Positions 1-64,000 of a stretch of 64,000 nucleotides of DNA are shown here, in pieces (the stretch's first letter is position 1; each line of letters opens with the position of its first letter). The notes under the pieces are model-generated. The model was not told the DNA's origin. It worked only from the letters and a program-made list of their open reading frames with translations, and searched no databases. Both the position numbers and the translations under genes were made by a program. Source of the DNA: Oceanospirillum beijerinckii DSM 7166 (lineage in GTDB: Bacteria > Pseudomonadota > Gammaproteobacteria > Pseudomonadales > Halomonadaceae). The stretch covers positions 1 to 64,000 of the forward strand of contig NZ_AULT01000036.1 in assembly GCF_000422425.1 (NCBI RefSeq). Direction: 5' to 3'.

Positions 1-251
1 TTACGCTCAAGTGCTTGTGCCAAGCCCTCTGTCACGCAGCGTTCCCGGATTTGCTCAATAGTACGCCGGCTATATCTCACTCTTTCGGCAGCGTCACGAT
101 CAGTAAGAGAAGGGCCATGCTCACCTTCGTCAACCAGCAGTAAGACTTCTGCATGACGTCGACGATAAGCCGCTACACGGCCTCGTGTAACCAGATCAAT
201 TAAGTGATTACGTTCTTCTTCAGTCAACTTCACTACATAACGCTTTTTCAT
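1..251 (-). CDS. IS630-family transposase, N-terminal part (cut by window edge)
   Basis: The reading frame starts at an ATG (249-251) and stays open to the left edge, so only the first 83 or so residues are visible. It begins MKKRYVVKLTEEERNHL and continues into a helix-turn-helix region with the motifs RRRHAEVLLLVDEGEHGPSLTDRDAA and RYSRRTIEQIRERCV given here in two pieces. This is typical of the DNA-binding N-terminus of IS630/Tc1-type transposases, which cut and paste DNA into TA targets. The catalytic DDE domain would lie outside the window, so I cannot tell whether the element is intact. The end of the element should lie between here and the rpoD terminator, but I could not define its terminal repeat. 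Confidence 0.8.
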   Translation of the reverse strand, partial: MKKRYVVKLTEEERNHLIDLVTRGRVAAYRRRHAEVLLLVDEGEHGPSLTDRDAAERVRYSRRTIEQIRERCVTEGLAQALER

Positions 252-440
252 TCAGATTGCCCTCAACTGGTCAGGTGACTTCCACCTTTTGAGAACAAGT
301 CTAGCACTCTATGTTTTCATGATGACTGACTACTAGCAGTCTCTAATGACGCGGCAAATACCCTTCCCAATATAGATCTACTTTCTACTTAGCCCCTTGC
401 GATACGGCATAGCTTTTTTGACACCCTGAATTGTTGCAGT

Positions 441-476
441 ATGAAAAAATAAACCCCGGTGACAACACCAGGGTTT
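441..476 (-). terminator. Rho-independent terminator of rpoD
   Basis: On the minus strand an 11-bp stem (451-461 pairing with 466-476, one G-U pair) closes a 4-base loop and is followed by a T-rich run (441-450). It lies 28 bases after the rpoD stop codon. Confidence 0.85.
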
Positions 477-504
477 ACCAATCAAACTAAGCGAGCCTTC
501 TGAC

Positions 505-2331
505 TTACTCGTCAATAAAACTTCTTAAATGCTCAGATCGGGTCGGATGACGCAGCTTACGCAGCGCCTTAGCTTCAATCTGACGAATACGCTCACGTGT
601 TACATCAAACTGCTTGCCAACCTCTTCCAGAGTGTGATCGGTATTCATATCAATACCGAAGCGCATACGCAGTACTTTTGCCTCACGACCTGTCAAGCCT
701 CCCAATACAGAGCGGGTTGCTTCAACCAAACCTTCACCAGTCGCAGAGTCCACCGGAGATTCCATAGCAGTATCTTCAATAAAGTCACCCAGATGGGAAT
801 CTTCATCGTCACCAATCGGTGTTTCCATAGAGATCGGCTCTTTAGCGATCTTCAATACTTTACGGACTTTATCTTCCGGCATCTCCATACGCTCACCCAG
901 CTCTTCCGGAGTCGGCTCGCGGCCCATCTCCTGGAGCATCTGACGAGACACACGGTTCAGCTTGTTGATCGTTTCGATCATATGCACCGGAATACGGATC
1001 GTACGGGCCTGATCCGCAATAGAACGGGTAATCGCCTGACGAATCCACCAGGTAGCATAGGTGGAGAACTTGTAACCACGACGGTATTCAAATTTATCAA
1101 CCGCTTTCATCAAACCGATATTACCTTCCTGGATCAGATCCAGGAATTGTAAACCACGGTTGGTGTATTTCTTAGCGATAGAAATCACCAGACGCAGGTT
1201 GGCCTCAACCATCTCTTTTTTCGCACGACGAGCTTTGGCCTCACCAATAGACATGCGGCGATTGACTTCTTTAATCTCACTCAGAGACAGCTTTAACTCT
1301 TGTTCAGTATTAGCAATCTTACGCTGAGCACGCACAATATCAGTACGCATCAAACGCAGCTTACTCGCATATACGGGCTCATCTGCCAGTATACGATCCA
1401 GCCACTCCAGATCTGTTTCGTTACCAGGGAAGCTGGAGATAAACTCTTTACGGCTCATCTTAGCTTTACGCACACACATTTGCATGATGCGCCGCTCCTG
1501 GAAGCGAATGCCGTCCATACCATCACGTACGCGCGCCACCATCATATCGAAATATTTAGGTGTCAGCTTAATTGGCGAGAAATGTTCAGCCAGCTCAGCC
1601 TGAGCTTTACGATACTCAGCACTGTCTAAACCGGACTTTTCGCCAGCTGTACGCACTGCATCATTCAACTCTCTCAGACGAGTAAAACGGATGCGGGCTT
1701 CTTCAGGGTCAGGACCGCCGTCACCACCCTCTTCATCGTCGTCCTCATCATCTTCATCGTCATCCAGATCTTCCGGGGCGATTTCAGCTTCTGCAGGAAT
1801 CGCAGAGTCATCATCAGGGTCGATATAACCGATCAGAAGATCACTCAAACGCCCTTCTTCGGTCTGAGTTTCATCATACACAGCCAAGACCTGATCCACC
1901 TGACCAGGCAGATAAGCCAAGGAGTGCATAACCTGACGCAAACCTTCTTCGATGCGCTTGGCAATAACAATCTCACCCTCACGGGTCAGAAGTTCAACCG
2001 TACCCATCTCACGCATATACATGCGTACTGGATCAGTGGTTCGACCTACATCAGACTCCACTGCAGCCAATGCGGCTACGGCTTCTTCTGTAACTTCTTC
2101 ATCGCCGGAAGAGTCACCGTCGGTCATCAAAAGAGTTTCGGCATCGGGCGCTTCTTCAGAAACTGAAATCCCCATGTCGTTGATCATACGGATAATATCT
2201 TCAACCTGATCGGGATCAGAAATATCTTCCGGGAGGTGATCATTTACTTCTGCGTAAGTGAGGTAGCCCTGCTCTTTACCGCGGGCAATCAGTTCCTTCA
2301 AGCGCGACTGTTGCTGCTCATTTCCAGCCAT
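505..2331 (-). CDS. rpoD: RNA polymerase sigma factor RpoD (sigma-70)
   Basis: This is the primary housekeeping sigma factor, which directs RNA polymerase to -35/-10 promoters. The 608-residue length is close to the 613 of E. coli RpoD. Region 1.1 is at the N-terminus, and a very acidic stretch (about residues 180-205) lies in the non-conserved region. Regions 2.1-2.4 contain [38 protein letters not shown] and [18 protein letters not shown]. Region 4.2 ends with [20 protein letters not shown]. It is the last gene of the rpsU-dnaG-rpoD operon, 118 bases after dnaG, and probably has an additional promoter in that gap. Identity is essentially certain. Confidence 0.98.
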
Positions 2332-2374
2332 AGATACCCTATCTCAAAAATAGTGCATAGAACGAGGTGAGAAA

Positions 2375-2400
2375 AATGCTAAGCGTTAAATTATAGCATT
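2375..2400 (-). promoter_or_regulatory. Possible rpoD-proximal promoter with inverted repeat
   Basis: In the gap between dnaG and rpoD the minus strand has a perfect TATAAT (2390-2395) but only a weak -35 match. A 7-bp inverted repeat, AATGCTA (2375-2381) and TAGCATT (2394-2400), overlaps the -10 box and the expected start point. E. coli also has extra promoters ahead of rpoD within this operon. Function as promoter or operator is inferred from position only. Confidence 0.4.
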
Positions 2401-2449
2401 AAAAAGCCCTTGACTTCCACCCGCGTACTCATATAAGTCATTAATCTGG

Positions 2450-4435
2450 CTATTGCTTTTGCCCAATCGCCCCTGCCGGTGCGTGTTGGGCCTGAATCAG
2501 CATAACCAGTTCTTGTTTTTCGGCCTGGGTCAGAGCCTGACCGGAACGGCTCTTATTTGTCAGCTCATCAAACCGACGACTGCGCTGCTGCTCAGCCCTT
2601 TTATGCTCCAATGAATGAAGCCATGCCTGAAATTCGGATATCAGCATCTCAGCTGGTATTAATATATCCTCTACTGAAACCCGTCCCAGTAATTCTCCCT
2701 CGGGAGTGCCATACCAGTGGGCCAGGATACTCTGAGTGGTGGCTTTTGGTTCAGAATTCAAGTACTCGACCAATTTTTTCATCAATTGCCCTGCCTGATG
2801 AGACAAGTTTTCGTCGCTTAACTGCTGCAACTGCTGCTTCTGCTCATCAGTCAGCGCACCCCATATTGCAGGTTGATGCACCAACCAGGTCAGCAGGCGT
2901 TTAGCATAAGACAGGGAAAAACTCTCAACGGCATTTAATTGCGCATAATCGCTGTATTCACCACTATCACCATACTCGCTTCCGCTCTCATCGCCATGGC
3001 CCATATAGCTATCATAGACATCATAATCATCATAGCTCCCAGCCCTTGATTCTACAGCACTCGAAGACAGGGCAGACTCATAACGACCAGATTGCGCCCC
3101 TGCAGATGAAGACCTTGGCGTAGGCGCGTCAGCCACTTCCAATAATAGCGGGGATAAATGCTCTTCGCTGACACCAATCAAACCGGCCAGCTTCTGTACC
3201 AACAGCGTTTGCAACAGCCCTTTGGGGATACGTTGCAGCAGAGGAATCGCCCGTTGTTTCAGCTGCGCTTTGGCTTCTGGCTGATCCATCTGCAGGCCTT
3301 GCTGCAACTGCCAGAACAGATACTCCGACAAAGGAGCGGCACGCACCACACGCTGCTCGAACAAGTTTTTACCGACCTTACCCACCAGAGAATCAGGATC
3401 TTCACCCTCAGGCAAAAACAGAAAACGCGCCTGACGACCATCAATCATAAAGGGCAACACATTATCCAATGCCCTTTCTGCCGCCTTTAAGCCTGCCGCA
3501 TCGCCGTCAAAGCAGAACACCACCTCAGGCACCAGCTTAAACAGACGCTCCATATGATCTGCGGTGGCCGATGTACCCAATGTCGCTACGGCATAGTTAA
3601 TACCCGCCTGAGACAAAGCGACCACATCCATATAGCCCTCCACCACCATCAATCGCTCCAGCGATCCCGATGCAGTGCGGGCCTCATACAGACCGTAAAG
3701 CTCTTTCCCCTTCTGGAAGACCTGGGTTTCCGGTGAATTCAGATACTTGGGCTTTTCATCCCCCAATACCCGTCCACCAAAGGCGATCACCTTGCCACGC
3801 CAATCTTTGATCGGAAACATGATGCGATGACGGAAGCGATCATAGGTGCGACCGGTTTCTTCTTTATGCACCAGCAGACCAAAGTTCACCTGCTCTTTTT
3901 CGCTGATCGTTTTTTCCAGCAGATGATTTTTCAGGTTATCCCACCCTTCGGGGGCATAACCGATACCAAACTTGTTAATAATATCAGGATTCAGTCCACG
4001 CTTATTCAGGTAAGCCTGAGCCACTGCTTGCTGCGGATGTGAGTGCAGCTGATCCTGATAGAATTTCGCCGAAAGCTCCATTACTTCCTGGCTTTTCTGA
4101 GCGACCTTACGTTGCTTAGACTGAAACTCGCTCTCTTCCCTGGGAACATCCAAGCCTTGCTGTCTCGCCAGATCTTCGATCGCCTCCACATAGGTCATGT
4201 GGTCGTGCTCCATCAGAAAACCAACGGCATTACCATGGGCACCGCAACCAAAACAGTGATAAAACTGCTTTTCCTGACTAACCGTGAAGGAAGGTGTTTT
4301 TTCGTTATGAAACGGACAGAGACCATGCCAATTGCGGCCACTTTTCTTCAGTTTTACCACTGAAGAGACCACATCCACCACATCGGTTCGGGCAAGCAGA
4401 TCATCAATAAAATATTGGGGGATTCGTCCAGCCAT
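2450..4435 (-). CDS. dnaG: DNA primase DnaG
   Basis: DnaG makes RNA primers for DNA replication at the fork. I chose the ATG at 4435 (protein begins MAGRIPQYFIDDLLARTD), which matches the family start; a GTG 24 bases upstream has no ribosome-binding site. The CHC2 zinc-binding site is visible as C40, H43, C61 and C64 in LCPFHNEKTPSF and FYHCFGCGAHG. The Toprim core follows, with VVEGYMDVVAL and CFDGDAAG. Between catalytic core and C-terminal helicase-binding domain there is a low-complexity Ser/Tyr/Asp-rich linker (about residues 445-510). At 661 residues it is longer than E. coli DnaG (581), mostly because of this linker. Confidence 0.97.
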   Translation of the reverse strand: MAGRIPQYFIDDLLARTDVVDVVSSVVKLKKSGRNWHGLCPFHNEKTPSFTVSQEKQFYHCFGCGAHGNAVGFLMEHDHMTYVEAIEDLARQQGLDVPREESEFQSKQRKVAQKSQEVMELSAKFYQDQLHSHPQQAVAQAYLNKRGLNPDIINKFGIGYAPEGWDNLKNHLLEKTISEKEQVNFGLLVHKEETGRTYDRFRHRIMFPIKDWRGKVIAFGGRVLGDEKPKYLNSPETQVFQKGKELYGLYEARTASGSLERLMVVEGYMDVVALSQAGINYAVATLGTSATADHMERLFKLVPEVVFCFDGDAAGLKAAERALDNVLPFMIDGRQARFLFLPEGEDPDSLVGKVGKNLFEQRVVRAAPLSEYLFWQLQQGLQMDQPEAKAQLKQRAIPLLQRIPKGLLQTLLVQKLAGLIGVSEEHLSPLLLEVADAPTPRSSSAGAQSGRYESALSSSAVESRAGSYDDYDVYDSYMGHGDESGSEYGDSGEYSDYAQLNAVESFSLSYAKRLLTWLVHQPAIWGALTDEQKQQLQQLSDENLSHQAGQLMKKLVEYLNSEPKATTQSILAHWYGTPEGELLGRVSVEDILIPAEMLISEFQAWLHSLEHKRAEQQRSRRFDELTNKSRSGQALTQAEKQELVMLIQAQHAPAGAIGQKQ

Positions 4436-4467
4436 TACACCAGATCCAGACAAAAGCACCAGAAATG

Positions 4468-4496
4468 AAAAACGGCTGCCAGAAGGCAGCCGTTTT
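4468..4496 (-). terminator. Intercistronic terminator between rpsU and dnaG
   Basis: A 12-bp stem (4469-4480 with 4485-4496) around a 4-base loop ends in a T run on the minus strand. It lies between rpsU and dnaG. E. coli has an equivalent terminator at this place, which keeps S21 output high and primase output low; the same role is inferred here. Confidence 0.85.
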
Positions 4497-4530
4497 AACC
4501 CCTATAAAGACAACCGTTGAGGTTGACTCG

Positions 4531-4573
4531 CCTCTTGTAGACTCAAGCCTGACAAGAGAGCACCTACAAGAGG
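4531..4573 (-). repeat. 10-bp inverted repeat downstream of rpsU
   Basis: CCTCTTGTAG (4531-4540) is perfectly complementary to CTACAAGAGG (4564-4573), with a 23-base loop. A smaller hairpin (CAACC 4511-4515 with GGTTG 4521-4525) sits beside it. Both lie between the rpsU stop codon region and the intercistronic terminator, so they would be in the same transcript. They could be an RNA processing or anti-termination structure. Confidence 0.5.
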
Positions 4574-4577
4574 TTGC

Positions 4578-4793
4578 TTAGTACAGACGCTCGAAGCGTT
4601 TCTGCTCGCGTTGTACCTTTTTAGCGTGACGCTTAACAGCTGCAGCTGCTTTACGCTTACGAACCCAAGTAGGTTTCTTGTAGAATTCACGACGACGTAC
4701 TTCGGCTAAGATACCAGCTTTTTCACAAGAACGCTTAAAACGACGTAGAGCAACGTCAAACGGCTCGTTGTCTTTAACTTTAACAGCAGGCAT
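4578..4793 (-). CDS. rpsU: 30S ribosomal protein S21
   Basis: S21 is a small basic protein of the 30S subunit that assists translation initiation. The 71-residue protein starts [19 protein letters not shown] and contains [19 protein letters not shown] and the basic C-terminus [18 protein letters not shown], essentially the same as in E. coli. It is the first gene of the rpsU-dnaG-rpoD operon. A predicted promoter lies about 90 bases upstream, and the leader contains a hairpin followed by a T run. Confidence 0.98.
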
Positions 4794-4823
4794 GAAAGAC
4801 TCACCACCTTAAATAAATTAGGA

Positions 4824-4861
4824 TTAAAAAAATTGAGGCTACCTCTATAAATATAGGTAGC
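4824..4861 (-). promoter_or_regulatory. Terminator-like hairpin in the rpsU leader (possible attenuator)
   Basis: On the minus strand GCTACCT/AGGTAGC arms (4855-4861 and 4839-4845) with further A-T pairing inside form a hairpin. It is followed within about 5 bases by seven T residues (4826-4832). It lies between the predicted promoter and the rpsU start codon, so it would be in the 5' untranslated RNA. The arrangement resembles an attenuator; no ligand or regulator can be named. Confidence 0.45.
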
Positions 4862-4881
4862 AGCCTTAGGGGACGCATGAT

Positions 4882-4909
4882 TCTATAGGCTTTACCCATC
4901 ACATGCAAA
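4882..4909 (-). promoter_or_regulatory. Predicted sigma-70 promoter of rpsU
   Basis: Reading the minus strand, TTTGCA (4904-4909) and TATAGA (4882-4887) are separated by 16 bases. This is the best promoter-like pair upstream of rpsU, and it fits the start of the macromolecular synthesis operon. Confidence 0.5.
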
Positions 4910-4999
4910 CCAGATCCCCCGGTTTTCGTCGACTTTTAGTGTCATTTTTCGACCATATAGGTAAAATCGCCCCAATCCTTCAAGTAGTTAGTGAATCCC

Positions 5000-6043
5000 A
5001 TGCGTGTACTCGGAATTGAAACCTCCTGTGATGAAACCGGCCTGGCCATATATGACTCTGAGCAGGGCCTGTTAGCCCACGCCCTCTACAGTCAGATCGA
5101 TATGCATATTCCCTATGGTGGCGTTGTGCCTGAACTGGCCTCCCGTGACCATGTACGCAAACTATTACCCCTGACCAAAGAAGTGATGACCAAGGCCAAC
5201 TGCCAGGCCGAGGATATCGACGCTATCGCCTATACTGCAGGCCCTGGCCTGATTGGCGCGTTGATGGTGGGTGCATCTACCGCACAAGCCTTGTCTCTGG
5301 CCTGGGATAAACCCTGCCTGGGTGTACATCATATGGAAGGCCACTTATTGGCCCCTATGCTGGAAGAAACCCCACCAGAATTTCCGTTTGTTGCGCTGCT
5401 AGTGTCCGGTGGTCATACCCAATTGATCGAAGTACAAGGTATTGGCCAATATCAGATGTTGGGTGAAAGTATCGACGATGCGGCTGGTGAAGCGTTTGAT
5501 AAATCCGCCAAGATGATGGATCTGCCTTATCCTGGTGGTCCTCATATCGCCCGTATCGCAGCACAAGGTACCCCTGACAAGTACACCTTTCCGCGTCCCA
5601 TGACCAATCGCCCCGGCCTGGATTTCAGTTTCAGTGGTTTAAAAACCTTTACTTTAAATACCATCGAAGCAGAAAAAGGAGCCAATGATGGCGTTCTGAC
5701 TGAGCAAGCCCGTGCGGATATAGCCCTGGCATTTCAGGAAGCTGTTGTCGATACTCTGGTGATCAAATGTAAACGCGCACTGAAACAAACCGGGCAAAAA
5801 CGCCTGGTTATCGCTGGAGGCGTCAGCGCAAACCAGTATTTGCGACAACAACTGGAAAACACCCTTAAAGGTATGGGCGGTAGTGTGTATTATCCCCGCA
5901 ATGAGTTCTGTACCGATAACGGTGCCATGATCGCCTACGCGGGTTGCCAGCGTTTGAGCGCAGGGCAGTTCAGCGACAAACAGATCAAGGTGCAACCACG
6001 TTGGCCATTGACGGATCTGCCGCCGGTAACCGACACAGAGTAA
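5000..6043 (+). CDS. tsaD: tRNA N6-threonylcarbamoyladenosine (t6A) transferase TsaD
   Basis: TsaD, with TsaB and TsaE, transfers a threonylcarbamoyl group to A37 of tRNAs that read ANN codons. The ATG at 5000 gives the family start [19 protein letters not shown]; an in-frame GTG nine bases earlier is less likely. The metal-binding HHMEGH motif places His111 and His115 exactly as in E. coli. [24 protein letters not shown] and AGGVSANQ are also family signatures. At 347 residues it is slightly longer than the 337 of E. coli. It is divergent from rpsU, as in many gammaproteobacteria. Confidence 0.97.
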
Positions 6044-6122
6044 GGCACTCTTGCATTAATCACTGGTACAGATACCAAGCGATAACCACAAGCATATAAA
6101 ATTAAGTAACAGGGTGACTCTA

Positions 6123-6476
6123 TTGGACCGCGTATTTATCGAAGGTTTAAAGGTTGATGCCGTAATCGGTGTGTATGACTGGGAACGGGAAATTACTCAG
6201 CCTCTGGTTTTTGATATCGAGATGGCGACAGATATTAAACCCGCCGCCGCCAGCGATGATCTGAGCCTGACCCTGGACTATTTTGCTATCAGCCAGAAAG
6301 TCACCGAGTTTGTGCAGCAGTCATCCTATGAGCTGATCGAAACACTGGCTGAGGCCATCGCTCAACTGATTATGCAAGACTTTGGTGTCAGCTGGCTGAA
6401 AATCAAAGTCAGTAAACCTGGCGCCGTACCCAATGCCGGTAACGTTGCCGTACAGATCGAACGGGGAACTCTATAA
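6123..6476 (+). CDS. folB: Dihydroneopterin aldolase FolB
   Basis: FolB converts dihydroneopterin to 6-hydroxymethyl-dihydropterin and glycolaldehyde in folate synthesis. I chose a TTG start at 6123: it gives (M)DRVFIEGLKVDAVIGVYDW, which matches the start of Pseudomonas FolB, and AGGGTGA lies five bases upstream. A GTG at 6114 is in frame but would add three residues and has a poorer ribosome-binding site. The C-terminal VSKPGAVPNAGNVAVQIERG block is typical. The gene is two bases from folK, so both are probably co-translated. Confidence 0.93.
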   Translation: MDRVFIEGLKVDAVIGVYDWEREITQPLVFDIEMATDIKPAAASDDLSLTLDYFAISQKVTEFVQQSSYELIETLAEAIAQLIMQDFGVSWLKIKVSKPGAVPNAGNVAVQIERGTL

Positions 6477-6478
6477 CC

Positions 6479-7000
6479 ATGGCCCGCATCTACCTCAGCC
6501 TGGGCAGTAATATCCAGGCCGAAAAACATATTCTTCAGGGCCTGGATGCCTTAGCCGATGAATTTGGCACGCTGGAACTCTCTGCTGCCGTGGAAAGCGA
6601 GCCAGTGGGCTTTATTGGTGATAACTTTATCAACCTAATGGCGATCATTCATAGCGACCTGCCGTTAAAACAGCTAAGCCAACAACTGCGCCAGATCGAA
6701 TATGATCATGGTCGGGAAGAAAACGCCCCTAAATACAGCGGCCGCACCCTGGATATTGATATTGTCATGGTGGACCAGCTGACCGGTGAGCACGATGGCA
6801 TCAGCCTGCCGCGCAAAGACCTGTTCCGCCATGGCTATATGCTTTACCCCATGGCATTGATGGAACCGGATATGATACCACCAAGCCAGGATCTCACCTG
6901 CAAACAGCTGTGGCGGAGCTTCCCGCATACGGAACAAAAGCTGTGGTTACGGCCATTAACCTGGCAAGGCACAGATATCAGCCAACCCTATATGGACTGA
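6479..7000 (+). CDS. folK: 2-amino-4-hydroxy-6-hydroxymethyldihydropteridine diphosphokinase FolK (HPPK)
   Basis: FolK transfers pyrophosphate from ATP to 6-hydroxymethyl-dihydropterin, the step after FolB in folate synthesis. The N-terminus ARIYLSLGSNIQAEKHI, the EPVGFIGDNFINLMAII segment and GRTLDIDIVMVD (with the catalytic Asp pair) are clear HPPK features. The 173-residue length is normal. The ATG lies two bases after the folB stop codon. In Pseudomonas, as I remember it, plsY lies between tsaD and folB; it is absent here. Confidence 0.95.
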   Translation: MARIYLSLGSNIQAEKHILQGLDALADEFGTLELSAAVESEPVGFIGDNFINLMAIIHSDLPLKQLSQQLRQIEYDHGREENAPKYSGRTLDIDIVMVDQLTGEHDGISLPRKDLFRHGYMLYPMALMEPDMIPPSQDLTCKQLWRSFPHTEQKLWLRPLTWQGTDISQPYMD

Positions 7001-7152
7001 CTCTCTCTTCTTTCTGAAGCCAAAATGGTAGGAGCTAACCTCTTTCATCGATTACCTCAATTACTGCCACAAAAAACGACACCGGTAATCACAGACAGAA
7101 TAGCTCCCGCCCTTCACACTGCACCAATCTCGCTAGGCTCACTCGTCCAGCC

Positions 7153-8340
7153 TTAAACCTCAGGCTTTCCAGCGCCAATCAACCAATGCTGTACTTTCTG
7201 CAAACGCCCTTCCTTCATCGCTTTACCTAACTCAGGACCTTTAAAACCCTGCTCAATATAATCCTGAGCCTTTACCTCAGACACCTGCTCTGCCAACTGC
7301 TGCCACCACTCTCTTAAATCGCTTTTAGAGTCAGGCAATAACTGCAGTAACTCAGCAAATAAACCGCCCTGTTTTAGTACTCCGCTTTTCTCCAGCAACT
7401 GTAGACAAGACTCCGCTTCCTGCGGTTGTTGCAACACACCAAAATAACCTTGTACTAGCAAGGCAAAATCCAGATGACGTTTTGGACAGCGCAGGCGCTC
7501 GCACAGCGCTCTAATCTCTGCCGCTGACAAATCATGTAACAGATATCCCCAGCGCAGCAGAGCGATATTCTGAGCTGCTTCGCCCAGATCGATCTTCTCC
7601 TGAACACACTCTTTCCTACCATCGCCCTGCTTACCGCCCTCACTCTGAGAAGCCCCGTTAGAAGACAGGTGATCCGGCAGTTCAAAATCACTCTTCGATA
7701 ACTCAAGCCACCAGGTATTTAATGCTTGGACTTTCCGTAGCAGTAAAAAGTATTGTTCCGCATCGGGCTCTGCCAGCGCTCGCTCGGTTTCTTTCCATAC
7801 TCGCTCAGCCGATAGATGCGCCAACTCACCTTTTTCAGCCAACTGAGTCATCAGAGCTAAAGTCTCTTGTGCAACGCTAAAACCCAGGTGATGAAAACGC
7901 GCCAAAAAACGTGCGCCACGCAATACTCGCAAAGGGTCTTCCGCAAACGCAGGCGAGACATGCCGAAATATTTTATTCTCAAGATCCTGCTGACCACCAT
8001 AGGGATCCACCAGCTCCCCCTGATCACTTAACGCCATGGCATTGATGGTAAAATCACGGCGCAGAAGATCCTGCTCCAGCGTCACATCCGGACTGGTATG
8101 ACAAATAAACCCCTGATAACCATGCCCCTGCTTACGCTCTGTACGTGCCAGGGCGTACTCCTCTTTCGCCTCCGGGTGCAAAAAAACAGGGAAGTCCTTC
8201 CCCACTTGAGTGAAACCTGCTGACAACATCTGCTCAGGTGTAGCCCCCACTATCACCCAATCATTATCGTGAGCCTTAAGACTTAATAATTGGTCGCGAA
8301 CCGGCCCGCCCACTAAAAATACCTGCCCCGGATGTGCCAT
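7153..8340 (-). CDS. cca: CCA-adding tRNA nucleotidyltransferase with reduced HD region
   Basis: Cca adds or repairs the 3' CCA of tRNAs without a template. I chose the ATG at 8340 (protein starts [19 protein letters not shown]), with AAGGGTAA upstream; a longer frame to 8436 lacks family similarity. Nucleotidyltransferase motifs include LVGGPVRD, the NDWVIVG catalytic acid block, [10 protein letters not shown] and [12 protein letters not shown]. The C-terminal HD phosphohydrolase domain of the E. coli enzyme is degenerate: LLHDL is kept, but the following GKG and HHGH stretch is missing and [15 protein letters not shown] comes directly after it. The end ([19 protein letters not shown]) again matches the family. 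Confidence 0.93.
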
Positions 8341-8537
8341 ACTTAAGTTACCCTTATAATTTCTAAACTTTTTTTCGTAATCGCCGATAATATTCATTAC
8401 ATTTTTCGGCTCAAGTGTTAATACATAGCGAAACAACGGTTGTTGATATTCTCCATACCGGAAACCAGAGCACCCAGCATGTCTTACTCTGGAAACATTT
8501 GTTTCTCTACTTAGGATAAAACGTCAGGTCTGAGTTG

Positions 8538-8795
8538 ATGCAAAACATACTTAAGGTTGCGGGCACCACATTTTTAATTGCAGGCTTAACCGCTTGTGCT
8601 TATCCCCAGGGATACCATCAGGCGCCGTATAATGCCGCACCGCCACCGGGTTATGTCAAACTGCCGCCGCAGCCGCAGCTTCAACCCAGAAGAGTAATTA
8701 TACGAACGGAAACTCATCGGGTACTGACCCCACAGATTATCATGGAGCCCTGCTGCAGAATGCAGCCTGATGTAATTTATATTCGTAAACGTTAA
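8538..8795 (+). CDS. Small predicted lipoprotein next to flgP
   Basis: The 85-residue product has a lipoprotein signal peptide, with lipobox LTAC and Cys20 as the likely lipidation site. The mature part is rich in Pro, Gln and Tyr and ends with a basic tail (VIYIRKR); a CC pair lies in the last third. I do not recognise a family. It is 135 bases upstream of flgP and in the same direction, so it probably belongs to the flagellar H-ring cluster, in the position where other genera have flgO. That assignment is from context only. The ATG is preceded by an in-frame TTG. Confidence 0.7.
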   Translation: MQNILKVAGTTFLIAGLTACAYPQGYHQAPYNAAPPPGYVKLPPQPQLQPRRVIIRTETHRVLTPQIIMEPCCRMQPDVIYIRKR

Positions 8796-8930
8796 CAAAT
8801 CACTAAACAAAAGTTTTTGCGTAAATAAGCCGTATTCTCTTGCAACAAACTGTAGAATATTGAAATATTTTTGTTTATTGATGCAATAAGCCGAAGCAAG
8901 TTTTCTGTGACGGACATCTGGAGAGATGAA

Positions 8931-9521
8931 ATGAAATTAAAACTGGCCACTCTGACACTAACTAGTGCAGCACTGCTTGCTGGCTGTGGACCTATGAACC
9001 AAGCTTACATGCAACAGCAGGCGATGCCTCAGCAGCAGGTTGTTTATCAGCAGGTTGAACACACCTACACCCCTAAAGTTGAGCCCATTATTGTTCGTGT
9101 AACAGGCTATGGAGCCTATTTGGACAACCCTCGTATGTCCAAAGGCCAAAACCAGCTAATGGCGATGCGCGCTTCTAAGCTGGATGCCTATCGTGCTCTG
9201 GCTGAACGTGTATACGGCACCCGTGTAAGTGGTGGCTCTACCGTTGAAGCCATGGTGCTGCGCGATGACCGTTTCCGTACCTACGTGGATAGCGTTATCC
9301 GCGGAGCTAAAGTGATTTCCACTTACGAACTGTCTCATAAAAATTATGAGACTACTCTTGAACTGGTGCTGGAACCTACTTTCTACGACTGCATAACCTC
9401 TGTAGACGCGGTTCAGACTCCGAACTGTACTGCTCCAACCGTTCACGGCCAGTCCCCTGATACCCGCGCGGTTACTCGCCCTCTGGTGAAAACTCAGCCG
9501 GGGCAGTATTATCTGAACTAA
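8931..9521 (+). CDS. flgP: Flagellar assembly lipoprotein FlgP (LPP20 family)
   Basis: FlgP is an outer-membrane lipoprotein that helps build the outer ring system of polar flagella in Vibrio and relatives. The ATG at 8931 has GGAGAG seven bases upstream and starts a signal peptide ending in LLAGC (Cys19 lipidated). The mature protein contains the LPP20 core: VRVTGYGAYLDN, QLMAMRASKLDAYRALAERV, YGTRVSGGSTVEAMVLRDD and a C-terminal beta-rich part. It is followed 30 bases later by flgT. The N-terminal mature region is rich in Gln, suggesting a flexible tether. Confidence 0.88.
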   Translation: MKLKLATLTLTSAALLAGCGPMNQAYMQQQAMPQQQVVYQQVEHTYTPKVEPIIVRVTGYGAYLDNPRMSKGQNQLMAMRASKLDAYRALAERVYGTRVSGGSTVEAMVLRDDRFRTYVDSVIRGAKVISTYELSHKNYETTLELVLEPTFYDCITSVDAVQTPNCTAPTVHGQSPDTRAVTRPLVKTQPGQYYLN

Positions 9522-9551
9522 TAACTCTCAGATCATACAAGGAGTGGTCGG

Positions 9552-10781
9552 TTGTTCAGTCAAAAGATCCGTCACAATATTCTGAAGGGCCTGGGTTTAA
9601 CCCTGGCTCTCAGTAGTTTCCAAGCCGAGGCCAAATGGCTTGAAGCAACCGGTCAGGCCTCTATTCAACATCAGGATCTGGTCAGTGCACGCCGAGCGGC
9701 CATTCGCGATGCGATTCAGCAAGTCAGCCTGCAAGCTGGAGCGGATGTCAGCAGCTTTCAACAGATGACCGATGGTGCCATCACCGCCGATAACCTCAGA
9801 GTCAGCTCCAATGGCTCTGTGCAGGATATTAATATCCTGAAGGAGGAGATCAAAGATGGCATCATGTACCTAACCATCAGTGCCGATGTCATTACCGAGA
9901 ATAATACCTGCGGCACAGAGTCCAGCAATGACTACCTGCGTAGCGCTGCAATCAGCTCATTTTATCTTGCTGATCCCCAGTCCTCCACTTTCGGTGGCCT
10001 CTATAAGATCAGCCAAAAGCTACCTGCAGACTTAAGTCGCCGCCTTTCCAGTCAGCAACGCCTAAGAGTTTTAGATGCTTCGGAGTTTCAGGTTTATAAT
10101 AGACCTGAAGCCATTCCAACCTCAGTCACGGAACAAGGTACCCTCACGACAGCGGTGAGTACTGCAGGAAAATTAGGTGTGCAGTATGTGGTCAGCGGTG
10201 TAATCCGCGATATATCCATGGTGCGCCCTGACTTGCTGCGGGAAAAATCGTACATCGACCAAATCCGCGACAAGATGGAGTATGAAGATAAACGTTTTGA
10301 ACGCCGCTTCCAGATGGATATTTATGTCCACGACGGCTTTAGTGGCTCTATGGTCTATAGCCAACGTTATGATACTCAAGGAAATTGGAATATTCCTTTG
10401 AATGAAAAACCAGGCTTTGGTGCCATCTCTTTCTGGAACAGCGATTATGGCCAGAAAGTGAATAAAGTAATGGAGCAAGCAGCAGAAGACCTGCAGGCGT
10501 CTCTGGGTTGTCAGCCTTTTATGGCTAAAATTACCCGTACCGATGGCCGTAATATCTATATCAATTCAGGTGCAGATGCAGGGTTAAGACCTGGCGATAC
10601 GCTGAATATCTATCGCCTAAGTACCTTCTACGATAATCAGCAAAACCCTTATACTGAGCTGGAAAATGTCAAACTAGTTCTTACATTAAAAAAGGTACAA
10701 CCTTTCTTCGCTCGCGGTCAGGTTGCTACAGACCCTGATAAAATAGGCATTCAGCAAGGTGATGTAGTCATTGCCTGGTAA
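9552..10781 (+). CDS. flgT: Flagellar H-ring protein FlgT
   Basis: FlgT forms the H ring around the LP ring of the flagellar basal body and is needed for fast rotation in sodium-driven polar flagella. The start is a TTG at 9552, seven bases after GGAG; no better ATG is present. A signal peptide ends near FQAEAKWLEATGQA. The FlgT N-domain (AIRDAIQQVSLQAGADV), the middle domain (LGVQYVVSGVIRDISM) and the C-terminal SH3-like domain (INSGADAGLRPGDTLNIYR) follow in order. The gene ends the cluster and is followed by a terminator. Confidence 0.9.
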   Translation: MFSQKIRHNILKGLGLTLALSSFQAEAKWLEATGQASIQHQDLVSARRAAIRDAIQQVSLQAGADVSSFQQMTDGAITADNLRVSSNGSVQDINILKEEIKDGIMYLTISADVITENNTCGTESSNDYLRSAAISSFYLADPQSSTFGGLYKISQKLPADLSRRLSSQQRLRVLDASEFQVYNRPEAIPTSVTEQGTLTTAVSTAGKLGVQYVVSGVIRDISMVRPDLLREKSYIDQIRDKMEYEDKRFERRFQMDIYVHDGFSGSMVYSQRYDTQGNWNIPLNEKPGFGAISFWNSDYGQKVNKVMEQAAEDLQASLGCQPFMAKITRTDGRNIYINSGADAGLRPGDTLNIYRLSTFYDNQQNPYTELENVKLVLTLKKVQPFFARGQVATDPDKIGIQQGDVVIAW

Positions 10782-10805
10782 ATCACTCTGAATATTGCTG
10801 CCCAC

Positions 10806-10846
10806 TAAAAACCTGAGGGTTCTAATACTTTCAGGTTTTTATTTTT
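10806..10846 (+). terminator. Rho-independent terminator after flgT
   Basis: A stem of about 10 bp (AAAACCTGA-type arm near 10807-10816 with TCAGGTTTT near 10831-10839) is followed by a T-rich run. It lies 25 bases after the flgT stop codon. Confidence 0.8.
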
Positions 10847-11299
10847 CTCACCCCTCTGCATCTTTTTTAGCTCCAGTCACTAAAACAGTCTGCCAGGCAA
10901 GCGATATCTATACAAGATACTCATATATACAAGACATTCGTATTTTCAGGTAAGTGAGTAGGAATATTGAAGAGTGTTTACTTCAATATGAGATAGCAAC
11001 CTTTTTCTTGTTCACCCGCATCCAAACAGCAAAGCAGAAGTGCTATATAAAAGAAGAGTGAAAGATGTACCCACTAAAAGGCAGCGCCTACACGCACCTA
11101 TTAGAGCATAAGAACTAAAAAACCTTCCGTTATAAGATCATTCAACTATACGAACATCAGATTTCTCTCTCATAAAAGGTAGCTTTTTCTATACTCAGTA
11201 GCTAGTCTGAGGGTTAGTTACGGCTCTCTACGACGCGTCTAGCCAAAACAGTCAGACAGCCTCGTTTGCCTTAAGTTTCTCACACAGGGTTATCAGTTT
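10847..11299. other. Long A/T-rich non-coding leader upstream of the barrel/FecR pair
   Basis: No credible open frame or RNA gene was seen here. The stretch is richer in A/T than the flanking genes and ends directly before the barrel gene. It should hold the promoter of the barrel/FecR pair, but no strong -35/-10 pair stands out. The extent of non-coding DNA is unusual for this compact window. Confidence 0.5.
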
Positions 11300-12640
11300 A
11301 TGAGATGGCTAAACTTTAAAAAAGGTTTCACTATATTGCCAATTATGACGGCATTGACCTTTTCCTCTACACCTTACGCTCAAACAGATAAGGACAATTT
11401 AATCAATGAGTTAAAGGTACTGACTGAACAAGGAAAATCGGAAAATGCCTACAATATTGCAAGTGAACACTTAGAGGAGTTGGAAGGTACGCCTTTATTT
11501 GACTTCTACTATGGTTTAGCTGCCGTAGATTCTGGCCACCCCGGAGAAGGAACGATGGCCTTAGAACGAGTACTGATTCAATACCCAGAAAATGACAGGG
11601 TAAGGCTAGAGTACGCCCGGGGTATGTACTTGCTGGAAGACAATGAAGCCGCTAAGCAAGAGTTTAACACTGTTCTATTGAAAGAGCCTCCGGAAGCAGT
11701 TGCAATCAAAATTAAGCGCTACCTGGCACTAATAGAGAAAAGAGAGCAGCAGTATAAAGTCACGAAGAAAGTCTATGCTCAAATAACAGCTGGATATGAC
11801 AGCAACTTAAATAGTGCACCAGAAGATCAACTCAACAGGGTAGAGCTCACAGACGAATCCCTGGGCAAAGGGGATTCTTATGTTCAGGCCAGTGCCGGTG
11901 CTACGATAACCAAACCTATGGACAAAACGTACACATTATTTGCCAAAGGAGACGTCAATCATAAGAGTTATCAAGATGAAGATAGCTTTAACAACAGCAC
12001 GCTTAATATCGTAGGCGGATTGCGTTATAACCTGGAAAATAAAGACCGGGTTCAAGTCACCGCCCGAGGCCAACATTATCGTACTGATGGCAGCGCCTTC
12101 CGTAACATGTTCAGCCTTTCTGCAGACTATACTCACAGTTTCAGCAACACTCTTTCGGCCAGTGCTTATCTATCGGCCTCACGTTTTAGCTATCCTGATA
12201 GCAGTATTGCTTGGCGCGATTCTATTCAGGTCAGCACGGGTGCCAGCGTATATAAAGTATTACCCATTTGGAATAGCCCTATCCTTTTCTCTAACCTCTA
12301 CTATGGTGAAGAAACTCCAGATGATGTTACTACAGTCAGTAAAGCTTCTGTTGAAAAGCAGTTCTTTGGTGGCAGCATCGGCCTACAGCTGCCTATTACC
12401 GAGAAAAATATTGCCACTGCAGCAGCCATCTATCAGGATACCGAATACCAAGGACGGGATTGGTTATATAACACTCGTCGCCATGATAAATACAAAGCCC
12501 TCAACCTGTCCTGGCGCTATCTGTTTAACGACCAGTTCAGCGTCAACTTAAACTCCTCTTTTATTGATAACAGCTCTTCGATTGAACTGTATGAGTATGA
12601 CCGGGAGGTCGTGTCCATTGGCGTGAAATACGAGTATTAG
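11300..12640 (+). CDS. TPR plus outer-membrane beta-barrel protein, Slam-like (DUF560)
   Basis: The 446-residue protein has a signal peptide (to about PYAQ, residue 28), then tetratricopeptide repeats (about residues 35-150). The stretches [19 protein letters not shown] and [20 protein letters not shown] follow the pattern of surface lipoprotein assembly modulator (Slam/DUF560) proteins. The remaining 290 or so residues alternate polar and aromatic residues and end in VKYEY, as expected for an outer-membrane barrel of about 14 strands. Slam proteins are the translocons of type XI secretion and export TbpB-like cargo. The FecR gene starts two bases downstream, so it is the obvious partner. Slam assignment rests on motif memory, not on a search. 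Confidence 0.72.
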
Positions 12641-12642
12641 TT

Positions 12643-18060
<5,418 letters not shown>

Positions 18061-18070
18061 AATGGGGTAA

Positions 18071-18106
18071 GGCACCAGGGGAAGACCTGCCCTGGCGCCC
18101 TTTCAA
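18071..18106 (+). terminator. Probable terminator after the giant FecR gene
   Basis: A GC-rich hairpin (GGCACCAGGG with CCCTGGCGCC, imperfect in two positions) lies just after the stop codon. The following T run is short (CTTTC), so the terminator may be weak. Confidence 0.5.
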
Positions 18107-18157
18107 TCTACAAAGGCTACCTATAATGTCTTTTACAAATCGAAGGTAGCAAAGCAT

Positions 18158-18197
18158 TATTAAAAAAGCGGCGGGTCATGCCCACCGCTTTTTTAAT
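18158..18197. terminator. Bidirectional terminator between the FecR gene and glpE
   Basis: A 17-bp stem (ATTAAAAAAGCGGCGGG with CCCACCGCTTTTTTAAT) surrounds a 5-base loop. A and T runs on both sides allow termination from both strands; pairing is slightly better for the minus strand (glpE). Confidence 0.85.
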
Positions 18198-18248
18198 CTG
18201 TATAGACAAACGACCAATACGAGGACGAAGCCATCATTGGGCTTTCGT

Positions 18249-18566
18249 TTAACTGCAGTGCTGAGGAAAGCTAACCTTCCACTGCTCATAGCCCCCATTC
18301 AGACTATATACCTCGGTAAAACCCTGCTCAAACAGAAACTGTGCTGCAGACTGACTACTATTGCCGTGGTAACAACATACCACGACCGGCTGGCTTTTAT
18401 TATTTTGCTCAATAAACGCCTGCACATTTTCATTGTCCAAATGCAGGGAGCCACTAATATTACCTGCTGCAAAGCTGTTTGGGTCACGAATATCAACAAT
18501 AACCGTTCTCGTACCGTTATCCAGACGCTCACCCAGCGTTGCCGGGTCCATAAATTGAAAACTCAT
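18249..18566 (-). CDS. glpE: Thiosulfate sulfurtransferase GlpE (single-domain rhodanese)
   Basis: GlpE moves sulfane sulfur from thiosulfate to cyanide or thioredoxin through a cysteine persulfide. The 105-residue protein has the rhodanese motifs IVDIRDPNSFAAGNI, VVVCCYHGNSSQSAAQFL and VYSLNGGYEQW. The active-site Cys65 in CYHGNSS is at the same position as in E. coli GlpE. It lies downstream of apaH on the same strand. No glp regulon genes are nearby, so its link to glycerol metabolism is historical only. Confidence 0.93.
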   Translation of the reverse strand: MSFQFMDPATLGERLDNGTRTVIVDIRDPNSFAAGNISGSLHLDNENVQAFIEQNNKSQPVVVCCYHGNSSQSAAQFLFEQGFTEVYSLNGGYEQWKVSFPQHCS

Positions 18567-18679
18567 CAGGCCAACCTTTTAATATTAAACGCCCTTCATT
18601 ATAGAAGGGCGCAATCAAAACACAATATAAGAAAATACTAATTATAAAAGTAAGGTTATTACCCAATCAGGATCAAAAC

Positions 18680-19498
18680 TCAGAAGTGTCGATGCTGCAG
18701 GCTGTTTACCGAAATCAGCTCTTTTGTTGCTAAATTCAATGCGGTTAAGCGCCCCCCCCAAACACAGCCTGTATCAAGTGCATAAACCCCAGCCCGATCA
18801 ACCTGACCTTCTAATGCAGCCCAGTGACCAAAGATGATGGGGGTTTCACTCTGACGAGGATAATCAAACCAAGGAGCAAAACCAGGAGGGCACTGCTCCA
18901 GCCCCTCTTTACTAGCAAACTCAAGCTGAGCTTGTGGTGTACAAAAGCGCATACGAGTCAAGTAGTTAGTAATTGCGCGCAGGCGATCAAAACCTACCAG
19001 GTCATCTTGCCAAATATCAGGATAGTTGCCGTACATCGCCTTAAAGTAAGCTTTACATTGGCGACTACGCAGCACCTGCTCCACTTCATTGGCATAGTTA
19101 AGAGTGTCATTAACACTCCAGATTGGCGGAATTCCCGCATGGGTCATTACATAACCTTGCTTTTCATCATAATGACACAGAGGCCGATGACGCAGCCAAT
19201 CCAGTAACTCATCTCTGTCAGGGGCCGTTAAAATTGCTTCCAGGGTGTCTGAACGTTTCACCTTGGCACCACCAAAGGCGATGGCTAATAAGTGCAGGTC
19301 ATGATTGCCCAAAACCGCTTTAACACTGTCGCCCATAGATGATGCAAAACGCAGTACTTCCAGGGACTCAGGACCACGGTTCACCAGATCACCCGCCAAC
19401 CACAACTGATCCTGATTGGGGTCAAACTCTACTTTCTCTAACAGTTGCTCCAGCTCACTAAAGCATCCCTGTAGGTCACCGACAGCAAAAACCTTCAT
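18680..19498 (-). CDS. apaH: Symmetrical bis(5'-nucleosyl)-tetraphosphatase ApaH
   Basis: ApaH hydrolyses diadenosine tetraphosphate to two ADP and also removes Np4-type RNA caps. The ATG at 19498 gives MKVFAVGDLQGCFSELEQLL; a longer TTG start is less likely. Metallophosphatase motifs are GDLQG, GDLVNRGPES, LGNHDLHLL, THAGIPP and FGHWAALEG. The 272-residue length fits the family (about 275). The start ATG overlaps the stop of a small upstream frame (ATGA). It belongs to the lptD-surA-pdxA-rsmA-apaG-apaH block. Confidence 0.96.
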   Translation of the reverse strand: MKVFAVGDLQGCFSELEQLLEKVEFDPNQDQLWLAGDLVNRGPESLEVLRFASSMGDSVKAVLGNHDLHLLAIAFGGAKVKRSDTLEAILTAPDRDELLDWLRHRPLCHYDEKQGYVMTHAGIPPIWSVNDTLNYANEVEQVLRSRQCKAYFKAMYGNYPDIWQDDLVGFDRLRAITNYLTRMRFCTPQAQLEFASKEGLEQCPPGFAPWFDYPRQSETPIIFGHWAALEGQVDRAGVYALDTGCVWGGRLTALNLATKELISVNSLQHRHF

Positions 19499-19611
19499 CG
19501 AACGATAATCCAAAACCAAAATACTGCTAAGGCCCCAAGCACAGTAATTAGAAGAGTATGCTTTAAACCAATAAAAGAGGGACCAGAAAGCCGTTCTGAA
19601 ACGATTACCAC
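19495..19611 (-). CDS. Possible 38-residue single-span membrane protein between apaG and apaH
   Basis: A GTG-started frame (19611) ends with TGA overlapping the apaH ATG. It encodes a short polar N-terminus (about 16 residues) followed by a hydrophobic stretch LLITVLGALAVFWFWIIV and a terminal Arg. The ATGA overlap and the clear membrane span favour a real gene. There is no obvious ribosome-binding site and no family I recognise, so it could be chance. Confidence 0.35.
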   Translation of the reverse strand: MVIVSERLSGPSFIGLKHTLLITVLGALAVFWFWIIVR

Positions 19612-19658
19612 CGTCGAGACAGTGGTTCTCAGTTAATAAATACTGAACAAGAGATTAA

Positions 19659-20048
19659 TCAGTGCAATGACGCCTGCTGTGCCAGACGGAACACTGGAAT
19701 TGCAACCGTGAAATAGCTATCCATCTCAATATCCAGCATGCTGTAGTGCCCTTGCATAAAGCCAATTGGCGTAGGAAACACACAGCCTGAGGTATAATGG
19801 AAAGACTCACCTGGGGCAATGATAGGCTGCTCACCGACCACACCTTTGCCCTTAACCTCACTGACCTTGCCATTACCATCAGTAATAATCCAGGCTCGAC
19901 TCACCAACTGGATATTATTTTTATTACGGTTGGTGATAGTCACCTTGTAATTAAAAATATATTTCTCTTCTTTATCGCCATCAAAGCGGATAAAGCCGGG
20001 CTCCACCTGCACTTCGACCAGACTACTGACCGCTGATTGATCAGTCAT
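19659..20048 (-). CDS. apaG: ApaG/CorD domain protein
   Basis: The 129-residue protein has the ApaG fold (fibronectin-like), with YKVTITNRNKNNIQLVSRAW, GVVGEQPIIAPGESFHYTSG and MQGHYSMLDIE. ApaG is linked to Co/Mg homeostasis by mutant phenotypes and shares the fold of F-box-associated domains; its biochemical role is not settled. Its start overlaps the end of rsmA by eight bases, so the two are translationally coupled. Confidence 0.95.
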   Translation of the reverse strand: MTDQSAVSSLVEVQVEPGFIRFDGDKEEKYIFNYKVTITNRNKNNIQLVSRAWIITDGNGKVSEVKGKGVVGEQPIIAPGESFHYTSGCVFPTPIGFMQGHYSMLDIEMDSYFTVAIPVFRLAQQASLH

Positions 20049-20853
20049 ATTTATTCAACTTATCCGCTAAACAATCACTTAATGCGACAACTTCCTGCAA
20101 GCTCAGAGTCTCTGGGCGACGTCCAGGATCAATACCCAAACTTTCAAGATCGCTCACATCCAACATACCCTTCAGGTTATTTCTCAATGTTTTACGACGT
20201 TGAGCAAAAGCTTTACGTACCAGACTATCCAGACATTCTACCGATTTGGCTGGATGCGGTAGCTCCTGATAAGGTGTCAGGCGTACAATCGCAGAATCAA
20301 CCTTTGGCATAGGATCAAAGGCTTCTGGCGGTACAATAAACAACGCCTCAACATCACACAGATACTGAGCCATAATACCTAAACGGCCCCAATCATTTGT
20401 ACCCGGTGTGGCAGCCAAACGCTCGACCACCTCTTTCTGCAGCATAAAGTGCATATCCTGAATGACACCTTTATGATCCAGCAGATGGAAAATTAATGGT
20501 GTGGAGATGTTATAGGGCAAATTACCCACCACACGCAAAGGCTTGCCGTCATCCATTAAAGAGGCAAAATCAAACTTCAGTGCATCTGCCTGATGGATCT
20601 CAAAGCCAGGAAAGTTGAAAAATTGAACCTTCAGACCAGGAATCAGATCCCGGTCCAGCTCAATGACATCCAGACGTTCAGCAGATTCCAGAATAATTTC
20701 AGTTAACGCTCCCATACCAGGACCAATTTCCACCATATGATGGTCTGCTCTGGGCGCAATGCGACCAACGATACGCCGAATAATGCCTTCATCCTGCAAG
20801 AAGTTCTGGCCAAAACGTTTTCTGGCTCTGTGTTGCTGTGGCTTTTTAGCCAT
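20041..20853 (-). CDS. rsmA: 16S rRNA (adenine1518/1519-N6)-dimethyltransferase RsmA (KsgA)
   Basis: RsmA dimethylates two adjacent adenines in helix 45 of 16S rRNA late in 30S assembly. The N-terminus RARKRFGQNFLQDEGIIRRI, SAM-binding VEIGPGMGALTEIIL and catalytic NLPYNISTPL are diagnostic. The 270-residue length is normal. It overlaps apaG and follows pdxA by 43 bases, in the usual order surA-pdxA-rsmA-apaG-apaH. Confidence 0.97.
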   Translation of the reverse strand: MAKKPQQHRARKRFGQNFLQDEGIIRRIVGRIAPRADHHMVEIGPGMGALTEIILESAERLDVIELDRDLIPGLKVQFFNFPGFEIHQADALKFDFASLMDDGKPLRVVGNLPYNISTPLIFHLLDHKGVIQDMHFMLQKEVVERLAATPGTNDWGRLGIMAQYLCDVEALFIVPPEAFDPMPKVDSAIVRLTPYQELPHPAKSVECLDSLVRKAFAQRRKTLRNNLKGMLDVSDLESLGIDPGRRPETLSLQEVVALSDCLADKLNKYD

Positions 20854-20864
20854 TGATTATCCTC

Positions 20865-20901
20865 AAACTTAACTTCTGAAACTTAACTTCTGAAACTTAA
20901 C
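20865..20901 (-). repeat. 14-bp tandem repeat at the 3' end of pdxA
   Basis: AAACTTAACTTCTG occurs twice in tandem (20865-20878, 20879-20892), followed by a partial third copy that contains the pdxA stop codon. It fills almost the whole gap to rsmA and places the repeat in the rsmA ribosome-binding region. Confidence 0.9.
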
Positions 20902-21931
20902 CGATAGCCTGGCGTGCCTGCGCCATCAAAGCAGCATAACCCAAGGCAGTCCATAAACTGCCTTCATTAGCCAGGCCGGTTCCAGCCAGATCCAGAGCAG
21001 TACCATGGTCCACCGAAGTACGTACAATCGGCATACCTAATGTAATATTGGCTGCTTTACCAAACCCTGCATGTTTTAGCACCGGCAATCCCTGATCATG
21101 GTACATTGCCAATGCGGCATCGGCATGCTGCAGATGATGCTGAGCAAACAAGGTATCCGCTGGCAGAGGGCCTGTCAGATTGATCCCCTCATCAGCCAGT
21201 TCCTGCAGGGCTGGAATGATGATATCAATCTCCTCACGACCCAGATGGCCATCCTCGCCCGCATGAGGGTTCAAGCCACACACCAAAACCCTGGGTTGAG
21301 TAACGGCAAAGTCCTGTTGTAATGAGCGATAGAGAATACGACTGATCTGCTTTACACGCTCACCAGTAATCGCATCAGCCACTTCCCGTAATGGCAAATG
21401 AGTGGTGACCAGAGCCACACGCAAGCCGGCCGTTGCCAACATCATCACTACTTGCTCTGAACCGGTGCGTTCCTGAAGAAACTCAGTATGACCGGAAAAG
21501 GCCACCCCCGCATCATTAATGATGCCCTTATGCACAGGAGCTGTCACCATACCCTGCCAGCGCTGACTCAAACAACCATCACAGGCGAGTTTTAATGTTT
21601 CCAACACATAGCTTGCATTAGCGACATTCAGCAACCCCAGCTGCTCTTTCTCTACCATCGGGACCGGAATCACGGCCAACTGCCGGGCCTGCATCATAGG
21701 CAGCTCGGCACCTGCATCAACTGGCACAAAAGTTACATCCAGCCCTAACTGCTTCGCCCTACGGGCCAGCATATCCGGATCAGCGATGACCGCCAGGCGC
21801 AGTTGATCAACAGCTACGCCACTCCAGGCCAGGTTATCCTGCGCCGCTTGCCAATTAACCGCCAGCTTAAGCACCACATCCGGGCCGATACCCGCTGGCT
21901 CACCCGCCGTAATGACCAGGGATAAACTCAT
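20897..21931 (-). CDS. pdxA: 4-hydroxythreonine-4-phosphate dehydrogenase PdxA
   Basis: PdxA oxidises 4-phosphohydroxy-threonine in the DXP-dependent route to pyridoxal phosphate. The N-terminus LVITAGEPAGIGPDVVLKLA, the metal-binding GHTEFLQERTG, LVTTHLPLREV, NPHAGEDGHLGREE and MYHDQGLPVLK motifs are typical. The length of 344 is slightly above the 329 of E. coli. The ATG overlaps the surA stop codon by one base, so surA-pdxA are coupled. Confidence 0.97.
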   Translation of the reverse strand: MSLSLVITAGEPAGIGPDVVLKLAVNWQAAQDNLAWSGVAVDQLRLAVIADPDMLARRAKQLGLDVTFVPVDAGAELPMMQARQLAVIPVPMVEKEQLGLLNVANASYVLETLKLACDGCLSQRWQGMVTAPVHKGIINDAGVAFSGHTEFLQERTGSEQVVMMLATAGLRVALVTTHLPLREVADAITGERVKQISRILYRSLQQDFAVTQPRVLVCGLNPHAGEDGHLGREEIDIIIPALQELADEGINLTGPLPADTLFAQHHLQHADAALAMYHDQGLPVLKHAGFGKAANITLGMPIVRTSVDHGTALDLAGTGLANEGSLWTALGYAALMAQARQAIG

Positions 21932-23208
21932 TACTTTTCCTCGATATACGCTGCGGCTCTCATCTCTCGCAGCCAGTTATCCAGCTCCGAATCAAATTTA
22001 CGCTTAAACAGCTGCTGACGCGCCTGCTCTTTCAACACTTGCTCACCAATATCCTGGCTTCGACGGCCGTTAACCTGAATGATATGCCAACCAAATTGAG
22101 TCCGCACAATATCACTTAAGCCATCAATTGGCGTGATATTCAAAGCTGCTTCAAATGCTGGCACAAACTTGCCTGGACCAGCCCACCCCAAACTGCCACC
22201 ATCACCAGCTGAGCCTTTATCATCTGAGTAATTACGGGCTAATTCAGCAAAGTCTTCACCATTTTTCACCCGCTCACGCAGAGAACGAATCAACTGACGG
22301 GCTTCGGCTTCGCTACGCAGTGCTGTTGGAGAGATCAGAATATGGCGGCTTAATGTTTCTGTGATCAGCTTGGATGGGCCACCGCGCTTTTCCAGCAATT
22401 TGACAATATGAAAGCCCGCGGGACTACGCAGAGGCAGGGATATCTGATTAATCCCTAAAGACTGGACCGGATCAGCCATATACAACGGCAGTTCAGAACC
22501 GCGACGCCATCCCATATCGCCACCTTCCAGAGCGAAATCATCCTGAGAGGTACGAATCGCCAGCTGAGTAAAATCTTCACCATTGATCAATTTCTGATAA
22601 CTGCTCTGCACCAACTGCTCCGCTTCAGCTACCTGTTGCGGTGTCACCTTGTCAGGCAAACGGATCGTGATCTGCTGCAGATGATAATCCGTCGAGTTCA
22701 GTTCACTTTTTTCCTGGGCCAGAAACGCATCGACTTCCTGATCAGAGATACGCACCCGACTCCCCACACTGCGTTGGCGCAGTTGAGAGATCAGTAATTC
22801 ACGACTGATCTGATCACGTACACTATCAAATGGAATACCCTGGCTTTCCAGCACCTGGCGGAACTGATTCAGCGTCATCTTATTTTTCTGTGCCACACTG
22901 GCCAACGCTTGCATCAGCTGCTGCTCCTGTACACGCATACCCAACTTTTTCGCCTGCTGAAGCTGAATGGTGTCCAGAATGAGACGATCCAGTACCTGCT
23001 GACGCAACTGGTCCCGTGGCGGAGGTGAAATATTTCGCTGACGCAGATTCTGATAAACAGAATCCATTTTGGTTTCCAGTTCAGATTGCATCAGAGCTTC
23101 TGTGTTCACCACTGCAACCACACGATCCAGTACTTCACGGGCCTGGACCGGTAATACAGCGCTGAAAGCCAGCCCCATTACAAGGCAGAGTTGGGCTATC
23201 TTTCTCAT
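21931..23208 (-). CDS. surA: Periplasmic chaperone / peptidyl-prolyl isomerase SurA
   Basis: SurA escorts unfolded outer-membrane proteins, including LptD, through the periplasm to the BAM complex. A signal peptide (to PVQA, about residue 23) precedes the SurA N-terminal domain (LDRVVAVVNTEALMQSELE). Two parvulin domains follow; the second contains ISPTALRSEAEARQL and GGSLGWAGPGKFVPAFE. The C-terminal helix closes the chaperone core. The 425-residue length matches E. coli (428). lptD, one of its clients, lies directly upstream. Confidence 0.96.
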   Translation of the reverse strand: MRKIAQLCLVMGLAFSAVLPVQAREVLDRVVAVVNTEALMQSELETKMDSVYQNLRQRNISPPPRDQLRQQVLDRLILDTIQLQQAKKLGMRVQEQQLMQALASVAQKNKMTLNQFRQVLESQGIPFDSVRDQISRELLISQLRQRSVGSRVRISDQEVDAFLAQEKSELNSTDYHLQQITIRLPDKVTPQQVAEAEQLVQSSYQKLINGEDFTQLAIRTSQDDFALEGGDMGWRRGSELPLYMADPVQSLGINQISLPLRSPAGFHIVKLLEKRGGPSKLITETLSRHILISPTALRSEAEARQLIRSLRERVKNGEDFAELARNYSDDKGSAGDGGSLGWAGPGKFVPAFEAALNITPIDGLSDIVRTQFGWHIIQVNGRRSQDIGEQVLKEQARQQLFKRKFDSELDNWLREMRAAAYIEEK

Positions 23209-23371
23209 AATTCCCGCTTAAATCAATTCACCACAAAATATCGTATTCCGGCCGCTAGGCCGACGCTCATCGACTTTTAGATCAGACGTTCTTCACAATA
23301 ATTCCATAACGACTCACAACGTGAGTACGCTTGTAAAAAGCTATTGCGAAAAGCGTTTGTCCAAATGCCTA

Positions 23372-25927
23372 TTACTTAAAGATGGGGTTGTACCCCGGAA
23401 TGTACTCTGCGGCCCGGTTAAAGGGTTCCCCTCGACCTAAACCACCAAAACCTTTTAATACCAGCTGAATTTTAAACTTATCCTCAAAGGCATCCGGATC
23501 ATCTACATCGTCACCGGAATAATATTGATGATTGGCTATTCTTAACAACCAACAACAACTTTCATACTCTAAACCAGAAATTTGCTCCATATAATCCCCA
23601 GCTTGAATATCCAGGCGTCCCAGCATAAAAATACGCCATTGATTATTAATCGGCGCGGTGAACCCCAAGTCCGCCGTTTCATCGTAGGGTTCGCTAATAC
23701 CTGCGGCACAACCGCCATTGATGGCACAATCGGTATAGCTCTTAGTATGACGCAATAAAACAGAGAGCCCTGATGGATGCTGCGCCCTGAATTTCGTCTC
23801 CCGCTTTTCTAAAAAGAAACCGCGTTCGTGAGTATTCCACTGCCCTGATGCCGAAAGAGAAGCCCAAGGATAAGGGTTATAATTCACCTCAGCAATCAAA
23901 GGCGAGACACTACGCCTGTATTGAGAACCTTGTGCAACAGTAGGATCACTGTCCATATTTACGCTGCGTTCCTCAGGATAAAATGCCTGACCAACCATCA
24001 GCTTAACCTTTTCACGCCCCTGCTGATCAAGAAAACGACTGGTTAACCCCAGACTGATCTTATGCAGATCTCCTTGCCTATCAACGCCACTGAAGCGAGT
24101 ATCACGGAACAACTGGTTAGCATCAAAAAGATATTCGCTGGTATCAAATACGGGAATATCAGTCTGATCTTCTTCAGGGGAGTAAACCCAGAACAGCCGC
24201 GGTTCCAGGGTTTGCGTGTACGTTTGGTCAAACGCAGCCATCTCGCGCTCAAAAATCAACCCTGAGTCCATAGACACTGTAGGTACTATCCGGCTATGGC
24301 TATCAGCAACACCATCGGGTTGGTCAGTTAACTGATAATGGGACACACCTAAACGCGCATTAGCGGCCCAGAACCCCCATACCTGATCATTGCGATATCC
24401 AACATAAGGCTCCAGATGGGTCCGTTGAGCAGACATATCGCTGCTCCAGGTGATCACTCCGTTGCTGTCAACATCACCTGCAATTCCGCTGCCATCATCA
24501 ATACTACGATAAAAACGCGCAGTCTGATTATTAGCCCCCCATGTCAGACCGTTACCATCCGAATACCGGGCATTGGCTTCTAGCTGCGGCAGCTTGTAAT
24601 ATTCCCGCTCTGCATCCGTAAGATTGGGGTCAAGCTCCTGAAAACCTTCAAGTGCTCCACGGAAGGTCCATGCACCTTGGTGATAACGGGTTTCAATAAG
24701 CTGATTCAGCTTTTCGATGTTCGAGCCGTCAAAACCAGACTCAAATGACCGGAAATAGTAATCATCCGAGGCCTTGCTGTAGTCCAAACGATAAACCCAG
24801 TTATTGCGAATATAGCCCGCCGACTCAGCGGAGTAGAAGTAACGGTTTTCATCATTAAAATCAGGATCTGAGTCCAAAAAGTTATAATGCAGCGTACCAG
24901 AATGCTTTTCCTGCAGAAGATAACGGAACTCTGTATTCATCTGTAGACCACGCTCCCGGTACCAATGCGGCGTTAACGTGGCATCATAGTTAGGAGCCAG
25001 GTTCAGATAGATTGGTTGGCTAAACTCTTCAACCCCCTTACTGTCAATGGATGCGGAAGGAGGCAACAGGCCGGTATGACGACGGTCATCAATCGGAAAC
25101 TTAAAGTAGGGCCAATAGAAAACAGGCACGTCACCCAGCTCAAGACGGGCATGTTTCGCTGTACCAAAACCACTGTCATGGTCCAACTCAATATCCTGAC
25201 CAATCAACTGCCAGCTATTGTCATTAGGCGGACAAGAGGTATAGCTGCCATTGGTCACCTCTAACACCCGATTCTCATTGTGACGAACACGCTCTGCAGC
25301 ACCACGGAAGTTATTTTCATACAGCACATACTGAGCGTTATGCACTTCAAACTGCTCACTATCTTGATTAAAACGTCCCCGACTACCTACGAGTAAACCT
25401 TGAGGCTGTACTAAACGTAATGTCCCCTGAGTCTCAATAGAAGTACGCGCTTTATTGATTGATGCCTCTTCCGTGCTCATCATCATTTGCTGAGAACGCA
25501 CCCTCACATCACCGGTTAACAGCACGGAGCCATCAGACTGATACTCCGCTTGATCAGCCGTGACCTCCATGCTCTCCTGATTCTCAGGCAGCACCATAGT
25601 CTGATGCAGATAATAACCGCCACAAATCCCCTGATTGCGATCACTGCCGGTCTTAATCCAACCTAAGAGATCCGAATTCAGATCAAGATCTGAATCAGAT
25701 GCCGCAGGTTCGGTAATCACTATCGATTTAGCAGAAACCGCATCGGACTGCTCTGAAGCCCAGGATTTCTCATCTTCTTCTGGAAGAAGCTGAGCCCAGG
25801 CAGACCCGACTGAAAAAAAAGCAGCAGATAAAGAAAACCCCGAGGCCAAGGCAATGGCTAACGCCTTTTTACTGCCGATCGATTTTCTGCTCACGAGGGC
25901 ATTAGTAGGTATCACAGGCCGTTTCAA
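23372..25927 (-). CDS. lptD: LPS-assembly outer-membrane protein LptD
   Basis: LptD with LptE inserts lipopolysaccharide into the outer leaflet of the outer membrane. The 851-residue protein has a signal peptide (to about GSAWA, residue 45), a periplasmic jellyroll domain (MEVTADQAEYQSDGSVLLTG) and a C-terminal barrel. Disulfide cysteines typical of LptD are present: one near residue 100 (GICGGYY), one in YTSCPPND and the adjacent pair in YESCCWLLR. An extra Cys pair lies in TDCAINGGCAAG. The C-terminal residue is Lys, not Phe. It is the first gene of the lptD-surA-pdxA-rsmA-apaG-apaH run. Confidence 0.96.
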   Translation of the reverse strand: MKRPVIPTNALVSRKSIGSKKALAIALASGFSLSAAFFSVGSAWAQLLPEEDEKSWASEQSDAVSAKSIVITEPAASDSDLDLNSDLLGWIKTGSDRNQGICGGYYLHQTMVLPENQESMEVTADQAEYQSDGSVLLTGDVRVRSQQMMMSTEEASINKARTSIETQGTLRLVQPQGLLVGSRGRFNQDSEQFEVHNAQYVLYENNFRGAAERVRHNENRVLEVTNGSYTSCPPNDNSWQLIGQDIELDHDSGFGTAKHARLELGDVPVFYWPYFKFPIDDRRHTGLLPPSASIDSKGVEEFSQPIYLNLAPNYDATLTPHWYRERGLQMNTEFRYLLQEKHSGTLHYNFLDSDPDFNDENRYFYSAESAGYIRNNWVYRLDYSKASDDYYFRSFESGFDGSNIEKLNQLIETRYHQGAWTFRGALEGFQELDPNLTDAEREYYKLPQLEANARYSDGNGLTWGANNQTARFYRSIDDGSGIAGDVDSNGVITWSSDMSAQRTHLEPYVGYRNDQVWGFWAANARLGVSHYQLTDQPDGVADSHSRIVPTVSMDSGLIFEREMAAFDQTYTQTLEPRLFWVYSPEEDQTDIPVFDTSEYLFDANQLFRDTRFSGVDRQGDLHKISLGLTSRFLDQQGREKVKLMVGQAFYPEERSVNMDSDPTVAQGSQYRRSVSPLIAEVNYNPYPWASLSASGQWNTHERGFFLEKRETKFRAQHPSGLSVLLRHTKSYTDCAINGGCAAGISEPYDETADLGFTAPINNQWRIFMLGRLDIQAGDYMEQISGLEYESCCWLLRIANHQYYSGDDVDDPDAFEDKFKIQLVLKGFGGLGRGEPFNRAAEYIPGYNPIFK

Positions 25928-26275
25928 ACTTAATCCTTAATAGTGCACTACAGCTCCAAACAACTGAATCCTTTCCCTCTCAGCCTGCTACCGGAAAATC
26001 TGGCAATAAAAACAGGGTTGATACTATGGAAGAACACACTTGTCTAGGTGCTTATTTCGTCGACAATAGCGCGCCATTATAACGACTCAACACAAGGAGT
26101 TCACAACAAATAGCATGCTAAATTGATCTATTGAGTTTATTTCAACCAGCATAGGTTATTACTCTGATCACCCTGTCTCTTCCCGTCTCTTTAAAAACCA
26201 CTCTGTCAGTCGCCAGATAGCTATGGGCAGCCCGGAAAGCTTTTGCAATAATAACCGCATAAGTAAGGAGTAGCT
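25928..26275. other. Divergent intergenic region between lptD and amgK
   Basis: No gene was seen. The region must carry promoters for both lptD (minus) and amgK (plus). A good minus-strand -10 is present and is listed separately. I did not find a convincing sigma-E type promoter such as drives lptD/surA in E. coli. Confidence 0.6.
26076..26104 (-). promoter_or_regulatory. Predicted promoter of lptD
   Basis: On the minus strand a perfect TATAAT (26076-26081) lies 17 bases from GTGAAC (26099-26104), or 19 from TTGTGA. The transcript would start about 140 bases upstream of lptD. Confidence 0.5.
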
Positions 26276-27301
26276 ATGAACCCCCGTTATCAGCAATTGT
26301 GTCAGTGGCTTAACCAGCAGACAGGCGACACCAATCCACAGCTTACGTCAGTAGCAGGTGATGCCAGCTTCCGTCGTTATTATCGCTTGGAGACCGAGCA
26401 AGGTCCGCGCATTGTGATGGATGCGCCACCACCGGAAGAAGACTGCACACCTTTTGTCTCTATTGCCAAAGAATGGTTCCAGCAGGGTGTTGCTGTGCCG
26501 GAGATTTTTGCTCAGGACCTGAAACAGGGCTTCCTGCTATTGGAAGATTTTGGTGATCAGCAACTGCTCCCTCTACTGGAACAAGGAGCCCAACAGGCTA
26601 ATCCGCTCTATCAGGATGCCATTGACGCTCTCCTGCAGATTCAGACAACACAGGGACAGCACCTCCCCCATTACGACAATGCTCTATTGATGCGTGAGAT
26701 GGAACTGTTCCGGGAATGGTTCTGCCAAAAATGGTTAGCTCTGGAGCTGACAGAAACGGATCATCAACTGATCGACAACACCTTCGCTTACCTCAGTGAA
26801 CATGCGCAGGCACAGCCAAAAGTCACCGTGCATAGAGACTATCATTCCCGAAACCTCATGCTGACACCCGAAGGCAAACACAATATCGGCATTATCGATT
26901 TTCAGGATGCTGTTTACGGCCCCATTACCTATGATCTGCTCTCTCTGCTAAGAGATGCTTATATCACATGGCCGAAAGATCAGGTCCATCACTGGCAAAA
27001 CCACTTCTGGTGCCAACTGGAACAAAAAGGACAAATGCCGACGGGTTATAGACAGAAACAGTTTGTTGAAGACTTCGATATGATAGGAGCTCAGCGCCAT
27101 CTAAAAATAGTCGGTATCTTTGCCCGCCTGTGGCTGCGTGATGGTAAATCCGGTTATCTGGCAGATATTCCACGTACTTTTGACCACTTGCTGGAAGACT
27201 GTAAACCTTACCCTCAACTGGAAGAGTTTACCCATTGGCTGCAAAGCCGTATTCAGCCAGCCTTAGAGGAAAAACAGTTTCAGCAAGAGGTCCCGGTATA
27301 A
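26276..27301 (+). CDS. amgK: N-acetylmuramate/N-acetylglucosamine kinase AmgK
   Basis: AmgK phosphorylates the anomeric hydroxyl of MurNAc released from peptidoglycan, feeding MurU. This route bypasses de novo UDP-MurNAc synthesis and gives intrinsic fosfomycin tolerance in Pseudomonas. The 341-residue protein has the aminoglycoside phosphotransferase fold: GDASFRRYYRLE near the N-terminus, the catalytic loop VHRDYHSRNLML and the metal-binding IIDFQDAVYGPITYDL. The gene shares one base with murU. The lptD-divergent position is the same as in Pseudomonas. Confidence 0.93.
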   Translation: MNPRYQQLCQWLNQQTGDTNPQLTSVAGDASFRRYYRLETEQGPRIVMDAPPPEEDCTPFVSIAKEWFQQGVAVPEIFAQDLKQGFLLLEDFGDQQLLPLLEQGAQQANPLYQDAIDALLQIQTTQGQHLPHYDNALLMREMELFREWFCQKWLALELTETDHQLIDNTFAYLSEHAQAQPKVTVHRDYHSRNLMLTPEGKHNIGIIDFQDAVYGPITYDLLSLLRDAYITWPKDQVHHWQNHFWCQLEQKGQMPTGYRQKQFVEDFDMIGAQRHLKIVGIFARLWLRDGKSGYLADIPRTFDHLLEDCKPYPQLEEFTHWLQSRIQPALEEKQFQQEVPV

Positions 27302-27981
27302 TGCAAGCGATGATACTGGCAGCGGGTCTTGGCACCCGCATGCGCCCTTTAACGGACCACACACCAAAACCCATGTTAAAGGTTGCAGGAAAACCTCTGC
27401 TGGAGCATCAGCTGGAGCGTCTGTTTAAAGCCGGTATCCAACACATCGTGATTAATACCAGCTATCTGGCCCAACAAATTGAAGACTTTATCGTCAGTAA
27501 ACAATGGCCTGCAGAGATCCGCTTATCTTATGAGCCTGAACCGCTGGAAACCGCAGGCGGTCTGCAGCAAGCCCTGCGTTCAGGCAAACTCTCTGCCGAT
27601 GAAGCCATTCTGCTGGTCAACGGCGATGTATGGTGTGATTTTGATTTGAGCCAACTGGTTCAAGACAGGCGGCTTAAACTGGCTCAAGATCAATTAGCCC
27701 ATTTAGTATTGGTCAACAACCCAGAACATAATCCCAATGGTGATTTTGGCTTGCTGAATCACCAGGTCCAAAACAGAGCAGAAAACCAGTATACCTTTAG
27801 CGGTATTAGTCTGATTGATCCTAAGCTGATCCCTATGAATCAACCCACTCCTATTCCACTAGCACCTTTATTAAGACAAGCCGCGACAGAAAACAAAGTC
27901 AGTGGAGAACACTATCAAGGATATTGGCTGGATGTGGGCACACCTGAGAGATTGGAAACACTGGCACAACATTTGGGCTAA
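27301..27981 (+). CDS. murU: N-acetylmuramate alpha-1-phosphate uridylyltransferase MurU
   Basis: MurU joins MurNAc-1-phosphate to UTP, giving UDP-MurNAc for cell-wall recycling. The ATG at 27301 overlaps the amgK stop codon (TAATG). The nucleotidyltransferase signature AAGLGTRMRPLTDHTPKPM and VNGDVWCDFD (metal-binding) are clear, and the 226-residue length fits. The next step partner AmgK is directly upstream. A terminator follows. Confidence 0.93.
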   Translation: MQAMILAAGLGTRMRPLTDHTPKPMLKVAGKPLLEHQLERLFKAGIQHIVINTSYLAQQIEDFIVSKQWPAEIRLSYEPEPLETAGGLQQALRSGKLSADEAILLVNGDVWCDFDLSQLVQDRRLKLAQDQLAHLVLVNNPEHNPNGDFGLLNHQVQNRAENQYTFSGISLIDPKLIPMNQPTPIPLAPLLRQAATENKVSGEHYQGYWLDVGTPERLETLAQHLG

Positions 27982-28012
27982 TTGACTTTATACGCATATA
28001 TGTCAAACACCA

Positions 28013-28060
28013 AAAGCCCCATCACCTGACATACCTGACATAAAGTGATGGGGCTTTCAT
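28013..28060. terminator. Bidirectional terminator between murU and the DUF3530 gene
   Basis: A perfect 13-bp stem (AAAGCCCCATCAC 28013-28025 with GTGATGGGGCTTT 28045-28057) is flanked by A and T residues on both sides. The loop contains a short tandem repeat (CTGACATA twice). Confidence 0.85.
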
Positions 28061-28081
28061 TTTCTGACTCGTTGTAAAACC

Positions 28082-29344
28082 TTACATCATAGTCCGGCCT
28101 GAACGCTGCCCGTTTTCAGTATTTTCCTCAAAGGTTTCCACTGAGCGTGCACCTGGGTAAATGTAAAGACTGTCTTCCCCACCTTTCAGGTAGGGGTCTT
28201 CCGCCTCACGCTCTGGATCACTGGAAATACGGGAAGCCAGCCAGCCACGAATCGTTTGTGCGATACGACGACCACGGGCATCGGTCTGACTATTCACTGA
28301 GCTACCCGATATACGACTTTGACGGTAATCCGGATTGCCTGATCGACGGGCATAATTTGCACGGTCTTTGGCCATTCTCTTAGCTTGGTTGGTATCTGCA
28401 AAATACAGATCCAAAATCGGACGCTGCTGTTCACCTAACAAACTGGGAATGTCCACCGCAATATCATAGTAAGGCAAGCGTGGCTGCACCAATACCAGAG
28501 CTTGTTCCGGTGGTAACGGGCTTTCTTTCAAATAACCCAGAATCCAGGCAGCACCTGTACCATGCCCCACCAGCACAATACGCTCATAGTTCATCGAGCC
28601 CAGCTGAGCTAAAGCTGCTTCAATACGGGCATTCACACGCAGGTCAATCGGTGCTTTTGGTTTTTCCGGTTCTGGTGCCGGCGCAGGTGGAGCTTCATCT
28701 TCACCACCCAGCTCATCGCCCTCTTCATCATCACCAGCCTTTTCCTCTACAGGACCCTCTCCTTCGATACCTTCTTCATCTCCAGTCCCCTCTTCAGCAA
28801 CACCTTCTTCTCCCTCTTCTTCGCCTTCTTTCTTGGGCATCTGAGCAAAAACCTCAATAGCCGGGAGTGTGCGATCAGGCTGCTTCGCCGGACCTGGGCT
28901 TGGTAAAGCCAAAGACAGTGTAGCCCAGCCATAATCCGGCATCAGAATACGCAGAGGATTAATTACCGTTGGCCAGTCAGGGTGAGCATCTTCTTCATGC
29001 AACAGCAGAATAGCACCTTGAGCAACCGCACTATTCTCAGGTAGAAATAGGCTAAGGGCTTCTTCATCCAGGGCCTGTAGTTTAATAATCTCTTTGGGAT
29101 TAGCCTGACGTTCCAGGAAGTAATCGCGGGTTTCATCAGCATCAACATTGACGTGAGGCTTAGGAGGCTCTTTTGGCTTAGTCTGCTCTTCAGTCAGCTC
29201 TTCACCGTCTTCAGGCACTTCCTCATCATTTGCTGCCCAGGCTGGCGAGAATGTAAATAGCGATAACGTCAACACCAATAGCCAACGCACTATACGTTTG
29301 GTCACGCCCTCATTGCCGGTAAATCCATCGCCGTGAATGATCAC
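28082..29344 (-). CDS. DUF3530 family protein (predicted periplasmic, alpha/beta-hydrolase-like)
   Basis: The 420-residue protein has a signal peptide ending FSPAWA. DUF3530 features follow: RDYFLERQANPKEIIKLQAL, AVAQGAILLLHEEDAHPDWP and LMPDYGWATLSLALPSPGP. A very acidic insert (about residues 170-240, mostly Glu, Gly and Asp) interrupts the fold. The nucleophile elbow reads VGHGTGA, so the usual catalytic Ser of GxSxG is Gly here and hydrolase activity is doubtful. I kept the GTG at 29344, which has AGGGGA upstream; another GTG at 29305 would give a shorter, more typical signal peptide. Function unknown. Confidence 0.8.
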   Translation of the reverse strand: MIIHGDGFTGNEGVTKRIVRWLLVLTLSLFTFSPAWAANDEEVPEDGEELTEEQTKPKEPPKPHVNVDADETRDYFLERQANPKEIIKLQALDEEALSLFLPENSAVAQGAILLLHEEDAHPDWPTVINPLRILMPDYGWATLSLALPSPGPAKQPDRTLPAIEVFAQMPKKEGEEEGEEGVAEEGTGDEEGIEGEGPVEEKAGDDEEGDELGGEDEAPPAPAPEPEKPKAPIDLRVNARIEAALAQLGSMNYERIVLVGHGTGAAWILGYLKESPLPPEQALVLVQPRLPYYDIAVDIPSLLGEQQRPILDLYFADTNQAKRMAKDRANYARRSGNPDYRQSRISGSSVNSQTDARGRRIAQTIRGWLASRISSDPEREAEDPYLKGGEDSLYIYPGARSVETFEENTENGQRSGRTMM

Positions 29345-29627
29345 CCTGTATCCCCTATCGCTGTCTCTGCACTACGCTTTGTGTGATATCAGAACACTAC
29401 ATTTGATATCCAAGTCCCTGAGTATAAATAACTCGACACCGATAAAGAACCACCAGACACAGGTAATCCCCCAACAAACAGACAAAACGTGAAAAGGTTC
29501 CAGAAAAATGACATTAGATGACTCCTCTATTCCCTCGTGAACGTCTATTATTTCCAGATGCGGGCAATCAGTTTGATACTGTTAGCCTTATTCTCACAAG
29601 CAAGAGCGCCTAAAGCTGAAGTGGATT

Positions 29628-31166
29628 ATGATGGAAAAACCAATAGCACAGGTATTAAGCCTATTAAGCGCGGCGGTCATTACCGCTGGCTGTAGTAACC
29701 AGCAGATAAAACCTGCCTCACAAACGGACCTTGACCGGCTACAGCAGAAAGAGCAAGTCTTGGCAGAACAGGAAAAGGCCTTAGCGATAAAAGGGTCACA
29801 ACCCAAAGAAAAAGAGCACGCACTGGAAATCCAAAAAACGACACAACCACCACCATTACCGGCAACCCTGACCAGTGCAAAACCTGGGCAATGCTTTGCT
29901 CGCGTCTGGGTGGAAACCACCTACCAACAGTATTCAAAATCAATTCTGACTAAAGAAAGCAGCGAATACATCGAAACAGTACCGGCAAAGTTTCAGCTCA
30001 ACACTGAACAGGTCATGATCAAATCGGCCAGTAACAAAATCATCCCAATTCCTGCTCAGTATAAAACAGTACAGGAACGAGTGCTGATTACCCCTGCCAG
30101 CCTTGAATGGCGGGTCAGCCTCGACCCTAAAAGTCCACCCGCGGAGAAATATCTGCTGGATAAGGCTCAGGCCCACGGTATTCAATTGGATAACGCCAAA
30201 CCTGGCATGTGCTTTCATGAGCACTATCACCCAGCCTGGTATAATGAGCAGAAAGAAGAGATTCTTGTTAAAGAGGCATCGACGCTATTCACCAGTACTG
30301 AGCCCAAGTTTAGTTGGGTCGAAAAAAAGGTGTTAGTCAAAGCGGCCAGCACCCGACTGGAAGAGATACCGGCTCGGTATGAAACGGTCGAGGTGCAGCT
30401 ACTGGATATTCCGGCTCATGTGACCTGGGAGCCCTGTGCTGGCACCTTATCGGCTCATAGTGCCGAAGGACTGTGCAAAAAGGATGTGCCCGCCCAATAT
30501 AAAACCGTGAGCAAGCAGATACTCAAAACACCTGCAACGGTTAAAACCATAGCGATTCCCGCTGAATATGAGACAGTGCGCGTCAGAACCCTGGTGACAC
30601 CCGCGAGTCAACATCAGCAACCTGTTGCTGCTCAATATCAGGAGGTTACTACCCGAACCAAGATGGAAGATACCTCCTTTACCTGGCATGAGATAAATAA
30701 CCAACAATTACCTAAAAAAACCCGTACAGGCAATCAGATCTGTCTCGTTGAGACCCCAGCTGTTTATCAGACACTAGATAAGCAAGTACTTGTCGCTCCC
30801 GCCCGAACCGAGACGGTCAAACAACCAGCCGAATATCAGACGATCCAGGTGCAAAAATTGCTGGAACCGGCAAAACAGGTCAGACACGTCATCCCTGCCG
30901 AGTATAATGAGATCACCTTAAGCAAAATCGACCAGCCTGGTTACATGGAATGGCGAGCCATTTTATGCGAAAGCAATATGGATACATCAACAATCAGAAG
31001 CATACAAACACGCTTACTCAATCAAGGTTATTCACCTGGCCCCATTGACGGTATTGTCGGAGAAAAGACCATGAAAGCGGTGCATCAGTTCCAGGCCGAT
31101 CATAACCTGCCTTCAGATCCTTATATCAACATCGAAACGGTCAAGGCTCTGGGCTTATCTCAATAA
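29628..31166 (+). CDS. Lipoprotein with twelve 23-residue repeats and C-terminal peptidoglycan-binding domain
   Basis: The 512-residue protein has a lipobox ITAGC (Cys22). A short coiled-coil-like Gln/Glu/Lys stretch follows. Residues 95-163, 201-269, 287-355 and 376-444 are four blocks, each of exactly three 23-residue repeats with the pattern PAxYxTVxxxxLxxPA. The third repeat of every block carries a Trp at position 21 (LEWRV, VTWEP, FTWHE, MEWRA). A Cys lies in the linker before each block (PGQC, PGMC, EGLC, NQIC). The last 65 or so residues match a peptidoglycan-binding type 1 domain (IQTRLLNQGYSPGPIDGIVG). It probably links the outer membrane to the cell wall. Exact function unknown. 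Confidence 0.85.
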   Translation: MMEKPIAQVLSLLSAAVITAGCSNQQIKPASQTDLDRLQQKEQVLAEQEKALAIKGSQPKEKEHALEIQKTTQPPPLPATLTSAKPGQCFARVWVETTYQQYSKSILTKESSEYIETVPAKFQLNTEQVMIKSASNKIIPIPAQYKTVQERVLITPASLEWRVSLDPKSPPAEKYLLDKAQAHGIQLDNAKPGMCFHEHYHPAWYNEQKEEILVKEASTLFTSTEPKFSWVEKKVLVKAASTRLEEIPARYETVEVQLLDIPAHVTWEPCAGTLSAHSAEGLCKKDVPAQYKTVSKQILKTPATVKTIAIPAEYETVRVRTLVTPASQHQQPVAAQYQEVTTRTKMEDTSFTWHEINNQQLPKKTRTGNQICLVETPAVYQTLDKQVLVAPARTETVKQPAEYQTIQVQKLLEPAKQVRHVIPAEYNEITLSKIDQPGYMEWRAILCESNMDTSTIRSIQTRLLNQGYSPGPIDGIVGEKTMKAVHQFQADHNLPSDPYINIETVKALGLSQ

Positions 31167-31191
31167 GCCTCCGGTATTGATCCTGCCGATC

Positions 31192-31227
31192 AGGGCTGGA
31201 GCCACTGTTTAAGTGGCCCCAGCCCTA
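31192..31227. terminator. Stable hairpin between convergent genes
   Basis: AGGGCTGG-GCCACT pairs with AGTGGC-CCAGCCCT across a 4-5 base loop. There is no T run on either strand, so it may slow or protect transcript ends rather than act as a strict intrinsic terminator. Confidence 0.55.
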
Positions 31228-31231
31228 ATCT

Positions 31232-32920
31232 CTAGAACATAACTTTCACACCAATCTGCCCACTATAGGCATCTAAGTCACCGCTAAATGTCGATCTAGG
31301 CTCCAGTTCCAGCTGTCGATGACTCACACTACCGGATAGCTGTACATTGGTGTTCAAATCCAACTGAACCCCCAGAGTTAATTGACGAAGCCTGTCACTA
31401 TATTCCATTGTTCCGCTATCACTCTCATCATTAAAACGGGGAGAAAGTCTCATAAGCAAAAGATCCATAGAAAGATTTACAGGACTAACGGGCCTGAAAT
31501 CCAAACGCCCCCGGCCACCATAGCCGCGTACCTTTTCACCTAGGTCACCGGATTCATCATAGTGAACGTGACTTGCGATTAAACCGGTATAGAGTTTAAC
31601 CGGTACTGATTGAGCGCTGATGCGAGCCCCTAGCTCCAGGCTGTTGCTACGATAGGCATTATCGAGCTGCAACTTAGGGGTGAAGGGCATGAACTCCCAA
31701 TCAACTTCCGCCCGGGTGAATTGCCCCGAAAATGCGATTTGTTCATTGAGTTTAATATCTGCCCCCGCCTGTAGCTGGCTAATTTGGTATTCTTCAAGCG
31801 CCAGAATGGCCTCTGTGCCAGTGTCGGCCTTATCACTGTTTGCAATCACATAGTCCAGCTGTACCCAGGCCTTGGCCTCAGGAGATACACCATAATATCC
31901 ACCGACACTCAGTCGGTTACCCGCTAAGCGCCCCAGGTTGGCATCACCCTCATTATCCGGTGAAACATACTGCCTAAGTGCGGATAGCTCAGCAAACAGA
32001 TAAGAGTAACCTGAAAGATGATAATTCATCCGGACATCCGCATTCAGATGCTTAAAATGACTTTTGAAGCTCGAACCTGAGCACGCCAGGCCTTGATAAC
32101 GCGCATTATGATAGAACAGAGGAATCATACGGATACCCTCCTGATCGTCCCAGGCAACAGGAATCAGCTGATCGCTCCGGCCACCGGTGATATAGAACTG
32201 GCCAGAAAAAGTGAAACGATTGGAATTAATACCAATCAGGCTTTCCTCAAACGAGGGCTGTTTAAAAATATCGGGCAGATCTTCTAAGGGTTTGGGAACA
32301 TCCTCAGCGCTGGAAGCGTAGGCCACCTCGTTGGGCTTGAGAACCTGGGTACCCGATTCATTTTCCAGTGCACCGCTGCCCTCTTGAATCAACAGATAAC
32401 TGCCCTGAGGACTATTTTCCATCTCTTCGATCTTATCCGCGACATGAAACACCACTAAATCCGTACCACGAATACCGATGGTTGCAACGGGCGTCCTGAT
32501 CGCAAACTGTTTTTTATTTCTTTGTCCAATCAACCCTGTTATAGAGCGTAAACCGCCTTTAAATACTTTGGTCTCTACCTGGTTGTTCTTAGACTGGCCG
32601 TTAAAAGAAAATCTGGCCAAACGCACAGAACTATCAGGCCGGACAGCAAAATAACTTTTATCCTGCATTTGAATCTGTACACTGGCAGCCTTTTCTGTCA
32701 CGACAAGATCACGCAGAAATACGTCATGGCCTTTTTGTGCTTTTCTTGAAATGCCATCTTCACTGATAACAACGGCATCGCCATGTACAAATAAAATTTT
32801 GCCAATAGGGGTTTGCCCGTAACCGGACAAGGGGAGCATGTAAAGCATGACCAGTATCCCGGCACGCCGGTAAAAGCAAGCGCGAGAAAAACATTTCACC
32901 ATGGACGTCAGTCGTTTCAT
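31232..32920 (-). CDS. FecR-domain protein fused to a predicted outer-membrane barrel
   Basis: The 562-residue protein has a signal peptide (to about SGYGQ, residue 36) and a FecR domain (about 38-160) with KGGLRSITGLIGQ and [14 protein letters not shown]. The second half (about 230-562) has many short alternating beta segments and ends in VKVMF, with a C-terminal Phe typical of outer-membrane barrels. A periplasmic FecR domain attached to a barrel is unusual. The FecR part shares the same signature as the giant protein at 12643-18060. ATG at 32920 has GGAAGAGAG directly upstream. It converges with the repeat lipoprotein gene. Function unknown. Confidence 0.8.
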   Translation of the reverse strand: MKRLTSMVKCFSRACFYRRAGILVMLYMLPLSGYGQTPIGKILFVHGDAVVISEDGISRKAQKGHDVFLRDLVVTEKAASVQIQMQDKSYFAVRPDSSVRLARFSFNGQSKNNQVETKVFKGGLRSITGLIGQRNKKQFAIRTPVATIGIRGTDLVVFHVADKIEEMENSPQGSYLLIQEGSGALENESGTQVLKPNEVAYASSAEDVPKPLEDLPDIFKQPSFEESLIGINSNRFTFSGQFYITGGRSDQLIPVAWDDQEGIRMIPLFYHNARYQGLACSGSSFKSHFKHLNADVRMNYHLSGYSYLFAELSALRQYVSPDNEGDANLGRLAGNRLSVGGYYGVSPEAKAWVQLDYVIANSDKADTGTEAILALEEYQISQLQAGADIKLNEQIAFSGQFTRAEVDWEFMPFTPKLQLDNAYRSNSLELGARISAQSVPVKLYTGLIASHVHYDESGDLGEKVRGYGGRGRLDFRPVSPVNLSMDLLLMRLSPRFNDESDSGTMEYSDRLRQLTLGVQLDLNTNVQLSGSVSHRQLELEPRSTFSGDLDAYSGQIGVKVMF

Positions 32921-33359
32921 CTCTCTCTTCCATATGATTTATTGCACAACAAACCCGGCCAAGGTGAATCTGACCAGACTCCACTTGCCCTCATCAAGAA
33001 ACAGTGTCAGACAGCATAGCCTGATTGCAATGACAACCAAACTTCTCTAGTCAATATACATCGTCATAGCTGGCGACTAAACCTGATTGCCACCCATCCT
33101 TGTACTCTCAAGTATTTTTCAATGCGCAACATGTCATACAGAGCCGCGTTGAAACTCTTGGCCTTATCCGTTTTTTGCTCAGAACTGACTAGGCGTTACT
33201 GCAGGCATTGGGTAAAATGCCGTCACCTGAACCCGAAGTTTCTACGAAAAGTGCCACCCTCTGCCACACTTTTTATCTGGGTATCGATGCCAGTTCGGTC
33301 ATTGTACTTATCCCTCTCGGGTAGAGACCACTGCGATCACAAATTGATGAGAGAGTCTG
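32921..33359. other. Intergenic region upstream of rpe
   Basis: Apart from an unconvincing frame (discussed under rejected items), no gene, repeat or RNA was seen. The region is divergent and should contain promoters for the FecR-barrel gene and for rpe. Confidence 0.5.
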
Positions 33360-34034
33360 ATGTCAGATTTTAAAATTGCACCATCCATTCTATCTGCCGA
33401 CTTTGCCCGTCTGGGTGAAGAAGTTGACAACGTACTGCAGGCCGGAGCCGATATTGTGCACTTTGATGTGATGGACAATCACTATGTTCCTAATCTGACC
33501 ATTGGCCCTATGGTCTGTAAGGCGCTGCGTAATCACGGTGTAACCGCACCGATTGATGTCCACCTGATGGTGTCTCCGGTTGATCGTATGATTGGTGATT
33601 TTATTGATGCCGGTGCCAGCTGGATCACCTTCCACCCGGAAGCGTCTGATCATATTGATCGTTCTCTACAGATTATTCGCGACGGAGGCTGCAAGTCTGG
33701 CCTGGTATTTAACCCGGCGACACCGCTGCACTATCTGGACTACGTATTGGACAAAGTAGACATGGTACTGCTGATGTCTGTAAATCCTGGCTTTGGTGGA
33801 CAGAAGTTTATCCCAGGCACGCTGGATAAACTGCGTCAGGCACGCAAGATCATCGATGATAGTGGCCTGGATATCCGCCTGGAGATCGACGGTGGTGTGG
33901 GTATTCAGAACATCCGCGAGATCGCTGAAGCGGGTGCAGATACTTTTGTTGCCGGTTCCGCCATCTTTAATACCGATGATTACAAGACAACCATTGATGC
34001 CATGCGTGCCGAGCTGGCACAGGTAAAACCATAG
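33360..34034 (+). CDS. rpe: Ribulose-phosphate 3-epimerase
   Basis: Rpe interconverts ribulose 5-phosphate and xylulose 5-phosphate in the pentose phosphate pathway. The 224-residue TIM barrel begins [18 protein letters not shown] and contains [43 protein letters not shown] and LEIDGGVG, all diagnostic. The rpe-gph-trp order is the one known in Pseudomonas. Confidence 0.97.
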
Positions 34035-34093
34035 TCTCGGTAAAAAATACTGTATCAACGTACTAGTACAATGCTACCATCAAGCTCAACCAG

Positions 34094-34131
34094 CAAACCG
34101 GATCACTTGCCTGATCCGGTTTGTTGTTTTT
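34094..34131 (+). terminator. Rho-independent terminator after rpe
   Basis: A perfect 12-bp stem (CAAACCGGATCA 34094-34105 with TGATCCGGTTTG 34112-34123) is followed by a T-rich run. It separates rpe from gph. Confidence 0.88.
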
Positions 34132-34181
34132 GGGCTACTCAGACCAAACAGGTACGTAAACCGAGATAAGAGGGCATCACC

Positions 34182-34871
34182 TTGAATACTGCGTTACACC
34201 CACTGATTGAAAACGCCCAACTGCTGGCCTTTGACCTGGATGGAACCTTAATCGACTCGGTACCTGACCTGGCCAGCGCTGTGGATAAGATGCTACTGGA
34301 TCTGCAACGGGCAGAAGCCGGTGAAGCCTCGGTACGTCAATGGGTGGGGAATGGCTCTCTGGCACTGGTAAAGCGTGCACTGACGAATAACATCTCTGGT
34401 GATCAGCAGATTGCTGATGAAGATGAGACCCTTCAGCAAGCTCATACTCTGTTTCTAAAACACTATCAGGCCTGTAAAGGTGAAAAGACGGTGTGTTACG
34501 ACGGTATCTTTGCTTTGCTGGATACCGCCAAAGCCAAACAAATACCGATGGTTCTGATCACCAATAAACCCTATCAGTTTGTACCTGAGATTCTGCAGGA
34601 GCTGAATCTGGAACACTATTTTGATCTTGTCCTGGGCGGTGACTCTTTAAGTGAGAAAAAGCCATCCGGTCTGCCGCTGCTGCACGCTTGTGAACAACTG
34701 AATATCGCTGCACAGCATGGCGTGATGATTGGCGACTCCATTACGGATATCAACGCCGGTAAAAATGCAGGGTTTAAAACCATCGCGGTGACTTATGGTT
34801 ATGACCACGGTAAACCGGTACAGGAATGCGATCCAGATCTGGTCGTGGATTCTTTGGACGAGCTGGTTTAA
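34182..34871 (+). CDS. gph: Phosphoglycolate phosphatase
   Basis: Gph removes phosphate from 2-phosphoglycolate made during DNA repair and oxidative damage. The HAD motifs are LAFDLDGTLIDSVPDLASAV (nucleophile and acid Asp), VLITNKP, and GDSITDINAGKNAG with the preceding Lys. The 229-residue length is typical. The start is a TTG, with AGAGGG nine bases upstream; I saw no better ATG. Confidence 0.94.
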   Translation: MNTALHPLIENAQLLAFDLDGTLIDSVPDLASAVDKMLLDLQRAEAGEASVRQWVGNGSLALVKRALTNNISGDQQIADEDETLQQAHTLFLKHYQACKGEKTVCYDGIFALLDTAKAKQIPMVLITNKPYQFVPEILQELNLEHYFDLVLGGDSLSEKKPSGLPLLHACEQLNIAAQHGVMIGDSITDINAGKNAGFKTIAVTYGYDHGKPVQECDPDLVVDSLDELV

Positions 34872-34954
34872 AGGCGGGCCTAAGTGGGTAAAACGTGGGT
34901 AAACAATAACCGCCGTAGACATAACCTCTTATCAATCAAAAAGTTACATCACTT

Positions 34955-35539
34955 ATGTTATTGATGATCGACAATTACGACTCTTTTACCTTTAACGTCG
35001 TACATTATTTACTGGAACTGGGTGCCGATGTTCAGGTCTATCGAAACGATGAGATCACACTGGAACAGATTGAAGCACTACAGCCCAAGCAGCTGGTGAT
35101 CTCTCCCGGCCCATGTACTCCCAATGAAGCGGGTATCTCTCTGGCGGCTATTGAGTACTTTGCAGGACGGATTCCTATTCTGGGCATATGCCTCGGGCAC
35201 CAGAGCATTGCCCAGGCGTTTGGCGGTGATATCATTCGTGCCAAAGAGGTCATGCACGGTAAAACCTCACCTGTCTACCATAACCATCAAGGTGTGTTTC
35301 AGGGGCTAACGCTGCCATTTACGGCTACCCGCTATCACTCACTGGTCGTCAAACAGCAAACACTGCCGGACTGCCTTGAAGTCACCGCCTGGACTGAAAC
35401 ACACGACGGTGAGCTGGATGAAATTATGGGCTTAAAACATAAGACACTGCCCATTGAAGGCGTACAGTTCCACCCTGAATCAATACTCACCCAGCACGGC
35501 CATGATATGTTAAACAATTTCTTACAACGTCATTTATAG
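34955..35539 (+). CDS. trpG: Anthranilate synthase component II (glutamine amidotransferase)
   Basis: TrpG supplies ammonia from glutamine to TrpE for anthranilate synthesis; the same subunit often also serves PabB. The class I amidotransferase triad is visible: Cys in [17 protein letters not shown], and His-Glu in [12 protein letters not shown]. The N-terminus [19 protein letters not shown] is characteristic. It lies upstream of trpD and trpC. trpE, next to gph in Pseudomonas, is not in this window. Confidence 0.96.
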
Positions 35540-35685
35540 TACTGGCAACATGCGCCAGGGTACTCAGCATCCCAGGCCAATCGTGATTGGCACTGCCCTA
35601 GATGCAAACAAGAACAGAGGGGAATGCCAGGCATTCCAAAACAAACTGTCACAGAGCAGTTCAGTAGTTAGCAGAGGACACAGGA

Positions 35686-36717
35686 ATGAATATTCAGCAG
35701 GCCCTGAATAAGGTTGTTGAACGACTGGATTTAAGCCGGGAAGAAATGCACGGTGTAATGCGTCAAATCATGACCGGCCAATGCACAGATGCTCAGATTG
35801 GTGCATTTCTGGTGGCATTACGCATGAAAAGCGAATCCATTGATGAAATTACAGCCGCCGTTGAGGTCATGCGTGAACTAGCCACGCCGGTGACCATTGA
35901 TCTGGAAAATGCTGTCGATACCTGCGGAACAGGTGGTGACGGCTCCAACCTGTTCAATGTGTCTACCGCAGGCTCCTTTGTCATCGCCGCAGCGGGTGGA
36001 AAGGTCGCTAAACACGGAAACCGTTCGGTATCCTCAACCAGTGGCAGTGCTGACTTACTGGAAGCCGCTGGTATCAACCTTGAGCTGAACCCAGAACAGA
36101 TTGGTCGCTGCATCAGCGAAGTGGGTGTCGGCTTTATGTTTGCACCTATGCATCATAACGCTATGAAGCATGCTATCGGCCCACGTAAAGAGCTGGGTAT
36201 GCGCACCCTGTTTAATATGCTGGGCCCTCTAACCAACCCAGCGGGAGTCAAGCACCAGGTCATTGGTGTCTTTGCCCAAACCCTGTGCCGCCCTTTAGCC
36301 GAAGTGCTCCGTAATCTTGGTAGCAAACATGTGCTGGTTGTTCATGCCAAAGACGGCCTGGATGAGTTCAGTTTGGCGACCAGTACCCATGTTGCTGAAC
36401 TGAAAGATGGAGAGATTAAAGAATACGATATCCACCCGGAAGATGTCGGCCTGGAAAGCCAGAGCCTGGTCGGTTTGGATATTCAGGGAGCAGAACAATC
36501 CCTTGCGCTAATCAAGGATGCACTGGGCAAACAGAGCACCCCTGAGTCTCAAAAAGCGGCAGATATTATCGCGCTAAATGCCGGTGCCGCTCTCTATGCC
36601 GCCGATATTGCCAGTAGTATTAAAGAAGGGGTCGAAATGGCCCAGGATGCCATCGGCACTGGACTGGCCGGTGAGAAGATGAAAGAACTGTCCAGTTTTA
36701 CTGATGTTTTTGCCTAG
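35686..36717 (+). CDS. trpD: Anthranilate phosphoribosyltransferase
   Basis: TrpD joins anthranilate to phosphoribosyl pyrophosphate, the second step of tryptophan synthesis. Motifs include [18 protein letters not shown] (PRPP loop), [35 protein letters not shown] and the [12 protein letters not shown] segment. The 343-residue length is normal. It is followed nine bases later by trpC; 146 bases separate it from trpG. Confidence 0.97.
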
Positions 36718-36726
36718 GAGCTGTTT

Positions 36727-37527
36727 GTGAACACACCCACCATTCTAAAAAAAATTGTCGACCGCAAATGGGAAGAGATCAAAGAGCGTAAGCAAACCGT
36801 ATCTCTGGAGATGGTACGCGATCAGGCGCTGGCCAATAAAGATACTCCCAGAGGCTTTGCTGATGCTCTGGCTCGCAGTCTGCGTGAAGGTCGCTCTGCT
36901 GTCATTGCTGAAATAAAAAAAGCCTCACCCAGCAAAGGTGTTCTGCGTGAACACTTTGATCCCGCAGAGATAGCCATCAGCTATCAGGAAGGCGGGGCCA
37001 GCTGCCTGTCTGTACTGACTGACCGTGATTTTTTCCAGGGCCATGAAGAGTATCTGAAACAAGCCCGTGGGGCATGTGATCTGCCTGTGATCCGCAAGGA
37101 CTTTATTGTTGATCCTTATCAGGTGTATGAAGCACGCGCCATCGGTGCCGACTGCATTCTGCTGATTGCCGCCTGCCTGGAAGATGATGTGATGCTGGAG
37201 CTGAATCTCCTGGCTCATGAGCTGGATATGGATGTACTGATCGAAGTGCATGATGAAGCCGAGCTACACCGTGCACTGAAGCTGCCAAACCGTATGATTG
37301 GCATTAACAATCGAAACCTCCACACCTTTGAAGTGAGCCTGCAAACCACTTTTGATCTGCTGGAGCAGATCCCTGAAGATCGCATCATAGTCACCGAAAG
37401 TGGCATCCTGAATCGGGATGATGTAGAAGCAATGCGCCAGCATGAAGTAAACAGCTTCCTCGTTGGAGAAGCCTTTATGCGTGCCGACGACCCCGGTGAA
37501 AAGCTGGCAGAACTGTTTATTGAGTAG
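36727..37527 (+). CDS. trpC: Indole-3-glycerol phosphate synthase
   Basis: TrpC closes the indole ring by converting carboxyphenylamino-deoxyribulose phosphate to indole-3-glycerol phosphate. The TIM-barrel motifs are [61 protein letters not shown] and VTESGIL. The start is GTG at 36727, with AGGAG upstream. It is a stand-alone TrpC, not fused to TrpF. The trp run ends here. Confidence 0.97.
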
Positions 37528-38027
37528 TCACTCCAGACATTAGCTACTTAAAAAATCAACGGGTAATGTGGCTTCGCCTCTAGTGCAGGCCATATTACCA
37601 CGACAACATATGACCCAATACTGCCACACTCTATAACAAACCCTACAGCGCCCTTTCAACCGTTCGCGGCTGACCATTTTGGTGTTATATTAGGGGAAAT
37701 CAAAAACATTCACCTTAAATGCTGAAAGCTTCACCCCCAACGCTATCAAGGCAGGGTGTAATATGAATGAGCATCAGCACCCTTGTTACTATTGCCACTA
37801 CACTTAAACTACACAATTGAAACGATAACATAACAAAAGTGATATGGCTGACAAAAGCCGTTGTATCCTTTTATCGCGAGTCAGAAAAAATTCCAGCACT
37901 TTTGTCCAGATTACGATAAAAAGGCAAAAGATAAGGAAAGCACTTGCAACAAATGGCTGAAGACCATTAAATGCAAAGTGGAGTGTTTATTCTGAAAACA
38001 ACAGACCGATTTTTAATGGATTGAGCC
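37528..38027. other. Intergenic region between trpC and the GGDEF-EAL gene
   Basis: No gene was seen. An 11-bp hairpin (37562-37572 with 37589-37599, one G-U pair) after trpC has no T run. A promoter-like pair, TTGAAA (37817-37822) and TGATAT (37840-37845) with a 17-base spacer, could serve the downstream GGDEF-EAL gene. Confidence 0.45.
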
Positions 38028-40442
38028 TTGAAAAAGTCTGCGCTACGCAATCGAATTTCTTTTAAACAGGCTAAAGCAAGCGTACTGGTTGCTGTCGCGT
38101 TAGGCCTGTTATTCAGTGGTATCCAGATCTCATTGGATATCCAGCACAGCCGTATCAGTATGAATGACAAGGTGGAACAGGTCATCCATCTCGTCGAAGA
38201 GTCTGCGGTACAAGCCGCCTATAATATTGATAAAGATCTGGCACAACGTGTCGTGGGTGGCTTAATTAATCACACCTATATCCTCTATGCCGAGATTCGT
38301 CTGGACGACAATACCATTCTGGCCTCTTCCGACCGCCTGGTAAAAGAGGGCAGTGATAGCCTGAGCTTCTTTATTCAAGAGCAGCGCCAATCCTTTGCAA
38401 TCCCTCTGACCACAGTCTACGAGCAACACCCTGTGGGTACACTTATCGTAGAAACCGATCCTGAAGCAGTCGCTATTGATATTATTGATCGTGCGACCGT
38501 AATTATCGGCACAGGTTTCCTGCGTAATCTGTTATTGGCCATTTGCCTTCTCTATGTGTTCCATGTCCTGATCAGCCGTCCTCTGACTCAACTATCGACT
38601 GGCTTAAATAAACTGCGGGAAGACCATACCGGCGATCAACAGCTACCCAATCTGTATAATCACAAAGATGATGAGCTGGGCTTTCTGGTTGATAGTTTTA
38701 ATGAATTGTGGGCGTCCCGCAATCAGGCAGAAAAAGCCCTGCGTGGCAGCGAACAGTTTAATCGTGACGTGATGAACAGCATTGGCGATATCTTGCTGAT
38801 TTTTAAGGAAGATTTCTCTATCTTCAATGCTAACTATCAGGCCTTCAACGCCCTGGAATACGATAAAAAAGAACTAATCGGAATGAGCTTCCATGAACTG
38901 TTTCTGGATCAGGATCGGGAAAACTCATTTCTGAATATCAAAACCCAGCTACTGCAAAAACAAGATGTATCCATCGAGGGACTGATGATCAGTAAGCGGG
39001 GCTCTCAGATTCCAGTGGAGGTAAAAGCCCGTCATATCGAGTTAGGTGGCAGTCATTACATTCTGGCATTGGCCCGGGATATTTCTCTGAGAAAATCCCA
39101 TGAAGCCAAAATTCATCACCTGGCCTATTACGATTCCCTAACGGGCCTGCCAAACCGCAGCCTGTTTCTGGATCGTCTGAATCAAGTGCTGGCACAAAGT
39201 GCCCGTCACGAGCAGCATAGTGCATTACTGTTTATGGACCTGGATCGCTTTAAAAATATCAATGATTCCCTTGGACATGATGTGGGTGATGAGCTGCTGA
39301 TTGAGATTGCGGATCGCTTAAAAGAGATGATGCGCGAAGAGGATACAGTAGCCCGTTTGGGAGGTGATGAGTTCGTGGTCATTTTACCTGAACTGGCTGC
39401 CCGTATGGAACCAGCCGCACTGAATGCCCGTCGCATTACCACACGTATATTAGAAAGCCTGGCCGAACCAATTCATGTCGGTGAACATGCTCTGCATATT
39501 TCTGCCAGTATCGGTATTCGTCTGTTCCCTGATTCCAATCTGGATGCTAAAAGTATTCTAAAGCAAGCGGATACAGCCTTGTACAGGGCTAAATCCGGTG
39601 GCCGCAATACCTTTCACTTCTATCGTCCAAGTATGCAACTGCTGGCCGATCAACATCTAGAGATGGAAAAAGCGTTGCATACATCGATGCAGAATAATGA
39701 ACTTTACCTGCATTATCAGCCGCAGGTAGATCATAATTTCCAGATTATTGGCGCTGAGGCACTGCTACGCTGGCAGCATCCGGAACAAGGATTTATTCCA
39801 CCCGATCAGTTTATCCCACTGGCAGAAGAGACCGGCCTGATATTGCCCATCGGTAAATGGGTAATGCATAACGCCTGCAGCCAGCTCGCCAAATGGCAAA
39901 AGTCCAAACTGTGTCCTGATAACTTCCGTCTGGCTATTAATATCAGTGCCCGCCAATTTGAACATAGCAGTTTTATCGAACAGCTTACCGATGTTGTGCA
40001 ATCAACCGGTATTGACCCAAATCAACTTGAGCTTGAGCTGACAGAAAGTGTTCTGATCAGTAATTTGGACAACACCATTGCTAAAATGGAAGTCATTCGC
40101 GGAATGGGTATTGCACTTTCCATTGATGACTTTGGTACCGGTTACTCATCATTAAAATACCTGAAACGTATGCCGATTGATCAACTGAAGATTGATAAAT
40201 CTTTCGTGGTCGACCTCCTGACCGATAGCAACGACAGAGCAATTACAAAAACGGTTATCGCTATGGCGACTCATCTCCAGATGGACACCATTGCTGAGGG
40301 CGTGGAAGATGCTGAGGTTATGGAGCAGCTGCTACAGCTGGGCTGTAAACAGTTCCAGGGCTACTATTTCAGTCGACCGGTACCTGCAGAGAATTATACT
40401 GAGCTACTGAAAGTTCAGAAGCTACCACTCGAGAATGAATGA
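38028..40442 (+). CDS. Membrane-bound PAS-GGDEF-EAL cyclic-di-GMP enzyme
   Basis: The 804-residue protein has a membrane span (about 17-37), a periplasmic sensor region, a second span (about 165-185) and a HAMP-like segment. A PAS domain (about 240-360) comes next. The GGDEF domain contains RLGGDEFVVILPEL (active-site GGDEF intact), and the EAL domain shows GAEALLRWQHP, LTESVLI and SIDDFGTGYSSL. Both catalytic signatures look complete, so it could make or break down c-di-GMP depending on the sensed signal. Start is TTG at 38028, as no in-frame ATG fits the first span. It is a single gene, upstream of a terminator. Confidence 0.92.
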   Translation: MKKSALRNRISFKQAKASVLVAVALGLLFSGIQISLDIQHSRISMNDKVEQVIHLVEESAVQAAYNIDKDLAQRVVGGLINHTYILYAEIRLDDNTILASSDRLVKEGSDSLSFFIQEQRQSFAIPLTTVYEQHPVGTLIVETDPEAVAIDIIDRATVIIGTGFLRNLLLAICLLYVFHVLISRPLTQLSTGLNKLREDHTGDQQLPNLYNHKDDELGFLVDSFNELWASRNQAEKALRGSEQFNRDVMNSIGDILLIFKEDFSIFNANYQAFNALEYDKKELIGMSFHELFLDQDRENSFLNIKTQLLQKQDVSIEGLMISKRGSQIPVEVKARHIELGGSHYILALARDISLRKSHEAKIHHLAYYDSLTGLPNRSLFLDRLNQVLAQSARHEQHSALLFMDLDRFKNINDSLGHDVGDELLIEIADRLKEMMREEDTVARLGGDEFVVILPELAARMEPAALNARRITTRILESLAEPIHVGEHALHISASIGIRLFPDSNLDAKSILKQADTALYRAKSGGRNTFHFYRPSMQLLADQHLEMEKALHTSMQNNELYLHYQPQVDHNFQIIGAEALLRWQHPEQGFIPPDQFIPLAEETGLILPIGKWVMHNACSQLAKWQKSKLCPDNFRLAINISARQFEHSSFIEQLTDVVQSTGIDPNQLELELTESVLISNLDNTIAKMEVIRGMGIALSIDDFGTGYSSLKYLKRMPIDQLKIDKSFVVDLLTDSNDRAITKTVIAMATHLQMDTIAEGVEDAEVMEQLLQLGCKQFQGYYFSRPVPAENYTELLKVQKLPLENE

Positions 40443-40495
40443 GGGTAAACATGACCTCAAATCAATGAGCTTAAGAGGCGGTCATACCCGATTAA

Positions 40496-40523
40496 AAAGA
40501 AAAGCCGCACTATGCGGCTCTTT
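40496..40523. terminator. Bidirectional terminator between the GGDEF-EAL gene and crp
   Basis: AGCCGCA/TGCGGCT arms form a compact hairpin. On the minus strand it is followed by TTTTCTTTTT, a strong terminator for crp; on the plus strand the T run is shorter. Confidence 0.85.
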
Positions 40524-40561
40524 GTATACCTTACTTATCTCTGCCTATATATAGCTAAGAT

Positions 40562-41191
40562 CTAACGAGTACCGTAAACCACCATGGTTTTACCAGAGGC
40601 GGTTACCAAGCCTTGTTCTTCCAGATCCTTCAGTACACGGCCTACCATTTCACGGGAACAGCCTACAATCCGGGCAATCTCTTGACGCGTCACTTTAATC
40701 TGCATGCCGTCAGGATGAGTCATTGCATCCGGTTCCTGACACAGCTCCAACAGAGTTCGTGCAACACGCCCCGTCACATCCATAAATGCCAGGTCGCCTA
40801 CCTTAATCGTAGTCTTACGCAAACGCTCAGAAAGTTGCTTACCCAGGGCGTACATCAGACGAGTATCCATTTCAATCAGCTCTTTGAAACGCGTACAACT
40901 CACTTCAGCCACTTCACACTCTGTCTTGGCTTTAACCCAAGCGCTACGAGACTCTTCATCAAACAAACCCATTTCACCAAAGAAAGAGCCTTCATTAAGG
41001 TAAGCGATCACCATCTCATGTCCATCTTCATCTTCAATAGACACAGTGACCGAACCTTTGACCAGATAAAGAATAGAGTTACTCTCTGCTCCGGCACTGA
41101 TCACAGTTGAACGCTTAGGAAATTTTCTGCGGTGACTGAGCGCTAAAAACCCCTCTAAGCCAGGAATCTCCCTTTTTTGAACGGGTAACAT
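40562..41191 (-). CDS. crp: cAMP-binding transcription regulator Crp/Vfr
   Basis: This is a global regulator of the CRP family, closest in context to Vfr of Pseudomonas. The cyclic-nucleotide domain has FFGEMGLFDEESRSAWVKA, with the Arg-Ser pair that contacts cAMP. The dimer helix follows, and the C-terminal helix-turn-helix reads VTRQEIARIVGCSREMVGRV, including the DNA-contacting Arg-Glu. The 209-residue length equals that of E. coli Crp (210). It is divergent from an OsmC-family gene, as for crp/yhfA of E. coli and vfr of Pseudomonas. Confidence 0.95.
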   Translation of the reverse strand: MLPVQKREIPGLEGFLALSHRRKFPKRSTVISAGAESNSILYLVKGSVTVSIEDEDGHEMVIAYLNEGSFFGEMGLFDEESRSAWVKAKTECEVAEVSCTRFKELIEMDTRLMYALGKQLSERLRKTTIKVGDLAFMDVTGRVARTLLELCQEPDAMTHPDGMQIKVTRQEIARIVGCSREMVGRVLKDLEEQGLVTASGKTMVVYGTR

Positions 41192-41215
41192 ACCTATCTA
41201 TACCTTTAAATCCAG

Positions 41216-41231
41216 AAGTAAGAACTTACTT
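41216..41231. promoter_or_regulatory. Palindrome in the crp/osmC divergent region
   Basis: AAGTAAG and CTTACTT arms flank a 2-base centre, 25 bases upstream of the crp start codon. It could be an operator or a small hairpin in the crp leader. It does not match the TGTGA-N6-TCACA consensus of CRP sites. Confidence 0.4.
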
Positions 41232-41411
41232 GAAGTTGAACACATTTACACAGAAAAGCGCCATTGTCACCTATTCCTTTTCCGTCCCCAATGCACCATA
41301 TGACCTATTTCTCTGCTTAAAGCTTGCAGGTCAAAGGGAGATCGTCCATATTTCTTGCCTGTATTGTAAACGCTTGGATATTTTAATTCCCAACCTGGAG
41401 TCAATAAATCG

Positions 41412-41831
41412 ATGAAAAGCACTGTTAAATGGACAGACGGCGTACAGTTTGTAGCAGAATCCGGTTCCGGTCATGCCATTATTGTGGATGGTGCACCTGA
41501 CAATGGTGGACGCAATACCGGTCCTCGCCCGATGGAACTGCTGCTGATGGGTCTGGGCTCCTGCAGCTCCTTTGATGTACTGACCATTTTGCAGAAGTCC
41601 CGTCAGGATGTAGTGGATTGTAAAGCCGAAGTGGAAGCTGAGCGTGCGGATTCCGTACCTGCAGTATTCACTAAGATTCATCTACACTTTGTGATTACCG
41701 GCCGTAATCTAAAAGAAAGTCAGGTTAAACGCGCCGTTGAAATGTCCGCAGAGAAGTACTGTTCCGCATCTATCATGCTTGCGGCAGGCGGAGTAGAAAT
41801 CAGCCACGATTATGAAATTATCGCGCTGTAA
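41412..41831 (+). CDS. OsmC-family protein (YhfA type)
   Basis: The 139-residue protein belongs to the OsmC/Ohr family of thiol peroxidases. It has GPRPMELLLMGLGSCSSFDV with a redox-type Cys, and a second Cys near SAEKYCSASIML; these are the two positions expected for OsmC-type cysteines. The real peroxide substrate is unknown for this YhfA subgroup. It is divergent from crp, as in E. coli (yhfA-crp), and precedes speD. Confidence 0.9.
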   Translation: MKSTVKWTDGVQFVAESGSGHAIIVDGAPDNGGRNTGPRPMELLLMGLGSCSSFDVLTILQKSRQDVVDCKAEVEAERADSVPAVFTKIHLHFVITGRNLKESQVKRAVEMSAEKYCSASIMLAAGGVEISHDYEIIAL

Positions 41832-41954
41832 AATCATCCTTGCTAAGCGGAAGAAAGTAGCGCAAAACTGTCGCATCAGACATGCGTAAATTGCGCTCAT
41901 TTTTGGTGTGCATTAGGCGTTAAATATAGGCATAATACGCGCCTTTATCATGGG

Positions 41955-41982
41955 ACTAACCCCTAAGGTTAGTAGGTTTTTT
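41955..41982 (+). promoter_or_regulatory. Terminator-like hairpin in the speD leader
   Basis: ACTAACC (41955-41961) pairs with GGTTAGT (41967-41973) and is followed by AGG and six T residues. It lies between a plausible promoter (CATAAT or TATAGG about 20-25 bases upstream) and the speD start, so transcripts could be attenuated. No regulator is known to me. Confidence 0.45.
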
Positions 41983-42009
41983 CGAATTTGTGTGCGCGAG
42001 GTGTCGGGC

Positions 42010-42807
42010 GTGAAGGATAAAATCAGGCTTCATGGCTTTAACAACCTAACCAGCTCCCTGAGTTTTAATATTTACGATATCTGTTATGCCAAAACAGAAC
42101 AGCAACGTGAAGAGTACATCGATTATATCGATGAACTTTATAACGCCGAGCGTTTGACGCAGATTCTGAAGGATGTGACCAATATTATTGGTGCTCACGT
42201 GCTGAATATCTCCCGTCAGGATTATGATCCTCACGGTGCCAGTGTGACCATCCTGATTGCTGAGCATGAGCTAACTGACAGCGATGCTGAAACAGGCAAT
42301 TCCGTTGGTCCAGGCCCTCTGCCGGAAACAGTCGTGGCACACCTGGACAAGAGTCACGTGACAGTACATACCTACCCGGAAAGTCACCCAGACGGTGGGA
42401 TCAGTACATTCCGTCTGGACATCGATGTCTCCACCTGTGGCATGATCTCACCGCTGAAAGCGCTGAACTATCTGATCCATAGCTTTGACTCTGATATTGT
42501 GACTATGGATTACCGTGTACGCGGTTTTACCCGTGATGAATCCGGTCGTAAGCTCTTTATTGATCACGAGATCACCTCGATTCAGGACTACCTGTCTGAA
42601 GATACCAAAAAAGATTATCAGATGATTGATGTGAACGTATATCAAGAGAATATGTTCCACACCAAGATGCTGCTGAAGGATTTCAACCTGGATAACTATC
42701 TGTTTGGTATTGATAAGAATAAGCTGACTTTTGAAGAAGCCGCCGATATTGAAGCCCGTTTGCGTAAAGAGATGCTGGAGATTTTCTACTCCCGCAACAT
42801 CGGCTGA
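42010..42807 (+). CDS. speD: S-adenosylmethionine decarboxylase proenzyme (E. coli type)
   Basis: SpeD makes decarboxylated SAM, the aminopropyl donor for spermidine. It self-cleaves at Lys114-Ser115 in [16 protein letters not shown], giving a pyruvoyl cofactor on the new N-terminus. I chose the GTG at 42010 ([14 protein letters not shown]): it matches the E. coli N-terminus and has GAGG eight bases upstream. An ATG at 41950 lies within the leader hairpin region. The resulting 265 residues match the 264 of E. coli. speE is not in the window. Confidence 0.94.
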
Positions 42808-42867
42808 CCTGTTTCTAAAAGCTGACTTACGTCATAAGATAGCAATGTCCGATTTTTAATCAGGCAC

Positions 42868-42898
42868 AAAAAAGCCACACAGATGTGTGGCTTTTTTG
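42868..42898. terminator. Bidirectional terminator after speD
   Basis: AAAAAAGCCACAC pairs perfectly with GTGTGGCTTTTTT around a 4-base loop, with A and T runs on the two sides. It serves speD and the convergent membrane-protein gene. Confidence 0.92.
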
Positions 42899-42950
42899 TT
42901 TCGGAATAACCGACCATTAATCTATCGGCATTCCTCTAACACCTATCCGA

Positions 42951-43325
42951 TTAACGCCAGATCAGATCCAGCAGGATAGGCGCCATAAAGAACATGGCAA
43001 CAGCCGACAGCGTTACACCAATGACAGAACCTGCAGCGATGGCATTATCACCAGGCATAATAACCTGCATCACCTGTGCACAAACCGCAGCCATAATCTG
43101 TGAGAAAATAATCGCACCATACATCAGCACAGTAATCACCAGAAACAGATTCATCGTGCTTAATGCCTGCCACCAGATACCATCCGGTGCACTTTGGCTA
43201 ATCAATAACTTCAATAAGCCAATCGCACTGATAATAATACTGGAAACAATAAAGTGATGTTTGAAAGAAAGGGAAGCGTAGCTGGTTAAAAAGTCCTTAA
43301 GCATACTATCAGAAGATGCGTTCAT
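42951..43325 (-). CDS. Small membrane protein of unknown function
   Basis: The 124-residue protein has three predicted membrane spans (about residues 27-46, 58-84 and 100-121) and a short soluble N-terminus. I chose the ATG at 43325 with GGAG upstream; a TTG 15 bases earlier overlaps that GGAG. It lies between speD and coq7, convergent to speD. I recognise no motif or family. Confidence 0.75.
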   Translation of the reverse strand: MNASSDSMLKDFLTSYASLSFKHHFIVSSIIISAIGLLKLLISQSAPDGIWWQALSTMNLFLVITVLMYGAIIFSQIMAAVCAQVMQVIMPGDNAIAAGSVIGVTLSAVAMFFMAPILLDLIWR

Positions 43326-43508
43326 CGCGTCTAACTCCAATCAAGAAGGGTCAAATCCTTTAGGTGCCCAACTCCCCGAGCACCAATCCCAAGAAACTTG
43401 CGTTCAATGTTAACTATTGTAACCCTTCATCGCAACAGGAAACATAAAAAAACATTACGATACTCAGGGTTAATAAATCCAAGTCAAACTTCTGACCTGG
43501 TACCCGAT

Positions 43509-44156
43509 TCAGATACGGTAAACCGACTTGGTCATCACCTTGGACATCACTTTCATAGCCATTTTAACGGGCACAGGAAAGCGTATACCACCGGCAGCCA
43601 AAGCCTGATCCGCATGCTGCTCTTCATCGATATACATCTGCTCCAGAATCGCCCGGCTCTTTTTGTCGTTATACGGCAGATGCTGCATATGATCATCCAG
43701 GTGTTTACATACCTGTTGCTCAGTAGCCGCAACAAAGCCCAGGCTGTATTTATCACCGGCTGCACCCGCTGCAGCACCAATACCAAATGACAAACCATAA
43801 AACACAGGATTCAACAGACTCGGGCGACTGCCCAGCTGACGAATACGCTGTTCACACCATGCCAGGTGATCTATCTCTTCTTTTGCCGCATGATCCATCT
43901 GTTCACGCACTTCCGGCAGTTGAGCCGTCAACGCCTGCCCCTGATACAACGCCTGTGCACACACTTCACCGGTATGGTTAATACGCATTAAACCTGCCGC
44001 ATGTTTTTGCTCAGCGGGGGTCATATCCAACTCTTCTTCCTGACGGGCAGGGGAAGGCCGGTATGGTTCAGCTGCACCAGGCACCAATGTACGCAGTACA
44101 GTATCGGCACTGATCAGCAAACGATCCAGGGGGGTATGTTGACGTGTACTTTTCAT
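43509..44156 (-). CDS. coq7: Ubiquinone biosynthesis hydroxylase Coq7
   Basis: Coq7 hydroxylates 3-demethoxyubiquinol at C6 in the late ubiquinone pathway, using a di-iron centre. Ferritin-like iron ligands are visible in [44 protein letters not shown] and DEEQHADQA. The ATG at 44156 has GAGG five bases upstream; a longer frame to 44192 is less likely. The 215-residue length matches Pseudomonas Coq7. Membrane association is by a hydrophobic helix. Confidence 0.94.
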
Positions 44157-44387
44157 AACAACCTCGGTAATTTCTAATGGCATGGTAACCAATGCACCGG
44201 GATCAGGCTACGGTTGAAAGCACTTTTTTTGCTGTGCTGTGAGCCATATCAACATCACTGGCAGACGAAGCGGTCTTTGACCATCCAACAGGGTGTTTTA
44301 AGGGCTAACCCGGCGCTTTACAACGGATAAAACTACCGGAAAAAATCTAAAGGAAGAGCAAAAAGATTCGTAGAAACAAACGGCTGG

Positions 44388-44425
44388 AAAACGATGATAA
44401 GGCGACCTGTAACAGCCGCCTTATC
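44388..44425 (-). terminator. Probable terminator after ackA
   Basis: GATAAGGCG pairs with CGCCTTATC (44396-44404 with 44417-44425) on the minus strand, followed by a short T-containing run. It lies 10 bases after the ackA stop codon. Confidence 0.7.
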
Positions 44426-44434
44426 AATCCTGCA

Positions 44435-45637
44435 TTAACGCAGCAGGCGGCTGGTATGACGGGCTATCATCAGCTCTTCGTTGGTCGGAATCGCAAACAC
44501 TTTCACCTTACTGTCATCGGCACTGATCAGGTATTCATTGGCTTCATTACGGGCCGCATCTAACTTCATTCCCAGCCACTCATTCTGATGAGCCACCTGA
44601 GCCCGGATCTCAGCGTCATTCTCACCGACACCACCGGTGAAAACAAAGGTATCCATACCGCCCATAGAGGCCGCCAGAGAGCCGGTTTCACGGGCAATAC
44701 GATAGACAAACATATCGATCGCTTCACGGGCATGCTCGGTGTTCTCTTTATGCAGTGTCAGCATGTCGCTGCTCAGACCACCTGAAACGCCCAACCAACC
44801 ACTCTTTTTGTACAACAGGCCTTCGATCGCATCCACATCCATCTTATGCTCACGCATAAGATAGAGCAGAACACCTGGGTCGATCTGACCACTACGGCTT
44901 CCCATTGGCAGGCCGTCCAGGGCAGTAAAGCCCATAGTCGAGGCGATACTTTCACCGTTGTCGATGGCGCACATACTGGCACCCGCCCCCAGGTGAGCCA
45001 CAACCGCACGGCTGGCAGCCACAGCAGAGTCCAGTTCACTCAGTTTACTGTGGATATACTGATAAGACAGGCCATGGAAACCATAACGACGCACACCTTC
45101 ACGGGTCAGGGCACGGGGAATGGCAAAATTACGGGCTACATCGGGAATCGTGCTATGGAAAGCGGTATCAAAACAAGCAACCTGAGGCAGACCCGGCAAG
45201 ACTTCCTTACACACATCGATCAGCTTTAAGTTATAGGGCTGATGCAGTGGTGCCAGTGGAATCAGCGTTTCCAGCTTCTCCATCACCTCATCAGTGATCA
45301 CAACAGGTTCTGAGTAGTAATCACCGCCGTGCACCACGCGGTGGCCCACCTGGGTAATACGGAACTTGGTATTGCGATCCAGCCAGTTCAGTACCACAGA
45401 CAGCGCCTGATGATGAGCCTGACTGTGTGCCACATCCAGCTCTTCAGCAGAAAGCTGCATCTTATCCACCAGAATACCATCGACTTTTTCGCTGTGATCA
45501 TAGATCTCCAGACGAGCCGGACCGGACAGATTAGCGACCTTAACGCGAAAGTGCTGACGGATATCGCCATCAAACTCATCAAAGACAGAACATTTCAGGC
45601 TGGAAGAGCCCGCATTAACAATCAGGATAGAGTTCAT
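44435..45637 (-). CDS. ackA: Acetate kinase
   Basis: AckA interconverts acetyl phosphate plus ADP with acetate plus ATP. The 400-residue protein begins ILIVNAGSSSLKCSVFDE and has the ASKHA motifs GHRVVHGGDYYSEPVVI, FDTAFHSTIP, RRYGFHGLSYQYI, VAHLGAGASMCAI and FTGGVGENDAEIR. Its start overlaps the upstream acyltransferase gene by four bases, so the two form the acetate overflow pathway as one unit. Confidence 0.96.
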   Translation of the reverse strand: MNSILIVNAGSSSLKCSVFDEFDGDIRQHFRVKVANLSGPARLEIYDHSEKVDGILVDKMQLSAEELDVAHSQAHHQALSVVLNWLDRNTKFRITQVGHRVVHGGDYYSEPVVITDEVMEKLETLIPLAPLHQPYNLKLIDVCKEVLPGLPQVACFDTAFHSTIPDVARNFAIPRALTREGVRRYGFHGLSYQYIHSKLSELDSAVAASRAVVAHLGAGASMCAIDNGESIASTMGFTALDGLPMGSRSGQIDPGVLLYLMREHKMDVDAIEGLLYKKSGWLGVSGGLSSDMLTLHKENTEHAREAIDMFVYRIARETGSLAASMGGMDTFVFTGGVGENDAEIRAQVAHQNEWLGMKLDAARNEANEYLISADDSKVKVFAIPTNEELMIARHTSRLLR

Positions 45638-46608
45638 ACGGTTAACCCCTGTTTATGAGCGACTAATGATGCGACCGCGCAGGAGCTTAAACGTTCCAGA
45701 GGTTTTGCCGCACGACTGGTCAGAATCACAGGTACCTTGGCACCCAGTACGATACCTGCAGACTTGGCTCCCGCCAGGTACTGTAGCTGTTTGGCCAGAA
45801 TATTACCGGATTCAAGATCGGGCACCAACAGGATATCCACATCACCACTCACTTCTGAGTCGATCCCCTTATCACGGGCGGCCTCGGCTGAAATCGCATT
45901 ATCAAATGCCAGTGGGCCATCCAACAGACCACCTTTGATCTGTTTACGATCCGCCATCTTACACAGGGCTGCCGCATCCAGCGTACTCTGCATACTTGGC
46001 TTAACCTTCTCAACCGCGGCCAGAATCGCCACTTTTGGCTGTTCAATGCCCAAAGCCTGAGCACAGTAAATCGCATTCTGGGCGATATCGCGCTTAGTGA
46101 TCAGATCCGGTGCCACATTAATCGCCGCATCGGTAACAATCAGTGTCTTGTGATAGCTCGGCACATCCATCACAAAGACATGGCTCAGACGAAACTCAGT
46201 CCGCAGACCAGCACTTTTATCCAGAATGGCGCTTAGCAGCTCAGAGGAACCCAAACTCCCCTTCATCAGCGCGTGTACTTCGCCGTTCTTAGCCATTTTG
46301 GCAGACAGCTCAGCTGATTCATGGCTGTGGGCGGTAGGGATAATGGTGTAGTTGCTGATATCAACATCACACTCTTCAGCGATAGCACGGATACGTGCTT
46401 CAGGTCCCACCAGATAAGGAATAATCAAACCTTCTTCAGCGGCTTCCACTGCACCCAGAAGACTATTGCCATCAGCAGGATGAACCACTGCTGTTGGAAT
46501 AGGATCGTATTCTTTGGCCTGCTCTAAAAAAGCATTCAATTGCTCATGATGATGATCTTCAACTCGTGGTGCATCCGGCACCAGAATTTCACGAATAACT
46601 TGATCCAT
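45634..46608 (-). CDS. Short phosphate acetyl/butyryltransferase (Pta-type)
   Basis: The 324-residue enzyme probably converts acetyl-CoA to acetyl phosphate for AckA. It lacks the long N-terminal domain of E. coli Pta (714 residues) and looks like the short phosphotransacetylase/phosphotransbutyrylase class. Catalytic-domain segments include VHALMKGSLGSSELLSAIL, RLSHVFVMDVPSYHKTLIVTD and KQIKGGLLDGPLAFDNAIS. The 4-base overlap with ackA supports acetyl-CoA as the substrate. The exact acyl group is inferred. Confidence 0.88.
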   Translation of the reverse strand: MDQVIREILVPDAPRVEDHHHEQLNAFLEQAKEYDPIPTAVVHPADGNSLLGAVEAAEEGLIIPYLVGPEARIRAIAEECDVDISNYTIIPTAHSHESAELSAKMAKNGEVHALMKGSLGSSELLSAILDKSAGLRTEFRLSHVFVMDVPSYHKTLIVTDAAINVAPDLITKRDIAQNAIYCAQALGIEQPKVAILAAVEKVKPSMQSTLDAAALCKMADRKQIKGGLLDGPLAFDNAISAEAARDKGIDSEVSGDVDILLVPDLESGNILAKQLQYLAGAKSAGIVLGAKVPVILTSRAAKPLERLSSCAVASLVAHKQGLTV

Positions 46609-46752
46609 GGTTCACTATTCCCAATTAACTGATCTATTTCTATATATTAGTCTGTATTATTGTGCGACTGCGAACAAGTATCCACTCATTTTATGACGGT
46701 TTTCTGATATTCCTGTTCATTCTTTATGACGATAATCCCACGAATCGCTAAC

Positions 46753-46780
46753 AAAAACGGGCTTCCGAAGAAGCCCGCTG
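46753..46780 (-). terminator. Rho-independent terminator after hinT
   Basis: On the minus strand GCGGGCTTC-TTCG-GAAGCCCG, closed by a stable tetraloop, is followed by TTTTTGTT. It lies 47 bases after the hinT stop codon. Confidence 0.9.
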
Positions 46781-46826
46781 ATTTGCATCAATAACCGATC
46801 AGGTCATTAACATAACGCTTCACGTA

Positions 46827-47168
46827 TTAACCCGGAGGCCAGGTCATAGAACGGCCACCCAGTAGGTGCATATGAATATGATAAACCGTCTGTCCACCGG
46901 CTTCGTTGCAGTTCATCACCACACGATAACCCTCTTCCGCCATACCCAGTTCTTTGGCAATCTTCTGGGCGGTAAACTGCAGACGCCCCACCAAAGCACA
47001 ATCCTCTTCCTGCAGGTCATTCAGGGTCGCAATATGGCGCTTAGGAATAATCAGGATATGCTCCGGTGCTTTAGGGTCAATGTCCCGGAATGCCAGCACA
47101 TCATCATCTTCAAATACGATATCCGCAGGAATCTCCCGCGCAATAATTTTACAAAACAGACAGTCCAT
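46827..47168 (-). CDS. hinT: HIT-family purine nucleoside phosphoramidase (HinT)
   Basis: HinT cleaves AMP-lysine-type phosphoramidates and aminoacyl-adenylates. The 113-residue protein has the family signature YHIHMHLLGGR (His-x-His-x-His) and the N-terminal CLFCKIIAREIPADIVFED with a Cys pair. It lies downstream of a phosphoribulokinase-like gene on the same strand. Confidence 0.93.
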   Translation of the reverse strand: MDCLFCKIIAREIPADIVFEDDDVLAFRDIDPKAPEHILIIPKRHIATLNDLQEEDCALVGRLQFTAQKIAKELGMAEEGYRVVMNCNEAGGQTVYHIHMHLLGGRSMTWPPG

Positions 47169-47229
47169 AGTTTTCTTCCACTTCTTGTTATCAGGTTTGC
47201 ATCAAGCTAGATGCAGAGTGACTTAGAAT

Positions 47230-48102
47230 CTAACGAAAACGGCGATTTTCCAGCAGTTCAAGAATACGGGGCGTTAAAATCAGCTCCATGGCCAAACCCA
47301 TTTTCGCACCGGGCACCACCAAGGTATCCGGCCGGGTCACAAACGAGTCCTTGATCATCGCCAACAGATAAGGAAAGTCGACACTGGCTTTATCCTTAAA
47401 GCGGATAACCACCATACTCTCATCGCTGGAAGGAACATCCTGCACAATAAACGGGTTGGATGTATCAACCGTGGGTACGCGCTGAAAGTTGATATGGGTG
47501 CGGCTGAACTGAGGGACGATATACTGAATATAATCCGACATACGGCTATGAATCGAATCAACCACCGCCTCCTGCGAATAGCCTCTGAGCTTGGTATCCC
47601 GGTCAATTTTCTGAATCCATTCCAGGTTAATCGTCGGCGCGATACCAATCAACAGATCCGAATACTGGGCCAGATCGTGTGCCTCTGTTACCAAACCACC
47701 ATGCAGGCCTTCATAGAACAACAGGTCCGTACCTTCGGGAAGGTCTTCCCAAGGTGTAAAGGTACCCACCTGATATCCCTGCTCAACCATCTCTTTATCT
47801 TCGGCATGGATATAGTGGCGATAAGTGCCAGAGCCCGTCTCAGCATAGCTGCTGAACAGCGTTTCCAGCTCATCCAACAGGTTGGCCTCAACGGCAAAGT
47901 GGCTGATTGAACGTTTACGCTCCGGCTCTTCCAGCAGGATACGCTTCATCTCTGCACGGGAGTAACGATGAAAACTATCGCCGTGCACAAAGGCCGCTGC
48001 GATCTGTTCACGGTGAAACATACGGGCAAACGCGTCTTTAACGGTTGTCGTACCGGCACCGGATGATCCGGTCACCGCAATAATAGGATACTCTCTGGAC
48101 AT
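47230..48102 (-). CDS. Phosphoribulokinase-like protein (PrkB type)
   Basis: The 290-residue P-loop kinase begins with IIAVTGSSGAGTTTVKDAF (Walker A) and contains GDSFHRYSRAEMKR, FTPWEDLPEGTDLLFYEG and PQFSRTHINFQRVPTVDTSN. It closely follows E. coli PrkB, whose gene lies near crp and yhfA. True phosphoribulokinase supports the Calvin cycle, but no RuBisCO is in this window, so the substrate is uncertain. It lies in one strand run with a thioesterase and hinT. Confidence 0.85.
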   Translation of the reverse strand: MSREYPIIAVTGSSGAGTTTVKDAFARMFHREQIAAAFVHGDSFHRYSRAEMKRILLEEPERKRSISHFAVEANLLDELETLFSSYAETGSGTYRHYIHAEDKEMVEQGYQVGTFTPWEDLPEGTDLLFYEGLHGGLVTEAHDLAQYSDLLIGIAPTINLEWIQKIDRDTKLRGYSQEAVVDSIHSRMSDYIQYIVPQFSRTHINFQRVPTVDTSNPFIVQDVPSSDESMVVIRFKDKASVDFPYLLAMIKDSFVTRPDTLVVPGAKMGLAMELILTPRILELLENRRFR

Positions 48103-48123
48103 AAACTTACCTCAGAGAACCCA

Positions 48124-48579
48124 TTACGCCTGAACCACAGGCTGTACTTCAGCAATCATCTGCTTAAATTCTTCAGGCACAAACGCCGCTTTGCGCTCAT
48201 TGTAATCGAAGAAAACAATGCCGGTTTTTGCTACGGCCACCAGACCACCATCAGATGCCTTAGTCACACGATAGACCAGATCACAACCCTTACGAGACAT
48301 CTCATCAAAGGCGATCTCAATGGTCAACGTATCCGGGTAGAACACCTCGGCACGATAGCTAATGGCCAGATCCGCCACCACCACACCTGTACCATTACCG
48401 TCGACATCAATCTCTTTATGCCCATGACTGATAAATAGCTGGGCTCTGGCATCATGAATCAGGGAAATCAGAGTATCATGAGCCAGATGATTACCGTAGT
48501 TCAGGTCAGTAATACGTAGGGCCATCTCATGATGAAAAAAGGTCTGCTCTTGTGGGTACTCAATACGTACACGAGCCAT
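48124..48579 (-). CDS. Acyl-CoA thioesterase, hotdog fold
   Basis: The 151-residue protein has the 4-hydroxybenzoyl-CoA thioesterase pattern: RITDLNYGNHLAHDTLISLIHDARAQLF given here in two overlapping parts (DLNYGNHLAHD, HDARAQLF), with catalytic Asp in the first helix region, and DLAISYRAEVFYPDTL. The exact acyl-CoA substrate is unknown. It is 22 bases upstream of the phosphoribulokinase-like gene. Confidence 0.85.
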   Translation of the reverse strand: MARVRIEYPQEQTFFHHEMALRITDLNYGNHLAHDTLISLIHDARAQLFISHGHKEIDVDGNGTGVVVADLAISYRAEVFYPDTLTIEIAFDEMSRKGCDLVYRVTKASDGGLVAVAKTGIVFFDYNERKAAFVPEEFKQMIAEVQPVVQA

Positions 48580-49055
48580 ATTTAATCTCCTTAATCTAAA
48601 TACCTAAACAAAAACCTGTTGATAAATTAACCCTTAGTATCAGGTTATAAGATCAACACCGTCGTATGTTGCAGACACCGCTTTTGTTTAGATACTTTTA
48701 CGTAGCTACTTCTGTTTAGCTACCTCTGTTCATTCCATCACTTCTACTCTATTTAGCGATGTCTGAGCCGGTAAGCGATGCCTGAACCGGCCTGAAAACA
48801 GCCCCTCTCACGCCAGATCAACCGCGATACCCGATAAACAATAAAGCCGGAGTAAAACTCCGGCTTTATCACTGATATGCTAACGATTAGCGGCCAAAAT
48901 GCGTCAAAAAGCGATCAATCTGTTTTGCCGTTTTCAGCTAAGATAAACTGAAACTGACTCAATAGACAATCTTTTTTCTGCGACGCACAAGTCCAGTAAA
49001 GGGCTTTTCTATCATTTTGAATCGCATTTCAAGCAAATGTTAACAACTGAGAAAT
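48580..49055. other. Intergenic region with short repeats upstream of the thioesterase gene
   Basis: No gene longer than about 22 codons was seen. It contains an imperfect 17-bp direct repeat (48755-48771 and 48774-48790), several TTTAGATAC/TAGCTAC-type motifs around 48685-48735, and a strong hairpin at 48839-48869. It must also hold the promoter of the thioesterase run. Confidence 0.6.
48839..48869 (-). terminator. Hairpin terminator downstream of purD
   Basis: ATAAAGCCGGAGT pairs with ACTCCGGCTTTAT around a 3-base loop. It lies 190 bases after the purD stop, which is far for a terminator and leaves a long 3' untranslated tail. Confidence 0.75.
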
Positions 49056-50342
49056 TTATTCACCCTGCTCACGGGCAATGGCACGGTAGCCGATATCGCT
49101 ACGGTAGAGCATGCCTTCCCAGCTGATCTGCTCAGCCAGTTTGTAAGCATTCGCCTGCGCTTCACCAACAGTATTGCCCAAAGCAGTAGCACACAGTACA
49201 CGACCACCATGGGTCGTTACCTGGCCGTCCACCAGTTTAGTACCGGCATGGAATACTTTCAGACCTTCCGTTTCTTCCGGCAGACCAGAGATCACATCAC
49301 CCTTGTTGTAATCGCCAGGGTAGCCACCCGCAGCCAGAACCACACCCAGAGACTGGCGCTGATCCCATTCCGCTTCGGCTTTATCCAGCTCACCGGCCAG
49401 AGCAGCCTGACATAGGCTAACCAGATCAGACTTCAGACGCAGCATGATCGGCTGAGTTTCAGGATCACCGAAACGGCAGTTATATTCGATCACTTTAGGC
49501 GTACCGTCAGCCATGATCATCAGACCAGCATACAGGAAGCCAGTGTAATCATTACCTTCAGCGGCCATACCTTCAACCGTCGGCATAATCACTTCTGCCA
49601 TAATGCGGTCATGGATTTCCTGGGTGACCACAGGTGCTGGAGAATATGCGCCCATACCACCAGTGTTAGGGCCCGTATCTTTATCACCAACACGCTTGTG
49701 ATCCTGACTGGTGGCCATTGGCAGCACATTTTTACCGTCAACCATCACAATAAAGCTGGCTTCTTCACCATCCAGGAACTCTTCGATCACCACACGGCTA
49801 CCGGCATCACCAAAGGCGTTACCTGCCAGCATATCTTTAACCGCGTCTTCCGCTTCTTCCAGCGTCATCGCAACGATTACGCCTTTACCTGCTGCCAGGC
49901 CGTCCGCCTTAACGACGATAGGCGCACCCTTCTCACGCAGATACTCAAGCGCAGGCTCAATTTCAGTAAAGTTCTGGTATTCCGCCGTCGGGATCTTCTG
50001 ACGAGCCAGGAAATCTTTCGTAAAGGCTTTAGAACCTTCCAGCTGAGCAGCACCCGCAGAAGGACCAAAGATCGCCAGACCTTCTTGCTGGAAACGATCC
50101 ACCACACCCTCAACCAGAGGGGCTTCAGGACCAACAATGGTCAGCTCGACCTGATTGTCTTTGGCAAAAGCAACCAGACCATCGAAGTCCAGTACGTCAA
50201 GCGCTACATTTTCCAGTTTTGGCTCAATCGCAGTACCCGCGTTACCCGGTGCCACAAACACCTGAGTCACCTGTGCAGACTGAGCTGCTTTCCATGCCAG
50301 AGCGTGTTCACGACCACCACTACCGATGACTAAAACCCTCAT
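49056..50342 (-). CDS. purD: Phosphoribosylamine-glycine ligase
   Basis: PurD joins glycine to phosphoribosylamine, step two of purine synthesis. The 428-residue ATP-grasp enzyme begins MRVLVIGSGGREHALAWKAA and contains VVKADGLAAGKGVIVAM, SQDHKRVGDKDTGPNTGGMG and EYNCRFGDPETQPIMLRL. In many gammaproteobacteria purH is adjacent; here it is not, and a sensor kinase gene lies upstream instead. Confidence 0.97.
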   Translation of the reverse strand: MRVLVIGSGGREHALAWKAAQSAQVTQVFVAPGNAGTAIEPKLENVALDVLDFDGLVAFAKDNQVELTIVGPEAPLVEGVVDRFQQEGLAIFGPSAGAAQLEGSKAFTKDFLARQKIPTAEYQNFTEIEPALEYLREKGAPIVVKADGLAAGKGVIVAMTLEEAEDAVKDMLAGNAFGDAGSRVVIEEFLDGEEASFIVMVDGKNVLPMATSQDHKRVGDKDTGPNTGGMGAYSPAPVVTQEIHDRIMAEVIMPTVEGMAAEGNDYTGFLYAGLMIMADGTPKVIEYNCRFGDPETQPIMLRLKSDLVSLCQAALAGELDKAEAEWDQRQSLGVVLAAGGYPGDYNKGDVISGLPEETEGLKVFHAGTKLVDGQVTTHGGRVLCATALGNTVGEAQANAYKLAEQISWEGMLYRSDIGYRAIAREQGE

Positions 50343-50587
50343 CTTTGTTTCATCTCACTTGTAAAGTTGACGTACTGTCTGCCGATCAGAGGATTAATTA
50401 AACCCACCGGATACCAGCACACTAAAAAATTTGCCGCATATTATCGCAAAAACTGCGCCAGATAGCACCTGACGCTAGTGCATTACTTATGTCCAGACGC
50501 TATGTAATAAGCAATATAGGTCAAACAAAGACAGAATAAGTGAAGGAAAACATACAAATACTCAAAGGGTTAAAGGCTTCACTATCC

Positions 50588-53500
50588 TTAAATCGCAGGA
50601 TCTATGGTTTCACGAATATCTCTTGGCCAGCTCATACGCAGAGTCAATCCCTGGCCAGGCTCACTACTGGCCTGAATCGTGCCATGGAGCTTACGGGTAA
50701 CCTGGTTATAAACAATATGAGCACCTAAACCACTGCCCCCCTGACCCCGGGCGGTAGTGACAAAAGGTTCAAACATTTTATTGAGCAGGTCAGCCGCTAC
50801 GCCCCGACCATTATCAGAGAACACCACCTCAACTTGATCCTCATCTAACATACGAATACAAATCTGGATCTTCTTCTCCGCCTGATGAGGATCAAATCCG
50901 TGTTTCAGCGCATTCATCGTCAGATTAGTAAAGATCTGTGATAGCGAGCCCGGGTAACTGTGCATTAGAATTTCAGATGTGCAGTCTATATCGACCTTCA
51001 CCTGTGCTTGACTTAAGGCTGGCTTCAGGGAAAAGAGGATATCCTTAACATATTCCAGCAACATAAAACTGCGCATATCTTCTACCGACTGGTCTACAGC
51101 CACCAACTTGAAAGTCCGCACCAACTCCGCCGCTTTTTCCAGATTACTCAAGACCAGTTGACTGCTCTCACCCACTATCGCAAGATAGTTTTCCAGATCA
51201 CTACGAGTCAGCATTTCATCGGCCATTTTTTCCATCAATTGCTCGGTTTCTTTCAACAAAGAAGACGCCGCGGTAACCCCTATACCTACAGGGGTATTAA
51301 TCTCATGAGCAACACCCGCCACCAGCCCTCCTAAGGATGCCATCTTCTCTGACTGAATCAGTTGATCCTGAGTCGTCTTCAGATTTTTCAATGTATTTTG
51401 CAGCGCTTCGTTACTGGTTTGCAGGCTTTGGGTTCTTTCCTGTACCCGTGCTTCCAACTCCTGATTGAAGGTTCTCAAGCGTTCTTCTGCCGCTTTGCGA
51501 TCCGAGATATCCGTGGAAATCCCGCCGGAAGCGATGGTATTGCCCTCCTGATCAAAAATCGGAAACTTCATGGACATATAGGTATGCACACCATCCTTAT
51601 GCTCAGCGACCTCCTCGCTCTCCAGAGGGCGACCTAATGTAATCACTTCCTGATCATTCTTCTGAAAAGCCTGAGCAGATTCTTGCGAAAACAACGCAAA
51701 GTCATCTTTCCCAATGACCTGATCCAGAGTGCGATTGAATATGCTTAAAAACTGTTTATTGACAAGTAAATAGCGCCCCTCCAGATCTTTTAGATAGATC
51801 ACCGACGGCGCGTGATCAAGAATAGATTGCAGACGACTTTCCATCTCAAACCTGTCCTGCTCCGCCTGTTCGCGCTGCTGAATCTGATCCTGTAATAAGC
51901 GAATTGTTTCCGCCTGCTGCTCAGAGTGACTCACAATCAGTTTCTCCCGCTCCTGGTAGTAACTGACCTTAGCCTGCAGCTCATGGGGAGAGATATTCAG
52001 TTCATTTAGAAGATCAGAGTACAGATTACGGATTGACTCCCGCTCAGCAGGATTGATAAAAGCTGCCCGATCAATAGCCCGATGAGCGGCTGCCGCACCG
52101 ATAGAGCCCGACAAACGATGACTGATCTCTTTTTGTAGCAGATTCAGATCCAACAAAGTGCCGTAGCTCTGATCCTTTAATCCTTTCTCTTCCAACGCCC
52201 GATGAAGCAGGTCCACTGCTTCCTGATGAGACAAGTACTCTTCCAGTACCTCCCGTACCTGAATCACCTTATTAGGTAAGAAGATATTATGGGGTAACTC
52301 AAACACCGGTTTGTCAGTAACCTCGTTGCGCAAAACCTCTTCAAACTCCCGGTTGTACTCTTTTTCCTCGTGACGGCCCGGCACGAGAAGGGACACAATA
52401 AGGAAGGCTGTGATATTAAATATCAATGTCCAGATTACACCATGACTGATCGTATCCAATCCCGATAACCCAAACAGTGACTCAGGGTGAAGCCATGGGT
52501 TACCGCCAGGCCCGGCTTCCAGCCAATCCAATGACAACCAATCACTTTTGATCAATGCTGGCAACAGCAAGGTATAACACCACACCATAAATCCCAGCAA
52601 CAGCCCCGCCAAAGCTCCCGCTCGACTGGCTTTACGCCAAAACAAACCACCCAACGCAGCCGGAGCAAACTGCAATACCGCGACAAAAGAGAGGATACCC
52701 ATACTGGCCAACATATAGGAATCGCCAACATGGGTATTAAACTGAAAGCTGATATAAAGGAAAAATGCGACAGCCAGCCAACGTAGCTTCAGCAGATGAC
52801 GGCGCAGTTTTTTAAATGCGGGGATCAACTCCAGCACAGGTAGAATCAGATGGTTGGTCAGCATCACCGACATGCTCATGGCACTGATAATAATCATACC
52901 CATAGCGGCAGAGAAGCCACCGATAAACACAAATAGCGACAACCAGGGACTGTCAGACTGTAGCGGCAGCTGTAAAACAAAGGTGTCCCCATCGGTTGGC
53001 TCATAGCCCAGAATCAAACCACCCAGACTGATTGGAATCACAAACAGAAGAATCAAAAACAGATAGAGCGGTAAGCCCCATTGTGCAGTACGCACATGAT
53101 TAGGGTTGGCATTTTCTACTACCGCCAGGTGAAATTGCCGGGGTAGAAAAAAGATCGCCGACGCTGAAACCAGCAGATAGCACACCCAGCTGACAAAGGT
53201 AGGAGCCGACAGGTAACCGGCCATACGCTCATCACTTTGGCGCAGCTTTTCCGCTTGTTCAAACAGATCAGAAAAGCCATCAAACAAACCGAACACGACC
53301 AATAAACCAGCACAGACAAATGCCGCCAGTTTAATCAGGCTCTCAACCGCCATAGCCAGGGTCACACCTGGGTGGCGTTCCGTGGTATCCAAATGGCGTA
53401 AACCAAAAGCGATCGTAAACAGCACCATAAAACCGGCGCTGAGCACCGGCACCCAAGCATTAAAACTCTGTAGCGTACTGTCTCCCTGCGCACTGATCAT

Positions 53501-53938
53501 AGCAAAACTGTTATTGATCGCTTTAAGCTGCAGTGCAATATAAGGTGTAACGCCCACCAGAGCCATCACAGTGACCAAGGCTGCAATACTTTGGGAGCGA
53601 AAGTAACGTGCGGATAGAAAGTCCGCGATACTGGTCACCCGATATAGGTTTTTTACTGCAATCATGCGCCTTAGCAGTATTGAGCTAAAGAAAAAAGCCA
53701 GAATGGAGCCCCAGAAGATCGACAGATACATCCAGCCAGCCAACGATGCGCTGCCGACAATACCGTAAAATGTCCAGGAGGTGCAGTACACCGATAACGA
53801 TAGGGTATATACCCAGCGGCTACGGGTCAGACTGACAAAACGTGTTTGCTCCTCTGAGCGACCACCCCACCAGGCGATCGCCAATAAAAAGATCAAATAA
53901 GCAGCCAGAGATACAAATAACAACCCACTGTCGATCAT
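50588..53938 (-). CDS. Sodium/solute symporter-histidine kinase fusion (CbrA/CrbS-like)
   Basis: The 1116-residue protein has an N-terminal SLC5-type transporter of about 13 spans (about residues 1-540). A linker and coiled coil (about 540-700) precede a PAS domain (SILDHAPSVIYLKDLEGRYL). The HisKA helix with the phospho-acceptor His is GLVAGVAHEINTPVGIGV, and the ATPase domain has GSGLGAHIVYN. Proteins with this plan (CbrA, CrbS) couple solute uptake or sensing to carbon control. Here there is no receiver domain and no response regulator gene beside it. The H-box differs from the CrbS type, so I do not give a symbol. Confidence 0.9.
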   Translation of the reverse strand: MIDSGLLFVSLAAYLIFLLAIAWWGGRSEEQTRFVSLTRSRWVYTLSLSVYCTSWTFYGIVGSASLAGWMYLSIFWGSILAFFFSSILLRRMIAVKNLYRVTSIADFLSARYFRSQSIAALVTVMALVGVTPYIALQLKAINNSFAMISAQGDSTLQSFNAWVPVLSAGFMVLFTIAFGLRHLDTTERHPGVTLAMAVESLIKLAAFVCAGLLVVFGLFDGFSDLFEQAEKLRQSDERMAGYLSAPTFVSWVCYLLVSASAIFFLPRQFHLAVVENANPNHVRTAQWGLPLYLFLILLFVIPISLGGLILGYEPTDGDTFVLQLPLQSDSPWLSLFVFIGGFSAAMGMIIISAMSMSVMLTNHLILPVLELIPAFKKLRRHLLKLRWLAVAFFLYISFQFNTHVGDSYMLASMGILSFVAVLQFAPAALGGLFWRKASRAGALAGLLLGFMVWCYTLLLPALIKSDWLSLDWLEAGPGGNPWLHPESLFGLSGLDTISHGVIWTLIFNITAFLIVSLLVPGRHEEKEYNREFEEVLRNEVTDKPVFELPHNIFLPNKVIQVREVLEEYLSHQEAVDLLHRALEEKGLKDQSYGTLLDLNLLQKEISHRLSGSIGAAAAHRAIDRAAFINPAERESIRNLYSDLLNELNISPHELQAKVSYYQEREKLIVSHSEQQAETIRLLQDQIQQREQAEQDRFEMESRLQSILDHAPSVIYLKDLEGRYLLVNKQFLSIFNRTLDQVIGKDDFALFSQESAQAFQKNDQEVITLGRPLESEEVAEHKDGVHTYMSMKFPIFDQEGNTIASGGISTDISDRKAAEERLRTFNQELEARVQERTQSLQTSNEALQNTLKNLKTTQDQLIQSEKMASLGGLVAGVAHEINTPVGIGVTAASSLLKETEQLMEKMADEMLTRSDLENYLAIVGESSQLVLSNLEKAAELVRTFKLVAVDQSVEDMRSFMLLEYVKDILFSLKPALSQAQVKVDIDCTSEILMHSYPGSLSQIFTNLTMNALKHGFDPHQAEKKIQICIRMLDEDQVEVVFSDNGRGVAADLLNKMFEPFVTTARGQGGSGLGAHIVYNQVTRKLHGTIQASSEPGQGLTLRMSWPRDIRETIDPAI

Positions 53939-54074
53939 ATAGCCTCTGCTCCCGTAGGCGGCATTTTCTTCAGGTTTTCTTTAACACTTTTGGCAGGTAC
54001 GTAACCCTGCTGCAAAATACCGGGTTATTCAATGTGTCTTCAATGTCTTGACTTTACACTATCGACTCAAAAAT

Positions 54075-54269
54075 CTACTCACGACGCATCAGAAACAACA
54101 TCGCAACCGTAAGCAGCCAGATACCGGAAATCAATAAAAAGCTTGTCTGCAGCGGCAAACGATCCTGATTAAAGACCGGCCAGGAGATCGCCAAAAAGAT
54201 CACGGTCACTACAAACAGCTTCATTTCCGGGTGCTTAAGCAATCCCATTACTCGTTGCTGAAATCTCAT
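54075..54269 (-). CDS. Small two-span membrane protein next to the symporter-kinase gene
   Basis: The 64-residue protein has a basic N-terminus and two hydrophobic spans (about residues 17-33 and 42-59), ending in LMRRE. It lies 136 bases upstream of the transporter-kinase gene on the same strand. AAGGAAAAGAG lies about 11 bases before the ATG. I recognise no family; it may be an accessory of the kinase, which is inferred only from position. Confidence 0.6.
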   Translation of the reverse strand: MRFQQRVMGLLKHPEMKLFVVTVIFLAISWPVFNQDRLPLQTSFLLISGIWLLTVAMLFLMRRE

Positions 54270-54392
54270 AATATTCGATGCTCTTTTCCTTCAGCATAGT
54301 TCATACATAAATAAGGATAAAAGAAGTAAACGTCCAGTATAAAAGTGCTCTGTAACAAGCCGAAAAGCCCGTCAAAGATAAAGCTACAGATA

Positions 54393-54424
54393 CAAAAAAA
54401 CCCCGGTGCAAAACACCGGGGTTG
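54393..54424 (-). terminator. Rho-independent terminator of the phasin gene
   Basis: A perfect AACCCCGGTG/CACCGGGGTT stem with a 5-base loop is followed on the minus strand by seven T residues. Its stem is almost the same sequence as in the rpoD terminator at 451-476. Confidence 0.92.
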
Positions 54425-54531
54425 CTTTCTGTCTGGCAGAGGGAGGGAGTTAGAACAGACAAAAAGCTCAAATTTGCCAGTAAATCACCGGCAGGGCACT
54501 ACTCACAAGAAGAGTAAGAACAACAAGATTC

Positions 54532-54888
54532 TTAGCGAGTAAAAGCTTTGTTTACGTGCTGATCAACCAGCCCCTTAGCTTCAGAAGCCAGGTCCAGAGC
54601 ACTCAGATACAGGTTAGACACACGAATCTGCTGCTCACAGAAGAAGCTGTAGTTAGACTCAGCAATGTTAGCCAGATCTGTCTTTTTCACCATCGCCAGA
54701 CAATGCTGGCTGATCTGGTCGGCACTGTCAGCGTAGAAGCGTGCTTGCTGCTGAACTGCTTTTTCAGCCAGCTTGGCTTCACCGGCCACCAGAGCACCAG
54801 TGGACTCATAAGCTTGCCAATCAGTGGCTTCTGTAAAAGTCTTCGCCACTTTCTGACACTCTGCTACCCATTGATCAAAAAAGTTCAT
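54532..54888 (-). CDS. Phasin-family PHA granule protein
   Basis: Phasins are small amphipathic proteins that coat polyhydroxyalkanoate granules. The 118-residue, mostly helical protein has the phasin pattern of long amphipathic helices, for example KLAEKAVQQQARFYADSADQ and QIRVSNLYLSALDLASEAKG. The ATG at 54888 is five bases after AGGAGG, an excellent ribosome-binding site, which suggests high expression. The gene for PhaR lies upstream on the same strand, and two identical operator-like repeats lie in the promoter. Confidence 0.8.
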   Translation of the reverse strand: MNFFDQWVAECQKVAKTFTEATDWQAYESTGALVAGEAKLAEKAVQQQARFYADSADQISQHCLAMVKKTDLANIAESNYSFFCEQQIRVSNLYLSALDLASEAKGLVDQHVNKAFTR

Positions 54889-54926
54889 CACTGCCTCCTG
54901 GATTCTCTCGAATCACCGTTAAATAC

Positions 54927-54982
54927 TGCACTGCACAAAGTTGTTATAGAGAAATATAGTGCACTGCACAAAAGACTGTCAA
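54927..54982 (-). promoter_or_regulatory. Phasin promoter with two identical 13-bp operator-like repeats
   Basis: On the minus strand TTGACA (54977-54982) and TATATT (54953-54958) are separated by 18 bases. TGCACTGCACAAA (plus-strand reading) occurs at 54960-54972, filling the spacer, and again at 54927-54939, downstream of the start point. The copies are 33 bases apart, about three helical turns. PhaR proteins bind TGC-rich sites and repress phasin genes until granules form; that these are PhaR sites is inferred. Confidence 0.65.
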
Positions 54983-55057
54983 ATACTTTTTATTCGCAAA
55001 TGCAGCATAAATCTAAAAACCTCTGTAACCAGCTGATTATTAAGATTTTTGAAGGCG

Positions 55058-55086
55058 AAAAAAAACCAGCCATCAGGCTGGTTTTT
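55058..55086 (-). terminator. Rho-independent terminator of phaR
   Basis: AAAACCAGCC pairs with GGCTGGTTTT around a 4-base loop, followed on the minus strand by a run of eight T residues. It separates phaR from the phasin gene. Confidence 0.88.
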
Positions 55087-55184
55087 GCATTATACATTGT
55101 GACAAGACGATGACATTAAACGCTACTCCTGATACGAAAAGATCCGTATCATCCTCAAGCCCCTCATCGGCGCAAGCTCAGGAA

Positions 55185-55649
55185 TTAATGCTCGTCGTCT
55201 TTACCATTCTTAGGCTGGAAGCTCTGCCACAGCTTCATATTCTGCTCAGCCACACGACGCATCAGCTCCATAGGATTGGTGGTCATAGGGTTACTGGTCA
55301 TGGCATTCTGCATCTGATCACGCAGCGCTTTCTGTTGTTCCAGGAAGGTATTAATGCTTTCTTCCAGGTAATTGCTCATGGTGCCCTGCATACTGTCACC
55401 GTAGAAACGGATCAGTTGTTGCAGCACCTGATTGCTGAACATAGGATTACTGCCTCCGGTCGAGGTGTTTTCCTGCTCGGTAATAATCTGCAATAAGATA
55501 TTGCGGGTTAAATCGTCACCACTTTTCGAGTCTTCAACCCGAAACTCTTCCTTATTAATGACCAGCAGCTTGATATCTTCCAAAGTGACATAGCGACTTT
55601 CTGAAGTATCATACAACCGACGGTTGGCATATTTTCTGATGACTCGCAA
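55185..55649 (-). CDS. phaR: Polyhydroxyalkanoate synthesis repressor PhaR
   Basis: PhaR binds both PHA granules and DNA, releasing phasin genes from repression when granules appear. The N-terminal DNA-binding domain reads RVIRKYANRRLYDTSESRYV and LEDIKLLVINKEEF; the PHB accumulation domain (TRNILLQIITEQE) follows. The Met/Gln-rich C-terminus is flexible. I chose the TTG at 55649, which matches the family start MRVIRKY and has GAGAG eight bases upstream; an ATG at 55706 would add 19 unrelated residues and has no good site. PHA synthase genes are not in this window. Confidence 0.85.
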   Translation of the reverse strand: MRVIRKYANRRLYDTSESRYVTLEDIKLLVINKEEFRVEDSKSGDDLTRNILLQIITEQENTSTGGSNPMFSNQVLQQLIRFYGDSMQGTMSNYLEESINTFLEQQKALRDQMQNAMTSNPMTTNPMELMRRVAEQNMKLWQSFQPKNGKDDEH

Positions 55650-55963
55650 AATTCTTACTCTCTCTTCCGGCCCAATTGTTTTAACTCTACCTCGCCTGCG
55701 CAGCATATTGTAATGAGTTTCAATGACGGCACAATGACCAGAAGCCAGCCCGCTGTAAAAAAATCATTTTTTTACATAAGTAAACATGACTTATCACCCA
55801 TTACACACCAACCAAAGTACAACAAATACCCATTGAATCACAGCCTGTGTCACAAAAATATCATATATCTGTCTTACTGTTCCTGCTGCACGTAAACAGA
55901 ACACTCAGTTGTGATTAAGCTGTTCAAAATCAGCCAGCAAATGCCCGATTATGGGAGGATAAA

Positions 55964-56347
55964 ATGTTTTTGAAAATTCGCAAAAACTGCGGAATCTACA
56001 TGCAGAACAATGAAAGTGGCAAACGAGTCATTGCACCTGTTTCCAGTCATTTCTATATCAACCTGCAACTGGTTACTGAAATCTCCTCCTACAGCCTGAA
56101 AGAGCCGAAAGAGAAACAGCAGCTTGATAGTTCCACGCTCCTGCTGCCACCGGGCACCTGCGTGCTGCACTTCACTATGAACAGTAACTTCAGCAGTTCA
56201 AAAGAGAAGGTAAAGGGTGAAGAAGGCAAACGTCATCTGTTCGAGAAGGTGTTCTACACCCTATACTTCCTGCCAGACAACATGGTGGAGTATGAACGCC
56301 TGAAGAGTGCGATTGATCAAAACACTCAGAATCGCGATAACCTGTAA
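55964..56347 (+). CDS. Uncharacterised 127-residue protein
   Basis: The ATG is five bases after GGGAGG, a strong ribosome-binding site, so this is likely a real gene. The product is soluble, with one Cys near the N-terminus (KNCGIYMQ), another in PPGTCVLHF, and a charged C-terminal half (KEKVKGEEGKRHLFEKVFY). It has no signal peptide or membrane span. It lies between phaR and yigZ, on the opposite strand to both. I recognise no family. Confidence 0.7.
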   Translation: MFLKIRKNCGIYMQNNESGKRVIAPVSSHFYINLQLVTEISSYSLKEPKEKQQLDSSTLLLPPGTCVLHFTMNSNFSSSKEKVKGEEGKRHLFEKVFYTLYFLPDNMVEYERLKSAIDQNTQNRDNL

Positions 56348-56436
56348 ATCAGCTCGGCAACTCAGTCTAAATTCTGGTACTTGCTGAATGCTGCCATCAG
56401 TAAACCCCATCAGTAAACCAGAACGCCCGATGTCAG

Positions 56437-56473
56437 TTACCCTATTCCCAGCCAAAGCTTGAGAATAGGGTAG
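56437..56473. terminator. Hairpin between the unknown gene and yigZ
   Basis: An 11-bp inverted repeat (CTACCCTATTC-type arms at 56437-56447 and 56463-56473) sits between convergent genes. No T run follows on either side. Confidence 0.5.
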
Positions 56474-56478
56474 CAAGA

Positions 56479-57135
56479 CTAGGCATCCATTAAGCGGCTA
56501 TTGATCCGTCCCTGCCCGACTTGTTGCATCTTGTCTAACAGCTCTTCCGGCTCTTCCAACCATACCTGGAAGTTAACCTGGTGATCATAATCACACTCTA
56601 TCGGATCAGCATCCAACTGTTGCAACCAATGGCGAATATCGGATTCAAACGCATAGTCCGCTTCAATCCTAACACCGTATTTAGGCCGTACCTCAATCAG
56701 CTCCAGCTCATCCAGAGCCATCTGGGTAGCCTGAGAATACGCCTTAACCAGACCACCCGTTCCCAGCTTAATACCACCAAAATAACGTACAATCACAACG
56801 GCCAACTGGCCTAGCCCACTATGGCTGACCACATTAAACATCGGCTTACCGGCTGTACCCGAAGGCTCGCCGTCATCACTCATACCATAACACTGGGTAT
56901 TATCCGGTGCTCCGGCAATAAATGCCGTACAGTGGTGTCGTGCGTCCGGGTATTCCTCCCGCACGGATTGAATAAACTGCTGACATTCCGTGACGTTTGC
57001 TACAGGTGCTGCAATAGCAATAAAGCGACTGCGCTTGATCTCCAGCTCAGTTTGTACCCGTTCTTTGGGCTTGCTATAAATCACAGGCTTCTTTACAGCA
57101 CCTGTTTTTGAATCAGTCGGTGAAGAGGCACTCAT
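56479..57135 (-). CDS. yigZ: YigZ/IMPACT family protein
   Basis: The 218-residue protein has the IMPACT N-terminal domain: KRSRFIAIAAPVANV, DARHHCTAFIAG, SDDGEPSGTAGKPMF and VIVRYFGGIKLGTGGLVKAY, the family signatures. A second small domain (DUF1949-like) is at the C-terminus. Members are linked to translation regulation in eukaryotes; the bacterial role is not known. A Pro/Lys-rich N-terminal extension of about 25 residues is extra. Confidence 0.92.
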   Translation of the reverse strand: MSASSPTDSKTGAVKKPVIYSKPKERVQTELEIKRSRFIAIAAPVANVTECQQFIQSVREEYPDARHHCTAFIAGAPDNTQCYGMSDDGEPSGTAGKPMFNVVSHSGLGQLAVVIVRYFGGIKLGTGGLVKAYSQATQMALDELELIEVRPKYGVRIEADYAFESDIRHWLQQLDADPIECDYDHQVNFQVWLEEPEELLDKMQQVGQGRINSRLMDA

Positions 57136-57143
57136 TATAACCC

Positions 57144-57968
57144 TTAGCCCTCTCCATGCTGATAAATATGCACATCCCGTTGTGGGAATGGGATTGAGAT
57201 ACCCTCTTCATCCAACTTCAGTTTTACTTTCTCAGTCATATCAAAATAGGTGGGCCAGTAATCTTCAGATTTTACCCAGATACGCACAGTAAAGTTCACA
57301 GAACTGTCTGCTAATGCACTCACAGCCACCAGAGACTCCGGCTCTTTCAAACCACGTTCTTCCTCAGCAACCAACTGCTGCAGCACCTTTTTAGCCTTCA
57401 ACAGATCATCCCCGTAACCGATCCCTACGGTAAGATCCAAACGACGGGTTGGATTAGCGGAAAAGTTGGTCAGGTTATCATTAATTAAAGAGGCATTGGG
57501 AATCACAACCACTTTATTATCCGGCGTTTTCAGACGGGTATTCAACATGGTGATCTTTTCTACCGAGCCCGACACCCCCGAGCCGTCAATAAAATCGCCC
57601 TTTTTAAACGGACGTTGTGATACCAATAAGATGCCCGCGGCCAGGTTTTCCAGCGACCCCTTTAAAGCCAGACCTACCGCCAGACCTGCCGCACCCAGCA
57701 CTGCCAGCAGAGAGGTAGTATCAACACCCAGTTGACCCAATACGGTAACAAGCAGTAGGACAGTCAATACCGTATGGGCAATCTGGCCGATAAAATGGGT
57801 TGCCGCCTCATCCATATTTTTACGTCTGAGTAAACTTTCCAGCACACGCACGATGCGCTTAACGACCCATAGCCCTACCAATAGCAATAAGAGTGCAGGC
57901 CAAATCATGTCAACCCATTGCAATGCTAATTCGATCCAATTTGTTTCAAAAGGATTAGAAAAGTCCAT
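57144..57968 (-). CDS. Small mechanosensitive ion channel (MscS type)
   Basis: MscS channels release solutes after hypo-osmotic shock. The 274-residue protein has three membrane spans; the pore helix reads GAAGLAVGLALKGSLENLAAG, slightly shortened here for length, and the beta domain follows (RLKTPDNKVVVIPNASLI). It is close to E. coli MscS (286 residues). I chose the ATG at 57968; a TTG seven codons earlier lacks a good site. Confidence 0.92.
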   Translation of the reverse strand: MDFSNPFETNWIELALQWVDMIWPALLLLLVGLWVVKRIVRVLESLLRRKNMDEAATHFIGQIAHTVLTVLLLVTVLGQLGVDTTSLLAVLGAAGLAVGLALKGSLENLAAGILLVSQRPFKKGDFIDGSGVSGSVEKITMLNTRLKTPDNKVVVIPNASLINDNLTNFSANPTRRLDLTVGIGYGDDLLKAKKVLQQLVAEEERGLKEPESLVAVSALADSSVNFTVRIWVKSEDYWPTYFDMTEKVKLKLDEEGISIPFPQRDVHIYQHGEG

Positions 57969-58136
57969 ACTAAAATCCCATATAGTCAATGGCTAATGTT
58001 TATCATTAATTAAAAATCACACCGCATTCACACAGACGTTTCGCTTTGATCAATGGCTTCATTCTTAGCTATTGGCCAAAGAATATCGAAACACTTTTGT
58101 GCCAGTGTGCATAAACCAATATTACGTAGGCCGATA

Positions 58137-59597
58137 TTAACGTGCTTGGCTTAGGCTCGCATCATGAGCTGCCTTGATAATGCCCGTGGTGGAGTACCCT
58201 TCTTCAAAGTTCAGCACACGCACTTCGCCACCTGCAGCGATGACCGTATCGCCCCCCGCAATCTCTTCTGGCTTATAGTCACCACCTTTCACCAGAATAT
58301 CCGGCACTAACTCTGCAATCAGGCGCGCCGGAGTATCTTCCTCAAAGGCCACTACCCAATCAACAGATGCAAGACCTGCCAGCACATGCATACGATGTTC
58401 AAGATCGTTAATAGGACGGGTAGGCCCTTTTAGCCGTGATACTGATGCATCTGAATTGACCGCTACAATCAGTTTGTCACCTAAGCGTCGGGCATGTTCC
58501 AGATAACTAACATGACCGGGGTGCAGAATATCAAAGCAACCATTGGTGAAAACAATCTTATCACCCTGTTCACGGGCCTGTTTCAAGCGTTTAATCAGAT
58601 CCTGTTCCGACAATACAGAGGCCTGCTCGACACCATAGTAACCGGCAATCGCTTCATTTAACTCAGCCAGAGCCACAGTTTCCGTACCCAGTTTAGAGAC
58701 AGCGATGCCTGCTGCGATATTAGCCATCTCAACCGATGTTTCCAGCGGCAGATTTGAGGCCAAACCCGCAGCCAGACTGGCAATAACCGTATCACCTGCA
58801 CCTGTGACATCAAATACGGACTTGGCATTGGCAGCAAAATAGACGGGATCACGCCCAGACTGGAACAGTGTCATACCCTTTTCACTGCGGGTGACCAGCA
58901 AGGCCTCCAGCTGTAACTCCTGCAACAGCGCAAAACCCTTTTCTATCACCTCATCTTCTGAGTGACAGCGCCCCACAACCGCTTCAAATTCTGACATATT
59001 GGGCGTTAGCAGAGACGCACCGGTGTATTTACCAAAATCAGTGCCTTTGGGGTCCACCAGCACCTTACACTGTTGCGAGTTAGCCTGCTGAATCAACCCC
59101 TGCACATGCTGCAAAGACCCTTTGGCATAATCTGACAACACCACGACAGAGCCTGGCGTAAAAGCCTGATCAGCCGCACTATTCAGTTCCAGGGCAACCT
59201 GACTGTCAAAACGTTCTTCCTGATCCAAACGTAACAGTTGTTGATGACGGCTCATAATACGCAGCTTGCTGATCGTCGGCTGATGCTCTGCCGTCACAAA
59301 GTGAGTCGCCACCTCTTTTTGCGCAAGCAGCTGGCTCAGTTCATGGCCTTCGGCATCTTGACCGATAATACCCATCACGGTGGCATGACAACGCAATGCC
59401 GCCAGGTTCAGCGCCACATTAGCGGCACCACCAGCACGGGCATCCACATCTTTAACCTTTACGATAGGCACCGGGGCCTCAGGAGAAATTCGATCCGTTG
59501 AGCCATGCCAGTATTTATCCAGCATGACGTCACCAATAACCAGAATAGGATTAGATGTCGGCTCAAAAGTAAGCAAGGGGCAATACCTGTTATCCAA
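58137..59597 (-). CDS. hldE: Bifunctional heptose 7-phosphate kinase / heptose 1-phosphate adenylyltransferase HldE
   Basis: HldE makes ADP-heptose for the LPS inner core. The N-terminal ribokinase-like domain has VIGDVMLDKYWHGSTDRISP, GGAANVALNLA and DVTGAGDTVIASLAAG. The C-terminal nucleotidyltransferase has FTNGCFDILHPGHVSYLEHA with the HxGH site. The 486-residue length is near the 477 of E. coli. The start is uncertain: TTG at 59597 or TTG at 59576, the latter with AGG nine bases upstream. It sits beside surface polysaccharide genes. Confidence 0.95.
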   Translation of the reverse strand: MDNRYCPLLTFEPTSNPILVIGDVMLDKYWHGSTDRISPEAPVPIVKVKDVDARAGGAANVALNLAALRCHATVMGIIGQDAEGHELSQLLAQKEVATHFVTAEHQPTISKLRIMSRHQQLLRLDQEERFDSQVALELNSAADQAFTPGSVVVLSDYAKGSLQHVQGLIQQANSQQCKVLVDPKGTDFGKYTGASLLTPNMSEFEAVVGRCHSEDEVIEKGFALLQELQLEALLVTRSEKGMTLFQSGRDPVYFAANAKSVFDVTGAGDTVIASLAAGLASNLPLETSVEMANIAAGIAVSKLGTETVALAELNEAIAGYYGVEQASVLSEQDLIKRLKQAREQGDKIVFTNGCFDILHPGHVSYLEHARRLGDKLIVAVNSDASVSRLKGPTRPINDLEHRMHVLAGLASVDWVVAFEEDTPARLIAELVPDILVKGGDYKPEEIAGGDTVIAAGGEVRVLNFEEGYSTTGIIKAAHDASLSQAR

Positions 59598-59845
59598 AAA
59601 ATTTGTCGTTGTTTTAACGCGGTTACCGATAGATCCATCGCGTTAAAAAGCAAAAGTGTTCACCCATAATCTACTGGGCCAGATTGAGACTTATCATAAC
59701 GGAAGGACAATGGAAAAGCTCGGAACAGCACGCCAGGCAGAAGAAAATCTGACGAACAGTTTCATGGATTCAGGGTTACGGGTAAACTTTTGCTCCCAAA
59801 CAGGGGCTCCCCCCTGTATCAGGACAATAGTCACGGTGAACTGAA

Positions 59846-60625
59846 GTGAAAGAGCAGCCCAAAATTTTCTTGATCAACCTGAAAAACAGCACTGAGCGAC
59901 TGGAGAAAAGCACCGAGCGCCTTAACAGTCAGCATATTGACTTTGAGCGGATCGATGCCGTTCACGGCAAAAGCTTATCAGAAGATGAAGTTGCAGCTCA
60001 TTACTCTGCAGAAATGAACCGCAACAAGTTTTATCGCCCATTGAGTCGCGGTGAAATTGGCTGTTATTTCAGTCACCGTAAAGCCTGGCAGAAGATTGTG
60101 GACCAGAAACTGGATTACGCCATTGTGATGGAAGACGACTTCAGGCCGGTTGGCGAATTAGCTCAGGTCTTTAACGCCTTGGAAACATTGAATGGCCAAT
60201 GGGATCTGGTCAAGTTGGCTGCTTATAACAACCGTGAACGCCCTATCCGTTATAAAACCCCATGGAACAGTCACTTTGATCTGGTGATACACAATAAAGC
60301 GATGACTGGCTGCTGCGCCCAGGCGATCACCTACGCTGGCGCCCAAAAACTATTAGCGTTTAGCGAACAGTTTGGTCGTCCTGTGGACACCGATATTCAG
60401 CACATTTGGGAAACTGACGTACCCGTGATCTCCCTGATGCCCTATTACATCGAACAGGATCTGGAATTTGATAGTGATATCTCACAAATTGCCAAGGGCG
60501 ATATCATTAAGAAGCATTTTTTGAAGCGTAAGAAACAGCAGATTCTTGAAAAGCTGAATAATCGTACAGCCACCAATCAAGTAATCAAACAGCTGCAGTC
60601 CTGGGCTGCCAATCATAACGCATGA
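59846..60625 (+). CDS. Glycosyltransferase family 25 (LPS/LOS-type)
   Basis: The 259-residue cytoplasmic enzyme has the GT25 pattern: KIFLINLKNSTERLEKS at the N-terminus, LSRGEIGCYFSHRKAWQKIV and YAIVMEDDFRP (the Asp-rich metal/nucleotide site). The family adds galactose or other sugars to lipooligosaccharide. The C-terminal 40 residues are basic. Start is GTG at 59846. It lies between hldE and a capsule-type gene, so core or capsule sugar addition is likely; the sugar and acceptor are unknown. Confidence 0.88.
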   Translation: MKEQPKIFLINLKNSTERLEKSTERLNSQHIDFERIDAVHGKSLSEDEVAAHYSAEMNRNKFYRPLSRGEIGCYFSHRKAWQKIVDQKLDYAIVMEDDFRPVGELAQVFNALETLNGQWDLVKLAAYNNRERPIRYKTPWNSHFDLVIHNKAMTGCCAQAITYAGAQKLLAFSEQFGRPVDTDIQHIWETDVPVISLMPYYIEQDLEFDSDISQIAKGDIIKKHFLKRKKQQILEKLNNRTATNQVIKQLQSWAANHNA

Positions 60626-60728
60626 TACAGAAAAGAAGCCTTCTATCACCCTCCCCTGCTTCGCTTAACATAGAGTAGCCAAAGCAGGGGCGATAATGAA
60701 AGTAAGAACGGAGGAAAGACGGTCAGAG

Positions 60729-60760
60729 AAAAGTGCACAGGGAGAAAAAGTGCACAGGGA
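60729..60760 (+). repeat. 15-bp direct repeat
   Basis: AAAAGTGCACAGGGA occurs at 60729-60743 and 60746-60760, two bases apart, in the gap between two polysaccharide genes. A hairpin (60653-60661 with 60682-60690) without T run lies just before it. Confidence 0.85.
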
Positions 60761-60815
60761 AAAAACAGCACCGGGTACAAGTCCACTTACTCTGGATAAC
60801 GGCAGATCATGACCC

Positions 60816-61988
60816 TCAATGATGCTCAGCAAACAGATCCTGTGCCATCAGACGCTGATTCACCGCTTTAAAATGCCTCTCATCACCTTCTGCCCACTTT
60901 CCTGCCACACAATACACGTGTTCCAGATAGCGGAAAAAATTATTACGCAGGGTTAAATCCGGCTGCCAGTGACTTAATTGCTGTAGATGCTGAGCCAATT
61001 CAGACCGACTTCGACTGTTTAATACCAGATCGGGAATGTTGTAACAGGCTTCGCCCAGAGTAATCACCTTCTTATCCAACTGCAGAGCCTCTAACCCCAC
61101 CGTAGAGTTAAGCGTAATGACCGCCTCAGCACCCTGAATCAACTGTACCGTATCATTGTGATTGGCAAAAATCGCCTGCTTATCCTGAGCATATAACTCA
61201 GTAAAATGTTGCGGCCAACTCGGGTGCTCCTTAAATACGACCTTCAGTTCAGAATCATTAAGCTGCTCAACCGCAGACATCACTTCCAGATAAAGCTGTT
61301 CCATCGAGTTGATCCAGGAAGAAAAACACACCACCTGCGTATCATGAGGCACCTGAAACGGCACAAACAGATAGCGCTCAGGCAGATCAATCGCATTGCC
61401 GGATTGACGTTTCACATGCTGAGCCCGAACCGCTATCTCCGGAGCGGTAAACGCCGGTAACCGATCAATCTTATCGCTGAAATAAAACGCTTTATCTCTG
61501 GGCACGCTAGAGGCGTAATTCACCCCTTTGGGGTCAACACTGGTCGTACCGGGCACCAGGCCATTTTCAAAGAAGTAAGTGTTAATGCCCAATATCTGAG
61601 CCGCCAGGCTGACCGTTTGGTTAGGTAGTTTATTACCGTTCCAGATCACCAGATAATCTGGCTTTTCCTGTTCCATTAACGCCAGATATTTGGCCAAACG
61701 CAGCTTCTCAACCACACTTAAAGCCGCACAATAGCTGTGACGTACCCAGGTTTTTTGCCAGAATGCCGGTTTCTTGGCCAACTTACGCTTGTACTGGCTG
61801 AATACAATCTCATCCATCGATTGATTAAAGGCTTGAGACAGTTTCTTTAACGCCCCCAGACTGGGTTTACCCATAATATGTATCTTAGTGTCTGCATCCA
61901 GATGATCCACCAGTTTCTTATAGTATCTTGCATGAATACTATTTCTTGATACAAATAAGATAGACAAAACCGGCACCTCGACATTCAA
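60816..61988 (-). CDS. Capsule-type polysaccharide biosynthesis protein (KpsS/KpsC-like)
   Basis: The 390-residue protein has the capsule-synthesis glycosyltransferase pattern: WNGNKLPNQTVSLAAQ, FENGLVPGTTSVDPKGVNY and VFKEHPSWP, with VITLNSTVGLEAL near the C-terminus. Relatives include Kdo transferases that build the lipid-linked primer of group 2 capsules. It may instead modify the LPS core. No signal peptide; cytoplasmic. It lies downstream of the O-antigen ligase-like gene on the same strand. Confidence 0.78.
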   Translation of the reverse strand: MNVEVPVLSILFVSRNSIHARYYKKLVDHLDADTKIHIMGKPSLGALKKLSQAFNQSMDEIVFSQYKRKLAKKPAFWQKTWVRHSYCAALSVVEKLRLAKYLALMEQEKPDYLVIWNGNKLPNQTVSLAAQILGINTYFFENGLVPGTTSVDPKGVNYASSVPRDKAFYFSDKIDRLPAFTAPEIAVRAQHVKRQSGNAIDLPERYLFVPFQVPHDTQVVCFSSWINSMEQLYLEVMSAVEQLNDSELKVVFKEHPSWPQHFTELYAQDKQAIFANHNDTVQLIQGAEAVITLNSTVGLEALQLDKKVITLGEACYNIPDLVLNSRSRSELAQHLQQLSHWQPDLTLRNNFFRYLEHVYCVAGKWAEGDERHFKAVNQRLMAQDLFAEHH

Positions 61989-62175
61989 TAATCAGCGAAA
62001 TATGATCCCGCCATATAAAACAACAACAATTTAAACAACACAATTATAAAAGATTATACCCAGCAGACAACAACTTCTAAGTATTCAGTATCATAGTCAA
62101 AAAATCAAATACCGCTTATCCTGAGTACTTTATTCTCGCCTTTTATAATATTTAAAATATCAGCCTAAACACCCA

Positions 62176-63426
62176 TCAAGCCGGACTCTGGCTTATCTCT
62201 CTTTTTTCCAGCGCCCGAATACAACACCATATAAACACCAGGGTAAAAACAAAAAACATAACCGCACTGGTAATTCTTAACATCCCTTGAGTCAAACAAA
62301 AATCAGCCATACAGATAATCACCACAACACCTGCTGCCGCTAACGGCTTAGTACGTTTATTACCCGTTTGCGATTTTTTATAAAAGAGTTTAAACGGCAC
62401 TATAAACACCAGAAGTAAGGCTACGAGCCCAATCACACCCCGCTTGGCTAACTCCTCTATATATTGATTATGCAGATGTTTAAAATCGAGGATCATCGGA
62501 TTTAGATTCATCTGTTCAACCATATTCGCCTGAAACTCATAAAATCCGGCTTCCCCCCAACCAAAGACAGGCTTTTGAATAATCGCCTCATAGGCCGAAC
62601 GCCACATCTCAAAACGTAAACCAATAGAGGTCGTTGAGTGCCCCTGAGTATAGTGTTCAATATCACTGAAAATCAGGCTGATGCGATGCTGTACACCAGT
62701 ATCCGGAAGCAATGCAAAAATTGCCACGAAGGCGACGAATCCCACCAGTGCAGCCTTTTTAACCTTATCTTTCAATATCTCTTCATAAATTTTATAGAGA
62801 GCAAACAGCGCCAGGGGCAGCGCTACCCAGCCACTGCGGGAGCCCGATAATAAAGAAGCAGTCATACCGCAAAAGAAAGCCAGTAGCATCAGTGCTGCCA
62901 GCGGCTTTTTCTTCTGCTCTAAAGCCCAGAACACACTGGTTAAAGAGATCAGTCCCATCAATAAACTGATATTACCAAAGTTCACGGGGTCTAAATGCTC
63001 AGTTTTTACCCTGGGCATATCCAGTATAAACTTGGCATAGAGAGCCCAAACTGAAGCCCCTATCGCTCCCACCGCAAACCCCATAAGTAAAAAGGATTCT
63101 TTAATATTGCGTTGAGACAGATAAAAAATAACAAAAGCTCCAAGCAAATAACGGGAGAACAGGTCCAGATTGGAAACCGATTGCCCCCTTAATACCGTAT
63201 CGAACACACCTACAGTAAAAAACAAAATAAATACAGATGAGAATATTAAATCATCTTTATCTACATCAACCTTTGCTTTAAAAGGTAATACCAATAGCAG
63301 AAATATAATAATTAAAAAGGGGCCAACGCTGTAGCCACTACTAAACAATAGCGCCAGAGCGCCAAAGCTGAATAGTGATAGATTCAAAAACATTGAATCC
63401 CAACCTGTATCACTCAGATATTTCAT
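62176..63426 (-). CDS. O-antigen ligase/polymerase-like membrane protein (Wzy_C family)
   Basis: The 416-residue protein has about 11 membrane spans. The periplasmic loop carries the WaaL/Wzy signature: SGSRSGWVALPLALFA, RFEMWRSAYEAIIQKP, and HLHNQYIEELAKRGVIGLVA, with the His and Arg residues used by ligases. It could link O-antigen to lipid A-core or polymerise a glycan; the two cannot be told apart by motif alone. Neighbours favour LPS or capsule. Confidence 0.85.
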   Translation of the reverse strand: MKYLSDTGWDSMFLNLSLFSFGALALLFSSGYSVGPFLIIIFLLLVLPFKAKVDVDKDDLIFSSVFILFFTVGVFDTVLRGQSVSNLDLFSRYLLGAFVIFYLSQRNIKESFLLMGFAVGAIGASVWALYAKFILDMPRVKTEHLDPVNFGNISLLMGLISLTSVFWALEQKKKPLAALMLLAFFCGMTASLLSGSRSGWVALPLALFALYKIYEEILKDKVKKAALVGFVAFVAIFALLPDTGVQHRISLIFSDIEHYTQGHSTTSIGLRFEMWRSAYEAIIQKPVFGWGEAGFYEFQANMVEQMNLNPMILDFKHLHNQYIEELAKRGVIGLVALLLVFIVPFKLFYKKSQTGNKRTKPLAAAGVVVIICMADFCLTQGMLRITSAVMFFVFTLVFIWCCIRALEKREISQSPA

Positions 63427-63584
63427 TTTATGACTCAGTGTCTAAAGCAAATATTAAAAAACAAGCACACCAACATCAATATTCCTACCCTCTCCGCCCA
63501 GCGGTCAGAGAGAATAAGGATATCAATGTCGAGAATTTTTTGTGCCGGGACTTAGAATAAAACATTAACAACAGTTCGACCGTA

Positions 63585-64000
63585 CTATATACGCATGCCA
63601 CGACCGATACCTGAATAGGTTAACCCTGCCTGTTGTGCGTAGTCTGGATCGTAGATGTTTCGACCATCCAATAACAAAGGGGTTCTCATGGTATTGGCTA
63701 TACTGTATAGATCCAGATTCCAGAACTCCTTCCACTCCGTCACCAGCATCAAAGCATCACTCCCTTCCACCGCCTGATAGGCAGACCGGCAGTCAATAAT
63801 ACCCTCATTACCGTCAAAAAACGCTATCAGTGCTGGATTCGCCACAGGATCATACAAGCGCACCTGAACCTTATGGGCCAATAAGGTTTCAATTAGATCG
63901 ATCGCCGGACTGCCTGCAATACTGGCAGTATTGGGTTTAAAAGCCCCACCCCAGATAGAGACAACTTTGTTCTGAATATCCGCCTGATAATAGCGCCAGA
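63585..64000 (-). CDS. UDP-glucose/GDP-mannose dehydrogenase family, C-terminal part (cut by window edge)
   Basis: The frame is open from the right edge. The visible 138 or so residues hold the C-terminal NAD-binding domain: VVSIWGGAFKPNTASIAGSP, a sugar-binding DGRNIYDPDYAQQAG and ALMLVTEWKEFWNLD. Family members oxidise UDP-glucose to UDP-glucuronate for capsule or other polysaccharides. The catalytic Cys domain lies outside the window. The usual KPNTDDxREAP segment is KPNTASIAGSP here. Product sugar is therefore inferred. Confidence 0.88.
   Translation of the reverse strand, partial: WRYYQADIQNKVVSIWGGAFKPNTASIAGSPAIDLIETLLAHKVQVRLYDPVANPALIAFFDGNEGIIDCRSAYQAVEGSDALMLVTEWKEFWNLDLYSIANTMRTPLLLDGRNIYDPDYAQQAGLTYSGIGRGMRI

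Follow-up and report, generated by a model that had tools for sequence, protein, structure and literature searches.

A probable β-hairpin stalk of mirror-paired 23-residue repeats in a peptidoglycan-binding lipoprotein of Oceanospirillum beijerinckii

Introduction

Envelope proteins and lipoproteins that end in a C-terminal peptidoglycan-binding domain include the Pal/OmpA-type anchors (PF00691); to our knowledge, neither Pal nor OmpA possesses a long paired-repeat region. A second wall-binding domain, PG_binding_1, occurs in SleB, lytic transglycosylases and HxsA. Among repeat proteins, the β-solenoids and β-helices are built of short, regular β units, for which 23 residues is a plausible coil length, and the G5/E repeats of SasG and Aap, of another repeat length, form a thin, elongated β structure in a cell-envelope protein. 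The antiparallel coiled-coil arms of SMC and Rad50 are formed by a chain that folds back, giving two arms of equal length.

The protein described here is encoded in a 64,000-nucleotide stretch of the O. beijerinckii DSM 7166 genome (contig NZ_AULT01000036.1, positions 1 to 64,000; the window). It ends, like the Pal/OmpA-type anchors, in a peptidoglycan-binding domain, and its relatives L081, L082 and L085 have a C-terminal OmpA domain, whereas the window protein has PG_binding_1 and no match to PF00691 to E 10. Its C-terminal 55-60 residues resemble the PG_binding_1 proteins, but unlike SleB, the lytic transglycosylases and HxsA it has no catalytic domain recognised by Pfam. Its short, regular, β-like repeats of about 23 residues recall a β-solenoid; however, the coupled partners in the family are repeats k and n+1-k of two arms, not k and k+1. 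Equal arms that fold back are also reminiscent of SMC and Rad50, although the family would form a β ladder of 23-residue repeats rather than α-helical heptads, and no homology is claimed. Unlike SasG and Aap, the window protein has no G5 match to E 10. The reading favoured here, and considered probable, is that of a giant β-hairpin stalk on a peptidoglycan-binding outer-membrane lipoprotein rather than a solenoid of 12 coils.

Layout of the gene and its product

The gene (29628..31166, forward strand, as are all parts of it listed below) is an open reading frame translated into 512 amino acids, and its product is the single match in its own genome. The signal peptide (29628..29693) ends in the lipobox that a sequence-only reading had proposed: TAGC at residues 19-22, with a presumptive lipid-bearing Cys22, followed by Ser23 at +2. 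There is no Asp at +2, and absence of Asp after the lipobox Cys is the rule for sorting to the outer membrane, where the protein is presumably located. The N-terminal linker (residues 23-94; 29694..29909) is at first rich in Glu, Lys and Gln, contains C89 and W94, and is modelled with low confidence as a helix at residues 30-51. At the other end, the expected wall-binding domain is a PG_binding_1 domain (PF01471) at residues 455-508 (30990..31151), scoring 47.1 bits against a cut-off of 23 (E 2.7e-12).

Between the two lie twelve 23-residue repeats in four triplets, an arrangement read from the sequence at the outset and confirmed throughout by repeat positions and self-similarity. The repeats start at residues 95/118/141 (triplet T1), 201/224/247 (T2), 287/310/333 (T3) and 376/399/422 (T4), and the first of them (VETTY...) lacks the Pro-Ala start. 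Self-similarity is best at an offset of 23 (mean BLOSUM62 score 0.23, against a maximum of -0.20 in 500 shuffles over offsets 5-119), and the 23-residue register supports the proposal of strictly regular β-like units. T1 (repeats 1-3; 29910..30116) and T2 (repeats 4-6; 30228..30434) are assigned to arm 1, and T3 (repeats 7-9; 30486..30692) and T4 (repeats 10-12; 30753..30959) to arm 2; T1 is placed by repeat position and T2, T3 and T4 by arm-type profile, and the nested ladder described below gives T4 as the predicted partner of T1 and T3 as that of T2.

The linkers between the triplets are 17-37 residues long. The T1-T2 linker (30117..30227) contains C195 and most of a CFHEHYH motif, the putative hairpin tip (30435..30485) contains C270 and C283, and the T3-T4 linker (30693..30752) contains C372; C447 lies in the putative hairpin base (30960..30989). 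The Trp that the sequence-only reading placed at position 21 in every third repeat is there in four of four cases (W161, W267, W353 and W442, in repeats 3, 6, 9 and 12). A Cys likewise precedes every triplet (C89, C195, C283 and C372); with the lipobox C22 and two that had not been listed, C270 and C447 just after T2 and T4, the protein has seven. The CFHEHYH motif (residues 195-201; window 30210-30230) closes the T1-T2 linker; of 29 four-triplet proteins 13 share its HEH, and it is a possible metal site.

A widespread repeat family

No Pfam or NCBIfam model matches the repeats of the window protein at cut-off in searches to E 10. Pfam matches of the whole protein to E 10 are peptidoglycan-binding models only, with PG_binding_1 passing its cut-off. 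None of the NCBIfam models does so for the whole protein to E 10, the HxsA model (TIGR03979) staying below its own threshold (41.3 bits against 121.65; residues 452-511 only). All eight matches among PDB sequences to E 10 fall within residues 453-508 and none in the repeats, and with a profile of 18 relatives all 23 PDB matches start at position 275 or later of 360, in the peptidoglycan-binding end. PG_binding_1 was found by Pfam in 18 of 18 aligned relatives; other Pfam models in these are weak and occur in one or two members each, except for two related peptidoglycan-binding models, among the 25 of 33 models listed. The better PHROGs matches are endolysins, again over this end. A match to a characterised repeat lipoprotein, which would have contradicted the sequence-only reading, was absent over the repeats from Pfam, NCBIfam and PDB, and no family of this plan was found in the family libraries or among the papers listed by literature searches; these do not cover subscription papers and preprints, so that absence is not proven. 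Six 8-residue family motifs do not occur in openly searchable paper text. Members are, we assume, usually annotated merely as peptidoglycan-binding proteins.

A profile search with the 23-residue repeat, proposed with the original reading and iterated here over fetched loci, returned 115 distinct proteins with 982 distinct repeats. Of 941 spacings between successive repeats, 727 measure exactly 23, followed in frequency by 43 (78 cases). Two close homologues of the window protein, both from metagenome assemblies, are L001 (41% identity over residues 10-511), assigned to Labilibaculum (Bacteroidota), an assignment that may be wrong, and L002 (43% identity), whose frame is broken at the start. 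A query with the full protein has matches in 20 of 151 genomes of its own taxonomic family, but its own genome alone matches in the repeats, the matches of the other 19 starting at residue 448 or later. The repeat region (367 aa) matches 24 of 293 genomes of the order, its own included. With a two-arm relative that has the peptidoglycan-binding domain as query, 76 of 369 genomes of the class and 136 of 398 of the phylum match, many of them in that domain alone. Among 198 genomes of the phylum to which that of L001 (G796) belongs, 9 match. On these statistics the repeats belong to a widespread and apparently undescribed family with a real, conserved architecture.

Anchoring varies within it. 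By pattern, a lipobox-like motif is present in 18 of 30 four-triplet proteins and 35 of 52 with two arms of four repeats (4+4), some of which lack a fetched start; none was seen by eye in L079-L085, and the pattern finds none in other members too. As far as such motifs indicate, the lipid anchor is not general across the family. Ten relatives of odd architecture were scanned for domains: OmpA occurs in four (inside arm 2 in L079), PG_binding_1 in three and no domain in four, L079 having both, and in L081, L082 and L085 OmpA stands in place of the C-terminal PG_binding_1. Wall binding, as predicted from these domains, is common in the family, not universal.

Viral, phage and plasmid collections contain no relative of the repeat region, with the window protein and relatives as queries; the plasmid collection has a single match to the peptidoglycan-binding domain (residues 460-508). 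Pattern searches matched 28 and 8 stretches in these collections, none encoding a relative; one DNA pattern matched nothing there, and a second matched 12 contigs, none with the repeat.

Block-final tryptophans, cysteines and equal arms

The marks that delimit triplets in the window protein are conserved. Across the family Trp21 is present in 262 of 299 block-final repeats, versus 2 of 725 others. Of 29 four-triplet proteins, the window protein included, all 29 have Cys residues exactly at -6, -6, -4 and -4 before the four blocks and a further Cys at position 26 of their final repeat, and in them the block-final position 21 is Trp in 114 of 116 cases and Tyr in the other two.

Two of the 115 proteins were contained in others and were dropped, leaving 113. 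After missed units had been filled in, their architectures are 4+4 (52 proteins), 3+3+3+3 (30, including the window protein), 3+3 (8), 2+2 (5), 6+6 (3) and others (15). The two arms are equal in 106 of the 113, unequal in two and undecidable in five, that is, equal in 106 of 108 decidable cases, eight of the 106 having been decided by counting by eye, by summing blocks or from a longer fetched stretch. The window protein, as 3+3|3+3, has arms of six and six repeats. Of the 15 others, L037, L044, L046, L156 and L078/L193 were resolved as 4+4 and L085 as 11+11; counts for L037, L044, L046, L156 and L085 were completed by eye, and L078 was counted on the longer fetch L193, with an in-frame stop present. 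L079 (334-2793) and L080 (769-3222) are 12+12 with an interrupted arm 2, the twelve repeats of arm 1 facing 1+6+5 = 12 on either side of inserted OmpA domains flanked by Cys; the insert of L079 is OmpA by Pfam, in addition to a PG_binding_1 domain at its end, and that of L080 is so called by its resemblance to L079. The truncated or broken L002, L127, L149, L153 and L154 were left out of the tally.

The two unequal cases are L190 and L191. L190 (10+6) is an apparently intact gene, the only one with unequal arms among the 113, and its arm-1 repeats are near-identical; its locus (G1202:C2:241500-245500) holds two adjacent family genes, one 4+4 and one 10+6, neither with room for a peptidoglycan-binding domain. 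L191 (3+1|3+3) has an in-frame stop. In its genome, G614, a four-triplet gene with triplet 2 cut to one repeat and an in-frame stop is present twice, as L191 and L192; the pair looks decayed, L192 being known solely from match rows equal to those of L191.

The architectures range from 2 to 12 repeats per arm. Among the proteins are eleven short open frames of 207-246 aa (L097, L098, L100-L103, L105, L107, L111, L113 and L114), all 2+2 or 3+3, from the same phylum and with no more than 53 residues following the last repeat; the three of them that were scanned have no Pfam domain. Four-triplet proteins form one clade of 30 with a support of 0.986 in a tree of 93 built on the inner module and the peptidoglycan-binding domain. 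The equal-arm proteins are related, and their 106 cases are therefore not independent events; nevertheless, seven equal architectures against one unequal intact gene would be hard to obtain if the arms grew independently. The linker between the arms shows no steady growth with arm length, its median being 14, 13, 20, 51, 22 and 22 residues for n = 2, 3, 4, 6, 11 and 12.

The two arms are also of distinct types. An arm-type profile trained on the 4+4 proteins, with position 21 omitted, assigned 200 of 208 arm-1 and 195 of 208 arm-2 repeats correctly in leave-one-out trials; one difference lies at position 10, where 148 of 208 arm-1 repeats have Glu and 124 of 208 arm-2 repeats have Lys or Arg. 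When applied to four-triplet proteins, the profile called 177 of 180 repeats of T1 and T2 arm 1 and 176 of 180 of T3 and T4 arm 2; the window protein gave five of six and six of six, and with the eight 3+3 proteins the profile was less successful (17 of 24 and 15 of 24). T1 and T2 accordingly make up a six-repeat arm 1 and T3 and T4 a six-repeat arm 2, each split mid-way, and the existence of distinct types means that equal counts do not stem from recent copying of a whole arm.

An antiparallel ladder between the arms

Covariation was analysed after sequences at least 85% identical to a kept one had been dropped, which left 46 of 52 4+4, 26 of 30 four-triplet and 11 of 16 other proteins. In the non-redundant set of 46 4+4 proteins, the arm-2 repeat with which each arm-1 repeat correlates most strongly is its mirror image (1-8, 2-7, 3-6 and 4-5); the highest correlation, 0.56, is found for 4-5, two repeats that also adjoin in the sequence. 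Of 24 matchings this antiparallel one came out on top whether the redundancy cut-off left 46, 32 or 22 4+4 proteins; in bootstraps it was best in 219 of 300 and above the parallel matching in 300 of 300. At the level of whole repeats the four-triplet proteins gave 0.178 for antiparallel, 0.166 for parallel and 0.077 for other pairs, the first two not being separated.

Mutual information between arm-1 and arm-2 columns, computed for 83 proteins with permutation within repeat position, localised the signal. Above Z 5 there are 30 column pairs for repeats k:n+1-k, 9 for k:k, 1 for k:n+2-k and 13 for k:n-k. The strongest pairs of the first set fall on position sums i+j = 16-20 (7-9, 11-5, 17-3, 4-15, 15-4, 14-4, 6-14, 6-12 and 9-9), and those of the k:n-k set mostly on i+j = 40-44 (19-21, 22-20, 19-23 and 22-22, with 12-19 and 15-19 as others). 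The two sets share one line, x+y ~ 23(n-1)+18, with a register of i+j = 16/18/20 in strand A and 40/42 in strand B. Read in structural terms, the line is a continuous antiparallel two-stranded ladder with a slip of register at each Pro-Ala kink. Mean-field couplings were computed as well, from 311 four-repeat rows with an effective number of 246; of the 40 strongest between the arms, 36 lie on this line, where 3.8 are expected.

The ladder was found on sequences that were also used for most of these statistics, and more independent checks come from separate 4+4 and four-triplet sets, from the held-out window protein with its parallel control and from L085. Taken alone, 4+4 proteins have their top antidiagonals at 20, 19, 18, 16 and 17, and four-triplet proteins at 18, 19, 16, 20 and 17; 11 proteins of the 2+2, 3+3 and 6+6 types show no clear ladder peak. 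With pair tables from 97 other proteins, none reaching 50% identity to the window protein, antiparallel pairing of the held-out window protein ranked first of 720 (z 3.1), and a parallel-trained control ranked parallel pairing 346 of 720. Among the 29 remaining four-triplet proteins antiparallel pairing ranked first in 16 and always within the top 5%, against none and four for the parallel control, and it was first of 24 in 39 of 52 4+4 proteins, against four for the control. L085 (11+11) also favours it (p about 0.001), and the nearly uniform repeats of L079 and L080 (12+12) give p values of 0.06 and 0.09, below significance. In the 10+6 protein L190 the best register sets arm-1 repeats 5-10 against arm 2, with the tip kept in register. 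That the antiparallel ladder itself is real is held with high confidence, and the covariation suggests that the arms are equal because repeat k pairs with n+1-k across a fold-back.

These couplings bear on the row of twelve equal coils, a β-solenoid or fibre, that was first proposed, in which coil k would stack on k+1 and the lipid and wall ends would lie far apart. A coil length of 23 and weak couplings at a separation of 23 within an arm are in keeping with it, but tandem duplication alone yields some signal at that separation. The strong long-range couplings run between the arms, antiparallel, and k:k+1 couplings of neighbouring repeats are much weaker; single-arm covariation consists mainly of local turn couplings, the strong signal having appeared on pairing the arms. 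Nor does a solenoid predict equal arms, two arm types or a Trp confined to block-final repeats, and we regard it as improbable. What covariation supports in its place is a single fold-back, with T1 on T4 and T2 on T3. The separation of a lipid at one end from a wall domain at the other is replaced as well, since in a hairpin both the N- and the C-terminal ends come to lie at the same base.

How the four triplets nest was decided by the same signal. When T1 is paired with T4 and T2 with T3, four-triplet proteins score 1.79 on the ladder and 0.32 off it; pairing T1 with T3 and T2 with T4 gives no ladder (0.27 on, 0.34 off), and neither does pairing T1 with T2 and T3 with T4 (0.23 on, 0.28 off). 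The last result tells against beads on a string, that is, T1:T2 and T3:T4, or single triplets, as separate compact domains. Trp and Cys do delimit the triplets, and the linkers of 17-37 residues in the window protein would allow such domains, yet T1 and T2 share an arm type and the nested pairing stands far above background; this arrangement appears very unlikely, and nesting is statistically the better supported.

Structure of the ladder

Structure prediction, which the sequence-only reading had put forward as a check, was run and proved unusable. AlphaFold2 gave no usable model for the full-length protein (3 rows; mean pLDDT 46.6) or for triplet T4 (11 rows from the window protein, L001 and L002; pLDDT 43.2). 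In the full-length model strands of about 12 and 7 residues alternate, a weak agreement at most. A lack of confident structure is what an unstructured spacer between lipid and wall domain would give, but the strict 23-residue register, the conserved Trp and Cys residues and the covariation ladder all speak against it, and we give this reading almost no weight.

In the hairpin favoured here, arm 1 (T1 and T2) would run out and arm 2 (T3 and T4) back, with repeat k beside n+1-k in one antiparallel ladder. The ladder would kink at paired Pro-Ala sites, positions 2-3 of one arm facing 16-17 of the other, and Trp21 would cap the end of each triplet. A variant compatible with this main reading is that the ribbon is rolled into a compact, rigid double-stranded β-helix, a tube resembling a jelly roll. 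Couplings 17-3 and 3-17, by which the kinks of both strands coincide at Pro-Ala, would favour coiling, as would weak couplings 12-19 and 10-21 inside arm-2 repeats, which suggest that one segment folds over the next; the couplings expected from one turn to the next (A1.k+1 x A2.m, A1.k x A2.m-1), however, do not rise above background. Coiling is a serious candidate, at somewhat short of even odds, and the rolled body would be short, an estimated 1 nm or so per repeat, in place of a long, thin stalk.

Cysteines, base and tip

Expressed in ladder coordinates, C89 is at -5 and C447 at 26, C270 at 24 and C283 at -3; each pair adds up to 21, which places it within a few residues of facing, the first at the base and the second at the tip. 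The junction of the two nested modules holds C195 and C372. The earlier suggestion that cysteines staple the repeats is probably right, and the likely disulfides are C89-C447 at the base, C270-C283 at the tip and perhaps C195-C372 in the middle. Of 75 two-arm proteins, 69 possess the first Cys together with the last, and 16 lack the middle one; the six with no last Cys (five 2+2 and one 3+3) have an additional Cys that precedes the first by a few residues, and two of them that were scanned, L098 and L101, have no Pfam domain.

The same ladder would arise if the arms paired between two molecules, as a swapped dimer or polymer, intra- and intermolecular pairing being indistinguishable by covariation. 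The arm linkers, however, are short and do not lengthen in step with the arms, and the first and last Cys residues occur jointly; both observations fit a hairpin of one chain more simply, and swapped arms are considered rather unlikely. At the tip, many relatives have the motif WKKGxGPIxKIDxATGEIMC, which suggests a binding site there; the tip of the window protein is divergent and has an extra Cys.

Proposed role and wider meaning

In the hairpin reading the lipid linker and the wall domain would both exit at the stapled base, where the outer membrane would be tied to the wall, and the number of repeats would determine how far out the stalk holds its tip. This function as tether and stalk is put forward tentatively, as somewhat less secure than an even bet. 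For the family as a whole, we lean slightly towards a new class of tandem repeats in which mirror-paired units form an adjustable hairpin of 2-12 repeats per arm, with matched changes of arm length and nestable modules (3+3|3+3), found in at least two phyla, often with a peptidoglycan-anchored base and serving as an envelope stalk or ruler. If this is true, an architectural rule would predict the fold from sequence alone and would account for the odd equality of repeat counts, and structural biology would gain a repeat class of mirror-pairing units. The question would then arise how the lengths of both arms change together in evolution. A wall-anchored stalk whose length differs between species would be testable by altering the repeat number in both arms or in one.

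Genomic neighbourhood

Across 20 loci and the window, no cluster of neighbouring genes recurs in more than 4 of the 21 neighbourhoods, the clustering being crude in that the family gene of some loci fell into a second cluster. Composition and promoter scans revealed nothing special. What is presumably a Sel1-like repeat protein lies near the family gene in 4 of the 21 neighbourhoods (L182, L184, L185 and L188). In the window, the gene adjoining that of the repeat lipoprotein (31232-32920, reverse strand) encodes a product that we take to have a FecR-like N-terminus and what resembles an outer-membrane barrel. Farther off, a gene at 12643-18060 on the forward strand encodes a protein of 1805 residues with a long run of Pro-Glu dipeptides and what we assume to be a FecR-like start.
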